Source: Actinomycetes bacterium
GTDB lineage: Bacteria > Actinomycetota > CALGFH01
NCBI GenBank assembly: GCA_036000965.1
Contig: DASYUT010000208.1
Location: forward strand, 1 to 50,577
Direction of reading: 5' to 3'
DNA: 50,577 nucleotides
Part shown: piece after piece, positions 1 to 50,577 of the stretch
How positions within the stretch are numbered: the first letter of the stretch is position 1
How the letters are laid out: the number at the start of each line of letters is the position of its first letter
Made by a program: the position numbers and the translations under genes
The notes under the pieces: generated by a model
What the model was told of the DNA's origin: nothing
Seen by the model: only the letters and a program-made list of their open reading frames with translations
Database searches by the model: none

Positions 1-183
1 AAGTGCCTCGGCCGGCCTCTGGGCGGTAGCGGCTGGTTGCGCGTCGGTGCGGGGAGCGTGAGCGGCCGTGCGGAACGATCAAGGTGTGAAGTCAAGATGG
101 GCTCGCGCGGCCTTGTCGCATCGTAGCTGTGCCGGACTGCCGCGTGGCCGGTTGGGCGCGCTGATAGGAGGCCTTGAACAGCC

Positions 184-294
184 TCAGCCCCGCCGGTTCG
201 TGCTCATCCAGTACGCCAGCTTCAAGTCCTCGGCCTGCTGGGGCGTGTATTCGCGGCGCAGGTTCTGCTGCTGCCCCTCGGATGAGAGCCGGCG
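184..294 (-). other. In-frame tail beyond the darG stop codon; no independent start
   Basis: Directly after the darG TGA (295-297) the same reading frame stays open for 36 codons to a TGA at 184-186. It reads like genuine protein (NLRREYTPQQAEDL, then KLAYWMSTNRRG) rather than GC-rich noise. It has no ATG, GTG or TTG near its beginning; the first in-frame candidates are a TTG at 225 and an ATG at 207. It could be a lost C-terminal extension of DarG cut off by a stop mutation, or the remnant of another gene. I see nothing supportable in bases 1-183, which is also the edge of the window. Confidence 0.3.
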
Positions 295-1365
295 TCAGCC
301 GACTGCGGCGCGCGGCTCGGGTGTGAGCCAACCATGGTCCCGCAGCCGCTCCCATGCGAGCTTGATGTGCTGCTCGGTGAACAGCCGCCCCTTCCGCGGG
401 CTCCACGCCTGCACACGCTTCACGGTCACCTCGGGGTCCGTGGCTGCGGCGGGGTCGAGCCGTGTGGCCACCCAGTGGACAGTCGCTAGCAGCTCCAGCC
501 CATATGGGGTGTCGAAGCCCTCGATGAGGCCGGCGACACGGTCCAAACGGTCCCGTGTTCCCGGGTGGTCGCCCAAGAAGGCCCGAGCCTCATCGGCGGC
601 GCCGGGCAGCAGTTCAAGCGGTGGGCCCTCGGCCACACGGCGACTTCGGTCGCCATAGCCCCGGAGATAATGGCCTTCCACGTTCTGTAGCACGTGGTTG
701 AGGCTCTCCGCGTAAGGTCCGTAGCGAGCTGGCGCGAAGTCGAGGCGAAGCGGTTCCCCGGCGGCCTGCAGGAAGTACACGAGCTTCTGGATCTCAAGGA
801 CCGACACGCCGAAGCCGGGCTCGATGTAGCGGTCGAGGATTCCCACCAGCGTGGCCCGGGATGGGGTCATCGTCGGCCGCTTGGTTGCCACCTGCATCTC
901 TTCGGGAGCGGGCGCCCCGCTCGGGGCATACAACAACACGTTGACTTCGGGCAGGTGACCAAGCGCCTCGTGGATCAGTGGCCGCACCTGAACCCATGGC
1001 AGCCCGCCATTGCCCACGCCTAGCGGGGGTACTGCGAGAGAGGCGATCCCTCGCTCGCGGATCACGCGCACCAGGTCAGCCAGTCCGACCTCGATGTCAG
1101 CCAGACGCGACCGCGAGCGCCAGTGCTGCTTGGTCGGGAAGTTGATGATGAAGCGTGGCCGCAGTTGCCCTGTTGGGAACACGAACATGCGGCCGAGTTC
1201 CACCTCACCGCGCTGGCAGGCGCGACGGTACGCCTCGTAGTTGGCCGGGAACGCCTGCTTGAACTGCAGCGCGATACCCTTGCCCATGACCCCCACCGTG
1301 TTGACGGTGTTGACCAGGGCGTCGGCGTCGGCCTTGAGCAGGTCGCCGCTGATTTCCTCGATCAT
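295..1365 (-). CDS. darG: DarG-type antitoxin: macrodomain DNA ADP-ribosylglycohydrolase
   Basis: Antitoxin of a DarTG pair. The N-terminal macrodomain (about residues 1-155) removes ADP-ribose from thymidine in DNA, and in the family the C-terminal domain binds and blocks DarT. Visible motifs are GDLLKADADALVNTVNT with the conserved Asn pair (N19, N22), the loop GVMGKGIA (25-32) and NFPTKQHW with the catalytic-type Lys79. The region from about residue 165 to 350 (YGPYAESLNHVLQ, EQHIKLAWERL) matches the usual DarG C-terminal domain. The length of 356 residues is normal. The start ATG lies 10 bases after the DarT stop, and its Shine-Dalgarno GAGGAGG (1371-1377) overlaps that TGA, so translation is probably coupled and antitoxin is made whenever toxin is. 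A possible lost extension follows its stop codon. Confidence 0.93.
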   Translation of the reverse strand: MIEEISGDLLKADADALVNTVNTVGVMGKGIALQFKQAFPANYEAYRRACQRGEVELGRMFVFPTGQLRPRFIINFPTKQHWRSRSRLADIEVGLADLVRVIRERGIASLAVPPLGVGNGGLPWVQVRPLIHEALGHLPEVNVLLYAPSGAPAPEEMQVATKRPTMTPSRATLVGILDRYIEPGFGVSVLEIQKLVYFLQAAGEPLRLDFAPARYGPYAESLNHVLQNVEGHYLRGYGDRSRRVAEGPPLELLPGAADEARAFLGDHPGTRDRLDRVAGLIEGFDTPYGLELLATVHWVATRLDPAAATDPEVTVKRVQAWSPRKGRLFTEQHIKLAWERLRDHGWLTPEPRAAVG

Positions 1366-1375
1366 CGTGACCTCC

Positions 1376-2113
1376 TCAGTAGTACCAGTCGCGTCTCACG
1401 GCGACGTGCGCGGCCCTACAACTGAGCCTATCCAACTCGGCACGGGCCATGTCAGCTGTTGCAGGAGTCAGAGTGGCGACGCCGAGAAACGCCTCCCAGG
1501 GCACCCGTTGATGCACGAGGAACTCGGCCGCCCGTCGGCGCATGCGGTCCGGATCCTCTGGGGTGTCGAACCACCAGGTGCCTCCCATCAGCTCCCAGTC
1601 CACTTTGCCGAGGTGCGTCAGGTCGTCGAAGAAGGCGGTCACCGTCTTCGCGCAATTGCCGTCGCTGAACACGAAGGGCAGTCGCAGGCGGACCACGGTG
1701 GCAACGTCGGTGACGAGGAAGACGAGCGGCTCTTGGCCCTCCCGATACTCGGGTACGCCCCCCTGCCAGACTTTGTAGAGCGTCGGGGATCTGGAGGCGA
1801 AGTAGAAGGGGGCGTAGTCGGCCACCACCCCGCCGGGCCCCACCGGTTGGTAGACGGGGTCTCCTCCGGGCACCCGGTTGGCGACAGGCCGGTCCCGACG
1901 GCGTGCCTTGACACCGCGATGGCCGGCCTCCACCGCCAGCTGCGTGTCGGGTTGCACTGCCGCATCACACAGCAACCCGTCCCTCACGACCCCGGCGAGG
2001 TTCCGGACGTGGGTGAAGTGGTACAGCAGAATGCGGTTGGGGACGGCGATGGTCGGCTCCTCGCGAACGGGAAGCAGTGGTCCTACGATACGGCCCTGAG
2101 CTGACTGGTCCAC
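1376..2113 (-). CDS. darT: DarT-type toxin: DNA thymidine ADP-ribosyltransferase (DUF4433)
   Basis: Toxin of the DarTG module. The family uses NAD+ to ADP-ribosylate thymidine in single-stranded DNA, stalling replication, and several relatives act as abortive-infection phage defence. Motifs are the NAD-binding His in YHFTHVRNL (31-39), the basic VKARRRDRPV (68-77), the signature YAPFYFASRSPTLYKV (100-115) and the catalytic-type Glu197 in AAEFLVHQRVPWEAF. Between the basic motif and YAPFYF there is a longer loop than I expect (about residues 78-99). All key residues are present, so the toxin looks intact. The GTG at 2113 is the only usable start before the NAD-binding His, though its ribosome site is weak. 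It is the first gene of the toxin-antitoxin operon; no promoter is obvious. Confidence 0.92.
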   Translation of the reverse strand: MDQSAQGRIVGPLLPVREEPTIAVPNRILLYHFTHVRNLAGVVRDGLLCDAAVQPDTQLAVEAGHRGVKARRRDRPVANRVPGGDPVYQPVGPGGVVADYAPFYFASRSPTLYKVWQGGVPEYREGQEPLVFLVTDVATVVRLRLPFVFSDGNCAKTVTAFFDDLTHLGKVDWELMGGTWWFDTPEDPDRMRRRAAEFLVHQRVPWEAFLGVATLTPATADMARAELDRLSCRAAHVAVRRDWYY

Positions 2114-2137
2114 ACCCCACGGCGGGCTCGGCCGGCC

Positions 2138-2338
2138 TCAGGCGGGTAGCTCGGCCGGGCCGGCGGCGGCGGGGTGCGACCAGCAGCGGCCCTGCCGGCC
2201 CGTGGCCGAGGCGAGCTGGTCCATGATCCTGGAGCGGACGCCGACATAGCCGACATACTGGTTCTCGGCCCGCTGGCGGATACGGGCCAGCTCGTGCGGC
2301 GGGCGCTCCTCGGCCAGGAGGGCCCACAGGAGGCTCAT
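2138..2338 (-). CDS. Small protein (66 aa) coupled to the ABC permease
   Basis: The ATG at 2338 overlaps the TGA of the permease gene (ATGA, 2335-2338), a typical translational-coupling junction, which is the main reason to accept it. The product begins MSLLWALLAEERPPHEL, has an Arg/Glu-rich middle (ARIRQRAENQYVGYVGV) predicted helical by eye, and ends in a Pro/Ala-rich tail. No known domain is recognised. As the last gene of the exporter operon it may be an accessory or regulator of the transporter, but this is inference from position only. Confidence 0.55.
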   Translation of the reverse strand: MSLLWALLAEERPPHELARIRQRAENQYVGYVGVRSRIMDQLASATGRQGRCWSHPAAAGPAELPA

Positions 2339-3945
2339 GCCGCCCTCGTCGACCTGAGCGCGGCCAGGAACTCCGGCTGGTGGTCGCGGAGCCACTCGCT
2401 GCCGGCCCGGACGCCCGCCCACCAGAGCGCGAGGCCGTAGCCGATCGCGAACGGGCAGGCGACGACCAGGGCGGGCCGCCACAGCAGGACACCGACCCCG
2501 ACCAGGACGGCGATGGGGGCGAGCAGGGTCCCCTGCACCATCACGGCCATCATCTGCACCAGCCCGGTGGTGCAGCCCTGGCCGACGCCCTGGGCGGCCC
2601 ACAGGTTGGTGGACGCCTCCGGCATCGGGACGGGGTAGCGGACCGAGACGAAGTCGGCCACCGCGAGCATCACCCCGAGCACGCCCAGGGCGACGCAGAG
2701 GACCACCGGCAGGTACAGCCAGCCGCCGGTGAGCGCGGCAACGGGCACGGCGACCAGCGCGACCAGCGCCATGCCCCCGATCCCGGTGGCGAGGTTCTTG
2801 CCCACCAGGTCGGTGCGGGGGTCGTTCCCGGCCACCAGGTTCGTCCACCAGGCCGCGCCGTCGGAGCCGAACTGGTTGAGCGCGTTCGCGGTCGTCACGT
2901 ACAGCAGGGCCACGGCCAGGAAGACCAGCTGGGGACGGCGCACCTCCTCCACGAACGCGGCGAAGGCGACCATGGCGAAGGCGAACAGGAAGTTCAGCAG
3001 CCAGATCACCCGCAGCCTGGGGTGCCTGGCCATGTAGCGGAGCTCCTTGGCGGCCACCGCACCGCGGGCGTCGGCCGGCAGGACCGGTCGGGCGAACCGG
3101 GGGAGCAGTCCGACGGCGGCCCGGCGTCGCGGCCGGTCAGCCGGCTCGGCAGTGGTCAGGACGTGGGCCAGGCTCCGGTGCCACCACCAGAGCAGGAGCA
3201 GCGCGGCCAGCGCGGCCAGCAGCAGCTCCCCGGCGGCGGTGGCCAGGTCGCCCCGGCCGGCACCGACCACAGCCCGGGCCGCGAGCCCGGGCGGCAGCCA
3301 GCCGGCGACCCGCGCGACCGGCCGCAGGGCGTCGGCGAGCTCGCTGGTGCCAGCCGGCTTGGTGAAGCGCACGACCGCCTGCACGCCGAGGTTGAGCGCG
3401 AGCGCGCCCACCGACACGACCACGACCGCGAGGTCGCGCGCCTTGCGCGTGCGCAGCCAGCGCGACAGGGCGGTGGTGAGGGCACGGGCCATCGCCACGC
3501 AGAGCACGAACTCGACCAGCACGGCGGCGACCACGATCACGGCGCCAGGCCCGAGCGGCGCGTACCCGGCCACCGCCCCGGCCAGCACGGCCAGCGTGAG
3601 CGCGGGCGCGATGCCGATGCAGGACGCGGCGAACAGGCCGGTGACGAGCTGCCGTGGGTGCAGGGGGAGCAGGGCCAGGCGGCTCGGGTCCAGGGTCGCG
3701 TCGGCCGCGAAGGTCAGCACCGGCAGGATCGTCCAGGCCAGGAACACGGCCACGAACGCGGTCACGGCCAGGGCGGGACCCAGCCCCGGCGAGGCGCGCG
3801 GGACCACGGCGAGCAGGGCGAAGCCACCGGCGGCGAGCGGCGCGGCGACCAGGACCCCGGCGACCAGCCCGAAGGTCTGCTGCCAGTTGCCCCGCAGCCC
3901 GTTGCGGAGCAGCCGGAGCTTCAGGCGGACGAGGACCCGAGCCAC
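2335..3945 (-). CDS. ABC-2-type exporter permease (12-TM-like membrane protein)
   Basis: Predicted integral membrane subunit of an ABC exporter, 536 residues. It begins with a basic amphipathic segment (ARVLVRLKLRLLRNGLRG), followed by many hydrophobic stretches such as TFGLVAGVLVAAPLAAGGFA and VIVVAAVLVEFVLCVAMARA. The central cytoplasmic part (PADARGAVAAKELRYMARHP) resembles the loop before the second transmembrane half in two-module ABC-2 permeases. The GTG at 3945 was chosen because it starts just inside the end of the ATPase gene (25-base overlap) and opens with the expected N-terminus. The substrate cannot be told. With the ATPase and the small downstream ORF it forms a compact three-gene operon. 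Confidence 0.82.
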   Translation of the reverse strand: MARVLVRLKLRLLRNGLRGNWQQTFGLVAGVLVAAPLAAGGFALLAVVPRASPGLGPALAVTAFVAVFLAWTILPVLTFAADATLDPSRLALLPLHPRQLVTGLFAASCIGIAPALTLAVLAGAVAGYAPLGPGAVIVVAAVLVEFVLCVAMARALTTALSRWLRTRKARDLAVVVVSVGALALNLGVQAVVRFTKPAGTSELADALRPVARVAGWLPPGLAARAVVGAGRGDLATAAGELLLAALAALLLLWWWHRSLAHVLTTAEPADRPRRRAAVGLLPRFARPVLPADARGAVAAKELRYMARHPRLRVIWLLNFLFAFAMVAFAAFVEEVRRPQLVFLAVALLYVTTANALNQFGSDGAAWWTNLVAGNDPRTDLVGKNLATGIGGMALVALVAVPVAALTGGWLYLPVVLCVALGVLGVMLAVADFVSVRYPVPMPEASTNLWAAQGVGQGCTTGLVQMMAVMVQGTLLAPIAVLVGVGVLLWRPALVVACPFAIGYGLALWWAGVRAGSEWLRDHQPEFLAALRSTRAA

Positions 3946-4745
3946 CCCAGCTCCTCGGTGTCGACCTCGCCGGCGCCGACGAGCTGCACGAAGGCGTCCT
4001 CGAGGGGGCGGCCGCCGCGCACCTGGTCGGTCGGGCCCTCGGCGATCAGCCGGCCCTCGTGCATGATGCCGACCCGGTCGCAGAGCCGTTCGACCAGCTC
4101 CATGACATGGCTGGAGAACACCACGGTGGCACCGCCGCGGGTGTAGCGCTCGAGCAGGGCCCGGATCGTCCGCGCCGACACCGGGTCGATCGCCTCGAAG
4201 GGCTCGTCCAGGAACAGCACCCGGGGGGCGTGGAGCAGGGCGGAGGCCAGAGCGATCTTCTTGCGCATCCCGTGGCTGTAGTCGGCCACCAGCGTCCCGG
4301 CCGCCTCGGTCAGGCCGAGCACGTGGAGCAGCTCCCGGGCACGCTCGGCCACGGTGGCCGGGGGCATGCTGCGCAGCAGGCCGTTGTAGGTGAGCAGCTC
4401 GTCGCCGGTGAGCCGGTCGAACAGGCGCAGGTCCTCGGGGAGGACGCCGATGCGCTGCTTGGCCGTGAACGGGTCGTGCCAGACCTCGACGCCGTCCACC
4501 GCCACCCGCCCGGCGTCTGGTCGCAGCAGCCCAGTCACCATGCTCAGCGTCGTGGTCTTCCCGGCCCCGTTCGGCCCGACCAGGCCGAAGAAGCAGCCGT
4601 GCGGAATGTCCAGGTCGATCCCGTCCACGGCCACCTTGCTGCCGAACGCCTTGCGCAGGCCCCGTACGGAGAGCGCGGTGTGCGGCGGGCCCGGCGGGCC
4701 GTCGACCCGCCTGAGACCGTCGCCGTCCATCGCGCTCCTCGTCAT
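3921..4745 (-). CDS. ABC transporter ATP-binding protein
   Basis: Nucleotide-binding subunit that powers the permease encoded downstream. It has Walker A GPNGAGKTTT (about residues 58-67), a Q-loop region ending GVLPEDLRLF, a signature YSHGMRKKIALA in place of canonical LSGGQ, Walker B RVLFLDEP with the following Glu, and the switch His in VVFSSHVMELVE. The length of 274 residues fits a single-domain ABC-2 partner. The MRKKI signature is typical of export ATPases of the CcmA/NatA group. Two starts are possible: ATG at 4745 (AGAGGC upstream) or ATG at 4730, which has a closer GAGGAG. The downstream permease overlaps its end, so the two are co-translated. Confidence 0.92.
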   Translation of the reverse strand: MTRSAMDGDGLRRVDGPPGPPHTALSVRGLRKAFGSKVAVDGIDLDIPHGCFFGLVGPNGAGKTTTLSMVTGLLRPDAGRVAVDGVEVWHDPFTAKQRIGVLPEDLRLFDRLTGDELLTYNGLLRSMPPATVAERARELLHVLGLTEAAGTLVADYSHGMRKKIALASALLHAPRVLFLDEPFEAIDPVSARTIRALLERYTRGGATVVFSSHVMELVERLCDRVGIMHEGRLIAEGPTDQVRGGRPLEDAFVQLVGAGEVDTEELGWLGSSSA

Positions 4746-5056
4746 CTGCCTCTGCCCGGGTGGGCGATCGCCGCTGCGTCGAAGACTCGGCCAGCTTCAT
4801 TCTTCGGGGTGGCCCGGTCACGGGCCATGAACTTCTGACCGGGTGGGCGGTCATGCCCGCCGGCACGGCCAGCCTACCCTGAGGGCCACCATCTCCCCAC
4901 CGCGCTTCCCCAGCCCAGCTGCACGAGCGCGTCCTCGAGGCGGGCTGGCAGGTGCTCCCGGTTGCCGGGCGCCTCGGTCCAGGCCAACCGGACCCCGCCC
5001 GGATGACGCCCGTCCCGGGTCCGCCGCGGTGGCACGGTGCCCATATACTCGGGGCG
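4746..5056. other. Divergent intergenic region between ABC exporter and pcrA
   Basis: This 311-base gap must hold promoters for both directions. A GGCCCG...CGGGCC hairpin with a 4-nt loop lies at about 4811-4826. Around 4917-4940 the sequence resembles the end of the ABC ATPase gene (near 3983-4006, encoding LEDAFVQL), here reading LEDALVQL on the minus strand before a stop, so a fragment of a related ATPase gene may remain here. Nothing else is recognised apart from the pcrA -10 element. Confidence 0.4.
5044..5049 (+). promoter_or_regulatory. -10 element (TATACT) of pcrA, leaderless spacing
   Basis: TATACT fits the actinobacterial TANNNT consensus and ends exactly 7 nt before the pcrA ATG. 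Transcription would then begin at or next to the A of the ATG. There is no convincing Shine-Dalgarno sequence, which fits a leaderless mRNA. The same 7-nt spacing is seen before ispH and the MarR gene. Confidence 0.55.
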
Positions 5057-7369
5057 ATGGACACGCTCCCGTTCCCGGGCTCGCAGGCCTCGCCCGACCT
5101 CCTCGACGGCCTGAACGACGCCCAGCGCCAAGCCGTGCTCTCGACCGAGGGCCCCACCCTGATCGTGGCCGGGGCCGGGTCGGGCAAGACCCGCGTGCTC
5201 ACCCACCGGGTCGCCCACCTCATCAAGGACCGCGGGGTCCACCCGGCCAACGTCCTGGCGATCACGTTCACCAACAAGGCGGCCAGGGAGATGCAGGAGC
5301 GCCTGCGCCACCTGGTCGGGCCGGTGGTCAAGGCGATGTGGGTGTCGACCTTCCACTCGGCGTGCGCCCGCATGCTGCGCCGCAGTGGCTCCCGGCTCGG
5401 CTACACCTCGACGTTCACGATCTACGACGAGGCCGACGCCGAGCGCCTGATGACGGCGGTCTGCCGGCAGCTCGACCTCGACCCCAAGCGCCTGGCCCCC
5501 AGGGCCGTCCGCCACGCCGTCAGCGCGGCAAAGGACGAGTTGCGCGACCCCACCGGCTACGCCGACGTCGCGATGACCTGGTTCGACAAGAAGGTCGCCG
5601 AGGCATACCGGCTCTACCAGCGGCGGCTCGAGGAGTCCAACGCGCTCGACTTCGACGACCTCATCATGCAGACCGTGCGGCTGTTCACCGACCACCCCGA
5701 CGTGCTCGCCGAGTACCAGGCGAGGTTCCGCTACGTGCTGGTCGACGAGTTCCAGGACACCAACGTCGCCCAGTACAAGCTGCTCAAGCTGCTCACCGCC
5801 GAGAGCCGCAACCTGGCCGTGGTGGGCGACAGCGACCAGAGCATCTACGCGTTCCGGGGCGCCACCATCCGCAACATCCTCGACTTCGAGGCCGACTACC
5901 CCGAGGCCAAGGTCATCCTGCTCGAGCAGAACTACCGCTCCACCCAGACGATCCTCTCGGCGGCCAACGCGGTCATCACCAACAACCTGGAGCGCAAGCC
6001 CAAGCAGCTGTGGACCCTGCTCGGCCAGGGGCACCCGATCGTCCGCTACCAGGCCGAGAACGAGCACGACGAGGCGGCCTGGGTCGTCGCCGAGGTCGAG
6101 CGCATCCACGACCAGGGGGGCAGCTACGGGCAGGTGGTCGTGTTCTACCGTACCAACGCCCAGTCCCGGGTCCTGGAAGAGGTGTTCGTCAAGGCCGGCC
6201 TGCCCTACAAGGTCGTCGGCGGGGTGAAGTTCTACGACCGGCGTGAGGTCAAGGACCTGCTCGCCTACCTCAAGGCAACCGTCAACCCGCTCGACACGGT
6301 GAGCCTGCGCCGCGTGCTCAACGTGCCCCGGCGGGGGATCGGCGAGACCAGCGAGCGTGCCATCGACCGCTTCGCCGAGCAGGAGGGCATCGCCCTTGCC
6401 GAGGCGCTGCGGCGGGCCGGGGAGGTCCCCGGCCTGGGCGCGCGCCAGGCCCGCGCCGTGGGCGACTTCGTCGCCGTCCTCGACGAGCTGCGCGCCGGCA
6501 TGCAGGACGGCCGCACCTCGCGCCAGCTCGTGGAGGACGCCTGGTCGCTGTCGGGCCTGATGCGCGAGCTGGAGGCCGACGACACCATCGAGGGCCAGGG
6601 CCGGGTCGAGAACGTGCGCGAGCTCCGCTCGGTGGCCGAGGAGTACGCCGAGCGCGACCCGGACGGCGGCCTGCCCGAGTTCCTCGAGTCGATCGCGCTG
6701 GTGAGCGACGCCGACGAGGTCGAGTCGGGCAGCCAGGCGGTGACCCTGATGACCCTGCACACGGCCAAGGGGCTCGAGTACCCGGTGGTGTTCATCGTCG
6801 GCCTCGAGGAGAACGTCTTCCCCCACATCCGCTCGATCGGCGAGCCCCGCGACTTGGAAGAGGAGCGGCGGCTGGCCTACGTCGGCATCACCCGCGCGCG
6901 CGAGCGCCTGTACCTCACCAACGCCTGGAGCCGTTCGCTGTTCGGGTCGACCAGCTACAACCTGCCCTCCCGGTTCCTCAAGGAGGTGCCCGACGAGCTG
7001 GTCACGGTCGCCTCGGTCGAGCAGCGGCGGCGCCCCGGCTCGACACCCACCTGGGGGGACGCGAGCCCGGCCTTCGGCGCCGGCCGCCGCACGTTCGGCC
7101 CCGGCGGAGGCCAGGCGGGCCGCTCGTCGCCCGCGGGGACCTCGTGGAGCCGGCCCGCCACGCCCGCCGCGGACCTCGCCGAGCAGCAGCGGGGCGCGCT
7201 CGACCTGAGCCTCGCGCCCGGCGACGCGGTGGTGCACCGCCAGTGGGGTGCGGGCCGGGTGGTGGCGGTCTCGGGCCAGGGCGAGCGGGCCATGGCCGAG
7301 GTGGACTTCCCGAGCCAGGGCCGCAAGCGCCTCCTCCTGCGCTACGCCCCCCTGACCCGACCCGACTGA
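5057..7369 (+). CDS. pcrA: ATP-dependent DNA helicase PcrA/UvrD (SF1A)
   Basis: 3'-5' DNA helicase of DNA repair, replication restart and RNA-polymerase backtracking, 770 residues. SF1 motifs appear in order: Q-motif LNDAQRQAVL, Walker A AGAGSGKTRVLTHR, motif Ia AITFTNKAAREMQ, motif II VLVDEFQDTN, motif III VVGDSDQSIYAFRGA, motif IV LEQNYRSTQTIL, motif V VTLMTLHTAKGLEYPVVF and motif VI RRLAYVGITRAR. The C-terminus carries the small Tudor-like module (PGDAVVHRQWGAGRVV) that binds RNA polymerase in PcrA proteins. ATG 5057 is preferred over an upstream in-frame ATG because the protein then begins at the usual distance from the Q-motif and a -10 box sits 7 nt upstream. Its stop codon lies inside a tandem CCCGA repeat. 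Confidence 0.96.
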   Translation: MDTLPFPGSQASPDLLDGLNDAQRQAVLSTEGPTLIVAGAGSGKTRVLTHRVAHLIKDRGVHPANVLAITFTNKAAREMQERLRHLVGPVVKAMWVSTFHSACARMLRRSGSRLGYTSTFTIYDEADAERLMTAVCRQLDLDPKRLAPRAVRHAVSAAKDELRDPTGYADVAMTWFDKKVAEAYRLYQRRLEESNALDFDDLIMQTVRLFTDHPDVLAEYQARFRYVLVDEFQDTNVAQYKLLKLLTAESRNLAVVGDSDQSIYAFRGATIRNILDFEADYPEAKVILLEQNYRSTQTILSAANAVITNNLERKPKQLWTLLGQGHPIVRYQAENEHDEAAWVVAEVERIHDQGGSYGQVVVFYRTNAQSRVLEEVFVKAGLPYKVVGGVKFYDRREVKDLLAYLKATVNPLDTVSLRRVLNVPRRGIGETSERAIDRFAEQEGIALAEALRRAGEVPGLGARQARAVGDFVAVLDELRAGMQDGRTSRQLVEDAWSLSGLMRELEADDTIEGQGRVENVRELRSVAEEYAERDPDGGLPEFLESIALVSDADEVESGSQAVTLMTLHTAKGLEYPVVFIVGLEENVFPHIRSIGEPRDLEEERRLAYVGITRARERLYLTNAWSRSLFGSTSYNLPSRFLKEVPDELVTVASVEQRRRPGSTPTWGDASPAFGAGRRTFGPGGGQAGRSSPAGTSWSRPATPAADLAEQQRGALDLSLAPGDAVVHRQWGAGRVVAVSGQGERAMAEVDFPSQGRKRLLLRYAPLTRPD

Positions 7370-7446
7370 CCCGACCCGACCTGACCCGACCCGACTGACC
7401 CGACCCGACCCGACCCGACTGACCTGACCCGACCCGACCGACCCGG
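7352..7446. repeat. CCCGA/CTGA short tandem repeat spanning the pcrA stop
   Basis: About 95 bases made of 5-nt CCCGA units broken by CTGA interruptions. It starts inside the last codons of pcrA (LTRPD) and contains its TGA stop (7367-7369). In the stop-free frame it would go on coding TRPD-like repeats, so slippage here could extend or shorten the PcrA C-terminus. Confidence 0.85.
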
Positions 7447-7447
7447 C

Positions 7448-7489
7448 GACGACGAAGGCACCCGCCGGGTTACGGGCGCCTTCGTCGTC
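7448..7489 (+). terminator. Rho-independent-like hairpin after pcrA
   Basis: Perfect 12-bp inverted repeat GACGACGAAGGC (7448-7459) and GCCTTCGTCGTC (7478-7489), extended inward by CCCG/CGGG after one mismatch. There is no clear T-tract, as is common for actinobacterial terminators. It separates pcrA from the ABC exporter gene. Confidence 0.75.
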
Positions 7490-7605
7490 CTGGTCAGGCG
7501 GACCTCGCCGGGCAGCAGCGGGGCGGGGTCGTGGCCTGGCAGCCCGGTCGTGGTCCGCCCGCCCGGCGGAATGAACCGGGTCCGGGCGCGGTTGGCACCT
7601 CCGAG

Positions 7606-9492
7606 ATGATGCGCTACTGGCACATGACCGACCTCGAACCCGGCACGAAGCTCGCGCGCGGGGTGGTCAGGCGCGTCTGGGGGTTCGCCCGCGCCTACCG
7701 GCTCCAGATCGCCCTGTACCTGCTCGCGATCGCGTTGTCGGCGCTCGTGGCCGTGGTGCCGCCGCTGCTGGTGCGCACGCTCATCAACGACGCGATCCCG
7801 CGCCGCAGTTTCCGGCTGGTCGACCTGATCGGCCTGGCCGCGGTCGGGGTGGCGCTCGCCAACGCCGGGCTCGCCCTGGCCCAGCGCTGGTTCTCGTCCC
7901 GGATCGGCGAGGGGCTCATCTACGACCTGCGCACCGCCCTGTTCGACCACGTGCAGCGCCAGCCGCTCGCGTTCTTCACCCACACCCAGACCGGCGCCCT
8001 GGTGAGCCGCATGAACAACGACGTGGTGGGCGCGCAGCGGGCCCTCACCGGCACGCTGGGGTCGGTGACCTCCAACGTCATCGGCCTGGTGGCCACGCTC
8101 ACCGCTATGCTTGTGCTGAACTGGCGGATCACGCTCATCGCGCTGGTGGTGCTGCCGCTGTTCATCGTCCCGGCCAAGCGGGTCGGCAAGCGTCTCCAGG
8201 CGATCACACGCGAGTCCATGAACCTCAACGCGTCGATGAACTCGACGATGAACGAGCGCTTCAACGTGGCCGGCGCGCTGCTGGTGATGCTGTTCGGCCG
8301 GCGCCGGCGGGAGCTCGACGAGTTCTCGGGCAAGGCGGCCCGGGTGCGCGACATCGGGGTGCGGTCGGCCATGTTCGGCCAGACCTTCTTCGTCGCGCTC
8401 GGCCTGGTCGGCGCGGTCGGCACCGCCGCCGTGTACTGGCTCGGGTCCCGGCTCGTGCTGGACGGCCGCCTCAGGGCGGGCGACGTGGTCGCCCTGGCCG
8501 CCTACGTCACCCAGGTCTACGGGCCGCTCACCTCCCTGACCAACGCGCGCGTCGAGGTGATGACCGCGTTCGTGTCGTTCGAGCGGGTGTTTGAGGTGCT
8601 CGACCACCAGAGCCCGATCGCCGACCGGCCGGGCGCCCGCGACCTCGACGCGCCGGTCCGGGGCGAGATCGAGTTCGACCACGTCCACTTCGCCTACCCG
8701 AGCGCGGAGGACTCCTCCATCGCGAGCCTCACCGGCGGGGCCGCCGCGGTCGGGGCCGTCCCCGGGGAGCCGATCCTGCACGACGTGTCGTTCACGGCCA
8801 GGCCGGGCGAGCTGGTCGCGCTGGTCGGGCCGTCCGGGGCGGGCAAGACGACCACCGCCATGCTCGTCCCCCGGGTCTACGACGTGGACGCTGGCGCGGT
8901 CCGGGTCGACGGGGTCGACGTGCGCGACATCAAGCTCGAGAGCCTCCGCGCCGCCATCGGCCTGGTCGCCCAGGACCCCCACCTGTTCCACGACACTATC
9001 CTGGCCAACCTCCGCTACGCCGACCCGGACGCGACCATGGAGGAGATCGGGGCAGCGTGCCGGGCCGCCCGCATCGCCGACCTGATCGAGAGCCTGCCCG
9101 AGCGCTACGACACGATGGTCGGCGACCGCGGCTACCGGCTGTCGGGCGGGGAGAAGCAGCGCCTGGCGATCGCCCGGCTGCTGCTCGCCGACCCGGCCAT
9201 CGTGATCCTCGACGAGGCCACCGCCCACCTCGACTCCGAGTCCGAGGTGCAGATCCAGGCGGCGCTGGCCGAGGCGCTGGCCGGCCGCACCAGCCTGGTG
9301 ATCGCCCACCGGCTCTCCACGATCGTGCGCGCCGACCGCATCCTCGTGCTCGACGGCGGCCGGGTGGTGGAGCAGGGCACCCATGCCGAGCTGCTCGCGC
9401 AGGGCGGCCTGTACGCCGACCTCTACGCCACCCAGTTCGGCCGTGCCCCCGGGCTGGTCCCCGTGCCCAGCTCGGTCCCAGCCGCCACCTGA
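7606..9492 (+). CDS. ABC exporter half-transporter (fused membrane and ATPase domains)
   Basis: MsbA/LmrA-like ABC exporter half-transporter that works as a dimer in the cytoplasmic membrane. The N-terminal transmembrane domain (about residues 20-330) has six hydrophobic stretches. The ATPase domain (about 370-600) shows Walker A GPSGAGKTTT, Q-loop LVAQDPHLF, signature RLSGGEKQRLAIARLL, Walker B AIVILDEATAHLD and switch His IAHRLSTI. Between the two domains a short extra loop (TGGAAAVGAVPGEP) interrupts the first strands of the ATPase domain. ATG 7606 gives a standard-length protein; an in-frame ATG at 7531 would add 25 residues of low-complexity sequence. The substrate is unknown. The methyltransferase gene starts 12 bases after its stop, so the two may share a transcript. 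Confidence 0.92.
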   Translation: MMRYWHMTDLEPGTKLARGVVRRVWGFARAYRLQIALYLLAIALSALVAVVPPLLVRTLINDAIPRRSFRLVDLIGLAAVGVALANAGLALAQRWFSSRIGEGLIYDLRTALFDHVQRQPLAFFTHTQTGALVSRMNNDVVGAQRALTGTLGSVTSNVIGLVATLTAMLVLNWRITLIALVVLPLFIVPAKRVGKRLQAITRESMNLNASMNSTMNERFNVAGALLVMLFGRRRRELDEFSGKAARVRDIGVRSAMFGQTFFVALGLVGAVGTAAVYWLGSRLVLDGRLRAGDVVALAAYVTQVYGPLTSLTNARVEVMTAFVSFERVFEVLDHQSPIADRPGARDLDAPVRGEIEFDHVHFAYPSAEDSSIASLTGGAAAVGAVPGEPILHDVSFTARPGELVALVGPSGAGKTTTAMLVPRVYDVDAGAVRVDGVDVRDIKLESLRAAIGLVAQDPHLFHDTILANLRYADPDATMEEIGAACRAARIADLIESLPERYDTMVGDRGYRLSGGEKQRLAIARLLLADPAIVILDEATAHLDSESEVQIQAALAEALAGRTSLVIAHRLSTIVRADRILVLDGGRVVEQGTHAELLAQGGLYADLYATQFGRAPGLVPVPSSVPAAT

Positions 9493-9504
9493 GCCGACTT
9501 CCCC

Positions 9505-11172
9505 TTGACCGAGTCCATCAGGTTCGAAGCCCGCGCCGCGCCGTCGGCCGAGAAGCTGCGCGGGGGGTACTACACCCCCGGCCCCGTGGCCCGGTTCCTG
9601 GCCGCCTGGGCGAGCGCGGCCGGCCCGCGCATCCTCGAGCCAAGCTGCGGCGACGGCGCCGTCCTGGCTGCGCTGGTGGACCAGGCCCGCGCCGCGGGAC
9701 GACCCGGCACCGCCGCCGGTATCGTGGGCGTGGAGCTGGACGAGGCCGAGGCGGCCAAGGCCCGGCGGCATGGCGCCGCCGTGGTCGCCGCCGACTTCTT
9801 CGCGTGGTTCGCCGGGGGCCGCCGGGGGAGCTTCGACGCCGTGGCCGGCAACCCGCCCTACATCCGCTTCGGGAGCTGGACCGAGGAGAGCAGGGCGCGC
9901 GCGTTCGCCCTCATGCGCGGCGCCGGGCTGCGCCCGACCCGGCTCACCAACGCATGGGTGCCCTTCACCGTGGCCGCCGTGGAGGCCGTCCGTCCCGGAG
10001 GCCGGGTGGCGCTGGTGCTCCCGGCCGAGCTGCTCCAGGTCGGCTACGCGGCGCAGCTCCGCGAGCACCTGGTCGACCGGCTCGCCCAGCTCACCATCGT
10101 GAGCTTCCGCCGCCTGGTGTTCGACGGCGTGCTCCAAGAGGTCGTCCTGCTGCTCGGCGAGCGGGGCCAGGGTCCCGCGCGGGTGCGGACGGTCGAGTAC
10201 GGCGACGCGGCCGAGCTGCCGCCGTCAGGCGACGTCGCGCAGGACTCGGCGTTCGCCCCGGCGCTCCGCCACGACCGCGAGAAGTGGACCAAGTACTACC
10301 TCGACGTCCCGCGGATCGACGCGCTGCGCCGGGTCCGGGTCGAAGGGCGGCTGGGCGTGTTCGCCGACGTCGCCCTGGTCGATGTCGGCGTCGTCTCGGG
10401 CCGGAACTCCTTCTTCTGCCTGACCCCGAGCCAGGTACGCGAGCGGCGGCTCGAGCACCTGTGCGTGTCCCTGGTCGGGCGCTCGGCGCAGCTCAGAGGC
10501 ACCCTGTACGAGCCGGCGGACCTCGAGGGGCAGGTCGCCGAGGACGCCCGCTGCCGCCTGCTGGCGGTCCCCGAAGGCCATCCGCTCGCGAGCGACCCTG
10601 CCTTGCGGCACTACGTGGCCGAGGGCGAGGCGGCCGGCGTCCACCTCGGCTACAAGTGCTCCATCCGGCGGAGCTGGTGGTCGGTGCCCTCGGTCTGGAC
10701 GCCGGACGCGTTCATGCTGCGCCAGATCCACTCGGGCCCTCGGGTGGCCGCCAATCTCGCCGGCGCGACCAGCACCGACACCGTGCACCGGGTCCGCCTG
10801 GTCGGCGACGCCACGGCGCCACAGCTCGCCACCGCCCTCGCCAACAGCGCGACGTTCGCGTTCTCGGAGGTCATGGGCCGCAGCTACGGCGGTGGCATCC
10901 TCGAGCTGGAACCGCGGGAGGCCGACGCCCTCCCGCTCCCCGACCCCCGTGAGGTCCCGGCCGGGCTGGTCAGGGCGGTCGACCACCTGGTCCGGGCCGG
11001 TGACCTCGACGGCGCGCTCGACCTGGTCGACGCCGAGCTGCTGGTCCGACGGCTCGGGATGCGCGGTGCGGACGTGACCCTGCTCAGGTCGGTCTGGCGC
11101 GACCTGAGCAGGCGCCGCGCCCGCCGGGCCCGCACGCCACGCCGGAACGGCGCCCGGACTCCCGCGGGCTGA
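9505..11172 (+). CDS. Adenine-N6 DNA methyltransferase (Eco57I/TaqI type), apparently orphan
   Basis: Predicted to methylate adenine N6 in a specific DNA site, 555 residues. The order is that of gamma-class enzymes: a YYTP motif (22-25), SAM-binding ILEPSCGDGAVL (44-55), acidic GVELDEAE (75-82), catalytic NPPY (116-119), and then a long C-terminal part likely to hold the target-recognition domain (about 270-480). A TTG start at 9505 is the only usable one before the YYTP motif; there is no good ribosome site, so coupling to the ABC gene 12 bases upstream is likely. No endonuclease or specificity subunit is nearby. It may be a solitary epigenetic methylase, or a combined restriction-methylation relative that has lost its nuclease. 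Confidence 0.85.
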   Translation: MTESIRFEARAAPSAEKLRGGYYTPGPVARFLAAWASAAGPRILEPSCGDGAVLAALVDQARAAGRPGTAAGIVGVELDEAEAAKARRHGAAVVAADFFAWFAGGRRGSFDAVAGNPPYIRFGSWTEESRARAFALMRGAGLRPTRLTNAWVPFTVAAVEAVRPGGRVALVLPAELLQVGYAAQLREHLVDRLAQLTIVSFRRLVFDGVLQEVVLLLGERGQGPARVRTVEYGDAAELPPSGDVAQDSAFAPALRHDREKWTKYYLDVPRIDALRRVRVEGRLGVFADVALVDVGVVSGRNSFFCLTPSQVRERRLEHLCVSLVGRSAQLRGTLYEPADLEGQVAEDARCRLLAVPEGHPLASDPALRHYVAEGEAAGVHLGYKCSIRRSWWSVPSVWTPDAFMLRQIHSGPRVAANLAGATSTDTVHRVRLVGDATAPQLATALANSATFAFSEVMGRSYGGGILELEPREADALPLPDPREVPAGLVRAVDHLVRAGDLDGALDLVDAELLVRRLGMRGADVTLLRSVWRDLSRRRARRARTPRRNGARTPAG

Positions 11173-11184
11173 GCGGACGCCCGG

Positions 11185-12255
11185 TCAGTGCTCCGGGGCG
11201 GCGTGGTCGTCCCTGGTGGAGAACACCGGCCTGGCCAGCGGTGGCGTGGCCCGCAGCGCCTCCACGTCGATCCCGATGCTCCTGAGCTGGCGCACCTCGG
11301 ACGAGTCGGGCCCGGCCCGTCCGGGGAGGTGCCGTCCGGGGAGGTGGCGGCCGTCCGCCCCGCCGAGTGGGGGCCAGCCGCGCCGGGGGGTCCTTCGGTG
11401 AGCGGTGAGGGCCAGGCCCCGCGCGGTCGGCCAGCCGCGCGGCGCCCACCACAGGGAGGTGCAGGCGGCCAGGGTGGTAAGGAACGCCGCCAGGGCCAGC
11501 CACACGTACCCGGCGACGGCGACCGGCTCGAGCTCGCCCACCTCGCTGGCGACCAGGCGTGCCGCCTGGCCGGTGGCGGCCACCGGGTCGGTCCGCGCCA
11601 GCCGGCGCACCAGCGTCTTGGGGAGCAGCCGCTCCACGACCGGCTTGGCCGTCCCGAGCAGGCGATCCACCACGGGCTTGGCCGGCCCGAGGATGAAGGC
11701 GACCGGCTCGGCCTTCGAGAGCGAGATGCCGCCACCGGGACCGTCCGGACCGGAGCCGGCTCCCGGCGAGCCGCTCGAGCCGCCGGTGGCGGACCCGGAT
11801 CCCCCGGAGGTCCCCGGAGGCAGCGCCCCAGACCTCGTCGTGCTGGTCACGGCGTTCGGGGGCAGCGCCGGCCCGGTGGTCCCGCTCACGATCGTGCTGG
11901 GCGGCGGGACCGTGGTGGGCGGGGCCGCGGTGGGTGGGGTGGTCGCGGGTGGTTCGGTCGTCGGCGGGGTGGTGGCGGGTGGTTCGGTGGCGGGTGGTTC
12001 GGTCGTCGGCGGGGCCGTGGCGGGTGGTTCGGTCGTGGGTGGGGCCGTGGCGGGTGGTTCGGTCGTCGGTGGGGTGGTGGCGGGTGGTTCGGTGGCGGGT
12101 GGTTCGGTCGTGGGTGGGGCCGTGGCGGGTGGCTCGGTGGTCGTGGGCGACTCTTGCGCGGCAGCCGTCGTGGGCAGGACGAGCAGCGCGACCAGGCCGA
12201 GGGCGAACCCCACTGCCAGGGTGGCGAGCGCCTTCTCAGTCGGTAGGTGGTGCAC
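11185..12255 (-). CDS. Secreted or anchored protein with Pro/Thr repeat stalk
   Basis: 356 residues. An N-terminal signal (hydrophobic LATLAVGFALGLVALLVL ending near AAAQ, residues 11-34) precedes a PTTEPPAT-repeat stalk (about 38-125), then a Gly/Ser-rich linker. A basic helix-rich segment repeats AKPVVDRLLGTAKPVVERLL, and one transmembrane helix follows near residues 245-270 (YVWLALAAFLTTLAACTSL) with a cytoplasmic Pro/Arg tail. The GTG at 12255 has AGGAGC six bases upstream. This looks like a cell-surface protein whose stalk spans the wall; such Thr/Pro stalks are often glycosylated in actinobacteria. No enzymatic domain is recognised. The number of stalk repeats is likely to vary between strains. 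Confidence 0.75.
   Translation of the reverse strand: MHHLPTEKALATLAVGFALGLVALLVLPTTAAAQESPTTTEPPATAPPTTEPPATEPPATTPPTTEPPATAPPTTEPPATAPPTTEPPATEPPATTPPTTEPPATTPPTAAPPTTVPPPSTIVSGTTGPALPPNAVTSTTRSGALPPGTSGGSGSATGGSSGSPGAGSGPDGPGGGISLSKAEPVAFILGPAKPVVDRLLGTAKPVVERLLPKTLVRRLARTDPVAATGQAARLVASEVGELEPVAVAGYVWLALAAFLTTLAACTSLWWAPRGWPTARGLALTAHRRTPRRGWPPLGGADGRHLPGRHLPGRAGPDSSEVRQLRSIGIDVEALRATPPLARPVFSTRDDHAAPEH
11925..12150. repeat. In-frame PTTEPPAT-coding tandem repeat
   Basis: On the plus strand GGTGGTTCGGT recurs about every 15-24 bases with GTGGCG or GTCGTCGGCGGG(G) spacers. On the coding (minus) strand this gives TEPPAT and PPTTEPPAT units. All variations keep the reading frame. Confidence 0.85.
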
Positions 12256-12503
12256 GGGAATGCTCCTAGCCGCGGCAGCCGGTGTGAAGCGGGCGGGGAG
12301 CAGAGCCCGTCACGGGAAGAGACCACGTCCAGCCACTGCCTCGCCGGTGTGCGTTGCAGGTCGCGGTGACCCGAAGCGCCGTCGGCAGGGCCATGGTGGG
12401 CGTCGGTCAGTGGACGAAGTCGGCAAAGGTATAGCGGAGCCGCGAAACGGAGTCAACGGTGCCAGGCAAACGAGCCAGCATCTCCCAACGCGACCGCTCG
12501 TTC

Positions 12504-12628
12504 CGGATGCCCCGGGCGAAGGGTGGTGGCCGCAGGTGCCCAATTCGGATGCCCGGGGCGAGGGTGGTGGCCGCCGGTGCCCCAACCGGATGTCCCCGGC
12601 GAAGGGTGGTGGCCGCAGGCACTCCGAG
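12504..12628. repeat. Three direct repeats of about 41 bp downstream of typA
   Basis: Copies begin at 12504, 12546 and 12587. Each has CGGATG, then a C/G run, then GGGTGGTGGCCGC, then a variable end. They lie in the 385-base gap (12256-12640) between typA and the surface-protein promoter and are contiguous, without unique spacers, so they are not a CRISPR array. Apart from this array and the surface-protein ribosome site I see nothing else in that gap. Confidence 0.8.
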
Positions 12629-12640
12629 CAGTTCTGCGGG

Positions 12641-14470
12641 TCAGCCCTTTCTGGCGCGCTTGGCCGCCCGGCCCCGGGCGGCGGCGTCCAGCACCCGCTT
12701 GCGCAGCCGGGTCGACTTGGGCGTGACCTCGACCAGCTCGTCCACGGCGATGAACTCGAGCGCCTGCTCGAGCGAGAGCTGCCGCGCCGGCACCAGCCGG
12801 ATCGCCTCGTCGGCGGCGTGGGTGCGCATGTTCGTCTTCTGCTTCTCCCGGGTCGGGTTCACGTCGATGTCGTCGGCGCGAGCGTTCTCGCCCACGACCA
12901 TGCCCTCGTAGACCTCGGTGCCCGGGCCGACGAACAGCTCCCCACGCTCCTGGAGCTGGTCGAGCGCGTAGCCGGTGGTGACGCCGATCCGGTCGGCGAC
13001 CAGGACCCCGGTGAGCCGGTGGTGGATCTCGCCGGCCCACTCGTCGTAGCCGTCGAACAGGTGGTGGAGGATGGCGGTGCCCTTGGTCTCGGTGAGCAGG
13101 GCCGAGCGGAAGCCGACCAGGCCGCGGGCAGGCACGCGGAACTCGAGCCGCACCCAGCCGGTGCCGTGGTTGACCAAGTTCGTCATGCGGCCTTTGCGCA
13201 GCGACAGGCTCTGGGTGACCACCCCTACGAACTCCTCGGGCACGTCGAGGGTGACCGCCTCGTAGGGCTCGTGGGTCCTGCCGTCGACGGTCCTGGTGAT
13301 CACCTCGGGCTTGGACACCTGCAGCTCGTAGCCCTCGCGCCGCATCTGCTCGACAAGCACCGCGAGCTGCAGCTCGCCCCGGCCCTGGAGCTCGAAGGTG
13401 TCGGGGGAGTCGGTGGGCAGCACCCGGATCGAGACGTTGCCGAGGGCCTCCCGGTCGAGCCGCTCCTTGAGGTGGCGGCTGTTCAGGTAGGCGCCCTCGT
13501 TGCCGGCGAACGGCGAGGTGTTGACCCCGAACTGCATCGAGAGGCTGGGCTCGTCGATGGTGACCAGCGGCAGCGGCCGGGGGTCGTCGGGGTCGGCGAC
13601 CGTCTCGCCCACGGTGACGTCGCCGAGCCCGGCAACGGCCACGATGTCGCCAGGCCCGGCCGCGTCCACCTCCAAGCGTGACAGCCCGGTCGCGCCGAGC
13701 AGCTTGGTGACCTTGGCTGGGACCAGGGTGCCGTCGCCCTTGGCCACCACCACCCGGTCGCCCAGGCGCAGCTCGCCCTGCCAGACCCGTCCGACCGCCA
13801 GCCGGCCCACGTAGGGGTCGGCGTCCAGGTTGGTGACCAGGAACTGCAGCGGGTGGCCGGGCTCGTAGGTCGGCGCCGGCGTCGTCGCCACGATCGCCTC
13901 GAACAGCGGCCCGAGGTCCGCGGCCAGGTCGTCGGGGCGCAGCCCGGCCCGCCCGGTGCGCGCGTCGGTGTACAAGATCGGGAAGTCGATCTGGTCCTCG
14001 TCGGCGTCCAGGTCGAGGAAGAGCTCCTCGACCTCGTGCACGACCTCGGCGGGGCGGGCGTCGGCGCGGTCGACCTTGTTGACGCAGACCACCACCGGCA
14101 GCCTCGTCGCCAGCGCCTTGCGCAGCACGTAACGGGTCTGGGGGAGCGGGCCCTCGCTCGCGTCGACCAGCAGCAGGACCGCGTCGACCATGCGCAGGGT
14201 CCGCTCGACCTCCCCGCCGAAGTCGGCGTGGCCGGGTGTGTCGACGATGTTGACGCGGATGCCCCGGAAGTCCACGGCGGTCTGCTTGGCCAGGATGGTG
14301 ATGCCCTTCTCGCGCTCGAGGTCGAGCGAGTCCATCACCCGGTCGACCACCTCCTGGTTGGCACGGTAGGCCCCTGACTGCTGGAGCATGGCGTCCACCA
14401 GGGTGGTCTTGCCGTGGTCGACGTGCGCCACGATGGCCACGTTGCGGAGGTCTGCTCGAACTGCGGGCAC
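12641..14470 (-). CDS. typA: Translational GTPase TypA/BipA
   Basis: Ribosome-associated GTPase of stress adaptation and late 50S assembly, about 609 residues. G1 is [10 protein letters not shown], the switch region is [14 protein letters not shown]3 is [15 protein letters not shown]4 is CVNKVDR, and the C-terminal signature includes [21 protein letters not shown] 14470 was chosen because it gives the normal N-terminus ([19 protein letters not shown]) and has AAGGAT 8 bases upstream. A TTG at 14539 would add a Gln/Ser-rich stretch coded by a 17-bp tandem repeat. The C-terminal [19 protein letters not shown] is basic, as expected. A 34-bp inverted copy of part of its own coding sequence (13978-14011) lies upstream at 14590-14623. 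Confidence 0.95.
13978..14011 (-). repeat. typA coding segment duplicated in inverted orientation upstream
   Basis: The coding strand of this stretch encodes [11 protein letters not shown]. It matches 33 of 34 bases of plus-strand 14590-14623, the only difference being A to G in ATCGACTT versus ATCGGCTT. Confidence 0.8.
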
Positions 14471-14491
14471 CGGTGTGATCCTTTGAACGGG

Positions 14492-14533
14492 GCTGCTGCT
14501 GAACGGGAGCTGCTGCTGAACGGGAGCTGCTGC
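14492..14533. repeat. 17-bp tandem repeat in the typA 5' region
   Basis: About two and a half copies of GCTGCTGCTGAACGGGA directly upstream of the chosen typA start. If the TTG at 14539 were used, it would code [12 protein letters not shown]-like sequence. Confidence 0.75.
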
Positions 14534-14589
14534 GCGCAAAACCCCAGTGTAGCGATCGCCGCAACCATGCCGAGCTGCGGCTTTCCCCG

Positions 14590-14623
14590 CTGGACGCCGA
14601 CGAGGACCAGATCGGCTTCCCGA
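14590..14623 (+). repeat. Inverted near-copy of typA codons in the typA upstream region
   Basis: The plus strand here reads like typA coding sequence ([11 protein letters not shown]), opposite in direction to the gene itself. Flanking bases do not continue the match. In a typA transcript starting upstream, this segment would be antisense to 13978-14011. The rest of the 338-base gap 14471-14808 shows no gene. Confidence 0.75.
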
Positions 14624-14808
14624 GTGGTTCCGGTACCCGGGTCACCCAGCACCTCGCCGACCTCTGGGTCAGGTGCTCCGCTCAGCCGCCCGGGATGAAG
14701 CGCAAAGGCAGGACCACCGGCCCTGGATGCGGCTCGCCCGACGCCCGCCCGAGATCGTTCGCCCGGGCCGCCCGAGCTCGTCGCATGCGGCTTCGCCAGA
14801 CCCGTCGG

Positions 14809-16398
14809 TCAGCGGCTCACGACGCTCGCCAGCAGGGCCTCGGCGGTCGCGCCGGACTCGTCGGTGACCTTCGGCATGGTACCGCCACCGGCCACGTCGA
14901 CGTACAGGGTGGCCAGCCCGGCCCGGCGCTGGAAGAGCGAGGCGTGGACGCGCGCGCTCTGCGCCTTGGCCACGGGGATCACCGTGGTCGTGCGGAGGAG
15001 CGCCCCCTGCCTCGCGGTGAGGAAGCCAGCCCGCCGGGCGTGCCCCAGGTTGCGGTAGGCGGCCTCTCCCGCGAGCGCGGCGAGCGGGACGGCGGCCAGC
15101 GCCAGCAGCCCCCAGGGCCGCAGCACGACCGCCACGGCCACCGCCGCGACCAGCGCCGGCACCACCCGGCGCACGATCGCGCGCCGGCGGGCGGTAGGCG
15201 GCGGCGCGAGCAGGAGCGGGACGGGCGCCGCGCCGGGCAGCAGCTCGCCGAGGACCTGGTTCACCCGGTCCGCGCGCAGGATCGGGACCGCGAGCCGGCT
15301 CGCGCGGTCGTCGGACCGGCCCGCCGCGCCCGCGCTCTGGATGCGGACCGAGGCAAAGCCGAGGCCGCGCCGCAGCAGCGACTCCTCGATGCGGACGACC
15401 TGGACCCGGACGAGCGGCACCACCGCCTCGCGGCGCTCCAGCAGCCCCCGCCGGACGACCAGGTTGTCGTCGCTGCGGGCCAGCACGAAGCCGGCATGGG
15501 TGACGATGCTCGACGCCGCGGCCAGACCGAGCCAGACCAGCACGGCCAGAGGCACGAGCGCGGCGACGACCAGCGGGCTCGACGGCGCCAGGGCCTCCGG
15601 GTCCACCCGGTCGAGTACCCACCCAGGGGCCTGGTCGAGCAGCTGGAACACCGGAGAGAGGACCGCGAGCACGGCGGCCGCCCGGGCGCTGGTGATCCCG
15701 GCCAGAGCCACCTCACCGAGGGAGAGGCGGACGAGGTCCCGCTCGAGCGGCCTCCCGGCGACCTCGGCCGGCCCGACCGTACCGGGCAGTGGCACCCCGG
15801 CACCGCTGGCTGCCCCGCCCTCCGCGCCGCCGGGTGCCCCGCCCTCCGCACTACGGGGCGCCTGGTCCTTGGTGCTGCCGGGTGCCTCGCCCTTGGTGCC
15901 GCGGGGCGGTCTGGTCCCTGGCGCCTCACCAGTGGTCGCGGCCCGCGCCCGCAGCAGGGCGGCACGCAGGCTCTCGGCCTCGGCCAGCGCGATCACGTCG
16001 AGGTCGACCTCGGAGGCCGAGGCGCCGCCCGCCGTCTCCACCCGCAGGGTGGCGACGCCGAGCAGGCGGTGGAGTGGCTTGCGGACCAGGTCGACCTGTT
16101 GGATACGGTCGAACGGGACTACCCGGAGCTGGCGGGCGAACACCCCCTGCTCCACCCGGAGCGCGTCCGCCTCCACGACGTAGCTCCGGCGCAGCCACTG
16201 AAGCACGGTTGCGACCAGCACCACCAGGGCAGCCAGGGCGATCAGCCAGAGCCGCCGCTGGGCCAGCGCCAACAGCGCGAGCGGCCAGAGCCGCCGGCCC
16301 TCGCGGACGGCGAGGAACACCGGGGTGAGCGGGTGGAGCCGTCTGGGCCGCCCCGGCTCGACCAGCCCGGGTGCCGGCCCGCGCGGCTCAGACTGCAT
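14809..16398 (-). CDS. PH-domain membrane protein, YdbT family
   Basis: 529 residues with several bacterial PH (DUF304-like) domains separated by paired hydrophobic helices. The first PH module (about 70-140) has YVVEADALRVEQGVFARQLRV then FDRIQQVDLVRKPLHRLLGV; a second follows near 320-400 (FVLARSDDNLVVRRGLLERR) and a third near 455-525 (GFLTARQGALLRTTT). Helices lie at about 47-66, 255-300 and 415-445. The linker at about 150-205 is a Pro/Gly repeat. YdbS/YdbT pairs occur across Gram-positive bacteria; YdbT was reported to affect amylolysin sensitivity in Bacillus, but the function is poorly known. Its start overlaps the end of the ydbS-like gene by 11 bases, so the two are co-translated. 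Confidence 0.85.
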   Translation of the reverse strand: MQSEPRGPAPGLVEPGRPRRLHPLTPVFLAVREGRRLWPLALLALAQRRLWLIALAALVVLVATVLQWLRRSYVVEADALRVEQGVFARQLRVVPFDRIQQVDLVRKPLHRLLGVATLRVETAGGASASEVDLDVIALAEAESLRAALLRARAATTGEAPGTRPPRGTKGEAPGSTKDQAPRSAEGGAPGGAEGGAASGAGVPLPGTVGPAEVAGRPLERDLVRLSLGEVALAGITSARAAAVLAVLSPVFQLLDQAPGWVLDRVDPEALAPSSPLVVAALVPLAVLVWLGLAAASSIVTHAGFVLARSDDNLVVRRGLLERREAVVPLVRVQVVRIEESLLRRGLGFASVRIQSAGAAGRSDDRASRLAVPILRADRVNQVLGELLPGAAPVPLLLAPPPTARRRAIVRRVVPALVAAVAVAVVLRPWGLLALAAVPLAALAGEAAYRNLGHARRAGFLTARQGALLRTTTVIPVAKAQSARVHASLFQRRAGLATLYVDVAGGGTMPKVTDESGATAEALLASVVSR

Positions 16399-16903
16399 CG
16401 CCCGCGCCGGTCCGGGCCAGGATCTGCCGGCGCAGCGTCTCTGCCTCGCCGACCGGGATCCCCGGGATGGTCGAGTCGCTGGAGGCGGCCGCCGTGTGGA
16501 CCTTCAGCGTGGCCAGCCCCACCGCCCGCTCGACCGGGCCCTGGACGATGTCGATGTACTGGACGCGGTAGTAGGGGATGGCCGAGTGGACCCGCTCGAC
16601 GATCCCGTGCCGCAGCTCGAGCGCGTTCTCGGCCGTCTCGTAGCGCCAGCTCCGGTAGCGCGCGAGCGGGACGCGCCACGAGGTCAGGCCGCCGAGGACG
16701 GCGAACGGGACGGCGGCCACGCCCACCGGCCAGGGCAGGTCGAGGCCGGTGGCGCGGGCGCCCACGTCGGCCGCGACCACCAGTACCACGAGCACGGCGG
16801 ACCCGATCGCCTCCTGCACGGTCCACACCGTCAGCACGCGGCGGTCGAGGCACCTCGCCCCCGTCGGGTCGCCGGGGTCACCGGACGGGCCGGCCAAGGC
16901 CAC
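16388..16903 (-). CDS. PH-domain membrane protein, YdbS family
   Basis: 171 residues. After a short Gly/Pro/Asp-rich start there are two hydrophobic helices (about 32-50 and 58-76) and one bacterial PH domain (about 85-165) with RSWRYETAENALELRHGIV and VQYIDIVQGPVERAVGLATLKVHT. This is the classic YdbS layout and it precedes the YdbT partner. The GTG at 16903 gives the full N-terminus, but the AGGGGAGG upstream is too close to it, so a start a few codons downstream is possible. It is divergent from ispH with about 90 bases between the -10 box and this start. Confidence 0.85.
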   Translation of the reverse strand: MALAGPSGDPGDPTGARCLDRRVLTVWTVQEAIGSAVLVVLVVAADVGARATGLDLPWPVGVAAVPFAVLGGLTSWRVPLARYRSWRYETAENALELRHGIVERVHSAIPYYRVQYIDIVQGPVERAVGLATLKVHTAAASSDSTIPGIPVGEAETLRRQILARTGAGDAV

Positions 16904-16990
16904 CTCCCCTCCACTCGGCTCGGCGCGAGCCGATCGCGCCCTCCGCCAAGGCTAGCCGAGGCGGACCGGTAGCGATCGGTTGGAGATCGA

Positions 16991-16996
16991 TAGAAT
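16991..16996 (+). promoter_or_regulatory. -10 element (TAGAAT) of ispH, leaderless spacing
   Basis: TAGAAT is one base from TATAAT and ends 7 nt before the ATG at 17004, so the transcript probably starts at that ATG. This argues for 17004 over the in-frame ATG at 16995 and TTG at 16980. Confidence 0.6.
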
Positions 16997-17003
16997 GGAG
17001 GCC

Positions 17004-17987
17004 ATGGCGAACACGACCCCAGACTTCGAGGCTCCGCCCCGGGTGCTCCTGGCCGCGCCCCGCGGCTACTGCGCCGGCGTCGACCGTGCCATCGAGATCG
17101 TCGAGGTCGCCCTACGCACCTACGGCCCGCCGGTGTACGTCCGCAAGCAGATCGTGCACAACCTGCACGTCGTGCGCAGGCTCGAGCGCGAGGGCGCCGT
17201 GTTCGTGGAGGAGCTGGACGAGGTCCCCGAGGGCGCGACCGTGGTGTTCTCGGCCCACGGGGTCGCACCCCAGGTGCACGCCGAGGCCAGGACAAGAGGC
17301 CTCAAGGTCATCGACGCGACCTGCCCCCTGGTCACCAAGGTCCACCAGGAGGCGCGCAAGTTCGCGGCCAAGGGCTACGACATCGTCCTCATCGGCCACG
17401 AGGGCCACGAGGAGGTCGAGGGCACCATGGGCCAGGCCCCCCGCGCCGTCCACCTGGTCGGCGACGCCGGCGAGGCATCCCGGGTCGAAGTCCCCGACCC
17501 GGAGCGGGTCGCCTACCTCACCCAGACCACCCTGTCGGTGGATGAGACGGCCGGGGTGATCGGCACCCTCCGCGAGCGCTTCCCGGTGCTGGCCGGGCCC
17601 CGCTCCGACGACATCTGCTACGCCACCCAGAACCGACAGACCGCGGTCAAGGCGCTGGCCGCCGAATGCGAGCTGATCCTCGTGATCGGGGCCGAGAACT
17701 CCTCCAACTCCAAGCGCCTGGTGGAGGTGGCTCGCGACCACGGCTGCGCCAGCCACCTGATCTCCGAGGCCGCCGCCGTCGACCCGGCCTGGTTCGACGG
17801 GGTCGGCACGGTCGGGGTCACCTCGGGCGCCTCTGCCCCCGACTGGCTGGTCGAGGAGCTGGTCGCCGCCCTCCGCGAGCGCGGCGCGACCGAGGTCCGC
17901 GAGGTCGAGATCGTGCCCGAGGACGTCCACTTCGCCCTGCCCGGCGGCCTGCGCCGCGACGCCGAGGCGCGCGCCACCGGCCGATAG
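17004..17987 (+). CDS. ispH: 4-hydroxy-3-methylbut-2-enyl diphosphate reductase (IspH/LytB)
   Basis: Last enzyme of the MEP isoprenoid pathway; an Fe-S protein reducing HMBPP to IPP and DMAPP. The three cluster cysteines are visible: [12 protein letters not shown] (C23), [11 protein letters not shown] and [10 protein letters not shown]. So are the substrate-binding His residues in [18 protein letters not shown] and [15 protein letters not shown], and the ENSSNSKRL and [13 protein letters not shown] signatures. The length of 327 residues is normal. It stands alone, is divergent from ydbS/ydbT and has its own leaderless-type promoter. The MEP pathway is usual in actinobacteria. Confidence 0.97.
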
Positions 17988-18128
17988 GACCTCGGTCCGG
18001 GTCTCCCCTGACTGTCGCAGGACAAGACGTGTACTACCGTAGCGACGGACGCGAGTTCGGGGACCGTGCCCGCGCGGAGGCCATTCCGACGGACGCTCCG
18101 ACCCGCTGAGCGCGCAGTGCGCACCCTC

Positions 18129-18216
18129 CTGGGCAGTGAGCAAGACGCTGCTGGGCAGTGAGCAAGACGCTGCTGGGGAGTGAGCAAGACGCTGCTGGGC
18201 AGTGAGCAAGACGCTG
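18129..18216. repeat. Four perfect-to-near-perfect 22-bp tandem repeats
   Basis: The unit CTGGGCAGTGAGCAAGACGC plus TG is repeated four times head to tail; only copy 3 differs (GGGCAG to GGGGAG). It lies in the 319-base gap between ispH and the alcohol dehydrogenase. No spacers and no dyad symmetry within a unit were seen. The remainder of the gap (17988-18306) holds only the dehydrogenase promoter region, with a TACCCT -10 candidate near 18270. Confidence 0.9.
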
Positions 18217-18306
18217 CGGCGGAGGGACCGGCCTGCCGCACGGCGAGGGTTGAGGGGGTCCTGCCTGGTGTTACCCTAGACCGAAAGCGCAGAAAGGGGC
18301 CTCGGG

Positions 18307-19347
18307 ATGCACGCGGTCGTCTACCACGGACCCGGACAGAAGAGCTGGGAGGAGGTCCCGGACCCGAAGATCGAAGACGACGGCGACGCGGTCGTCCGCA
18401 TCACCACGACCACCATCTGCGGCACTGACCTCCACATCCTCAAAGGAGACGTCCCCGCGGTGACGCCGGGACGGATCCTCGGCCACGAGGCCGTGGGCAC
18501 GGTCACGGAGACCGGACCGGCGGTGCGCTCGGTCAAGCCGGGCGACCATGTGCTGCTGTCGTGCATCTCGGCCTGTGGCCGCTGCCGCTACTGCCGGGAG
18601 CGCCGGTACGGCCAGTGCATCGGCGGCGGCGGGTGGATCTTCGGCCACCTGATCGACGGAGTGCAGGCAGAGCTCGCCCGGGTACCGTTTGCCGACACCT
18701 CCACCTATCACGTACCGGCGGGGCTCACCGACGAGCACGTGCTCTACCTTGCTGACATCCTCCCGACCGGCTACGAGGTCGGCGTGCTCAACGGTCAGGT
18801 CCAGCCCGGCGACGTCGTGGCGATCGTCGGCGCCGGTCCGGTCGGGCTCGCCGCGGTGATCGGGGCGCGGCTGTACTCACCTGCCGCGATCATCGCGATC
18901 GACCCCACCCCGAACCGGCGTGACTGGGCCGAGAAGTTCGGTGCCAACGTCGTCGCCACGCCAGAGCAGGCCCGCGCCGAGACCGACCGGCTGACCGACG
19001 GCCTGGGCGCCGACGTGGCCGTGGAGGCGGTCGGCATCCCGGAGACCTTCGAGCAGTGCACGGAGCTGATCCGGGCGGGCGGCCGGGTCGCCAACGTGGG
19101 CGTGCATGGCAAGCCAGCGACCCTGCACCTTGAGTCGCTGTGGATCAAGGACGTCACGATCACGACCGGGCTGGTGGACACGTTCTCGACCCCGACCCTG
19201 CTCAAGACGGTCGCGGCCGGGCAGATCGATCCGACCCGCTTCACCACCCATCGCTTCCCGCTGCACGACGCCATCCAGGCGTACGACACGTTCGCCCGCG
19301 CGAGCGAGACCAACGCCCTCAAGGTGATGCTGACCGCGGAAGGCTAA
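18307..19347 (+). CDS. Zinc-dependent alcohol dehydrogenase (MDR family)
   Basis: NAD(P)-dependent medium-chain alcohol dehydrogenase, 346 residues. Catalytic zinc ligands are C38 (TICGTDLHI) and H60/E61 (GHEAVG). A structural zinc site is given by C90, C93, C96 and C104 in SACGRCRYCRERRYGQC. The Rossmann motif is GAGPVGLAAV near residue 174. The overall sequence (YLADILPTGYEVGVLNG, DVTITTGLVDTFSTPTLL) resembles the group often annotated as secondary or isopropanol-type alcohol dehydrogenases. The ATG has GAAAGGGG about 9 bases upstream. It stands alone between repeat-containing gaps. The substrate is not known. Confidence 0.92.
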   Translation: MHAVVYHGPGQKSWEEVPDPKIEDDGDAVVRITTTTICGTDLHILKGDVPAVTPGRILGHEAVGTVTETGPAVRSVKPGDHVLLSCISACGRCRYCRERRYGQCIGGGGWIFGHLIDGVQAELARVPFADTSTYHVPAGLTDEHVLYLADILPTGYEVGVLNGQVQPGDVVAIVGAGPVGLAAVIGARLYSPAAIIAIDPTPNRRDWAEKFGANVVATPEQARAETDRLTDGLGADVAVEAVGIPETFEQCTELIRAGGRVANVGVHGKPATLHLESLWIKDVTITTGLVDTFSTPTLLKTVAAGQIDPTRFTTHRFPLHDAIQAYDTFARASETNALKVMLTAEG

Positions 19348-19693
19348 GGACGTCACCAGAAGTTCTGCTCGTAACCGAGGTCAGCGACCAAGGCCTTCCC
19401 ATCAAGTTACGGACAGGACTTCTGAGGTGCTGCTTTGCGCGCACAGCTCATAGGATGTGCCGACAGGTCCTGGGTCCGCGACCCGTGATAGTGATCTGAT
19501 CTGCCGCCACCGGCTGCGCCTGTTCGCCCGCGCCGGCGAGGTCGGCGTCACCTGGTGATGGACGGCGCTGTGGGTGCTGACGTCCTGGGGCATGCTGGTG
19601 CCTTGTCAGGGTGCCGTGGGAAGCTCAGTCATCGCGGGAAAGCGCAGACATAGCAGGAAAGCTCAGTCATCACAGGAAGGGAGGCGCTAGCAG
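19348..19693. other. Intergenic region with GGAAAGCTCAGTCAT repeats
   Basis: 346 bases without a convincing gene. Between 19617 and 19680 the phrase GGAAGCTCAGTCATC recurs in variant form (at about 19619, 19637 and 19659). The BNR gene's ribosome site GGAAGGGAGG is at 19675-19684. A short plus-strand stretch near 19503-19555 (RLRLFARAGEVGVTW) may be an eroded coding fragment, but I cannot assign it. Confidence 0.4.
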
Positions 19694-20782
19694 ATGCACA
19701 TCTTGCTGATGGTAGGTACGACCAAGGGGGCGTTCCTGTTCCGGGGCGATGCGGACCGCCAGGGGTTCGAACCGACCGGGCCACACTTCCCGGGCGAGGA
19801 GATCTACGCGCTCGCCTTCGACGGCCGTGCCGGCCGCAGCCGGGTGCTGGCCGGGACCGCGAGCTCCCACTGGGGCTCAGTAGTGCGCTGCTCCGACGAC
19901 CTGGGCCGCACCTGGAGCGACCCGGCCGAGGGCAATGTGCGCTTCCCGGAGGGCACGGGCGCCGCTCTGGCCAGGGTCTGGCAGCTCCAGCCGGCTGGCG
20001 AGCAGCGCCCCGACACCGTGTACGCCGGGGTCGAGCCGGCCGCGCTGTTCCGCTCCGACGACGCCGGCGAGACCTTCGAGCTGGTCCGCGGGCTCTGGGA
20101 CCATCCCCACCGGCCCCACTGGCAGCCCGGGGGCGGCGGCCTCTGCCTCCACACGGTCTTGCCCGACCCGGCCGACCCGGATCGCATCTGGGTCGCGGTC
20201 TCGGCCGCGGGCGTCTACCGGACCGACGACGGGGGCGCATCCTGGCAGGCCCGCAACCATGGGGTGCGCGCCGGCTTCCTGCCCGACCCCCATCCCGAGT
20301 TCGGCCAGTGCGTCCACAAGGTCGCCCAGGCCGCCGGCAGGCCGGACACCCTCTACATGCAGAGCCACGGGGGCCTGTACCGCAGCGACGACGGCGCCGA
20401 GAGCTGGACCGACATCGCCAACGGCGTCCCCAGCGACTTCGGGTTCCCGATGGTGGCCCACCCGGGCGACCCGGACACCGCGTTCGCGATCCCGCTCGAG
20501 TCCGACGGCTTCCGCTGCACCCCCGAGGGCCGGGCCCGCGTGTACCGGACCAAGGACGCGGGCGCGTTCTGGGAGCCGCTCGGCGAGGGGCTGCCCCAGC
20601 ACGACGCCTACCTGACCGTGCTGCGGGACGGGTTCACCACCGACGGCATGAGCCCGGCTGGGCTGTACTTCGGGACCCGCACCGGTCAGGTGTTCGCCTC
20701 GGCCGACGAAGGGGAGCGCTGGCGGCTGGTGGCGGAGTGGCTGCCTCCGGTGCTCTGCGTCAAGGCCGCCGTGCTTCCCTGA
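19694..20782 (+). CDS. BNR/sialidase-like beta-propeller protein
   Basis: 362 residues with at least six Asp-box/BNR motifs: SDDLGRTW, SDDAGETF, TDDGGASW, SDDGAESW, TKDAGAFW and SADEGERW. These are spaced as in a beta-propeller of the sortilin/exo-sialidase fold. It has no signal peptide (MHILLMVGTTKGAFLFRG), so it is probably cytosolic. Catalytic sialidase Arg triads are not evident, so real sialidase activity is doubtful although databases may use that name. The next gene, 2 bases after its stop, encodes a ubiquitin-like protein, and the two must be co-translated. I recall this pair as recurring in actinobacteria, with function unknown. The ATG has a good GGAAGGGAGG ribosome site. Confidence 0.85.
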   Translation: MHILLMVGTTKGAFLFRGDADRQGFEPTGPHFPGEEIYALAFDGRAGRSRVLAGTASSHWGSVVRCSDDLGRTWSDPAEGNVRFPEGTGAALARVWQLQPAGEQRPDTVYAGVEPAALFRSDDAGETFELVRGLWDHPHRPHWQPGGGGLCLHTVLPDPADPDRIWVAVSAAGVYRTDDGGASWQARNHGVRAGFLPDPHPEFGQCVHKVAQAAGRPDTLYMQSHGGLYRSDDGAESWTDIANGVPSDFGFPMVAHPGDPDTAFAIPLESDGFRCTPEGRARVYRTKDAGAFWEPLGEGLPQHDAYLTVLRDGFTTDGMSPAGLYFGTRTGQVFASADEGERWRLVAEWLPPVLCVKAAVLP

Positions 20783-20784
20783 CC

Positions 20785-21066
20785 ATGGCCACCCTCCACC
20801 TGCCGGCCGCGCTCAGCGCCTACGCGGGCGGTCGCAAGCGCGTCGAGGTGGCGCTGCCTGGTCCGGGCACCGTCGCCGCCCTGCTGGAGGCCGTGGGCCG
20901 CGACCACCCGGGCGTCCGCCAGCGGGTGCTCGACGAGCTGGGCGCGCTGCGGCCGCACGTCAACGTGTTCGTGAACGGCGAGAGCGTCCGCTACCTGACG
21001 GGGCTGGCCACCCCCGTCGCCGACGGCGACGAGGTCTGGGTCATCGCGGCCGTCTCCGGCGGCTAA
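20785..21066 (+). CDS. MoaD/ThiS-family ubiquitin-like protein ending in Gly-Gly
   Basis: 93 residues with a beta-grasp pattern (ATLHLPAALSAYAGG..., VNVFVNGESVRYL, DGDEVWVIAAVSGG) and the conserved C-terminal Gly-Gly exposed at the last two positions. In this family the C-terminus is adenylated by an E1-like enzyme and then carries sulfur or forms isopeptide bonds with proteins. No MoaE, MoeB, ThiF or cysteine synthase gene is near, so a molybdopterin role is not indicated by context. It follows the BNR gene by 2 bases and is clearly in the same operon. It may be a sulfur carrier or a protein modifier working with the BNR protein. Confidence 0.88.
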   Translation: MATLHLPAALSAYAGGRKRVEVALPGPGTVAALLEAVGRDHPGVRQRVLDELGALRPHVNVFVNGESVRYLTGLATPVADGDEVWVIAAVSGG

Positions 21067-21177
21067 TGGCCCCCACGCGACAACCTGGACATCCCAGGGT
21101 GGCACGCCCAGGTGCGTGGCACTCCACCTGGCAGAGCAATCGGGCAGGGGCTCCTGAGCGCGCGGCCGGGCAGCCGC

Positions 21178-22224
21178 TCAGACGCTGAAGCGGACGTGCA
21201 GGCAGTCGCCCTCGGCCACGACGTAGGACTTGCCCTCGACCCGGAGCAGGCCCTTGGAGCGGGCCGCGTCCCAGCCGCCGGCCGCCACGACGTCGTCGTA
21301 GGTGGCCACCTCGGCCCGGATGAAGCCGCGCTCGAGGTCGGAGTGGATCCGCCCGGCCGCCTCGGGTGCGGTGGCGCCCCGGCGGACCTCCCAGGCCCGG
21401 GTCTCGTCCTCGCCGGTGGTGAAGAAGGTCTGGAGGTCGAGCAGGCGCCAGGCCGCGCCGACCACCTGGTCCAGGCCGGAGCGCTTGACCCCGTACTCGG
21501 CGAGCAACGCCGACGCCTCGTCGGCGCTCAGCTCGGCCGCCTCCGCCTCGAGCGCGCCGGGCAGGGCGACCGTCGGGATCCTGAGGGCCTCCTCGACCCG
21601 GGCCGCCCGGGCAGCCGCCTCGCCGGCCTGGTCCTCGCCCAGGTTCACGACCGCGAGCACGGGCTTCAGGGTCAGGGGGGAGAAGTTGCGCAGGACCCTC
21701 AGCTCCTCCGGCTCCCAGCGGGCGTCGCGCAGCGCCGTGCCGGTGTCGAGCAGGTCGCGCGCGCGGGCCAGGGTGGCCGCCTCGTGTGCGCCCTCCTTGA
21801 CCCCGGCGCGGGCCTTCCTCGCCGCCTTGTCGGCGCCGCTCGCGATGCTGCCGAGGTCGGCCACGGTCAGCTCGAGCGCGAGGTCGGCGGCGGCGCCCAC
21901 CGGGTCGCCGCCGCCCTCGAACCCGGGCAGGACCATCGCGAGCGCGTCGACCTCGCGCAGGGCGCCGAGCCCCTGGGCCGACAGCCCCGAGCCCTTGGGG
22001 CCGGCCGACAGCCCGGCCACGTCCACGAAGCGCACCTGCACGTAGACCCGCTTGCGGGAGCGTTCGAGGTCGGCGAGCACGTCCACCCTGGGCTCGGGCA
22101 CCGGGACCGCGGCCACGGAGGCCTTGCCGGCCGGCCCGCCCGCTGGGATCCCCGCGCGGGTCAGGGCGTTGAACAGGGTCGTCTTACCCGACATGGGCAA
22201 ACCGACGATGCCGACATCCTTCAT
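21178..22224 (-). CDS. ychF: YchF/OLA1-family P-loop ATPase/GTPase
   Basis: Ribosome-associated Obg-like ATPase, 348 residues. It has a P-loop VGLPMSGKTTLFNAL (unusual Met-Ser where most have Asn-Val), VRFVDVAGLSAGPKGSGL in the switch region, the YchF-typical NLGE in place of NKxD, and a C-terminal TGS domain (HSDLERGFIRAEVATYDD, then KGKSYVV-like ending DCLHVRFSV). The TGS signature residues and ending are normal. ATG 22224 has CAGGAG nine bases upstream and gives the usual MKDVGIVGLP start; an upstream in-frame start at 22266 is less likely. A TAGAAT element on the minus strand (about 22284-22289) is a plausible -10. Confidence 0.92.
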   Translation of the reverse strand: MKDVGIVGLPMSGKTTLFNALTRAGIPAGGPAGKASVAAVPVPEPRVDVLADLERSRKRVYVQVRFVDVAGLSAGPKGSGLSAQGLGALREVDALAMVLPGFEGGGDPVGAAADLALELTVADLGSIASGADKAARKARAGVKEGAHEAATLARARDLLDTGTALRDARWEPEELRVLRNFSPLTLKPVLAVVNLGEDQAGEAAARAARVEEALRIPTVALPGALEAEAAELSADEASALLAEYGVKRSGLDQVVGAAWRLLDLQTFFTTGEDETRAWEVRRGATAPEAAGRIHSDLERGFIRAEVATYDDVVAAGGWDAARSKGLLRVEGKSYVVAEGDCLHVRFSV

Positions 22225-22381
22225 CTGGACGAACTCCTGGGACGAACGCGCCGAATGGTTGAGCACGGCGGCGGAAAGCGAGATTCTACAGGCGCATCAC
22301 TGCTGGTTCGGTGGAGGCTGGGTCCCCCGGCTGGTCTCCACCCGCGCCGCCCGCGGGCCGATACCACCCGGGACAGGCCGG

Positions 22382-23719
22382 ATGGCATCGACCGGCGGGA
22401 ACGAAGGGTTGTCGGGCGGCATCCTCGAAGGGGGCGACGTGGGGGCAGCGCGTGTGGCGCCGGCCGGCCCTGGCCGGGTCCTGCTCGTCGACGACCACCC
22501 CGCCATGCGCGAGGTGCTGCGCTCGCTGCTCGAGGACGTCGGCGGCTGGGAGGTGGTGGGCGAGGCCGACAGCGGCGAGGCCGCGCTCGAGCTGGTCGCC
22601 GCCACCACCCCCGACGTCGTGGTGATGGACTGCAGGATGCCCGGCGGCGGCGGGGTGGCGGCGACCCGGGCGATCACCCACCGGTTCCCAGCCGTGGCGG
22701 TGGTTGCGCACACCGCCTACGCCGACGAGGCGTACGTGCGCGAGATGGTGGCCGCCGGGGCCCGCGGGTACGTGCTCAAGGGGGACAGCCCGGCCGCCAT
22801 CCTCGAGGCACTGGCCGCGGTGAGCCGGGGCGGGGCCCGGCTCTCCACCGAGGTGGCCGGTCCGGCCCTGGACGACCTGCGCGCCCTCTACGAGGCAGCC
22901 CTGGCCCGGAGCGAGGCCCTGCATGCCGAGAACGCCGAGCTGGCCGCTGCGGTCGCGCGCCTCACCGCGGTCGACCGGGCCAAGGACGAGTTTCTCGCCC
23001 TGGTAGGCCACGAGCTGCGCACCCCGGTCACGGTCGTGGTGGGCATGGCCGACACGCTGGCCGCCCGTCCCGAGGTCGCCGGCACCCCCGACGGCCAGGA
23101 GCTGGTGGCTCGCCTGGCTGCCAAGGCCCACCGCCTGGGCGCGCTGGTCGAGCAGCTGCTGGCCGCGAGCGCCTACGCCGTCGGCCGCAGTCCCGCGCTG
23201 ATGACCAGGCCGGTCGCCGTGGCCGAGCTGGTCGCCGAGTGCGTGACGGCCCGGCGCGCGGCCGTGCCGGCGCTCCCGCTGGCCCTGGTCCTGCCCGAGG
23301 CGCCGAGGCCGGTGGCTGCCGACCCCACCGCGCTGCGTGCGGTGCTCGAGGCGCTGCTGGACAACGCGGCCAAGGCCGCCCCGCCGGGCACCGAGGTGAC
23401 CGTCACCGTGGCCCAGCCCGAGGGGTGGACCCGGATCACCGTGACCGACCAGGGGGCCGGGGTGGCCCCGGCCGACCGCGACCGCATCTTCCGGCCTTTC
23501 ACCCAGGTCGACGCCGGCCTTACCCGCCGGGCGGGCGGCCTCGGCCTCGGCCTGTTCCTGGTCAAGCGCCTGGTGGCCGGCATGGGCGGCCGGGTCGAGG
23601 TGGACGACAACCCGGGCGGCGGCGCCTGCTTCACCGTCGAGCTTCCCGACCCGGCGCCTCCCGCCTCGGTACCAGCAACGGTCAGCCCTCCGGCGACCCG
23701 GCTCCCTGGTAGCTGGTAG
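22382..23719 (+). CDS. Soluble hybrid: receiver domain then histidine kinase
   Basis: 445 residues with an N-terminal CheY-like receiver (about 30-155), a coiled-coil linker (about 165-200), HisKA (about 200-265) and HATPase_c (about 330-425). Receiver residues are D37/D38, phospho-acceptor D83 in VVVMDCRMPG, T111 and K133. The kinase H-box is LALVGHELRTPVTV (H210); the N-box is ALLDNAAKAAP; the G-boxes are VTDQGAGVAP and GGLGLGLFLVKRL. There is no transmembrane or sensor domain, so the input probably comes by phosphotransfer or through the receiver. ATG 22382 has a poor ribosome site; the in-frame GTG 22439 has GAAGGGGG just upstream and could be the real start. It is divergent from ychF, and no DNA-binding partner is nearby. 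Confidence 0.88.
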   Translation: MASTGGNEGLSGGILEGGDVGAARVAPAGPGRVLLVDDHPAMREVLRSLLEDVGGWEVVGEADSGEAALELVAATTPDVVVMDCRMPGGGGVAATRAITHRFPAVAVVAHTAYADEAYVREMVAAGARGYVLKGDSPAAILEALAAVSRGGARLSTEVAGPALDDLRALYEAALARSEALHAENAELAAAVARLTAVDRAKDEFLALVGHELRTPVTVVVGMADTLAARPEVAGTPDGQELVARLAAKAHRLGALVEQLLAASAYAVGRSPALMTRPVAVAELVAECVTARRAAVPALPLALVLPEAPRPVAADPTALRAVLEALLDNAAKAAPPGTEVTVTVAQPEGWTRITVTDQGAGVAPADRDRIFRPFTQVDAGLTRRAGGLGLGLFLVKRLVAGMGGRVEVDDNPGGGACFTVELPDPAPPASVPATVSPPATRLPGSW

Positions 23720-23775
23720 CTCCGGCGCCTGGCCCGGGTAGCTCCGGCGACGCGCCTCCGGGTAGCTCCGGCGAC
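23715..23775. repeat. Three GGTAGCTCCGGCG direct repeats
   Basis: Copies at about 23715, 23737 and 23761, 22-24 bases apart, between the convergent histidine kinase and carbinolamine dehydratase genes. The first overlaps the last codons and stop of the kinase gene. Confidence 0.75.
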
Positions 23776-23791
23776 CGCTCCTGCCCGAAGG

Positions 23792-24079
23792 TCAGGGGTT
23801 GGTGGACAGAGACTCGGCGCGCTGGGCGAGTTGGAGGTCGTTCTCGGTGAGGCCGCCCTGGGAGTGGGTGGACAGGGCCAGGGTCACCTTGTTCCAGCGG
23901 ATGTCGATGTCGGGGTGGTGGTTGGCCTCCTCGGCGGCGTCGGCGACCCGGTTCACGAACGCCATTGCCGCGGCGAAGTCGGCGTGCCTGAAGGTCTTGC
24001 TGATCTCGTTGCCGCGCCGCTCCCAACCGGGGAGCGCCTGCAGCCCCTCCTCGATGGCGGCGTCGTCCAGCAGTGGCAT
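23792..24079 (-). CDS. Pterin-4a-carbinolamine dehydratase
   Basis: 95 residues. Dehydrates 4a-hydroxytetrahydrobiopterin-type products and is often found without an aromatic amino-acid hydroxylase in bacteria. The family motif EANHHPDIDIRWNKVTLALSTH carries the active-site His-His-Pro-Asp and the second His. Upstream ALPGWERRGNEISKTFRHADFAAAMAFV matches the canonical start of the fold. ATG 24079 has a strong GAGGAGGAG ribosome site. It is a single-gene unit facing the histidine kinase. No partner hydroxylase gene is in the window. Confidence 0.93.
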   Translation of the reverse strand: MPLLDDAAIEEGLQALPGWERRGNEISKTFRHADFAAAMAFVNRVADAAEEANHHPDIDIRWNKVTLALSTHSQGGLTENDLQLAQRAESLSTNP

Positions 24080-24245
24080 GGCTCCTCCTCGGCGACGACG
24101 GCGGCCTTCCCTGGCTGAGGTGCGTGAGGCCCCGGTCGATTCTGCGCCATCGGCGCGCACGTCGGGTAGGTTCGGCGTCACGAGTCGGGTCGGTTCGGGG
24201 TCACGGACAGGCTCGGGGTCAGCGGGAACCGTCGACCGGATCGGA

Positions 24246-24344
24246 GCGTCCAACCAGCCATGAAGCAGCACTCACACGCCGCCCGAGACCGGGCTCGTCC
24301 CAGTCGACGTAGCGTCCAACCGAACATGAAGCAGCACTCACGCC
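24246..24344. repeat. Duplicated start region of the lipoprotein gene
   Basis: A phrase running from AGCGTCCAACC through ATGAAGCAGCACTCAC occurs twice, at about 24246-24277 and 24311-24341, duplicating the start codon and first codons (MKQHS). Upstream, GTCGGTTCGG(G)GTCACG is also repeated (about 24160-24220). Confidence 0.75.
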
Positions 24345-24760
24345 GCAGCGCGCTGCTCGCCCTGGCGGTCGCCGCGCTCCTCACCGCCTGCGCCGACCCG
24401 GACGCCGGGGGAGCCGGGTCGGGAGGGCAGGCGTCGCCCACCTCGAGCACCGCCACCACAGCAACCAGCGTACCCTCGACCACCGGCGTGCAGCTTCCCT
24501 CCAGCTCTCGGCCCGACCAGCCCGGCGACCAGGTCAAGGTCGTGGTCCGGGGCGTGGTCCGAGAGGGGGTTGAGCCCGGCTGCCGGCTGCTCCAGGTCGA
24601 CCAGGTACAGCGCTGGCTGCTCGTCGGGAGCGGCAAGGACGCTGACAAACTCGTACCCGGCGCCCGGGTCGAGGTCGTGGGCGTGCGCGCCCCGGGGCAG
24701 CTCAGCTACTGCCAGCAGGCCCGCCCCCTGCGGGTGCTCTCGGTCAAGCGACTGCCGTAG
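24326..24760 (+). CDS. Small predicted lipoprotein
   Basis: 144 residues. The signal MKQHSRRSALLALAVAALLTAC has a lipobox LLTAC with Cys near residue 22, then a Ser/Thr/Pro linker to about residue 70. A globular domain of about 75 residues follows (DQVKVVVRGVVREGVEPGCRLLQVD, then YCQQARPLRVLSV) with two Cys that could pair; it resembles small OB-like secreted domains, but no family is recognised. The start was taken at the second of two duplicated ATG sites, because it places the signal peptide at the N-terminus. The first (24260) would add 22 residues rich in Arg. It is likely anchored to the outer face of the membrane. Confidence 0.72.
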   Translation: MKQHSRRSALLALAVAALLTACADPDAGGAGSGGQASPTSSTATTATSVPSTTGVQLPSSSRPDQPGDQVKVVVRGVVREGVEPGCRLLQVDQVQRWLLVGSGKDADKLVPGARVEVVGVRAPGQLSYCQQARPLRVLSVKRLP

Positions 24761-24797
24761 GATCAGCAGGATTCGAGGCTAGTGATGGTCACGCAGA

Positions 24798-24825
24798 CTG
24801 TGCTACACATTTCTACGTAGCACAG
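24798..24825. terminator. 9-bp perfect hairpin, terminator or operator
   Basis: CTGTGCTAC (24798-24806) and GTAGCACAG (24817-24825) enclose a 10-nt A/T-rich loop. It sits between the lipoprotein and the FtsH-like gene, both on the plus strand. It may end the lipoprotein transcript; since there is no T-run, a regulator site for the protease gene is equally possible. Confidence 0.45.
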
Positions 24826-24978
24826 AGCTGAGGAATTTCGTCAAAGCGCTTGAACGCGCTCACACACAGTGGCGGAGTTCCACGATCCGTGGCTTACTTG
24901 TTCCCAGAGTTCGGGAGGGGAAGCGAGGGAGCACCACCCTCGAATTTCCGTCCGGGCCACCCGAGATCGGGAGGCGAC

Positions 24979-27111
24979 GTGGGCAGACGACAGCTCTCCG
25001 CGCAGGCGGGCCGGCGCGACAAGCTGGTCCCCGCGTTGCGCAGCGTCAACAGCATGCTCGGTGGGGACGCCGTCCTGCGCGCCGCGGACATCGACGTCGG
25101 CCACGCGCGGGAGCGCCGCAGGCAGCGGCGCCTCGTCCGGGTCGCGGTCGTCCTCTGGCTGGCCTGCGCCTTCGCCTGGTACCGGGTGCTGACCCACCAG
25201 TCCCTCAACCCGCTGTCCGGCCTCGACCTCGGCCCTGACGTCGCCCTCTGGCTGCCACTGGTGCTGCTGGTGCTGCTGGTCGGGCTCGTGATGCTGCTGC
25301 CCATGGCGGGCCAGAGCCGCTCGCCGCACCTTCTCTACCGGCCCGAGCAGATCCAGGTCAGCCTGGACGACGTCAAGGGGCTCGATCCTCTCCGGGACGA
25401 GATCGTCAAGACGCTCAACCTGTTCCTCGGTTATGCGACGTTCCGCGACCGGCTCGGCGGCAACCCGCGCCGCGGGATCCTGTTCGAGGGCCGGCCGGGC
25501 ACCGGCAAGACGCATATGGCCAAGGCAATGGCCAGGCACGCCGGCGTGCCCTTCCTGTTCGTCTCGGCCACCAGTTTCCAGTCGATGTGGTACGGCATGA
25601 CCGCGCGCAAGATCCGCTCCTATTTCAAGGCGCTGCGCAAGATCGCCCGCGAGGAAGGCGGCGCGATCGGGTTCATCGAGGAGATCGATGCCATCGGCGG
25701 GACCAGGGGCAGCGTGGAAGGCATGGGCGTCTCTCCGGCCACCGCCTGGCCGGTCCTGGGCCGCCGGGTCGAGCCGTCCATCGCCTCGGGCACCGGCGGG
25801 GTCGTGAACGAGCTGCTGATCCAGCTCCAGAGCTTCGACACCCCGCCGCTCGGCGAGCGGGCGTGGGGCAAGGTCATCGACTGGGTCAACGGCTACCTGC
25901 CACTGGACCACCAGCTCCGCAAGCGCTCCCTCAAGTACAACAACATCCTCGTGATCGCGGCCACCAACCGGGCCGACGCGCTCGACCCGGCGCTGCTGCG
26001 TCCGGGCCGGTTCGACCGCAAGCTCTATTTCGACCTGCCCAACAAGGACGGCCGCCGGGAGCTGGTCGACTACTTCCTCGACAAGAAGGCCCACCACGGG
26101 GAACTGGACGACCCCGCCCGGCGCGAGGAGCTGGCCCACCTCACCTTCGGCTACACCCCGGTGATGATCGAGCACCTGCTCGACGAGGCCCTGGTGTGGG
26201 CGCTGCGGTCGGGCCGCGACGCGATGCGCTGGGTCGACGTGAACCAGGCCAAGCTCTCCGAGGAGATCGGGCTCAAGCAGCCGGTCACCTACACCCCGCT
26301 CGAGAAGGAGATGGTGGCCACCCACGAGGCCGGCCACGCGGTCGCCGCCTACCTGTCGGGCGTCGGCCGCAAGCTCGAGGTCCTCTCCATCATCAAGCGC
26401 AAGGACGCCCTCGGCCTGCTCGCCCACAACGACACCGAGGAGCGCTGGACCCGCACCAAGACCGAGCTGCAGGCGTTCCTGCGGATCTCGTGCGCCGGCA
26501 TGGCCGCCGAGGAGCTGTGGTTCGGGGAGTCCACCACCGGCCCGGGCGGCGACCTCGTCGGCGCCACCAGCATTGCCGCCCAGATGGTGGGCGCCCTGGG
26601 CATGACCGACTCGCTCGTCTCCTACGTGGCGATGGAAGAGGGCCTCAACGACCGCAACATGGTCGCCCGGGTGCTGTCCGACTCCGATGGCAAGGACAAG
26701 GTCGACCGGCTCCTCCACGAGGCCAAGGCGTCGGTCAAGGACCAGCTCGACCGGAACCGCACCCTCGTCGAGGCGCTCAGGGACGCCCTGATCGACCGGG
26801 AGGAGCTCATCGGCGACGAGATCGTCGAGGTGCTCCGCCAGGCCGAGGCCGAGTTGGCCACCCCGCTGCCGGCCCGCCGCTCCCCGGAGCTGCTCGCCAA
26901 CCGGCCCGAGCCCTTGGCGCCTGAGCCGCGCGGGCCCGAGCGCCTGGCGCTCGGGCCCGTGGCACCTGAGCCCCTGGCGCCCGAGGAGCCTGCCGCCCCG
27001 GCTGCGTCGGCCCCGCCGGCTGCGTCGGCCCCGCCAGCCCCCGAGACCCGGGGCGCGACGGGCAGGTGGCTCGAGCCTCCCTACCCCGGGGGCCACGGCA
27101 GCACCTCCTGA
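24979..27111 (+). CDS. FtsH-like membrane AAA+ metalloprotease, divergent subfamily
   Basis: 710 residues. Two transmembrane helices (about 54-71 and 88-108) are separated by only about 17 residues, unlike the larger outer domain of FtsH. The AAA+ module has Walker A GRPGTGKT (171-178) and Walker B GFIEEID (231-237, Glu replacing the usual Asp). Pore loop MWYG stands where FtsH has MFVG. After AIGGTRG there is an insertion to about residue 322 of roughly 50 residues relative to FtsH, then VIAATNRADALDPALLRPGRF with arginine fingers. The M41 peptidase has HEAGH (449-453) and the third ligand Asp in TTGPGGDLVGATS. The tail is a Pro/Ala-rich repeat. GTG 24979 has GGGAGG 5 bases upstream. It is probably a membrane quality-control protease; substrates are unknown. 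Its end overlaps the convergent citrate synthase gene by 31 bases. Confidence 0.88.
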   Translation: MGRRQLSAQAGRRDKLVPALRSVNSMLGGDAVLRAADIDVGHARERRRQRRLVRVAVVLWLACAFAWYRVLTHQSLNPLSGLDLGPDVALWLPLVLLVLLVGLVMLLPMAGQSRSPHLLYRPEQIQVSLDDVKGLDPLRDEIVKTLNLFLGYATFRDRLGGNPRRGILFEGRPGTGKTHMAKAMARHAGVPFLFVSATSFQSMWYGMTARKIRSYFKALRKIAREEGGAIGFIEEIDAIGGTRGSVEGMGVSPATAWPVLGRRVEPSIASGTGGVVNELLIQLQSFDTPPLGERAWGKVIDWVNGYLPLDHQLRKRSLKYNNILVIAATNRADALDPALLRPGRFDRKLYFDLPNKDGRRELVDYFLDKKAHHGELDDPARREELAHLTFGYTPVMIEHLLDEALVWALRSGRDAMRWVDVNQAKLSEEIGLKQPVTYTPLEKEMVATHEAGHAVAAYLSGVGRKLEVLSIIKRKDALGLLAHNDTEERWTRTKTELQAFLRISCAGMAAEELWFGESTTGPGGDLVGATSIAAQMVGALGMTDSLVSYVAMEEGLNDRNMVARVLSDSDGKDKVDRLLHEAKASVKDQLDRNRTLVEALRDALIDREELIGDEIVEVLRQAEAELATPLPARRSPELLANRPEPLAPEPRGPERLALGPVAPEPLAPEEPAAPAASAPPAASAPPAPETRGATGRWLEPPYPGGHGSTS

Positions 27112-28523
27112 CCCTTGCCTGATCCTGCCTGATCCTGCGCGGTTGGTAGACGGCGGCCTGGCGGCGGTAGCGGGCCGACGTAGGTGGCCCGGGGCCGGAT
27201 CGGAGTGCCCCGCTCGTACTCCTCGAGTGCGTGGGCCAGCCAGCCGGCCGTCCGCGCGACGGCGAACACCGCCTCGCCGGCGCCCCGGGTCATCCCGGTC
27301 ACGTGGGCGAGCGCGGCCAGCGCGAAGTCGGCGTTCGGCGGCGGCAGCCGGCGGCGCCCCACCGCGGCGAGGACGGCCTCCACCACAGCGAGCCGGCCGG
27401 CCTCGCCCGCTTCGGGCGGCGTGGCGTGGCCCGCTTCGGGCGGCGCGGCGTGGCCCGCTTCGGGCGGCGCGGCCTCGCGCGCTTCCGGCAAGCCGGATGC
27501 GGGGGCCAGCGCACGGATCCGCTCGAACAGCAGGGCCGCGCGCGGGTCTCCGTGGGGGTACAAGGGGTGCCCGAGCCCGGGCACCCCTTCGCCCCGCCGC
27601 AGCCGGTCGCCGACCACCCGGGCCGCCTCGGCCGGCCCCTCGATCCCGGCCAGCATCGCCTCGACCGCGAGCGACGCGCCGCCGTGCTGGGCGCCGCTCA
27701 CGACCCCCAGGCCCGCGAGCACGACCGCGTACGGGTCGGCCCGTACCGACGCGGCCACCCTGGCCGCGAGCGTCGAGGCAGCGAGCTCGTGGTCGGCCAG
27801 GAGCACGAGCGCGGCATCGAGCACCTCCACCATGCCGGGGACCGGGTCCGACGGGCAGAGCCGCCGCCACAGCCGCGCCGCGACGCGCCCCTCCAGGCCC
27901 GGCTCGCGCGCGCCGACGGCCGCACCAGCCAGGGGAAGGGCGTGGACCAGCCCGGCCAGCAGCGCCTGGCCGGTCGTGACCACGGCGGCCGGGTGCAGCT
28001 CGAAGCGCAGCTCGTCGGTGGCGGCCAGCGCGGCCGCGACGACCCGGAGGCGGTCGAGGGGCAGGGTGCCCGAGGGGAGTCCCGCCTGGCACGCAGCTGC
28101 CACGGCCACCGCGCCGGGATCGGCCCGCCAGCCCGAGGCCGCAGCCCCCTCGAACCGGCTGGTCCACAACCAGGAGGCGACCTCCTCGAAGCTGTGCGAG
28201 CGGGCGAGGGCCAAGGCGTCGAGGCCCCGGTACCACAGCGTCCCGTGCTGGATCGCGGTGAGCGCCGACTCGACCACCACGGCGGGCGCCCCGTGAGGCT
28301 CGCGCCGTCGGCCCCGGCGGGCGAGCTGATCGACCTCGTCGGGGTCGAACGAGCTGGTCCGCCCGCCCGCCTCCCGCCTGCTGCGCAGCAGCCCGCGGCT
28401 GACGTAGGCGTAGAGCGTCTCGGGCTTGACTCCGAGCCGCGCCGCGGCCTCGGCGCTGGTCAGCCGGCGGGTCGCGGCCTCGGCGCTGGTCAGCCGGCGA
28501 GTCGCGGGCACCGCCTCGCTCAT
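27081..28523 (-). CDS. Si-type citrate synthase with N-terminal helix-turn-helix domain
   Basis: 480 residues. The C-terminal 400 form a citrate synthase fold: active-site His in GAQHGGASLAVEAM, second His in GLGHPLYPHGDPRA and catalytic Asp in PPPNADFALAALAH. The N-terminus (about 21-66) is a MerR/excisionase-like helix-turn-helix (TSAEAAARLGVKPETLYAYVSRGLL). This architecture is known in a subgroup of actinobacterial citrate synthases, where the DNA-binding role is unproven. The helix-turn-helix lead is tandemly duplicated (TRRLTSAEAA twice), and an APPEAGH repeat is inserted in the catalytic domain before the Asp motif. ATG 28523 has GGGAGG 5 bases upstream. It is divergent from the Re-citrate-synthase-like gene across a 101-base A/T-rich promoter gap. 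Confidence 0.9.
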   Translation of the reverse strand: MSEAVPATRRLTSAEAATRRLTSAEAAARLGVKPETLYAYVSRGLLRSRREAGGRTSSFDPDEVDQLARRGRRREPHGAPAVVVESALTAIQHGTLWYRGLDALALARSHSFEEVASWLWTSRFEGAAASGWRADPGAVAVAAACQAGLPSGTLPLDRLRVVAAALAATDELRFELHPAAVVTTGQALLAGLVHALPLAGAAVGAREPGLEGRVAARLWRRLCPSDPVPGMVEVLDAALVLLADHELAASTLAARVAASVRADPYAVVLAGLGVVSGAQHGGASLAVEAMLAGIEGPAEAARVVGDRLRRGEGVPGLGHPLYPHGDPRAALLFERIRALAPASGLPEAREAAPPEAGHAAPPEAGHATPPEAGEAGRLAVVEAVLAAVGRRRLPPPNADFALAALAHVTGMTRGAGEAVFAVARTAGWLAHALEEYERGTPIRPRATYVGPLPPPGRRLPTAQDQAGSGKGQEVLPWPPG

Positions 28524-28541
28524 TGGGCCTCCCGCAATGAC

Positions 28542-28564
28542 ATTGATTACATGATCAATATTGA
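28542..28564. promoter_or_regulatory. Palindromic A/T-rich operator candidate between the two citrate-synthase genes
   Basis: ATTGAT (28542-28547), a 6-base spacer, and ATCAAT (28554-28559) form an inverted repeat; overlapping it is the perfect palindrome TCAATATTGA (28555-28564). Such A/T richness stands out in this genome. It lies where both divergent promoters must be, so it is a candidate binding site, possibly for the helix-turn-helix of the citrate synthase itself (inference). Confidence 0.5.
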
Positions 28565-28624
28565 CGAACCCTACCTGCGCTGGCAGCATCCACACAAGCT
28601 CGACCGAACCGCTGGAGCTGGACC

Positions 28625-29902
28625 ATGCCGCGTATCCACTTCCTCGACGTCACCAACCGCGACGGCGTCCAGACGGCGCGCGTCAACCTGTCGAAGTTCG
28701 GCAAGACGATGGTGAACTTCTACCTCGGCAAGCTCGGCGTGACCCAGTCCGAGCTGGGCTTCCCGGCCCTGTTCCACGAGGTGCCCTACATCAGGGCGAA
28801 CCTCGCCCTGGCGGAGGCGGGCGCGTTCGGCGGCCTGCGCCTGTCCGGGTGGGCCAGGGCCGTGCCCGAGGACGTCGATGCGGCCGCTCCGCTCGGCCTC
28901 AGGCACATGAACCTGTCGATCTCCACCTCGGACCAGATGATCGCCAACAAGTTCAAGGGCCGCCTGGACCGGGCCGCGGTCATCCGCGAGATGGTCAAGG
29001 CCACAGCGGCGGCCAAGGCGGCCGGGGTCGAGACTCTGGGCGTGAACGCCGAAGACGGCTCCCGAACCGACGACGGCTACCTGGCCGAGTTCGCCCACGC
29101 GGCCAGGGACGCCGGGGCCGACCGCATCCGCTACTGCGACACGATCGGGGGCGAGACCCCCGCCCACATCCGCGAGCGCTTCGCCCGCCTGGCCGCCGAC
29201 GTCGGCATCCCGGTCGAGACGCACTGCCACAACGACCTCGGCATGGCCGTGGCCAACTCGGTCTCCGGCGCGCTCGGCGACCTCGACGCCGGCCAGGACG
29301 CCTGGGTCAACACCTGCGTCAACGGCATCGGCGAGCGGGCCGGCAACGCCGACCTCCTCTCCTGCATCCTCGCCTTCCGGCACGGCTTCGGCCTGGCCTC
29401 GCGGGCTTCGGGCGAGGGGGCCTCGCGCGCCTCGGGCGAGGGGGCCGATCAGGCGGAGCTAGGCGACGGCCTCGACCTCGGCTGGGCGCGGCGGTTCGGC
29501 CTGTGGGCCAGCTACGCGTTCGGCCAGCCGCTGCCGATCGGGCAGCCGGGCGTGGGCCGCAACGCGTTCGCCCACGAGTCGGGGATCCACGCCGACGGCG
29601 CGCTCAAGGACCGCCACAACTACGAGCTGTACGACGACGAGACGCTCGGGCCGTTCCCCCACGACCACGCCCAGCGCGAGGGCCGGGTCGTGCTGACCGG
29701 CGAGTACGGCGGCCGGGCCGGGTTCCGGCACGTGATGGAAGCCCTCGGCGTCGAGGTGGCCGGCGACCACGAGGAGCTGGTGTTCAAGCTCGTGCAGCTC
29801 ACCAACGCGGCCACCGGCCGCCCCCTCACCGACGACGAGCTGCGCCTGCTCGCCGCCCATCCCGGGGAGCTGGCCCTGCTCTACCCCGGGTATCTGTCCT
29901 GA
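28625..29902 (+). CDS. Re-citrate synthase/homocitrate synthase-like DRE-TIM metallolyase
   Basis: 425 residues of the isopropylmalate/homocitrate synthase superfamily, condensing acetyl-CoA with an oxo-acid. The catalytic start is FLDVTNRDGVQTAR (Arg-Asp pair); metal ligands are ETHCHNDLG (HxH) and the Asn in GIGERAGNADL. From memory, the stretches HMNLSISTSDQMIANKFKG, GVNAEDGSRT, DRIRYCDTIG and PGVGRNAFAHESGIHADG match the Re-citrate synthase group of Clostridium kluyveri and delta-proteobacteria better than LeuA or NifV. An in-frame SRASGEGA duplication (about 260-276) is inserted in the middle. ATG has GGAG 8 bases upstream. Its divergent neighbour is a Si-type citrate synthase, which supports a citrate-forming role; homocitrate or citramalate remain alternatives. 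Confidence 0.85.
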   Translation: MPRIHFLDVTNRDGVQTARVNLSKFGKTMVNFYLGKLGVTQSELGFPALFHEVPYIRANLALAEAGAFGGLRLSGWARAVPEDVDAAAPLGLRHMNLSISTSDQMIANKFKGRLDRAAVIREMVKATAAAKAAGVETLGVNAEDGSRTDDGYLAEFAHAARDAGADRIRYCDTIGGETPAHIRERFARLAADVGIPVETHCHNDLGMAVANSVSGALGDLDAGQDAWVNTCVNGIGERAGNADLLSCILAFRHGFGLASRASGEGASRASGEGADQAELGDGLDLGWARRFGLWASYAFGQPLPIGQPGVGRNAFAHESGIHADGALKDRHNYELYDDETLGPFPHDHAQREGRVVLTGEYGGRAGFRHVMEALGVEVAGDHEELVFKLVQLTNAATGRPLTDDELRLLAAHPGELALLYPGYLS

Positions 29903-30056
29903 CGTCATGAACCAACCGATGGCCACATGACGGGGATAAACGCTGGGGCGGAACGTGCCGACGACGCCGGCGGGCTCGGCGAGGTGTTCACCCACGGACC
30001 GATGGTCCGGAGCAGCGGCGGGCCCGAATAGGCAACACGAGCATCGGAGCAACGAG

Positions 30057-30554
30057 ATGAACCAGAAGAACCTCGACATCTACGGTGCCGAGCCGATTCC
30101 TTGGTCGCGCGCGCTCGACCAGCTGGAGGCTGGCTCCGCGAAGACGTACTGGCTGGCCACGGTGGGCCCCGACGGGCGGCCGCACGTCGCAGGGGTGGGC
30201 GCGTTGTGGATCGACGGGAAGTTCTACTTCACGAGTGGCCATGGGACGCGCAAGAGCCGGAACCTGGCCGAGAACCCGAACTGCGTCGTCTCGGTGGCGC
30301 TCCCGAACCTCGACCTCGTCATCGAGGGCACGGCGGCCAAGGTGACCGACGAAGCCACGCTCCAGCACATCGCGGAGCGCTACGCGGCCCAGGGGTGGCC
30401 GGCGCGCGTGAGCGACGGCGCCATCACCGCCGAGTACAGCGCGCCGAGCGCCGGACCGCCGCCCTGGAACCTCTACGTCGTCACGCCCGTAGCGGCGGTC
30501 GGCGTTGCCACCGCCGGGCCGTACGGCGCCATGCGCTGGCAGTTCGAGAGCTGA
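30057..30554 (+). CDS. Pyridoxamine 5'-phosphate oxidase-fold flavin/F420-binding protein
   Basis: 165 residues of the split-barrel PPOX fold: YWLATVGPDGRPHVAGVGALWIDG, then FYFTSGHGTRKSRNLAENP, then CVVSVALPNLDLVIEGTAAKV. The basic cluster GTRKSRNL is typical for phosphate binding of FMN or F420. Its C-terminal PPWNLYVVTPVAAVGVAT and MRWQF match small actinobacterial proteins annotated as PPOX-class or F420-dependent enzymes. The substrate is unknown; pyridoxal synthesis is unlikely given the family branch. ATG 30057 has CGGAG 7 bases upstream. It appears to be a single-gene unit. Confidence 0.85.
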   Translation: MNQKNLDIYGAEPIPWSRALDQLEAGSAKTYWLATVGPDGRPHVAGVGALWIDGKFYFTSGHGTRKSRNLAENPNCVVSVALPNLDLVIEGTAAKVTDEATLQHIAERYAAQGWPARVSDGAITAEYSAPSAGPPPWNLYVVTPVAAVGVATAGPYGAMRWQFES

Positions 30555-31104
30555 ACCGCTCGCGGGAGCGAAGGAGAACATCGATGGCGAACCACAGACG
30601 TGGCGAAAGTGGAGGCGGTGAAAGGGGGACGCGGGAGCCGGCGAGTAGCTCGCTGCTCGAACGGGGTAGGCTGCGGGTGAGCAGCGGCGCTGACCTCGTT
30701 CTCCCAGCAGGTCAACGCCCTCACCGAGCTGGGCGGGCTGTTCCAGCGCGCCGCCATCGTGCTGGGCTGGGGGTGGGTGGCGCTGCTCGCGGTCCGGCTG
30801 CTGGCAACCTTCGCCCACCAAGCAGCGTCCGTCTCCGCTTCCACATAGCGCGAACCTCAGGGGCACCCGAGCCGGTGACGCCGCTCGAGGTGGGGGTCTG
30901 GGCGCCCTACCTGTACTCCCGCCGCCGGTACTCCGCTCACGCCATCGCGTCCCACACGATCGCCGACACCCCACTGATCGTGAAGATCTTCCGTCTCGGC
31001 TGAGCTGAGAGGCGACCCCTTCGACTGCGAAGTCGGTAACGATAGTCACCGTTGGGTGCTGGCATGATCACGGAACCGAGACGGCCGGTCCGGCGGGAGG
31101 GCAG
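30555..31104. other. Long intergenic region with gene remnants
   Basis: 550 bases between the PPOX and LtrA-like genes. A short ORF could start at ATG 30584 after GAAGGAG but runs into Arg/Pro-rich noise. The clear membrane-protein tail at 30681-30848 is listed separately. Another frame ending at 31003 (VWAPYLYSRRRYSAHAIASH, then KIFRLG) looks weakly protein-like. At about 31032-31050 the sequence GGTAAC, then GATA, then GTCACC, a near-palindrome, may be an operator or -10 region for the LtrA-like gene. Confidence 0.4.
30681..30848 (+). pseudogene. C-terminal fragment of a membrane protein without a start
   Basis: The frame from the TGA at 30678 to TAG at 30846-30848 encodes LTSFSQQVNALTELGGLF and then a clean transmembrane helix (AAIVLGWGWVALLAVRLLAT) with a short tail. 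There is no start codon before the hydrophobic part, so this looks like the 3' end of a gene whose front is lost. The family is uncertain; it recalls the end of DUF4349-type membrane proteins, but I would not insist. Confidence 0.4.
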
Positions 31105-32301
31105 GTGGGGTCGGTGAGGCGGGGTGCTGGTCTTGGTGGGCTGCTGCGGGCTCATGACGGCGGTGCGCAGCGGGTCACCTCCATGGAGCTGTTCTTCGAC
31201 CTGGTGTACGTGCTGGCGGTGACGCAGCTGTCGCACCTGCTGCTCGAACATCTCAGCGTGCGTGGCGCCGCGCAGACGGCGCTGCTGTTGCTGGCGGTAT
31301 GGGTGGCGTGGATCTACAACGCCTGGTTCACCAACTGGTTCGACCCTGACCGGCGGATGGTGCGGCTGGTGCTGGTCGGGGTGATGCTGGCCAGCCTGCT
31401 CATGTCGGCGACCCTGGCGGAGGCGTTCGGCGAGCGCGGCCTGCTGTTCGCCGGAGCGTACGCGGCGATGCAGGTCGGCCGGACGCTGTTCGTGGTCGCG
31501 GCGCTGCGCGAGGAACCGGGGTTGCGCCGCAACTTCCAGCGGATCCTCGTCTGGCTGGTGGCCGCCGCGGTGCTGTGGCTGGCCGGTGGTCTTGGACACG
31601 GGACAGCGCGGGAGGCGCTGTGGCTGGCGGCCGTGGTGGTGGACCTCACCGGGCCGGTGTGCGGGTTCTTCACCCCGGGCCTGGGGCGTTCGCAGACGAC
31701 GGACTGGACGATCGCCGGCTGGCACATGGCAGAGCGCTGTCAGCTGTTCATCATCATCGCGCTGGGCGAGTCGCTGCTGGTCACCGGCGCCACGTTCGGG
31801 GAGCTGCCGTTCTCTGCGGCGACCGTCGCCGCGTTCGTGGTGGCCTTCCTCGGCAGCGTGGCGCTGTGGTGGGTCTACTTCGACCGCAGTGCCGAGGCCG
31901 CCAGCCAGGTGATCGCGGGGTCGTCCGACCCGGGGCGGCTGGGCCGGTCGGCCTACACCTACTGCCATGTGCTGATGGCGGCCGGCATCATCGTCACCGC
32001 CGTCGGCGACGAGCTGACGATCACCCACCCGAGTGGGCACGCGAGCGTGGCGACCATCGCGACCGTCCTGGCCGGCCCGGCGTTGTTCCTGGCCGGGCAT
32101 GTCCTGTTCAAGCGGGCGGTGTTCGGCGTGCTGTCGGTCCCCCGCCTGCTCGCGATCCTCGCGTTGGCGATCCTGGCACCGCTGGGGCTGGTCGTGTCGC
32201 CGCTGGTCCTTGCCACCGCGGCAACCCTGGTCGTGGCCGCCGTGGCCGCGTCGGACTCCCGCACGCGGCCGGCGGACCAGCCCGCGTCGGCGACCATCTG
32301 A
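31105..32301 (+). CDS. LtrA (low temperature requirement A) family membrane protein
   Basis: 398 residues, nearly all hydrophobic helices. The family-defining start VTSMELFFDLVYVLAVTQLSH (residues 24-44) is present, as are WIYNAWFTNWFDPD, ERCQLFIIIALGESLLVTGATF and WWVYFDRSAE, which carry the conserved charged residues of the family. About eleven transmembrane segments are visible by eye. The family is named after a Listeria cold-growth mutant; its molecular function is not known. GTG 31105 has GGGAGG 4-5 bases upstream; the GTG at 31114 is an alternative. Confidence 0.92.
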   Translation: MGSVRRGAGLGGLLRAHDGGAQRVTSMELFFDLVYVLAVTQLSHLLLEHLSVRGAAQTALLLLAVWVAWIYNAWFTNWFDPDRRMVRLVLVGVMLASLLMSATLAEAFGERGLLFAGAYAAMQVGRTLFVVAALREEPGLRRNFQRILVWLVAAAVLWLAGGLGHGTAREALWLAAVVVDLTGPVCGFFTPGLGRSQTTDWTIAGWHMAERCQLFIIIALGESLLVTGATFGELPFSAATVAAFVVAFLGSVALWWVYFDRSAEAASQVIAGSSDPGRLGRSAYTYCHVLMAAGIIVTAVGDELTITHPSGHASVATIATVLAGPALFLAGHVLFKRAVFGVLSVPRLLAILALAILAPLGLVVSPLVLATAATLVVAAVAASDSRTRPADQPASATI

Positions 32302-32327
32302 CCACCCCGCGCCGGCGACCACCTGAC

Positions 32328-32402
32328 ACAAGCTGGCGGCGGCTGAGCGACTGGCAGCGCGCCAGCGTGTGGCAGTGGCCGCAGCGCCTGCTGCTCGAGG
32401 AG
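32328..32402 (+). pseudogene. IS5-family transposase fragment
   Basis: The plus-strand frame reads TSWRRLSDWQRASVWQWPQR and then LLLEE, matching the N-terminal helix-turn-helix part of IS5/IS427-type transposases (pattern CWRRL-DWQ-AGVW-RLH--LL-EL). Neither the DDE region nor terminal repeats follow, so only this scrap remains. Confidence 0.6.
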
Positions 32403-32737
32403 TCCAGTTGTCATCAGCGACCTGCTCGACCGCGGCCGGAGTCCGCTGACACCTGCAATCGCTGTGGGCGGCTCAGCCGCCTCATCGCGGTCTTGTTGTG
32501 TTCTGGCGCTGGGTGCTCAACCGAAGTTGACGGTCATTATCGGGACATTGGACCACGCCGGCGGCAAGCTCCGGGAACAGCTCCCGGGCCTTGGCGCACT
32601 CCAGTCCCTCAGCCACCGCTCACCCCGAGCGCCTCGCGGCGGAGCTTGGCAATCCCCCTCACCGATGCGGAATCCCGCGCGCGATCGCCGCCGTAGTACC
32701 AATGGAGCAAACGTCTTCGGTGATCCGGGGTCAAGAC
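32403..32737. other. Non-coding region upstream of the GNAT gene
   Basis: No supportable gene. It contains a hairpin CTCCGGGAACAGCTCCCGG (about 32568-32586). An in-frame ATG at 32702 could extend the GNAT protein by 12 residues. The region follows the IS5 fragment and may be debris of the same insertion. Confidence 0.4.
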
Positions 32738-33220
32738 ATGGAGATCAGACCGGTAAGGCGCGGCGAGGCGGCCGGCCTGCGGGAGCTGCGGCTTCGTGCG
32801 CTTGGTGATGCGCCGTACGCATATTTCGCGTCGCTGGAGAACGAGGAGAGCCTGCCGCTGTCGTACTGGGAGGACTGGGCGACGAGCGAGGACAAGGTCG
32901 TGCTCGTGGCCGTGGAGGACGGTGACTGGCTCGGCATGGCGGGCGCGTTCGTGCATCCGGACAAGAGCGACACAGTGAGTCTTTGGTGGCTGTGGGTCGC
33001 CCCAAACGCGCGCGGGCGGGGGCTCGCGCGACGGCTGGTGGTAGCGCGGGCTGACTGGGCGCGGGAACGGGGTGCCGTCCGGCTCGAGCTTGCGGTCGCC
33101 GAGAACAACAGGGCAGCCAAGGCGCTCTACCGGAGCCTCGGGTTCGTCCCGACGGGGGAACGCCGGTCAATGGCCTCCGACCCGACGCGTGTCGGGATAT
33201 TCATGGCCCGGCCGCTCTGA
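32738..33220 (+). CDS. GNAT-family N-acetyltransferase
   Basis: 160 residues. The fold runs MEIRPVRRGEAAGLRELRLRA, GMAGAFVHPD, LWWLWVAPNARGRGLARRLV (acetyl-CoA pyrophosphate loop with RGRGLA), then RLELAVAENNRAAKALYRSLGF (motif B) and the end strand. The acceptor substrate is unknown; the sequence resembles general RimI-like amine or protein acetylases. ATG 32738 matches the usual GNAT start (MEIRPV); ATG 32702 is possible. It converges on the P450 cluster, with a candidate terminator between. Confidence 0.88.
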   Translation: MEIRPVRRGEAAGLRELRLRALGDAPYAYFASLENEESLPLSYWEDWATSEDKVVLVAVEDGDWLGMAGAFVHPDKSDTVSLWWLWVAPNARGRGLARRLVVARADWARERGAVRLELAVAENNRAAKALYRSLGFVPTGERRSMASDPTRVGIFMARPL

Positions 33221-33225
33221 GACTC

Positions 33226-33277
33226 CACCGGCCAGCGGTACGGGTCATGGTCACGGTCCGGTCCTGTGTGGCCGGTG
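33226..33277. terminator. Inverted repeat between convergent GNAT and P450 genes
   Basis: CACCGGCCA (33226-33234) and TGGCCGGTG (33269-33277), perfect over 9 bp with a 34-nt loop that can itself fold (GGTCA/TGGTC-like). It lies just beyond both stop codons, fitting a bidirectional terminator. Confidence 0.45.
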
Positions 33278-33280
33278 CCG

Positions 33281-34741
33281 TCACCGCCCGTCAGCGACCA
33301 CGGGCAGGTGTTCGGCAGCTCCGGAATCCCGCTCCTGCGCTTCGAAATGGCGTTGGCACAAACGCTGCCGCCGTGCGTCCCACACCATGTACGTTCCGAG
33401 GATGAGCTGGACGACGCTGCGCACGAGGCCCTCCCATCTATCACGGAGCCAGATGTAGGCCAACGACGTTTGCGCAACGCCATGACGCACGGTTCGCGAC
33501 AGGCGATCAGGGCGGTCGTCTCGGCGTTGCGCAAACGTCGTTGGCGGCGCGAGGCAGGGACCGTGTGGTCCGTCCCGCGGCACAAGCAGGCACGGCCCGC
33601 GGTTCGGCATCGAGCGGGTGTGCGACGCCGACGAGTACAACACGAAGCGCCGCAGCGTCTCGCGCGCCGCAACGCGCATGGTGATCGGTGCCAGCCGCCA
33701 CGCCGGACACGGGCGGTTGGAGGCGACGCCGAACGGGATGTGGTTGGCATCCCGTGCGGAAAGCGTCTCCCACCGCGAGGGGTCGAAGCGGTCAGGGTCG
33801 TCGAAGCCCACGCGCTGGAACGCAGGGTAGTTGAAGCACAGCACCGAACCCGCCGGGAGGGTGACGCCATCGCTCGCGGCGATCTCCCCGGTCGTGATGC
33901 GGTGGGCGACCCCGAAGAGCGGGTAGAGGCGGAACGTCTCCTCGATGACCTGGTCAAGGTAGCGGTCGTCGCGCAAGGCCCGGGCCTGTGTCTCGGGGTG
34001 CTGTGCCAGGACCATGAGCAGGTGGGCCATGGCCTCGGACGTCTGCACGATCGCGGTGTTGAAGAATGTGCCCTGCAGGTAGAGGGCGCGCTCCCGGGTC
34101 GACAGGCCCGAGGGAAGCTCGTGGGGCAGGCCGCCGGCTTCGAGCCGGTCGATGAGAAACCGGGTCAGACGGTCCCGCCGGTCCATGTGCCGCAGCCCGC
34201 AGCTATTGAGCGCAGTCACGACGTCGTCGGCGTTGCCGACGATGAGCGCGCGTGCCTGGGGCGGGCATCGCTCCCCGAAGACGACCTCGTAGTAGAACTC
34301 GGCCCATACTGGCATCATGAGGTCGCGGAGCCGTACGAGCCGGGCACCGCGGATCCTGCCGAGCGCCTGAGCCGAGCATCGCGCCGCCAACGTCTCGGCT
34401 TCGGTGCGAGGCACGGCGAGGATGCGCCGGGTGGTGCGGGCGATCTCCTCGTAGCGGTCCCCCGGCTCGAGATGCTCCTGATGGATCTCGGCACCCGGTG
34501 ACAGCCAGTACCAGAACAGGTCCGACAGGCCGGCGCCCCGGCTGCGCCCGTTCGCCGCCGGGTGGGAGTAGACCTCCTTGAAGTGGTCGGCGTCGACGAG
34601 GTCGCCGGGGATGGGAATCCCCTCGTCGCCGTTGCTGTGGGCGAAGACGCGCATGCGCAGCGCGACGATCCCCTTCGGCAGCCACAATGGGAGGCTCGCC
34701 ATCAAGAGCATGCACGTGATCAGAACGAGCACCGCTGGCAC
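33281..34741 (-). CDS. Cytochrome P450, atypical active-site signature, extended C-terminus
   Basis: 486 residues. An N-terminal hydrophobic helix (about 3-27) suggests membrane association, unusual among bacterial P450s. The ExxR motif is EETFR (267-271). The heme loop PFGVASNRPCPAW has Cys345 but is one residue longer than FGxGxRxCxG and lacks the last Gly. Helix I (FFNTAIVQTSEAM, about 226-238) lacks the usual acid-Thr pair. Such changes recall P450s using peroxide substrates or acting as isomerases (CYP74/CYP8-like), but this is inference. Typical P450s would end near residue 393; here about 90 extra residues follow, beginning within a 23-bp inverted repeat. GTG 34741 has GGAGG 5 bases upstream and overlaps the hydroxy-acid oxidase gene by 22 bases. 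It is the last gene of the cluster. Confidence 0.85.
   Translation of the reverse strand: MPAVLVLITCMLLMASLPLWLPKGIVALRMRVFAHSNGDEGIPIPGDLVDADHFKEVYSHPAANGRSRGAGLSDLFWYWLSPGAEIHQEHLEPGDRYEEIARTTRRILAVPRTEAETLAARCSAQALGRIRGARLVRLRDLMMPVWAEFYYEVVFGERCPPQARALIVGNADDVVTALNSCGLRHMDRRDRLTRFLIDRLEAGGLPHELPSGLSTRERALYLQGTFFNTAIVQTSEAMAHLLMVLAQHPETQARALRDDRYLDQVIEETFRLYPLFGVAHRITTGEIAASDGVTLPAGSVLCFNYPAFQRVGFDDPDRFDPSRWETLSARDANHIPFGVASNRPCPAWRLAPITMRVAARETLRRFVLYSSASHTRSMPNRGPCLLVPRDGPHGPCLAPPTTFAQRRDDRPDRLSRTVRHGVAQTSLAYIWLRDRWEGLVRSVVQLILGTYMVWDARRQRLCQRHFEAQERDSGAAEHLPVVADGR
33459..33545. repeat. 23-bp perfect inverted repeat inside the P450 3' end
   Basis: Left arm 33459-33481 and right arm 33523-33545 are exact reverse complements (the core reads AACGACGTTTGCGCAACGCC on the left) around a 41-base centre. 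It lies in the codons for residues 400-428 of the P450, after the point where P450s usually end. It could be a tiny mobile-element end pair, an invertible segment or a large hairpin. Confidence 0.85.
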
Positions 34742-35763
34742 GGCTTCCTCCAGATGAGATCGGGGCTCACGTCGCGCGGCGAGCGGCAGCCGCACAGGGC
34801 CAGAGCAAGGTCGAACTCGGTACGGAGCATGTCCAGCACCCGCGCGATGCCGTCTTCGCCGTCCACCGCGAGCCCCCAGAGGATGGGACGCCCGATCGCG
34901 ACGGCGTCCGCGCCGAGCGCCAAGGCCTTGAGGACATCGGTGCCGCGTCGGACCCCGCCGTCGAGCAGCAGCGGAACGGCCCCTACGACGGCGTCGGCGA
35001 CCTGTGGCAGCAGCTCGATCGTGGCCGGCACGGTGTCGAGCTGGCGTCCGCCGTGGTTCGAGACGGCGAGCGCGTCGATGCCGCGGTCAACCGCGAGCCG
35101 CGCGTCCTGCGGGTGGACGACGCCCTTGAGCACGATCGGCAGCGCGGTGACCGACCGCAGCCAGTCGATGTGGTCCCACGACAGATCGGACCGGAAGGCG
35201 ATGGACCGTCCGTCCATGTGGGCGCAGGCCATCCCGGGTGGCAGATCGAGGAAGCCGTTGCGCAGGTCCCGCTCGCGGCGGCCGAACACCGGCGAGTCCA
35301 CGGACACCACCAACGCCGCGCAGCCCACCGCCTCGGCACGCCGGACGAGACGCTCGGTGAAGCCGAGGTCGGGCTGGACGTAGAGCTGGAACCACAGGTC
35401 GGCGCCGGTCTCGACGAGCTCCTCGATCGCGACCGTCGACGCCATGCTGACGACCATGATCACGCCGGCCTTCGCCGCGGCCCGCGCGGTTGCCAGCTCA
35501 CCGCCGGGATGGGCGAGCCGGTGGAACGCGGTCGGCGCGACGATGACGGGCAGGGCTGCGCGGCGGCCCAGCAGGGTGACACCCAGTTCCCGTGTCCGGC
35601 TGCCGCGCAGCACGCGTGGCACCAGGCCGATCTGGGCGAATGCAGCCTCGTTCGCCCGCACCGTGACCTCGTCCCCAGCGCCGCCCGCGAAAAAGTCGTA
35701 GACGGCGGGGTCGAGGCGGCGGCGCGCCTCCTCCTCGATCTCCCGCAACGAAAGGGATTCCAT
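34720..35763 (-). CDS. FMN-dependent alpha-hydroxy-acid oxidase/dehydrogenase
   Basis: 347 residues of the glycolate oxidase/lactate oxidase/mandelate dehydrogenase family, oxidising a 2-hydroxy acid to the 2-oxo acid with FMN. The catalytic centre VSNHGGRQLD contains the base His237 and Arg240; FMN-binding Lys213 is in VLKGV, the phosphate loop in LLDGGVRRGTDV and IGRP, and FQLYVQ carries the active-site Tyr. ATG 35763 starts 5 bases after the flavoprotein stop, giving MESLSLREIEEEARRRL, a normal N-terminus. The gene order (transporter, flavoprotein, this, P450) suggests it oxidises an intermediate of the same pathway, though the substrate is unknown. It is distinct from mycofactocin MftD by context, as no mft genes are present. 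Confidence 0.92.
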   Translation of the reverse strand: MESLSLREIEEEARRRLDPAVYDFFAGGAGDEVTVRANEAAFAQIGLVPRVLRGSRTRELGVTLLGRRAALPVIVAPTAFHRLAHPGGELATARAAAKAGVIMVVSMASTVAIEELVETGADLWFQLYVQPDLGFTERLVRRAEAVGCAALVVSVDSPVFGRRERDLRNGFLDLPPGMACAHMDGRSIAFRSDLSWDHIDWLRSVTALPIVLKGVVHPQDARLAVDRGIDALAVSNHGGRQLDTVPATIELLPQVADAVVGAVPLLLDGGVRRGTDVLKALALGADAVAIGRPILWGLAVDGEDGIARVLDMLRTEFDLALALCGCRSPRDVSPDLIWRKPCQRCSF

Positions 35764-35768
35764 GGCAC

Positions 35769-37310
35769 TCAGGCAGGGACCCGGCCCATCTCGCGGGCGA
35801 GGAAGGCTTGCAGCGGTTCCCGGTGCACGGTCTCGTCGGTCCACTCGTTCTCGAGGTTCTCCGTCACGTGGTGCTCCGCGACGAATTCCCCGAGCCGGTA
35901 AGCCCGGACGATCGGGTGCAGGTAGCGGCCCTTCGCCGCGAGCTCCGCATCGGACTGGGCGATGCGGCCCACCGAGATGTCGAACGGGTCGAACCGGTCG
36001 TGATCGGGGCCGTATTCCAGCGTGACCGTGACGTAGTTGCCGGTGTAGTTGGCCAGCACGTAGTCAACGGGCAGCTCCTCGTAGTGGCGTGCGGTCCTGT
36101 CCGGGTCGAGCGTGACCAGGTCGCAGAGGAAGCCGAACTGCTGCCACAGGGCCGAGGTCCGGTTGACCCGGGTGATCACGGCGTCCGCCAGCGCCCGTGG
36201 CTCGGCGGGGAGGCACCGATGGGGCCACTCCACCCCGTCGTACTTGCATTCCAGCATGCGGTGCAGAGCCCGGATCCCGTAACGGAAGCCGTGGATGAAC
36301 CCGCCTGTCGACCGCTTGAAGTCGCGGACCTGCATGAGCGTCCCGGCGAAGTAGAGCCCTGGGACGTTGACCGACTCCCACTCGGGCGTCTGCGCGGGAA
36401 AGCGGTCATCGATGACCAGCTCGGGACGGCAGGCCGGATCGAAGATCGAAGGATCGAACCGGAAGCCTGTGCACACGATCACCCGGTCGTAGGGGATGTC
36501 CTTGGTGACCTCGTTCGCCCGCGCGAAGCTCACGGTGACCAGATAGGAGCCGTCCCGGCGTTCGATGCGCTGGATCGTCCCGTCGAGGAGCGCGTTCTGC
36601 GACTTGAGCTGATAGGTATCGAGCAGGTTGTTGTTGACCGCGCGCAGATGCCCCACGTAGTGGGTCCGCCACGCCATCCGGATGGACTCCGGGCCCGCGA
36701 CGTGGATCACTGCCGCCGTCTCGATCAGGTTGTCCGCGGTCTCGAACCCGGAATTGCCCTTGCCGATGACCAGCACCCGCTGGTCCACGAAGTCACCGGG
36801 ATCCACCGAGACGGTGCCGTACTGCTCCGCGGTCTCGATACCGGGGATCGGTGGAACGTACGGCGCCGAGAATCCGGTCGCCACGACCAACCGCCTCGCT
36901 GCATAGGCCCGTCCGTTCTCGTCGGTCACGCGGAAGGCCCCGTCCTCGCGGTTGACGCGGACGACCCGGGTGCCGTAGCGGACGCGCAGGCGGAAAGCGC
37001 CGGCGAAATCGGCCAGATACCGCACCATGTCGTCGGCGTCGGGGAGGTAGCGGCCGGTGTAGCGGGTGAAGAGCAGGTGCGGGTCGTCAGACAGCAGCGA
37101 ATTCCAGTCCATGCGCAGGTTGAGCCCGGGGTCGTCCCAGCCGGTGTGCGGCTTGTTGATCGAGATCAGACGCCGGTGCCGCGGGAACCTGCTGAAGAAC
37201 GTTCCTGGCGCCCGCCCGGCCTCAAGGATCAGGTAGTCGCGTCCTGCTCGCTCCAGGAAGTACCCGAGCTGCAGCCCCGCTGGACCCGCGCCGATCACCA
37301 GATAGTCCAT
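35769..37310 (-). CDS. FAD-dependent oxidoreductase, FOXRED2-like flavin monooxygenase
   Basis: 513 residues with two nucleotide-binding folds: FAD motif DYLVIGAGPAGLQLGYFLE at the start and NADPH motif VLVIGKGNSGFETADN near 165-180. From memory the sequence follows human FOXRED2/ERFAD and its bacterial relatives closely: PGTFFSRFPRHRRLISINK, LRMDWNSLLSDDPHLLF, HYVGHLRAVNNNLLDTYQLK and STGGFIHGFRYGIRALHRML. FOXRED2 is an ER flavoprotein; the bacterial function is not defined, but a monooxygenase-like or other NAD(P)H-using redox role fits. ATG 37310 is preceded by GGAGGA at 7 bases. The same frame is open through the MFS gene upstream with no stop, so a fusion protein is also possible. It ends 5 bases before the hydroxy-acid oxidase start. 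Confidence 0.85.
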   Translation of the reverse strand: MDYLVIGAGPAGLQLGYFLERAGRDYLILEAGRAPGTFFSRFPRHRRLISINKPHTGWDDPGLNLRMDWNSLLSDDPHLLFTRYTGRYLPDADDMVRYLADFAGAFRLRVRYGTRVVRVNREDGAFRVTDENGRAYAARRLVVATGFSAPYVPPIPGIETAEQYGTVSVDPGDFVDQRVLVIGKGNSGFETADNLIETAAVIHVAGPESIRMAWRTHYVGHLRAVNNNLLDTYQLKSQNALLDGTIQRIERRDGSYLVTVSFARANEVTKDIPYDRVIVCTGFRFDPSIFDPACRPELVIDDRFPAQTPEWESVNVPGLYFAGTLMQVRDFKRSTGGFIHGFRYGIRALHRMLECKYDGVEWPHRCLPAEPRALADAVITRVNRTSALWQQFGFLCDLVTLDPDRTARHYEELPVDYVLANYTGNYVTVTLEYGPDHDRFDPFDISVGRIAQSDAELAAKGRYLHPIVRAYRLGEFVAEHHVTENLENEWTDETVHREPLQAFLAREMGRVPA

Positions 37311-38935
37311 GGGTCTTCCTCCAGACATGGTACGAGCGGTGTCCCGCGACGCACGAGCGGCCAGCTCAATCGCGGTGATCTCCTCCAGCCGCCGACGGCG
37401 GGTCTCGACCCCGTAGCGGGCGACTGCCGAGGCGGCGAGCGCGGTCGGGATGGCACCGAGCACCGCGGCTCCGGTCAGGCTGGGTGGGGCCAGCCCGATC
37501 ACGACGACGCTCACGCCCAGCAGCCCGCCCGCGCGAGCGCAGGCTCCCGCCAGGCCGGTCCCCCGGGCTCGGACGCGTGTCGGGTACACCTCCGAGCTGT
37601 ACGGCGTCAGCACGGCGAGGATGGAGTTTGTGCCCACCAGCAGGAGCACGATGAGCGCCTGGAGCACGTATGGGTGGTCTCCCACCCGCCGCCCCAGCGC
37701 AACGAAGGCGAGGAGCGTGGCCGAGGTGAGCAGGGCGACGCCGATCATCGTCCGCCTGCTGCTCCAGAAGCCATACAGCAACGCCACCGCGAACACGGCG
37801 GGGAACCCGATGATGGCGGCGCCGGCGAGCAGGCGCTCGGACGCGCCGGTCTCCAGTCCCAGCTGGCGCAGGTTGGTGGGCAGCCACAGCAGGAACCTGC
37901 TGTTCACCAGGCCCCAGGCGAGGCCGAAGAGCGCGACCGCGGTCGTCAGACCGCCGAACGGCCTTCGGAGAAGCTGCGCGTACCGGCCCGGCTCCTCCTC
38001 GGAGCGAGGCGCCGGATCCTCACGCACGAGGCGGGCGCCGAAGCGCGCCATCACCGCCTCCGCCTCGGCGGTGCGGCCGGAGGCGAGCAGGAACCGGGGC
38101 GACTCGGGAATCCAACGGTTGAGCAGGATGAGGAGCACGCCCGTCGGCAGCCCGATCAGCCAGAGGACACGCCAGCCGAACCGCGGCTCCAGCGTGGAGG
38201 CAAGGAGGCTCGTGACGACGTACGCCCCCGCCACGTCGCCACCGATCAGCACCATCAGCCAGCTGCGGTGCCGGGCGGGGATGATCTCGGCCAGCAGGGC
38301 GAACGCGATGGGCAGCATCCCGCCGACCGCCGCGCCCATGAGGAAGCACATGAACAGGTTCCAGCCGAACGCGGGCATCGCGCCGCAGATGGACGTGGCG
38401 ATGAACATGACGCCGGCGAGCAGGATCGACGCCCGCCTGCCGATGCGGTCACCCAGCCAGCCCCATCCGGCGGAGCCGAGCACCATTCCGACGAGCGCGC
38501 ACAGCGGCAACAAGGCCACGGGCACCTGACCCTGCGGGTTCAGCGGCGACTTCAGGCCGTACTCCTGGGCCATGCCGGGCACCACGAACGCCAGCGTGGT
38601 CGGCTTCATGACGTCGATGGTCACGGCGACGGCCATGACGGCGAGGAGCGCCAGGTGGGCGCGCCGGATCGGGGCATCGTCCAACGCGGCCACCCGCACC
38701 CCGGCGACCCGATCCGGACAGGCCCGGCGCCCCGCGCCACCAGTCCATACCCCGACAACGCGATGCCCACGACGATGAGGCCCATGCCCGCCTTCATCGA
38801 GGGATCCATCGGCATCCCGGCCAGCTGATAGCCCATGCCACGTGCACCGACGTACATGGGGAGATGCAGGACCACACCCGCGCTCACCGCGGCGATTCCG
38901 AACCAGAACGCTCGGCGATGAGCGAAAGCGATCAT
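37311..38935 (-). CDS. MFS transporter, interrupted by a -1 frameshift and running into the flavoprotein frame
   Basis: Sugar-porter/aromatic-acid type major facilitator. The normal N-terminus (MIAFAHRRAFWFGIAAVSAG, then HLPMYVGARGMGYQLAGMPMD) begins at ATG 38935 in one frame. From about 38,720-38,700 the protein continues (VRVAALDDAPIRRAHLALL) in the frame one base back, so a 1-base deletion, a sequencing error or a programmed shift is needed. The rest has 10-11 helices with GDRIGRRASILLAG (MFS loop 2-3) and PESPRFLLASGR (sugar-porter type). No stop codon separates its end (TRRRRLEEITAIELAARA) from the flavoprotein start. It is the likely importer or exporter for the oxidative cluster. Confidence 0.7.
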
Positions 38936-38972
38936 CGGGCGGGCCCCCTGAGGTCGCGGACAGCCTCACAGG

Positions 38973-38978
38973 GTTATA
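38973..38978 (-). promoter_or_regulatory. -10 candidate (TATAAC) for the MFS/oxidase cluster
   Basis: On the minus strand TATAAC occurs 37 bases before the MFS ATG in a locally A/T-richer stretch, and a GGGGG run about 7 bases before the ATG can serve as ribosome site. The -35 is not clear. Confidence 0.35.
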
Positions 38979-39098
38979 CGGGAATGACCGGGCAGGGGAT
39001 TCGCGAAGGATCACACGGTTGCTGGGACGCGGCTGGCCCGCAAGAACTGCTCAGACGGCTGCCGCAAGCGCCCGGCCGCCAGGCCGCCCGGGACGGCC

Positions 39099-39124
39099 GA
39101 GGGGCCGCCAGACGGCGGCCCCTC
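39099..39124 (-). terminator. Strong hairpin terminator after the binding-protein gene
   Basis: Perfect 11-bp stem GAGGGGCCGCC/GGCGGCCCCTC with a 4-nt loop, 51 bases downstream of the solute-binding-protein stop on the minus strand. No T-run. It should insulate the MFS cluster promoter that lies just beyond. Confidence 0.75.
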
Positions 39125-39175
39125 CGTGCCCTCGTGCCTTGCCTGCTTCAGGCGTCCCGGTCACGCATGGGCCGG

Positions 39176-40921
39176 CTACGGAGTGTTCGGGTTGAGCCAG
39201 AGAGCGGTCAGGTCGGGCTGGGCGTACCAGGGCGTGAAGGCCCAGTTCTTGGTCCTCTCCGACCAGAAGGCCGGGCTCTTGTCGTAGATGTAGGGCACCC
39301 AGACTGCGTCCTGCATGATCCGCTTGTCGATGGCCGTCCAGAGCGCGCCTCGCTTGGCCTTGTCGGGCTCGGCCAGGGCCTGGTCGATCATCGAGTTGAC
39401 CTCGGGGTTGTCGTACTCCGGGTAGTTCTGGTTGCCCGACGGCAGGATCGAGCGGCCGTCGAAGTTGGGCACGATGAACGACCGGGTCCCGTCACCTGCG
39501 AAGTCCGGACACCAGCCGGCGTTGCCGATCTGGTGCTCGAGCCGCTTGGCCGGGATCTGGAGCTGGTCGGTGTAGTGCGCCGAGTTGGTGAGCTGGCGCA
39601 CCGTCAGCTTGATCCCGACCCGGGCCAGCGCCGCCTGCACCACGGTGTCGACCTGCTTGCTCGCGCCGGTGTTCACGCCCACGTAGCCGAGGGTGAGCCC
39701 GTTGGGGTAGCCGGCCTCGGCCAGCAGCTGCTTGGCCTTGGCCGGGTCGCCCTGGTTGTTCGGGGTCGGGTAGAGGTCGTACTTCTGGTAGCCGAGCAGG
39801 GTCGGGGTCAGGATCGTGGAGGCCGGGTCACCGGCGAACGTGCCGCCCCTGGCCCGCTGGGTGGCGACCTTGTCGACGGCGTACTCGATGGCCTGGCGCA
39901 CCTTCAGGTTCGAGATCGCCCCCGCCTTCGGGCTGGCCCCGAGCGACAGGTAGCGGATGCAGCCGCTGATCGGGTCGGCGAACTGCTGCTTGAGCTTCGG
40001 GTCGGTGGCCAGCCGCTGCAGCTGGGAGTTGGGCGGCTGGGTGTCGAGGGAGAGGTCGGCGTCGCCGCGCTCGATGAGCTGCTGGATCGCGTCGCTCTCG
40101 AGGCCCTCGCGGACGGTGATCGATTCGACCCACGCCTTGCGCAGCGGGTCGGTGGCCGGGTCCCAGTTGGTGTTGCGCACCAGCTCGATCGACTTGTTGG
40201 GCACGTACTCCTTGAGGGTGTACGGGCCGGAGCCGACCATGTGCTTGGAGTAGTCGCTGCCCACCTTGTACTTGGACGCGTACTCCTTGGGCACCGGCGC
40301 GAAGAACGGCTGGAACAGCACGGACAGGAAGTCCGGGGCCGGCTTGTCCAGGGTGATCGTGAGGGTGTCGCCGCTGGCCACGATGCCCGAGATCGTCTTG
40401 GCCTTGCCGTCGCCGAAGTCCTTGGCTCCCTTGATCAGGTTGCCGTAGCTCTGGCCGCCGGACGGGGTTGCCTTGTCGTACAGGCGCTCGACCGCGGTGA
40501 CGAAGTCCTCGGCGGTGACCTCCCGGTTGACCGGCGGGGCATACTTCACGCCCTTGCGGATCTTGAACGTGAACACCTTGTTGTCCGGCGACACTTCGGC
40601 CGGGCCGTCGGACAGGTCGGGCACCGGGGTGAACTCGTCGGGGGTGCCCTTCTTGGTGATGTCGAACGAGTAGAGCCCACGCGCGTAGGTCCGCTGCAGG
40701 GCCGCGGTGACCGTGTAGTAGCCGTTGGCCGTGTCGAGGTAGTCGACGTCGGCGGCGTTCACGATCCGCAGGGTGCCGCCCCGCACGGGCTTGCCGTCGG
40801 AGCCGCCGCCGCTGCTGCCACCCCCTCCTCCTCCGTCGCCACCGCAGGCGCCCGCCAGCAGCGCGACTGTGGCCAGTAGCACGGTGGCCTGCGCGGCTCT
40901 GCTCCGTCGTATCCGTGTCAC
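39176..40921 (-). CDS. ABC transporter substrate-binding lipoprotein (oligopeptide/family 5)
   Basis: 581 residues. The signal VTRIRRSRAAQATVLLATVALLAGAC has a lipobox LAGAC and is followed by a Gly/Ser linker, so it is a membrane-anchored lipoprotein. The family 5 fold shows GGTLRIVNAADVDYLDTA, RTYARGLYSFD, KVFTFKIRKGVKY (classic family 5 signature), EVTAEDFVTAVERL, MVGSGPYTLKEY and KVRQAIEYAVDK. It is likely to bind peptides or similar ligands. No permease or ATPase genes of this system are next to it, so it must work with subunits encoded elsewhere or act as a stand-alone binding or sensing protein. GTG 40921 has AGGAGG 10 bases upstream. It is divergent from the nitroreductase gene across a repeat array. 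Confidence 0.9.
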   Translation of the reverse strand: MTRIRRSRAAQATVLLATVALLAGACGGDGGGGGGSSGGGSDGKPVRGGTLRIVNAADVDYLDTANGYYTVTAALQRTYARGLYSFDITKKGTPDEFTPVPDLSDGPAEVSPDNKVFTFKIRKGVKYAPPVNREVTAEDFVTAVERLYDKATPSGGQSYGNLIKGAKDFGDGKAKTISGIVASGDTLTITLDKPAPDFLSVLFQPFFAPVPKEYASKYKVGSDYSKHMVGSGPYTLKEYVPNKSIELVRNTNWDPATDPLRKAWVESITVREGLESDAIQQLIERGDADLSLDTQPPNSQLQRLATDPKLKQQFADPISGCIRYLSLGASPKAGAISNLKVRQAIEYAVDKVATQRARGGTFAGDPASTILTPTLLGYQKYDLYPTPNNQGDPAKAKQLLAEAGYPNGLTLGYVGVNTGASKQVDTVVQAALARVGIKLTVRQLTNSAHYTDQLQIPAKRLEHQIGNAGWCPDFAGDGTRSFIVPNFDGRSILPSGNQNYPEYDNPEVNSMIDQALAEPDKAKRGALWTAIDKRIMQDAVWVPYIYDKSPAFWSERTKNWAFTPWYAQPDLTALWLNPNTP

Positions 40922-41036
40922 GTTCCCACCACCTCCTGGCGCGCCGCCACGCCGCGGCGCCCGAGAACACGGCCATCTCAGCCGCGCCGCATGAGAGGCC
41001 CCTGAGAATTCCATTCGGATCCCGTGAGAGCCGACC

Positions 41037-41100
41037 GCTCGGGTGTGGGAGCCGGCCGCTTGGGGTGTGGGAGCCGCCTGCTCGGGGTGTGGGAGCCGGC
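41037..41100. repeat. Three 22-bp repeats in the divergent promoter region
   Basis: Three copies of GCTCGGGGTGTGGGAGCC plus a short variable end (41037, 41058, 41080), and a decayed fourth (GCCCGGGGCGTGCGGGACG). They lie between the divergent binding-protein and nitroreductase genes, so they may also affect promoter spacing. Confidence 0.8.
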
Positions 41101-41126
41101 GCCCGGGGCGTGCGGGACGTGTAGGA

Positions 41127-41777
41127 GTGACGGACACTGGGCGTGACCTCGACCAGACCCGTGCCGCATCGGAGGGCCCGTTGGAGCTGGGTGACGCCGT
41201 CCGCCGGCGCCGGATGGTGCGCCGCTTCGAGCAGCGGCCGCTGCCGCCCGAGGTGCTCGACCGCGTGCTGGAGAGCGCGCTGCACGCGCCCTCGGCCGGG
41301 TTCTCCCAGGGGACCGAGCTGGTGGTGCTGGACGAGCCGGGCGCGGTCGAGCGCTTCTGGAGCACGACCGCCGACCCGAGGTTCGACCGGCGGGTGGACC
41401 GGTCCGCCGGCCCGCCGGTGCTCGTGCTGGTCCTGTCCGGCAAGCGGGCCTACCTGGACCGCTACGCCGAGCCGGACAAGGCCGGTCTCGGCATGGACGT
41501 CGAGGCTGGCTGGCCGGTGCCCTACTGGGACCTGGACGCGGCCATGGCGGCCATGCTGCTGCTGCTGGCGGCGGTCGACGCCGGCATCGGCGGCTGGCTG
41601 TTCGGCGTGTTCCACGGCGAGGAGCGGCTGCTCCGCGACCTCGGCGTGCCCGTGGAGCGCCGGCTGATCGGCGTGGTCGGGCTCGGCCACCCGGCCACCG
41701 ACGACCGCCCCAGCGGCTCACCCCGGCGCCGCTCGCGCCGCCCGCTCGGCGAGGTCGTCCACCGCGGCGGCTGGTAG
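41127..41777 (+). CDS. Nitroreductase-family FMN oxidoreductase
   Basis: 216 residues with FMN-binding RRRRMVRRFEQRPLPPEVLDRVLESALHAPSAG at about 27-59, the usual nitroreductase start, and a core helix DAAMAAMLLLLAAVDAGIGGWLFGVF followed by the phosphate-binding loop near VVGLGHPA. The C-terminal 20 residues are Arg/Pro-rich. It probably reduces nitro- or quinone-type compounds, or acts on F420- or flavin-linked substrates; this cannot be told. The GTG start at 41127 has AGGA too close to serve well, so translation may start at ATG 41214 instead, which would remove most of the FMN site and is therefore less likely. It reads towards the formate dehydrogenase operon, 141 bases upstream of it. 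Confidence 0.82.
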   Translation: MTDTGRDLDQTRAASEGPLELGDAVRRRRMVRRFEQRPLPPEVLDRVLESALHAPSAGFSQGTELVVLDEPGAVERFWSTTADPRFDRRVDRSAGPPVLVLVLSGKRAYLDRYAEPDKAGLGMDVEAGWPVPYWDLDAAMAAMLLLLAAVDAGIGGWLFGVFHGEERLLRDLGVPVERRLIGVVGLGHPATDDRPSGSPRRRSRRPLGEVVHRGGW

Positions 41778-41918
41778 CCCCTGGTGTCCGCGGGGTTCCG
41801 GGACGGCGAGCGCGTCGACCTCCGCCGACGGCTACGAGACCCTCCCGGGGGTATACCTGGTCGGAGGCGCCCCGCGCTCCCGGGCGGACCGGTCGCCGGC
41901 ACGACGAAGGAGGAGTCC

Positions 41919-44900
41919 GTGGACCTACGCAGGCTGCTCGAGACGTGGCCCGTGGTTCGCCAGCTCCGCGGACAGGACCGTCTCGGCCTGGGCGAGTCGG
42001 CCCGGTCGGCCCGCTCGGCCGCCCTCGCCCCCCGCACCAGCCAGGCCGACAAGGTGGTCGGGTCGATCTGCCCCTACTGCGCGGTCGGCTGCGCCCAGAA
42101 GGTCTACGTCAAGGACGGCGCGGTCACCCAGATCGAGGGCGACGACGCGAGCCCCATCTCGCGCGGCCGGCTCTGCCCCAAGGGAGCGGCGACCAAGCAG
42201 CTGGTCACCTCGCCCTCGCGGGTCACCAAGGTCCGCTACCGGCGACCCTACGGGACCGAGTGGGAGGACCTCGACCTCGACCAGGCGATGGAGATGATCG
42301 CTGACCGGTTCATCGCCACCCGCGAGGCCACCTGGCAGGAGCGCCAGGGCAAGCTGGTCACCAAGCGCACCCTGGGGCTGTCGAGCCTCGGCGGGGCGAC
42401 CATCGACAACGAGGAGAACTACCTGCTCAAGAAGCTGTTCACCGCGCTCGGAGCGATCCAGATCGAGAACCAGGCGCGCATGTGACACTCCGCCACCGTC
42501 CCGGGTCTCGGGACCTCGTTCGGCCGCGGCGGCGCCACCACCTTCCAGCAGGACCTCCAGAACGCCGACTGCATCGTGATCCAGGGCTCCAACATGGCCG
42601 AGGCGCACCCGGTCGGCTTCCAGTGGGTCATGGAGGCCAAGGCCCGGGGCGCCAGGATCATCCACGTCGACCCGCGGTTCACCCGCACCAGCGCGCTCGC
42701 CCACACCTACGTCCCGATCCGGGCCGGCACCGACATCGCGTTCCTGGGCGGGATCGTGCACCAGATCCTGGAGGGCGGTCGCGAGTTCCGTGACTACGTC
42801 GTCCACTACACCAACGCGCCGGTGATCATCCGCGAGGAGTTCGCCGACACCGAGGACCTCGACGGGCTGTTCAGCGGCTACGACCCGGAGACGGGCGAGT
42901 ACGACCCGTCCAGCTGGATGTACGAGGGGATGCAGGTGGGCATCGGTGCCGGCTCGCGTGCGGGCAGGATGGCCCTGCCCGAGTCGTACGGGTCGGGTGG
43001 GGCCAAGCTCTTCTCCGGACGCCCGCCCGCGACCGACCCGACCCTCGAGCACCCCCGCTGCGTGTTCCAGATCCTCAAGCGCCACTACCGCCGCTACACC
43101 CCCGAGATGGTCGAGCGGGTGTGCGGCGTGCCCAGAGCGTCGCTCCTCGAGGTGGCCGAGGCGCTGTGCGCGAACTCCGGCCGCGAGCGGACCAGCGCCT
43201 TCGTCTACGCCGTGGGCTGGACCCAGCACACCGTCGGGGTGCAGTACATCCGCACCGCCTCCATCATCCAGCTGCTGCTCGGCAACGTCGGCCGGCCCGG
43301 CGGCGGTGTCATGGCCATGCGCGGGCACGCCACCATCCAGGGCTCGACCGACATTCCCACCCTGTACAACCTGCTGCCCGGGTACCTGCCCATGCCCCAC
43401 GCCGAGGTGCACGAGAACATGGCCGACTGGCTCGAGGAGCACAGGCTGCCGGCCGGCTTCTGGGGGCGCCTCGACGCCTACATGGTGAGCCTGCTCAAGG
43501 CCTGGTGGGGGGAAGCGGCCACCCCCGACGACGACTTCTGCTTCCACTACCTGCCCAGGCTGACCGGGGACCACTCGTGGTTCACCATCGTGTTCAGGAT
43601 GCTCGGCGGCGAGGTCGAGGGGCTCCTCCTGCCCGGCCAGAACCCGGCCGTCGGCTCGGTCAACGGCGGCCTGAACCGCAAGGCCATGGCCAACCTGAAG
43701 TGGCTGGTCGTCCGGGACTTCGTCGAGACCGAGTCGGCGTCGTTCTGGAAGGACGCTCCGGAGATCGAGACCGGGGAGCTGGCGACCGAGGAGATCGGCA
43801 CCGAGGTCTTCTTCCTCCCGGCCGCCACCCACACCGAGAAGAACGGGTCGTACACCAACACCCAGCGCCTGCTGCAGTGGCACCACCAAGCGGTCGACCC
43901 GCCCGGCGACGCCCGCTCGGAGCTGTGGTTCTGCTACCACCTGGGCCGCATCATCCGGGAGCGGCTGGCCGGCTCGACCGACCCCAAGGACCGGCCCATC
44001 CTCGACCTCACCTGGGACTACCCGCTGGAAGGGACGCTGGCCGAGCCGAGCGCCGACGCGGTCCTGGCCGAGATCGGCGGGTTCGACGCCGACGGCAAGC
44101 CGGCCTCCGGCTACCTCGACCTGAAGGCGGACGGGTCCACCTCGTGCGGCTGCTGGATCTACTCGGGCTGCCACGCCGACGGGATCAACCAGGCGGCCAG
44201 GCGCAGACCCCACACTGAGCAGACCTGGGTCGCGCCCGAGTGGGGCTGGGCCTGGCCCTACAACCGCCGCATCCTCTACAACCGGGCCAGCGCCGACCCG
44301 CAAGGCAGGCCCTGGTCGGAGCGGAAGCGCTACGTCTGGTGGGACGAGGAGCAGGGCCGCTGGACCGGCTTTGACAACCCCGACTTCGTGGCCACCATGC
44401 CCCCCGGCTACCAACCGCCCGAGGACGCCCAGGCCGAGAAGGCCCTGACCGGGGACAGCCCGTTCGTCATGCAGGCCGACGGCAAGGGCTGGCTCTACTG
44501 CCCCAACGGGCTGGTCGACGGCCCGCTGCCCACCCACTACGAGCCGCACGAGTCGCCCTACGCCAACCTGCTCTACGGCCAGCAGGCCAACCCGACCCGG
44601 CAGCGGTACGACCGGCCGGGCAACCGCTACCACCCGTCTCACGGCGAGCCGGGGACCGGCGCCTACCCGTTCGTGGTCACCAGCTTCCGGCTCACCGAGC
44701 ACCACACCGCCGGCGGCATGAGCCGGACCCTGCCCTACCTGGCCGAGCTCCAGCCCGAGCTGTTCTGCGAGGTCAGCCCGGAGCTGGCCGCCGAGCGAGG
44801 CCTGCGCCACGGCGGCTGGGCCACCATCGTGAGCGCCCGCGGCGCGATCGAGGCCAAGGTGCTGGTGACCAAGCGGATGCAGCCGCTGCGAGGCGAAGGC

Positions 44901-45137
44901 CGGGTCGTCCACCAGGTCGGCCTGCCCTGGCACTTCGGCCCCAAGGGGCTGGCCGTGGGGGACTCGCCCAACGACCTGTTCTCGGTCGTGCTCGACAGCA
45001 ACGTCCAGATCCAGGAGAGCAAGGTGTCCACCTGCGACATCCGGCCCGGGCGCCGGCCCCGGGGCCCGGACCTGCCCAGGATGGTCGAGGAGTACCGGCG
45101 GCTGGCGGCCCGGGGCGACGGGGGAGGCACGGGATGA
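41919..45137 (+). CDS. Formate dehydrogenase catalytic subunit, selenocysteine-containing (TGA at 42483)
   Basis: Mo/W-bisMGD formate dehydrogenase, 1072 residues if the in-frame TGA 42483-42485 is read as selenocysteine (residue 189). The [4Fe-4S] site is C51, C54, C58 and C86 (CPYCAVGC, then RLCPKG). The sequence across the TGA, NQARM-U-HSATVPGLGTSFGRG, aligns with Escherichia coli FdnG (NQARV-U-HGPTVASLAPTFGRG), and the protein continues without a break (NMAEAHPVGFQWVMEAKARG). The His after Sec is present. Downstream are the bisMGD-binding regions and a C-terminal aspartate decarboxylase-like fold. GTG 41919 has AAGGAGGAG 4 bases upstream. There is no clear Tat signal (only DLRR, no hydrophobic stretch), so the active site may be cytoplasmic. 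Standard callers split it at 42485 and 42576. TATACC at 41852 is a -10 candidate. Confidence 0.93.
42486..42525 (+). promoter_or_regulatory. Bacterial SECIS hairpin for selenocysteine insertion
   Basis: Immediately after the TGA, GTCCCG (42498-42503) and CGGGAC (42509-42514) form a 6-bp stem closing the 5-nt loop GGTCT (42504-42508). GGTCT is the same apical loop as the E. coli fdhF SECIS, and its first G lies 21 bases after the T of TGA, the same distance as in fdhF. The codon after the TGA (CAC) is also identical. This strongly supports SelB-dependent decoding. The selABC genes are not in this window. Confidence 0.85.
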
Positions 45138-46072
45138 GCGCGCGCCCGGCCACCTTCGGGGGTGGCTACGACGGCGAGGCCCGGCCCCGCATGGGCTTCT
45201 TCACCGACACCTCGATCTGCATCGGCTGCAAGGCGTGCGAGGTCGCCTGCAAGGAGTGGAACCTGCTCCCCCAGGACGGGCCGCTCAGCTTCACCGGCAA
45301 CTCCCTCGACAACACCATGGCGCTCGGGGCGAGCACCTGGCGCCACGTGGCCTTCATCGAGCAGGCCAGGCCGGTGCCCGTGCCCGACCTCGACCTGGCC
45401 GCCCTGGCCGAGCGCGCCGCCGGGGACCAGGCCGCGGGTGCCACCAGCGGGATGCCCGAGGTCGGCGGCGGCTCGATGGTCGAGGCGGTCGGCCCGGCCC
45501 GCGACGGGATCCGCTGGCTGATGAGCTCGGACGTGTGCAAGCACTGCTCGTCAGCGGCCTGCCTGGAGGTCTGCCCGACCGGGGCCCTGTTCCGCACCGA
45601 GTTCGGCACGGTCGTGGTCCAGCCGGACATCTGCAACGGCTGCGGGTACTGCGTGCCCGCCTGCCCGTTCGGGGTCATCGACCGGCGCGAGGACGACGGC
45701 CGGGCGTGGAAGTGCACGCTCTGCTACGACCGGCTCCGCGACGACCTGGAGCCGGCCTGCGCGCACGCCTGCCCGACCAAGTCGATCCAGTTCGGGCAGG
45801 TCGACGAGCTCCACGCCCGGGCCGACGAGCGCCTGGACGAGCTGCACCGGGCCGGGGTGGACAGCGCCCAGCTCTACCTGCGCGATGAGGCTGACGGGGT
45901 CGGCGGCGGCGGCGCCTTCTTCCTGCTGCTCGACGAGCCCGAGGTGTACGGCTTCCCGCCCGACCCGGTGTCCACCACCCGCGACCTGCCGGCCTTCTGG
46001 AAGGCGGCCGGCCTGGCCGCCGGGGCCCTGGTCGCCGGCCTGGCCGCCGCCTTCGCCGGGGGCCGGCGGTGA
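45134..46072 (+). CDS. Formate dehydrogenase iron-sulfur subunit (FdnH/HybA type)
   Basis: 312 residues. Four [4Fe-4S] motifs are visible: CIGCKACEVAC (29-39), CKHCSSAACLEVCPTG, CNGCGYCVPACPFG and CTLCYDRL with CAHACPTK. It passes electrons from the catalytic subunit to the membrane. The C-terminus ends in one transmembrane helix (AAGLAAGALVAGLAAAFAGG), as in FdnH, fixing it to the membrane with the NrfD-like partner. The ATG overlaps the catalytic-subunit TGA (ATGA, 45134-45137), so the three genes are translationally coupled. No signal peptide is seen. Confidence 0.93.
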   Translation: MSARPATFGGGYDGEARPRMGFFTDTSICIGCKACEVACKEWNLLPQDGPLSFTGNSLDNTMALGASTWRHVAFIEQARPVPVPDLDLAALAERAAGDQAAGATSGMPEVGGGSMVEAVGPARDGIRWLMSSDVCKHCSSAACLEVCPTGALFRTEFGTVVVQPDICNGCGYCVPACPFGVIDRREDDGRAWKCTLCYDRLRDDLEPACAHACPTKSIQFGQVDELHARADERLDELHRAGVDSAQLYLRDEADGVGGGGAFFLLLDEPEVYGFPPDPVSTTRDLPAFWKAAGLAAGALVAGLAAAFAGGRR

Positions 46073-47031
46073 CGGCCGCGCCGCCCACGCCCCGCCGCGA
46101 CCCGGACCGGCCCGGGGTGTCGATGGTGCCAAGGGCCGAGTTCCGCAGCTACTACGGCCGCCCGGTGCTCAAGCAGCCGGTGTGGAGCGACGAGGTCGCG
46201 CTGTACTACTTCACCGGCGGGCTGGCCGGTGCCTCGGCCAGCCTCGCCCTGGCCGCCCGGCTGGCCGGCAACCAGCGGCTGGCCTCCGACGCCCTGGCCG
46301 TGTCGGCCACCGGCGTGCTGGCCAGCCTGCCCCTGCTCGTCCTCGACCTGGGGCGGCCGGCCCGCTTCCACCACATGCTGCGGGTGCTGCGGCCGACCTC
46401 CCCGATGAGCGTCGGCACCTGGATCCTGACCACGCTGGGCCCGTCGGTGGTGGGCGCGGCAGTGGCCGACAGGCTCGGCATCTTCCCCCGGCTCGGCCGG
46501 GCCGCCGAGGTGGTGGCCGGGTCGCTCGGCCCGGCCCTGGCCACCTACACCGCGGTGCTGGTGGCCGACACCGCCGTGCCCGCCTGGCACGAGGCAGGGC
46601 GGCACCTGCCGTTCGTGTTCGCGGGCAGCGCGGCCGCGGCGGCCGGCGGGGCCGCCGCCATCCTCACCCCGACCGCCGAGGCGGGCCCGGCCCGCCGCCT
46701 GGCCGTGGGCGGCGCGCTGCTGGAGCTGGCCGCCGCCGAGGTCATGGAGCGCCGGCTGGGCGAGCTGGCCGAGCCCTACCACAAGCCCCCGGCCCGGCGC
46801 TTCGCCACCCTGGCCCGGGCCGCCAGCGGGGCCGGTGCGCTCGTGCTCGGCCTGGCCGGCCGCAGGCGCCCCGCGGCCGTGCTCGGCGGGGCGCTGCTGC
46901 TGCTCGGCTCGGCCTGCCAGCGCCTGGCCGTGCACAAGGCCGGCTTCGAGTCCGCCCGCGACCCCAGCTACGTCGTCGGGCCCCAGCGGGCCCGCCTGGA
47001 CGCCAGGGCGGGAGTCCCCTCCCGGCGCTGA
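46069..47031 (+). CDS. NrfD/PsrC-like membrane subunit of formate dehydrogenase
   Basis: 320 residues, quinone-reactive membrane subunit. The N-terminus has SYYGRPVLKQPVWSDEVALYYFTGG, typical of NrfD-type proteins, followed by about eight hydrophobic helices, for example ALAVSATGVLASLPLLVLDL and LVLGLAGRRRPAAVLGGALL. DLGRPARFHHMLRVLRPTSPMSVGTW matches the conserved Asp/His/Arg region after the second helix. It is therefore likely to pass electrons to menaquinone without heme b, unlike FdnI. GTG 46069 overlaps the preceding stop (GTGA). It ends the operon. Confidence 0.9.
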   Translation: MTAAPPTPRRDPDRPGVSMVPRAEFRSYYGRPVLKQPVWSDEVALYYFTGGLAGASASLALAARLAGNQRLASDALAVSATGVLASLPLLVLDLGRPARFHHMLRVLRPTSPMSVGTWILTTLGPSVVGAAVADRLGIFPRLGRAAEVVAGSLGPALATYTAVLVADTAVPAWHEAGRHLPFVFAGSAAAAAGGAAAILTPTAEAGPARRLAVGGALLELAAAEVMERRLGELAEPYHKPPARRFATLARAASGAGALVLGLAGRRRPAAVLGGALLLLGSACQRLAVHKAGFESARDPSYVVGPQRARLDARAGVPSRR

Positions 47032-47152
47032 CTTGCGCTCGACAGCACCGGGCCGCTTGCGCCCTGCCGGAGACGACCTGGCGTGGGCCGGTCACCTGCT
47101 GCTTGCCTGCTGATCGGCGCCGTGGTCACAGGGTCGGCTTGAATTCCATCGC

Positions 47153-47383
47153 CTACACGGCCGAGAGCAGCAGGAGCAGGTTGATACCGGACAGGGTCGC
47201 CGCCCGCCGCTGCAGCCTGGGCCATCGCGGGTCGTCGAGCGGAGCGTCGGCGGCGAGCCGGCGCAGCTCGGTGTTGGTCGCGCGGATCAGCGTCGCCCCG
47301 AGGGCCAGGGACAGGGCAACCGCTGCGATGCCCCACGCGACCCAGAGGGTGCCGTAGCCGACGTTGATCTGCTCGACCCGCAC
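47153..47383 (-). CDS. Small membrane protein, probably the rest of a frameshifted ORF
   Basis: 76 residues from GTG 47383 with one or two transmembrane helices (VGYGTLWVAWGIAAVALSLALGATL and ATLSGINLLLLLSAV) separated by a charged loop. There is no ribosome site at 47383. About 40 bases further upstream a GTG (47423) with GGGGAGG begins VYTIENLF in another frame. A 1-base insertion near 47400 would rejoin it to EITGLVRVEQINVGYG, making a protein of about 90 residues. It may be a DUF2269-like small membrane protein; not certain. It is divergent from the MarR gene, which could regulate it. Confidence 0.5.
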   Translation of the reverse strand: MRVEQINVGYGTLWVAWGIAAVALSLALGATLIRATNTELRRLAADAPLDDPRWPRLQRRAATLSGINLLLLLSAV

Positions 47384-47500
47384 CAGGCCGGTGATCTCTG
47401 AACAGGTTCTCGATCGTGTACACGCCTGCCTCCCCTTGGCCAGGGGCGCCGGACATGCGACCGCGCCAGGGCGTCGGTCACCCAGGAAACTTCAAGAACG

Positions 47501-47554
47501 GAACCATTCCGGATGGAACGGTTCAAGTCAAGAGTGATTCTGAGGCGCTACCGT
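47501..47554 (+). promoter_or_regulatory. MarR operator palindrome and -10 box
   Basis: A dyad from GAACC (47501-47505) to GGTTC (47520-47524) with CATTCCGGATG-like symmetry in its centre, and flanking CTTCAAG/GTTCAAG repeats, fits a MarR-type binding site. The -10 element TACCGT (47549-47554) ends 7 nt before the MarR ATG, again leaderless spacing. Autoregulation, and control of the divergent membrane ORF, is inferred. Confidence 0.55.
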
Positions 47555-47561
47555 TGCGGTC

Positions 47562-48071
47562 ATGACCAGGCGTACGAGCTCCACTCCGCCAGCCGCCGCC
47601 CGGCGGCGCGTCCCCGGCGTCGCCTTCCTGCTCTCCCAGCTCGGGTACCACTCGGCTCGCCTGTGGAAGGGCCGGCTGGCTCCCCTTGGCCTCGATCCTC
47701 GCCACGTCATGCTGCTCCGCCATATCGCCGACGACGAGGGCCGCTCCCAGCAGGCGTTCGGCGAGGCGCTGCGGATCCCGCCGAGCCGCATGGTCGCGCT
47801 CGTCGACGGCCTCGAAGAGCGCGGCCTGCTCAGGCGAAGGCCCAACCCCAACGATCGTCGCGTGCGAACCCTGCACCTCACCCGCGACGGCCGGCGGCTG
47901 CTCGGCAAGATCATGGAGGTGTCCCTCGAGCACGAGCAGCAGCTGTGCACCGGCCTGCAGCCCGCCGAGCGCGAGCAGCTCATCACGCTGCTCAGCCGGC
48001 TCGCCACCGAGCAGGGGCTTGCCGCAGGAGTCCACCCCGGAGCTGCCGACCCCGACCCCAACCAGCGCTGA
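47562..48071 (+). CDS. MarR-family transcriptional regulator
   Basis: 169 residues with a winged helix-turn-helix: GLDPRHVMLLRHIADDEGRSQQAFGEALRIPPSRMVALVDGLEERGLLRRRPNPNDRRVRTLHLTRDGR covers the recognition helix and the wing with the diagnostic DRR. The N-terminal basic tail and C-terminal helices for dimerisation are present. MarR proteins usually repress their own promoter and neighbouring efflux or redox genes until a small phenolic ligand or oxidant binds. There is no Cys in the sensing positions, only Cys in CTGLQ. ATG 47562 is supported by the leaderless -10 box 7 nt upstream. Confidence 0.93.
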   Translation: MTRRTSSTPPAAARRRVPGVAFLLSQLGYHSARLWKGRLAPLGLDPRHVMLLRHIADDEGRSQQAFGEALRIPPSRMVALVDGLEERGLLRRRPNPNDRRVRTLHLTRDGRRLLGKIMEVSLEHEQQLCTGLQPAEREQLITLLSRLATEQGLAAGVHPGAADPDPNQR

Positions 48072-48072
48072 G

Positions 48073-48100
48073 CAGCTCGTGTGCGCCGACCGACGAGCTG
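48073..48100 (+). terminator. Hairpin directly after the MarR gene
   Basis: CAGCTCGT (48073-48080) and ACGAGCTG (48093-48100), perfect 8-bp stem with a 12-nt loop, starting 2 bases after the stop codon. No T-run. Confidence 0.5.
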
Positions 48101-48200
48101 GCGAGAGGGACGGCCGCCGGCCGAGCCGCCGTCGATCCCGCTTCCACGGGCCCGCCCGTCCTGACGTCGAGGCTGCGATGCACCCGACGCCAGGGTCCTT

Positions 48201-48371
48201 TCATCCGGGCCGCCTGACCAGGCCGCTGGCCGGCTCGTGGGGATGGTCGACCAGCTGACGCAGGCGCGCCTCCCGCTGCCGGTCCTGCTCGGCTTGGTAG
48301 TCCACCCAGAGCAGCGGGACCAGCGCGATCCACAGCAGCGCGACCGCGGCCAGGACGTCGAGCGTCCGCAT
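48201..48371 (-). CDS. 56-residue single-helix membrane protein
   Basis: The product starts MRTLDVLAAVALLWIALVPL with one transmembrane helix (about residues 5-23), then an acidic/basic amphipathic stretch (DYQAEQDRQREARLRQLVDH) and a short tail. It has a very strong purine ribosome site (AGGAGGGGAGGGG, 4 bases before the ATG). The hydrophobic helix followed by a charged helix is typical of small regulatory or scaffold membrane proteins. No family is recognised. It lies between the MarR gene and the TPR regulator, on its own promoter or at the end of a transcript. Confidence 0.6.
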   Translation of the reverse strand: MRTLDVLAAVALLWIALVPLLWVDYQAEQDRQREARLRQLVDHPHEPASGLVRRPG

Positions 48372-48505
48372 CGCCCCTCCCCTCCTGGATGACTGGACCG
48401 GGCCTCTCGGGCTCGCAGGGAGGATCAGGCCGGCCCCGGCGGGCGGCTATGACGGGCTACGCATCGGCGGTATGCGCGGCATGCATCGGCGCGGGCGGGT
48501 CGGCG

Positions 48506-49432
48506 CTACTGGCCGACCAGCTCCAGATACAGCGCCTCGAAGTCGCGCACGGCCGGCACGCTCTGGTGTGGCTGAAGTTGGTGACGAAGCAACCGAACCC
48601 GCTCGTTGCCCCGCGCGGTGTTCATGCTCGCCGCGGCGAGCAGCGCCCGGACAGCCTGCCGGGCGGCCTCCTCCAGCTCGCCGGCTTGGACATAGCCTTG
48701 GGCGAGCCAGCTCACGTACAGGGCGACCTCGCGGGCGCGGCGCTCGTCGTAGCGGCCGAGGACGCTTCGGAGGAGCGGCTCGGCGCGGTGTGGCTGGCCA
48801 AGCTCGGTGTAGCAGCGTCCCGCCATCACGTCGATCTCGTCACGGTCCAGCCAGTACGCCCAGCTGGGCTCAGCTTCGGGGCGGCGGTCTTCAAAGGCGT
48901 GGTCTGCCTCGCCGAGTGCTCGCTCGGCCTGGCGGAGCTCGCCGGCGCGCGCGTGCGCCCAGGCGACCCGCTCGGCCAGCAGTGTCCGGGCAGTCGCTGG
49001 CCCGCGTCGAGCGGTGCCCGTGGCGGCGGTGTGGGCCAGCAGCACGGCCTCGTACGGGTTGTCCGCGTTGGCGTACAGGTAGCTCAGCAGCGAGACGAGG
49101 TTGGCCGCGAGCGTCGGGTCACCAGCCGCGTGCGCGGCGTGGATGCCGGTCGCGTAGTGCCTGATGGCCGCGGCGTGCTGACCTGCGTCCACCGCGATCC
49201 ACCCGGCGACCTGGGACAGTTCCCCGACCGCTTTGAGGAGCCGCTTGCCCAGCGTCTCGGTGTAGGCGGCGCCCTTGAGCAGGCGGGCGGTCACCTCCAG
49301 CTCGCGGCGGACGAGCTGGTATGAGTCCCCGCCGCCGATGAAGTCGTCCAAGCGGCGCAGGTACTCCACGCGCCGCTCGATCCTGCCGAGTAGCTCCTCG
49401 CCGATGCGCCGGCCCGCGCGCACCTCAATCAC
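48506..49432 (-). CDS. TPR-domain half of a helix-turn-helix/TPR regulator
   Basis: 308 residues of TPR-like helical repeats (AGQHAAAIRHYATGIHAAHAAGD, AGELRQAERALGEADHAF, AGELEEAARQAVRALLAA). GTG 49432 overlaps the TGA of the upstream helix-turn-helix gene (GTGA), which would be normal coupling. However, in many actinobacterial regulators I recall (the SCO-type XRE/TPR family) the two parts are one protein. Here the sequence at the junction would be restored in frame by one extra C in a run of five Cs (49436-49440): LAHEWLI, then PPQVIEVRAGRRI. So a frameshift mutation, a sequencing error or programmed slippage is as likely as two genes. Confidence 0.7.
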   Translation of the reverse strand: MIEVRAGRRIGEELLGRIERRVEYLRRLDDFIGGGDSYQLVRRELEVTARLLKGAAYTETLGKRLLKAVGELSQVAGWIAVDAGQHAAAIRHYATGIHAAHAAGDPTLAANLVSLLSYLYANADNPYEAVLLAHTAATGTARRGPATARTLLAERVAWAHARAGELRQAERALGEADHAFEDRRPEAEPSWAYWLDRDEIDVMAGRCYTELGQPHRAEPLLRSVLGRYDERRAREVALYVSWLAQGYVQAGELEEAARQAVRALLAAASMNTARGNERVRLLRHQLQPHQSVPAVRDFEALYLELVGQ

Positions 49433-50028
49433 CTGTGGGGGATGAGCCACTCGTGCGCCAGGCGAGCGGCCAGGGCCGGCGTCACGTCCGCCGCGGCGCT
49501 GTCCAGCTCCTCCAGGAGCCGCCTGGTTGACGCTGGCGTCCACTCCCCACCGGGCAGCAGCGCCCCGGGCTCGGGCGGCGGGGCGTTCGCGGACCCGTGC
49601 ATGGTGGGCTGCTCACCGGGTAGGTCGAACCACAGATACTCGGGTGGGATGGCCAGCATACGGGCCCAGTGGATGAGCCGGTCGAGGTCGCGGACCGGGG
49701 GGCCGTTCTCGATGCGGCTGAGCTGGGTTTGGGTAATCCCGAGCCAGCCGGCGACCTGTTCTTGGGCAAGCGGCCGGGGGCCATGGAACCAGTGATGCCG
49801 CCAGGCACGGACAACGCGACCGAGGTGGCGGCTGGCGAGGGCGTCACGCATCTGATCGGTGAGCCAGTACTCGGCCGAGATCTCCGGGGGCTGGAGCATG
49901 GCCTCCTGCGCCTGTCTACGACAGGATGCGCACAAGGCATCAGGGTTGTCGCGGGCGAGCCGTGTCCCGCAGCGGCAGTAGCGGGCTGCTGCCGCCCGCC
50001 GCCGGGGCGGGCTATTACCCTCCGGCAT
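49429..50028 (-). CDS. XRE-type helix-turn-helix DNA-binding protein with zinc-ribbon N-terminus
   Basis: 199 residues from ATG 50028. The N-terminus has a Cys4 zinc-ribbon-like pattern (YCRCGTRLARDNPDALCASC). After a linker, a helix-turn-helix of the Cro/CI type follows: LAQEQVAGWLGITQTQLSRIENGPPVRDLDRLIHWARMLAIPPEYLWF (about 107-154). Its C-terminal 40 residues resemble the start of a TPR module and stop at a GTGA overlap with the TPR gene. The true start may be further upstream, since the frame is open to 50292 and contains plausible residues (a hydrophobic stretch beginning MVEGVGLALLGAVARLVW). A TATGGT element on the minus strand lies about 14 nt before ATG 50028. Confidence 0.8.
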   Translation of the reverse strand: MPEGNSPPRRRAAAARYCRCGTRLARDNPDALCASCRRQAQEAMLQPPEISAEYWLTDQMRDALASRHLGRVVRAWRHHWFHGPRPLAQEQVAGWLGITQTQLSRIENGPPVRDLDRLIHWARMLAIPPEYLWFDLPGEQPTMHGSANAPPPEPGALLPGGEWTPASTRRLLEELDSAAADVTPALAARLAHEWLIPHR

Positions 50029-50451
50029 GTCGGAGGGTTCCGACCATACCCCCGGCCGTACCATGGGCGTGGGCCTTCGCATCCAACGTACCATCCGCCT
50101 CATCTGCGCCTGTAGCCATTGTAGGCTGCGGCCAGCCAGGCCCCAAGCATCGCCGGCGTCCCGGAAGTTGGCGGGCCACACGAGACGAGCAACGGCACCA
50201 AGCAATGCAAGTCCCACCCCCTCCACCATGGGGAAGCTGATCCTGAGCAGGGTAAATGGGTGGCAAGGCGGAACCGTACATTCTCCGAACACGCCTGGGC
50301 CAGAGGGTTATCCACAGATGCCAGATCAGTCTCGGCGCGTGTCTGGTAGGTAGGTCATACTCTAGCGAGCGTCGGCGGCGGACCCCTATCTCGGTGGAGG
50401 CTCCACTGGAAGCCCGGATGCCGGCCTTCCCCACTGACTCGTGTTTCGGGG
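50029..50451. other. Region upstream of the helix-turn-helix regulator
   Basis: 423 bases. The minus strand stays open in the regulator's frame to 50292 (LLRISF, then the hydrophobic MVEGVGLALL stretch), so a part may be coding. A single perfect DnaA-box sequence TTATCCACA occurs at 50308-50316. No other gene is recognised. Confidence 0.4.
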
Positions 50452-50577
50452 TTATGCGGCGGGGTTGTGCTGGCTGAGCAGCACGTCTGGGAATAGGTCG
50501 AGGCTGTGCTGGTCAGGGTGACCATGGCGATATTCGGCGGCCAGGAGGGCACGCCTGAGCGAGGCGAGCATGTCTGC
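50452..50577 (-). CDS. C-terminal fragment of a gene running off the window
   Basis: The minus strand has an open frame from the window edge to TAA at 50452-50454. It encodes DMLASLRRALLAAEYRHG, then HPDQHSLDLFPDVLLSQHN. The pattern DMLASLRRALLAAEYRHG resembles the C-terminal helix of transposases of several actinobacterial IS families, but the fragment is too short to assign. If it is a transposase, it would support an accessory or mobile character for this end. Confidence 0.45.
   Translation of the reverse strand, partial: ADMLASLRRALLAAEYRHGHPDQHSLDLFPDVLLSQHNPAA

Follow-up and report, generated by a model that had tools for sequence, protein, structure and literature searches.

A reduced operon with a flavoprotein, hydroxy-acid oxidase and P450 core as a probable copy of an undescribed actinobacterial biosynthetic cluster

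The best reading of a four-gene operon found in an Actinomycetes bacterium is that it represents a reduced copy of an undescribed biosynthetic cluster common to many soil actinobacteria. The operon lies on the minus strand (38935-33281) of the window, that is, of the whole 50,577-nucleotide stretch analysed (contig DASYUT010000208.1 of assembly GCA_036000965.1), and codes for an MFS transporter, a flavoprotein (here FOX), an FMN-dependent oxidase of 2-hydroxy acids (HAO) and a P450 with an N-terminal anchor. With moderate confidence we assign it to specialised metabolism, as a reduced form of a cluster that has an invariant FOX-HAO-P450 core and would be engaged in the oxidation of an aromatic or hydrophobic acid. 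It is plausible, as predicted originally, that these genes serve to make or degrade a small hydrophobic molecule. The features are as follows, G001 being a relative from the family of the window:

38705..38935, minus strand: N-terminal part of the MFS transporter (first 77 codons, two predicted TM segments, ATG at 38935 behind AGGGGG)
37329..38699, minus strand: main part of the MFS transporter, aromatic-acid/H+ symporter-like (Pfam MFS_1 and Sugar_tr)
35769..37310, minus strand: FOX, FAD/NADPH flavoprotein of 513 aa (Pyr_redox_3, 3.9e-52)
34720..35763, minus strand: HAO, FMN-dependent 2-hydroxy-acid oxidase (FMN_dh, 3.1e-126)
33281..34741, minus strand: P450, membrane-anchored, with a C-terminal helical extension (p450, 3.5e-16)
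33459..33545, no strand assigned: hairpin insert within the P450 gene (29-nt arms, 93% complementary)
32553..33280, no strand assigned: junction, with a GNAT gene in the window and, in G001, a sulfotransferase-domain gene and an acyl-CoA ligase

The coordinates agree with the tight packing in one direction that had been noticed originally: there is no stop between the first two genes, a gap of 5 bases separates the TGA of FOX (35769-35771) from the ATG of HAO (35763), and HAO, ending at 34720, overlaps by 22 bases with the P450 gene, the GTG of which (34741) is preceded by the Shine-Dalgarno sequence GGAGGA. Shine-Dalgarno-like sites also back the MFS and FOX starts. Comparison of the window with G001 gave dN/dS values of 0.23-0.25 for FOX, HAO and P450, indicating that these three genes are held under purifying selection.

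A neighbourhood search with the flavoprotein as bait, as the original prediction had proposed, yielded 67 FOX loci (68 with G001 added), and in 60 of the 68 FOX, HAO and P450 stand in this order on the same strand. Because the scan was seeded with FOX peptides close relatives are over-represented among these loci. Those that keep the order belong to about 16 genera and at least four orders, the trio being present in Streptosporangiales, Micromonosporales, Kitasatosporales, Pseudonocardiales and the window's own order. Of the eight exceptions, four are Nonomuraea loci that lack HAO, two lie at contig ends, one is a fragment and one belongs to a gammaproteobacterium; since the four Nonomuraea retain FOX and P450, HAO is not always needed. 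Among 397 genomes drawn evenly from the phylum, a close FOX (E below 1e-130) and the P450 family (E below 1e-25) are confined to the same five, and the trio is adjacent in all three of these that lie outside the window's family, two of which share a genus, so that their independence is limited. The linkage of FOX, HAO and P450 is thus well above chance. The two outcomes named originally as arguing against joint action, a gene order found in this genome alone or homologues that lie in unrelated operons, were not observed for these three genes, which form a conserved operon core. Among plasmid records, the sole good match was the chromosome-sized record of Nonomuraea gerenzanensis, which has no annotated features.

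Across the 68 loci, a ligase (59 loci), a lyase (38), a second FOX (33) and a response regulator (49) are linked to the core, and the transporter is a CPA2 antiporter in 46 loci and an MFS protein in 13; genes were called with tblastn and a simple GC3 rule, which may miss small or unusual ones, such as a precursor peptide, in these counts. Type I clusters (Nonomuraea, Herbidospora, Planobispora and some Actinomadura) contain a sulfotransferase-domain gene, ligase, FOX, HAO, P450, CPA2 antiporter, response regulator and kinase. Type II clusters (Micromonosporaceae and Streptomyces) contain a lyase, FOX-A, HAO, P450, a CPA2 or MFS transporter, a ligase and mostly a second FOX, FOX-B. Type III clusters (Actinoallomurus and Actinomadura sp. 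OS1-43) contain FOX, HAO, P450, DUF6282 and a two-component system, with an MFS gene in Actinoallomurus only. Lyase and second FOX occur together in 32 of the 38 lyase-bearing loci, and two of the remaining six have a contig end nearby. All 38 readable lyases, found in relatives only, have the MIO residues Ala-Ser-Gly and the His89-Leu90 selectivity pair of tyrosine ammonia-lyase (TAL), which would make them TAL-like. Against a biosynthetic cluster, none of the recurrent genes was recognised as a PKS, NRPS or terpene core. No published description of the cluster was found in the literature searched, the coverage of which was incomplete. Of the four-gene cluster predicted originally, FOX, HAO and P450 are kept but the transporter is interchangeable, so that three genes plus a transporter describe it better than four fixed ones; its extent was also underestimated, given that relatives are normally larger and the window holds only part.

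These partner genes bear on the alternative of a catabolic or detoxification operon, in which the MFS protein would import a compound, FOX, HAO and P450 would degrade it and the ligase would provide entry as a CoA derivative. The transporter, which matches Pfam MFS_1 (1.3e-26) and Sugar_tr (6.7e-24), has its best match among aromatic acid/H+ symporters (best NCBIfam model TIGR00895, 3.6e-34, below the cutoff of that model), ligases and HAO enzymes are frequent in catabolism, and two-component control would fit substrate sensing. However, the recurrent genes include none recognised as acting in ring cleavage or beta-oxidation, most relatives carry the CPA2 antiporter instead of an MFS protein, a TAL-like lyase would yield a phenolic acid from tyrosine, which is an odd starting point for degradation, and the cluster is rare and patchy in the phylum. 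The genes present, the transporter, the regulator and the patchy distribution are all more in keeping with specialised metabolism, and we consider catabolism rather unlikely.

With regard to the reduction, the window and G001 share MFS-FOX-HAO-P450, and G001, in which the cluster lies on contig C341 (overlapping C747), adds a sulfotransferase and a ligase downstream, which in the window are replaced by the GNAT gene (32591-33220, plus strand). Ligase, lyase, second FOX and two-component system are absent from the window, and no orthologous lyase or ligase was found in the 99%-complete assembly, the nearest homologues in the genome being only about 39% (lyase) and 32% (ligase) identical and hence not orthologues of the cluster genes. 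In a FOX tree, the window and G001 group with the single-FOX cluster types.

The MFS gene, taken originally as one reading frame, is broken once near 38,700, with codons 1-77 (38935-38705) in one frame and the remainder, from 38699, in another. The break comes down to one base in the length of a G-rich stretch, in what is a draft assembly; the gene is a single frame in G001 (locus L111) and in loci L027, L055 and L064, with Actinoallomurus and Streptomyces among the intact relatives, which points to a recent mutation or an assembly error in the window. Within the P450 gene, a hairpin (arms 33459-33487 and 33517-33545) is inserted in frame; it is missing from 26 aligned relatives and is placed, in the region of lowest confidence of the structural model, between the core of the P450 and its C-terminal helix. 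It is present in a single copy in the genome, which excludes a repeated element.

The frame break, the insert and the lack of a ligase or lyase orthologue would all be expected if the window copy were a dead remnant from which nothing is made, a reading compatible with our explanation of the cluster overall. On the other hand, FOX, HAO and P450 have open frames and show purifying selection relative to G001, the insert keeps the frame and spares the P450 core, and one-base differences in G-rich runs are a common error of draft assemblies. We therefore find a dead remnant somewhat unlikely, even though ligase loss, MFS break and hairpin may reflect an early decay of the local copy despite the dN/dS values.

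An additional feature of the MFS-FOX junction is a stop-less open frame (39014-35769 in the window), also present in G001. As in both genomes FOX also has a separate start, an ATG (37310 in the window) preceded by GGAGG, a fused MFS-FOX product might be made beside free FOX.

FOX is 61-73% identical among the actinobacterial loci and 90% identical to its counterpart in G001. The FAD (GxGxxG) and NADPH (GxGxxS) Rossmann motifs are present, with G7-G12 and G183-S187 invariant or almost invariant across 30 sequences, and FMO and YpdA folds are the best structural matches of its AF2 model (pLDDT 83). FMO, ArsO, DiatB, SsDesB and YpdA share these motifs and the fold with FOX over only about 365 columns, whereas conserved residues extend to position 503 of 513, consistent with an FMO-like flavoprotein with a long extra C-terminal domain. 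This domain, of about 150 residues, distinguishes FOX from Group B monooxygenases, as does an invariant Tyr164 located roughly at the position of the fingerprint His; the classical FMO/BVMO fingerprint FxGxxxHxxxY/W is not found in FOX, which in the window reads PGIETAEQYGTVS. Because YpdA (Bdr) is among both the best folds and the NCBIfam matches, although FOX scores below every NCBIfam cutoff, a thiol-disulfide reductase of the YpdA/thioredoxin reductase type rather than an oxygenase was considered. It was rejected as very improbable, since FOX has no conserved CxxC (two frequent cysteines are 14 apart and are Ala in about a fifth of members) and the cluster has no gene recognised as part of a thiol pathway. 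In line with the original prediction, we take FOX to be a putative relative of the FOXRED2/ERFAD family. FOX begins directly at the FAD motif and lacks the ER signal peptide of animal ERFAD members, as expected of a bacterial cytosolic relative.

The HAO is a glycolate-oxidase-type enzyme, in accordance with its original identification as an FMN hydroxy-acid oxidase. Its nearest single-domain PDB relatives are glycolate/hydroxyacid oxidases, within its family it resembles the oxidases more than the dehydrogenases, and the PF01070 catalytic set (Lys230, Asp157, His254, Arg257 and Tyr129) is present, each residue being kept in 57-61 of 61 sequences. The position of Trp108 is occupied by Ala in 57 of 61, which should open the pocket and suit bulky hydroxy acids. 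At position 24 the window has Phe (Y24F), as does the spinach structure 1gyl, which in the alignments departs from 1gox at this residue, and Tyr is found in 40 of 62. The Lys/Asp/His/Arg set and the FMN fold are shared with 4-hydroxymandelate oxidase as well as glycolate oxidase, but Y24 is Phe in the window, and the clusters contain no recognised hydroxymandelate synthase or HpgT. The mycofactocin enzyme MftD was excluded (TIGR03966, 251.8 bits against a cutoff of 470.85), and with it a mycofactocin-like RiPP, no Mft genes being seen. HAO-like proteins (E below 1e-80) occur in 54 of the 397 phylum genomes, so that HAO was recruited from a broad family.

The P450 has an N-terminal anchor and C-terminal helices, as well as the invariant ExxR (E258/R261) and heme-ligand Cys (C335) of the superfamily, with a Cys loop FGxxxNRxCPA. 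In each of 27 aligned sequences Val222-Gln223 stands where the acid-Thr pair of the I helix is expected (placed at CYP3A4 E308-T309 by extending the CYP3A4 alignment by a few residues), so that the pair typical of classical monooxygenases is missing in every aligned relative, which bears out the predicted membrane-anchored and catalytically odd P450. This pair is not a requirement of all P450s. The missing pair, weak matches of nine of the 27 P450s to CypC of CYP152 (best E 2.1e-5) and the presence of OleT among the top folds could mean that HAO supplies peroxide to a P450 peroxygenase, the two forming a self-contained pair without a ferredoxin; the oxidase-like HAO and the lack of any recognised redox-partner gene in the recurrent set would agree with this variant of our explanation. 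Membership in CYP152 was nevertheless rejected, as the scores are far below the CypC cutoff and the I-helix Arg-Pro is absent, and the four Nonomuraea have the P450 without HAO. We hold such a pair to be quite unlikely.

The analysis establishes the order and conservation of the genes, the folds, the active-site residues and the losses; what we infer under the preferred reading of specialised metabolism concerns the substrate, the order of the steps, the product and its export. The starting unit would be an aromatic or hydrophobic acid, in relatives produced from tyrosine by the TAL-like lyase, activated through the acyl-CoA ligase, or both; in the genome of the window, without these two enzymes, it must come from elsewhere. 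FOX may hydroxylate (or halogenate) the acid with NADPH, FAD and O2, HAO would turn an intermediate, a bulky 2-hydroxy acid, into its 2-keto acid with release of H2O2, and the membrane-anchored P450 would tailor the product without the usual acid-Thr proton relay, perhaps with peroxide. The adjoining MFS or CPA2 transporter would export it. A tyrosine ammonia-lyase-like enzyme combined with acid activation, as in some relatives, is also found in bagremycin/ferroverdin and other TAL-CoA-ligase clusters, but the relatives score 236 with the BagA/FevW model against a cutoff of 1000, and we know of no FOX, HAO or P450 of this kind in bagremycin/ferroverdin-type clusters.

A further parallel is OroF, a proven NADPH/FAD brominase of the ERFAD family encoded in a sponge biosynthetic cluster; ERFAD/FOXRED2 itself is described as an essential animal enzyme without a characterised reaction, OroF with its unexpected activity being its one active relative (PMC12833800). 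The oro bundle combines its FOXRED2/ERFAD-family flavoprotein with a CoA ligase and P450s, as the FOX cluster does, and producers have duplicated members of the family, much as most clusters with a lyase have two FOX genes. It differs in being animal, in its secretory signal and in serving a pyrrole-imidazole alkaloid pathway, with HAO and lyase unmentioned in the portion available (PMC12833800). By analogy, the bacterial FOXRED2-like proteins might be flavin halogenases or oxygenases of OroF's new mechanistic class, two of them acting on tyrosine-derived phenolic acids in lyase-bearing clusters and leading to new halogenated or hydroxylated metabolites, a speculative proposal that we think is probably wrong. 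If true, it would provide the first tractable bacterial model for ERFAD chemistry.

With one or two FOX proteins, a defined set of partners and an unusual P450, all in bacteria that can be cultured, the conserved FOX cluster opens ERFAD chemistry to direct testing, and it points to a metabolite of Nonomuraea, Micromonospora and Streptomyces that is as yet undescribed.

The P450 gene of the window carries an in-frame, single-copy hairpin insert (33459-33545) that has no counterpart in any aligned relative. Elsewhere on the contig, in-frame short tandem repeats with units of 24-30 bp were found at window positions 27394-27489, 28443-28507 and 29395-29446, in host genes that are apparently metabolic.

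Among the related loci, the 2-hydroxy-acid oxidase (HAO) is missing from four Nonomuraea clusters (L016, L017, L018 and L019), which retain the acyl-CoA ligase, the FOXRED2-like flavoprotein (FOX), the P450, the CPA2 antiporter and the two-component system. At L027, L047 and L055, from Actinoallomurus and one Actinomadura, the operon contains or adjoins a gene encoding a DUF6282 protein.

Relatives of FOX also occur in other settings. Genome G204 has a third, stand-alone paralogue (46%) outside the cluster (L104:6653-8185), and a gammaproteobacterial relative (45%; L068:6022-9587) adjoins two ORFs without a Pfam match, one of them presumably heme-oxygenase-like in appearance, with an amine oxidase nearby. 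This L068 neighbourhood possibly represents a different pathway context.
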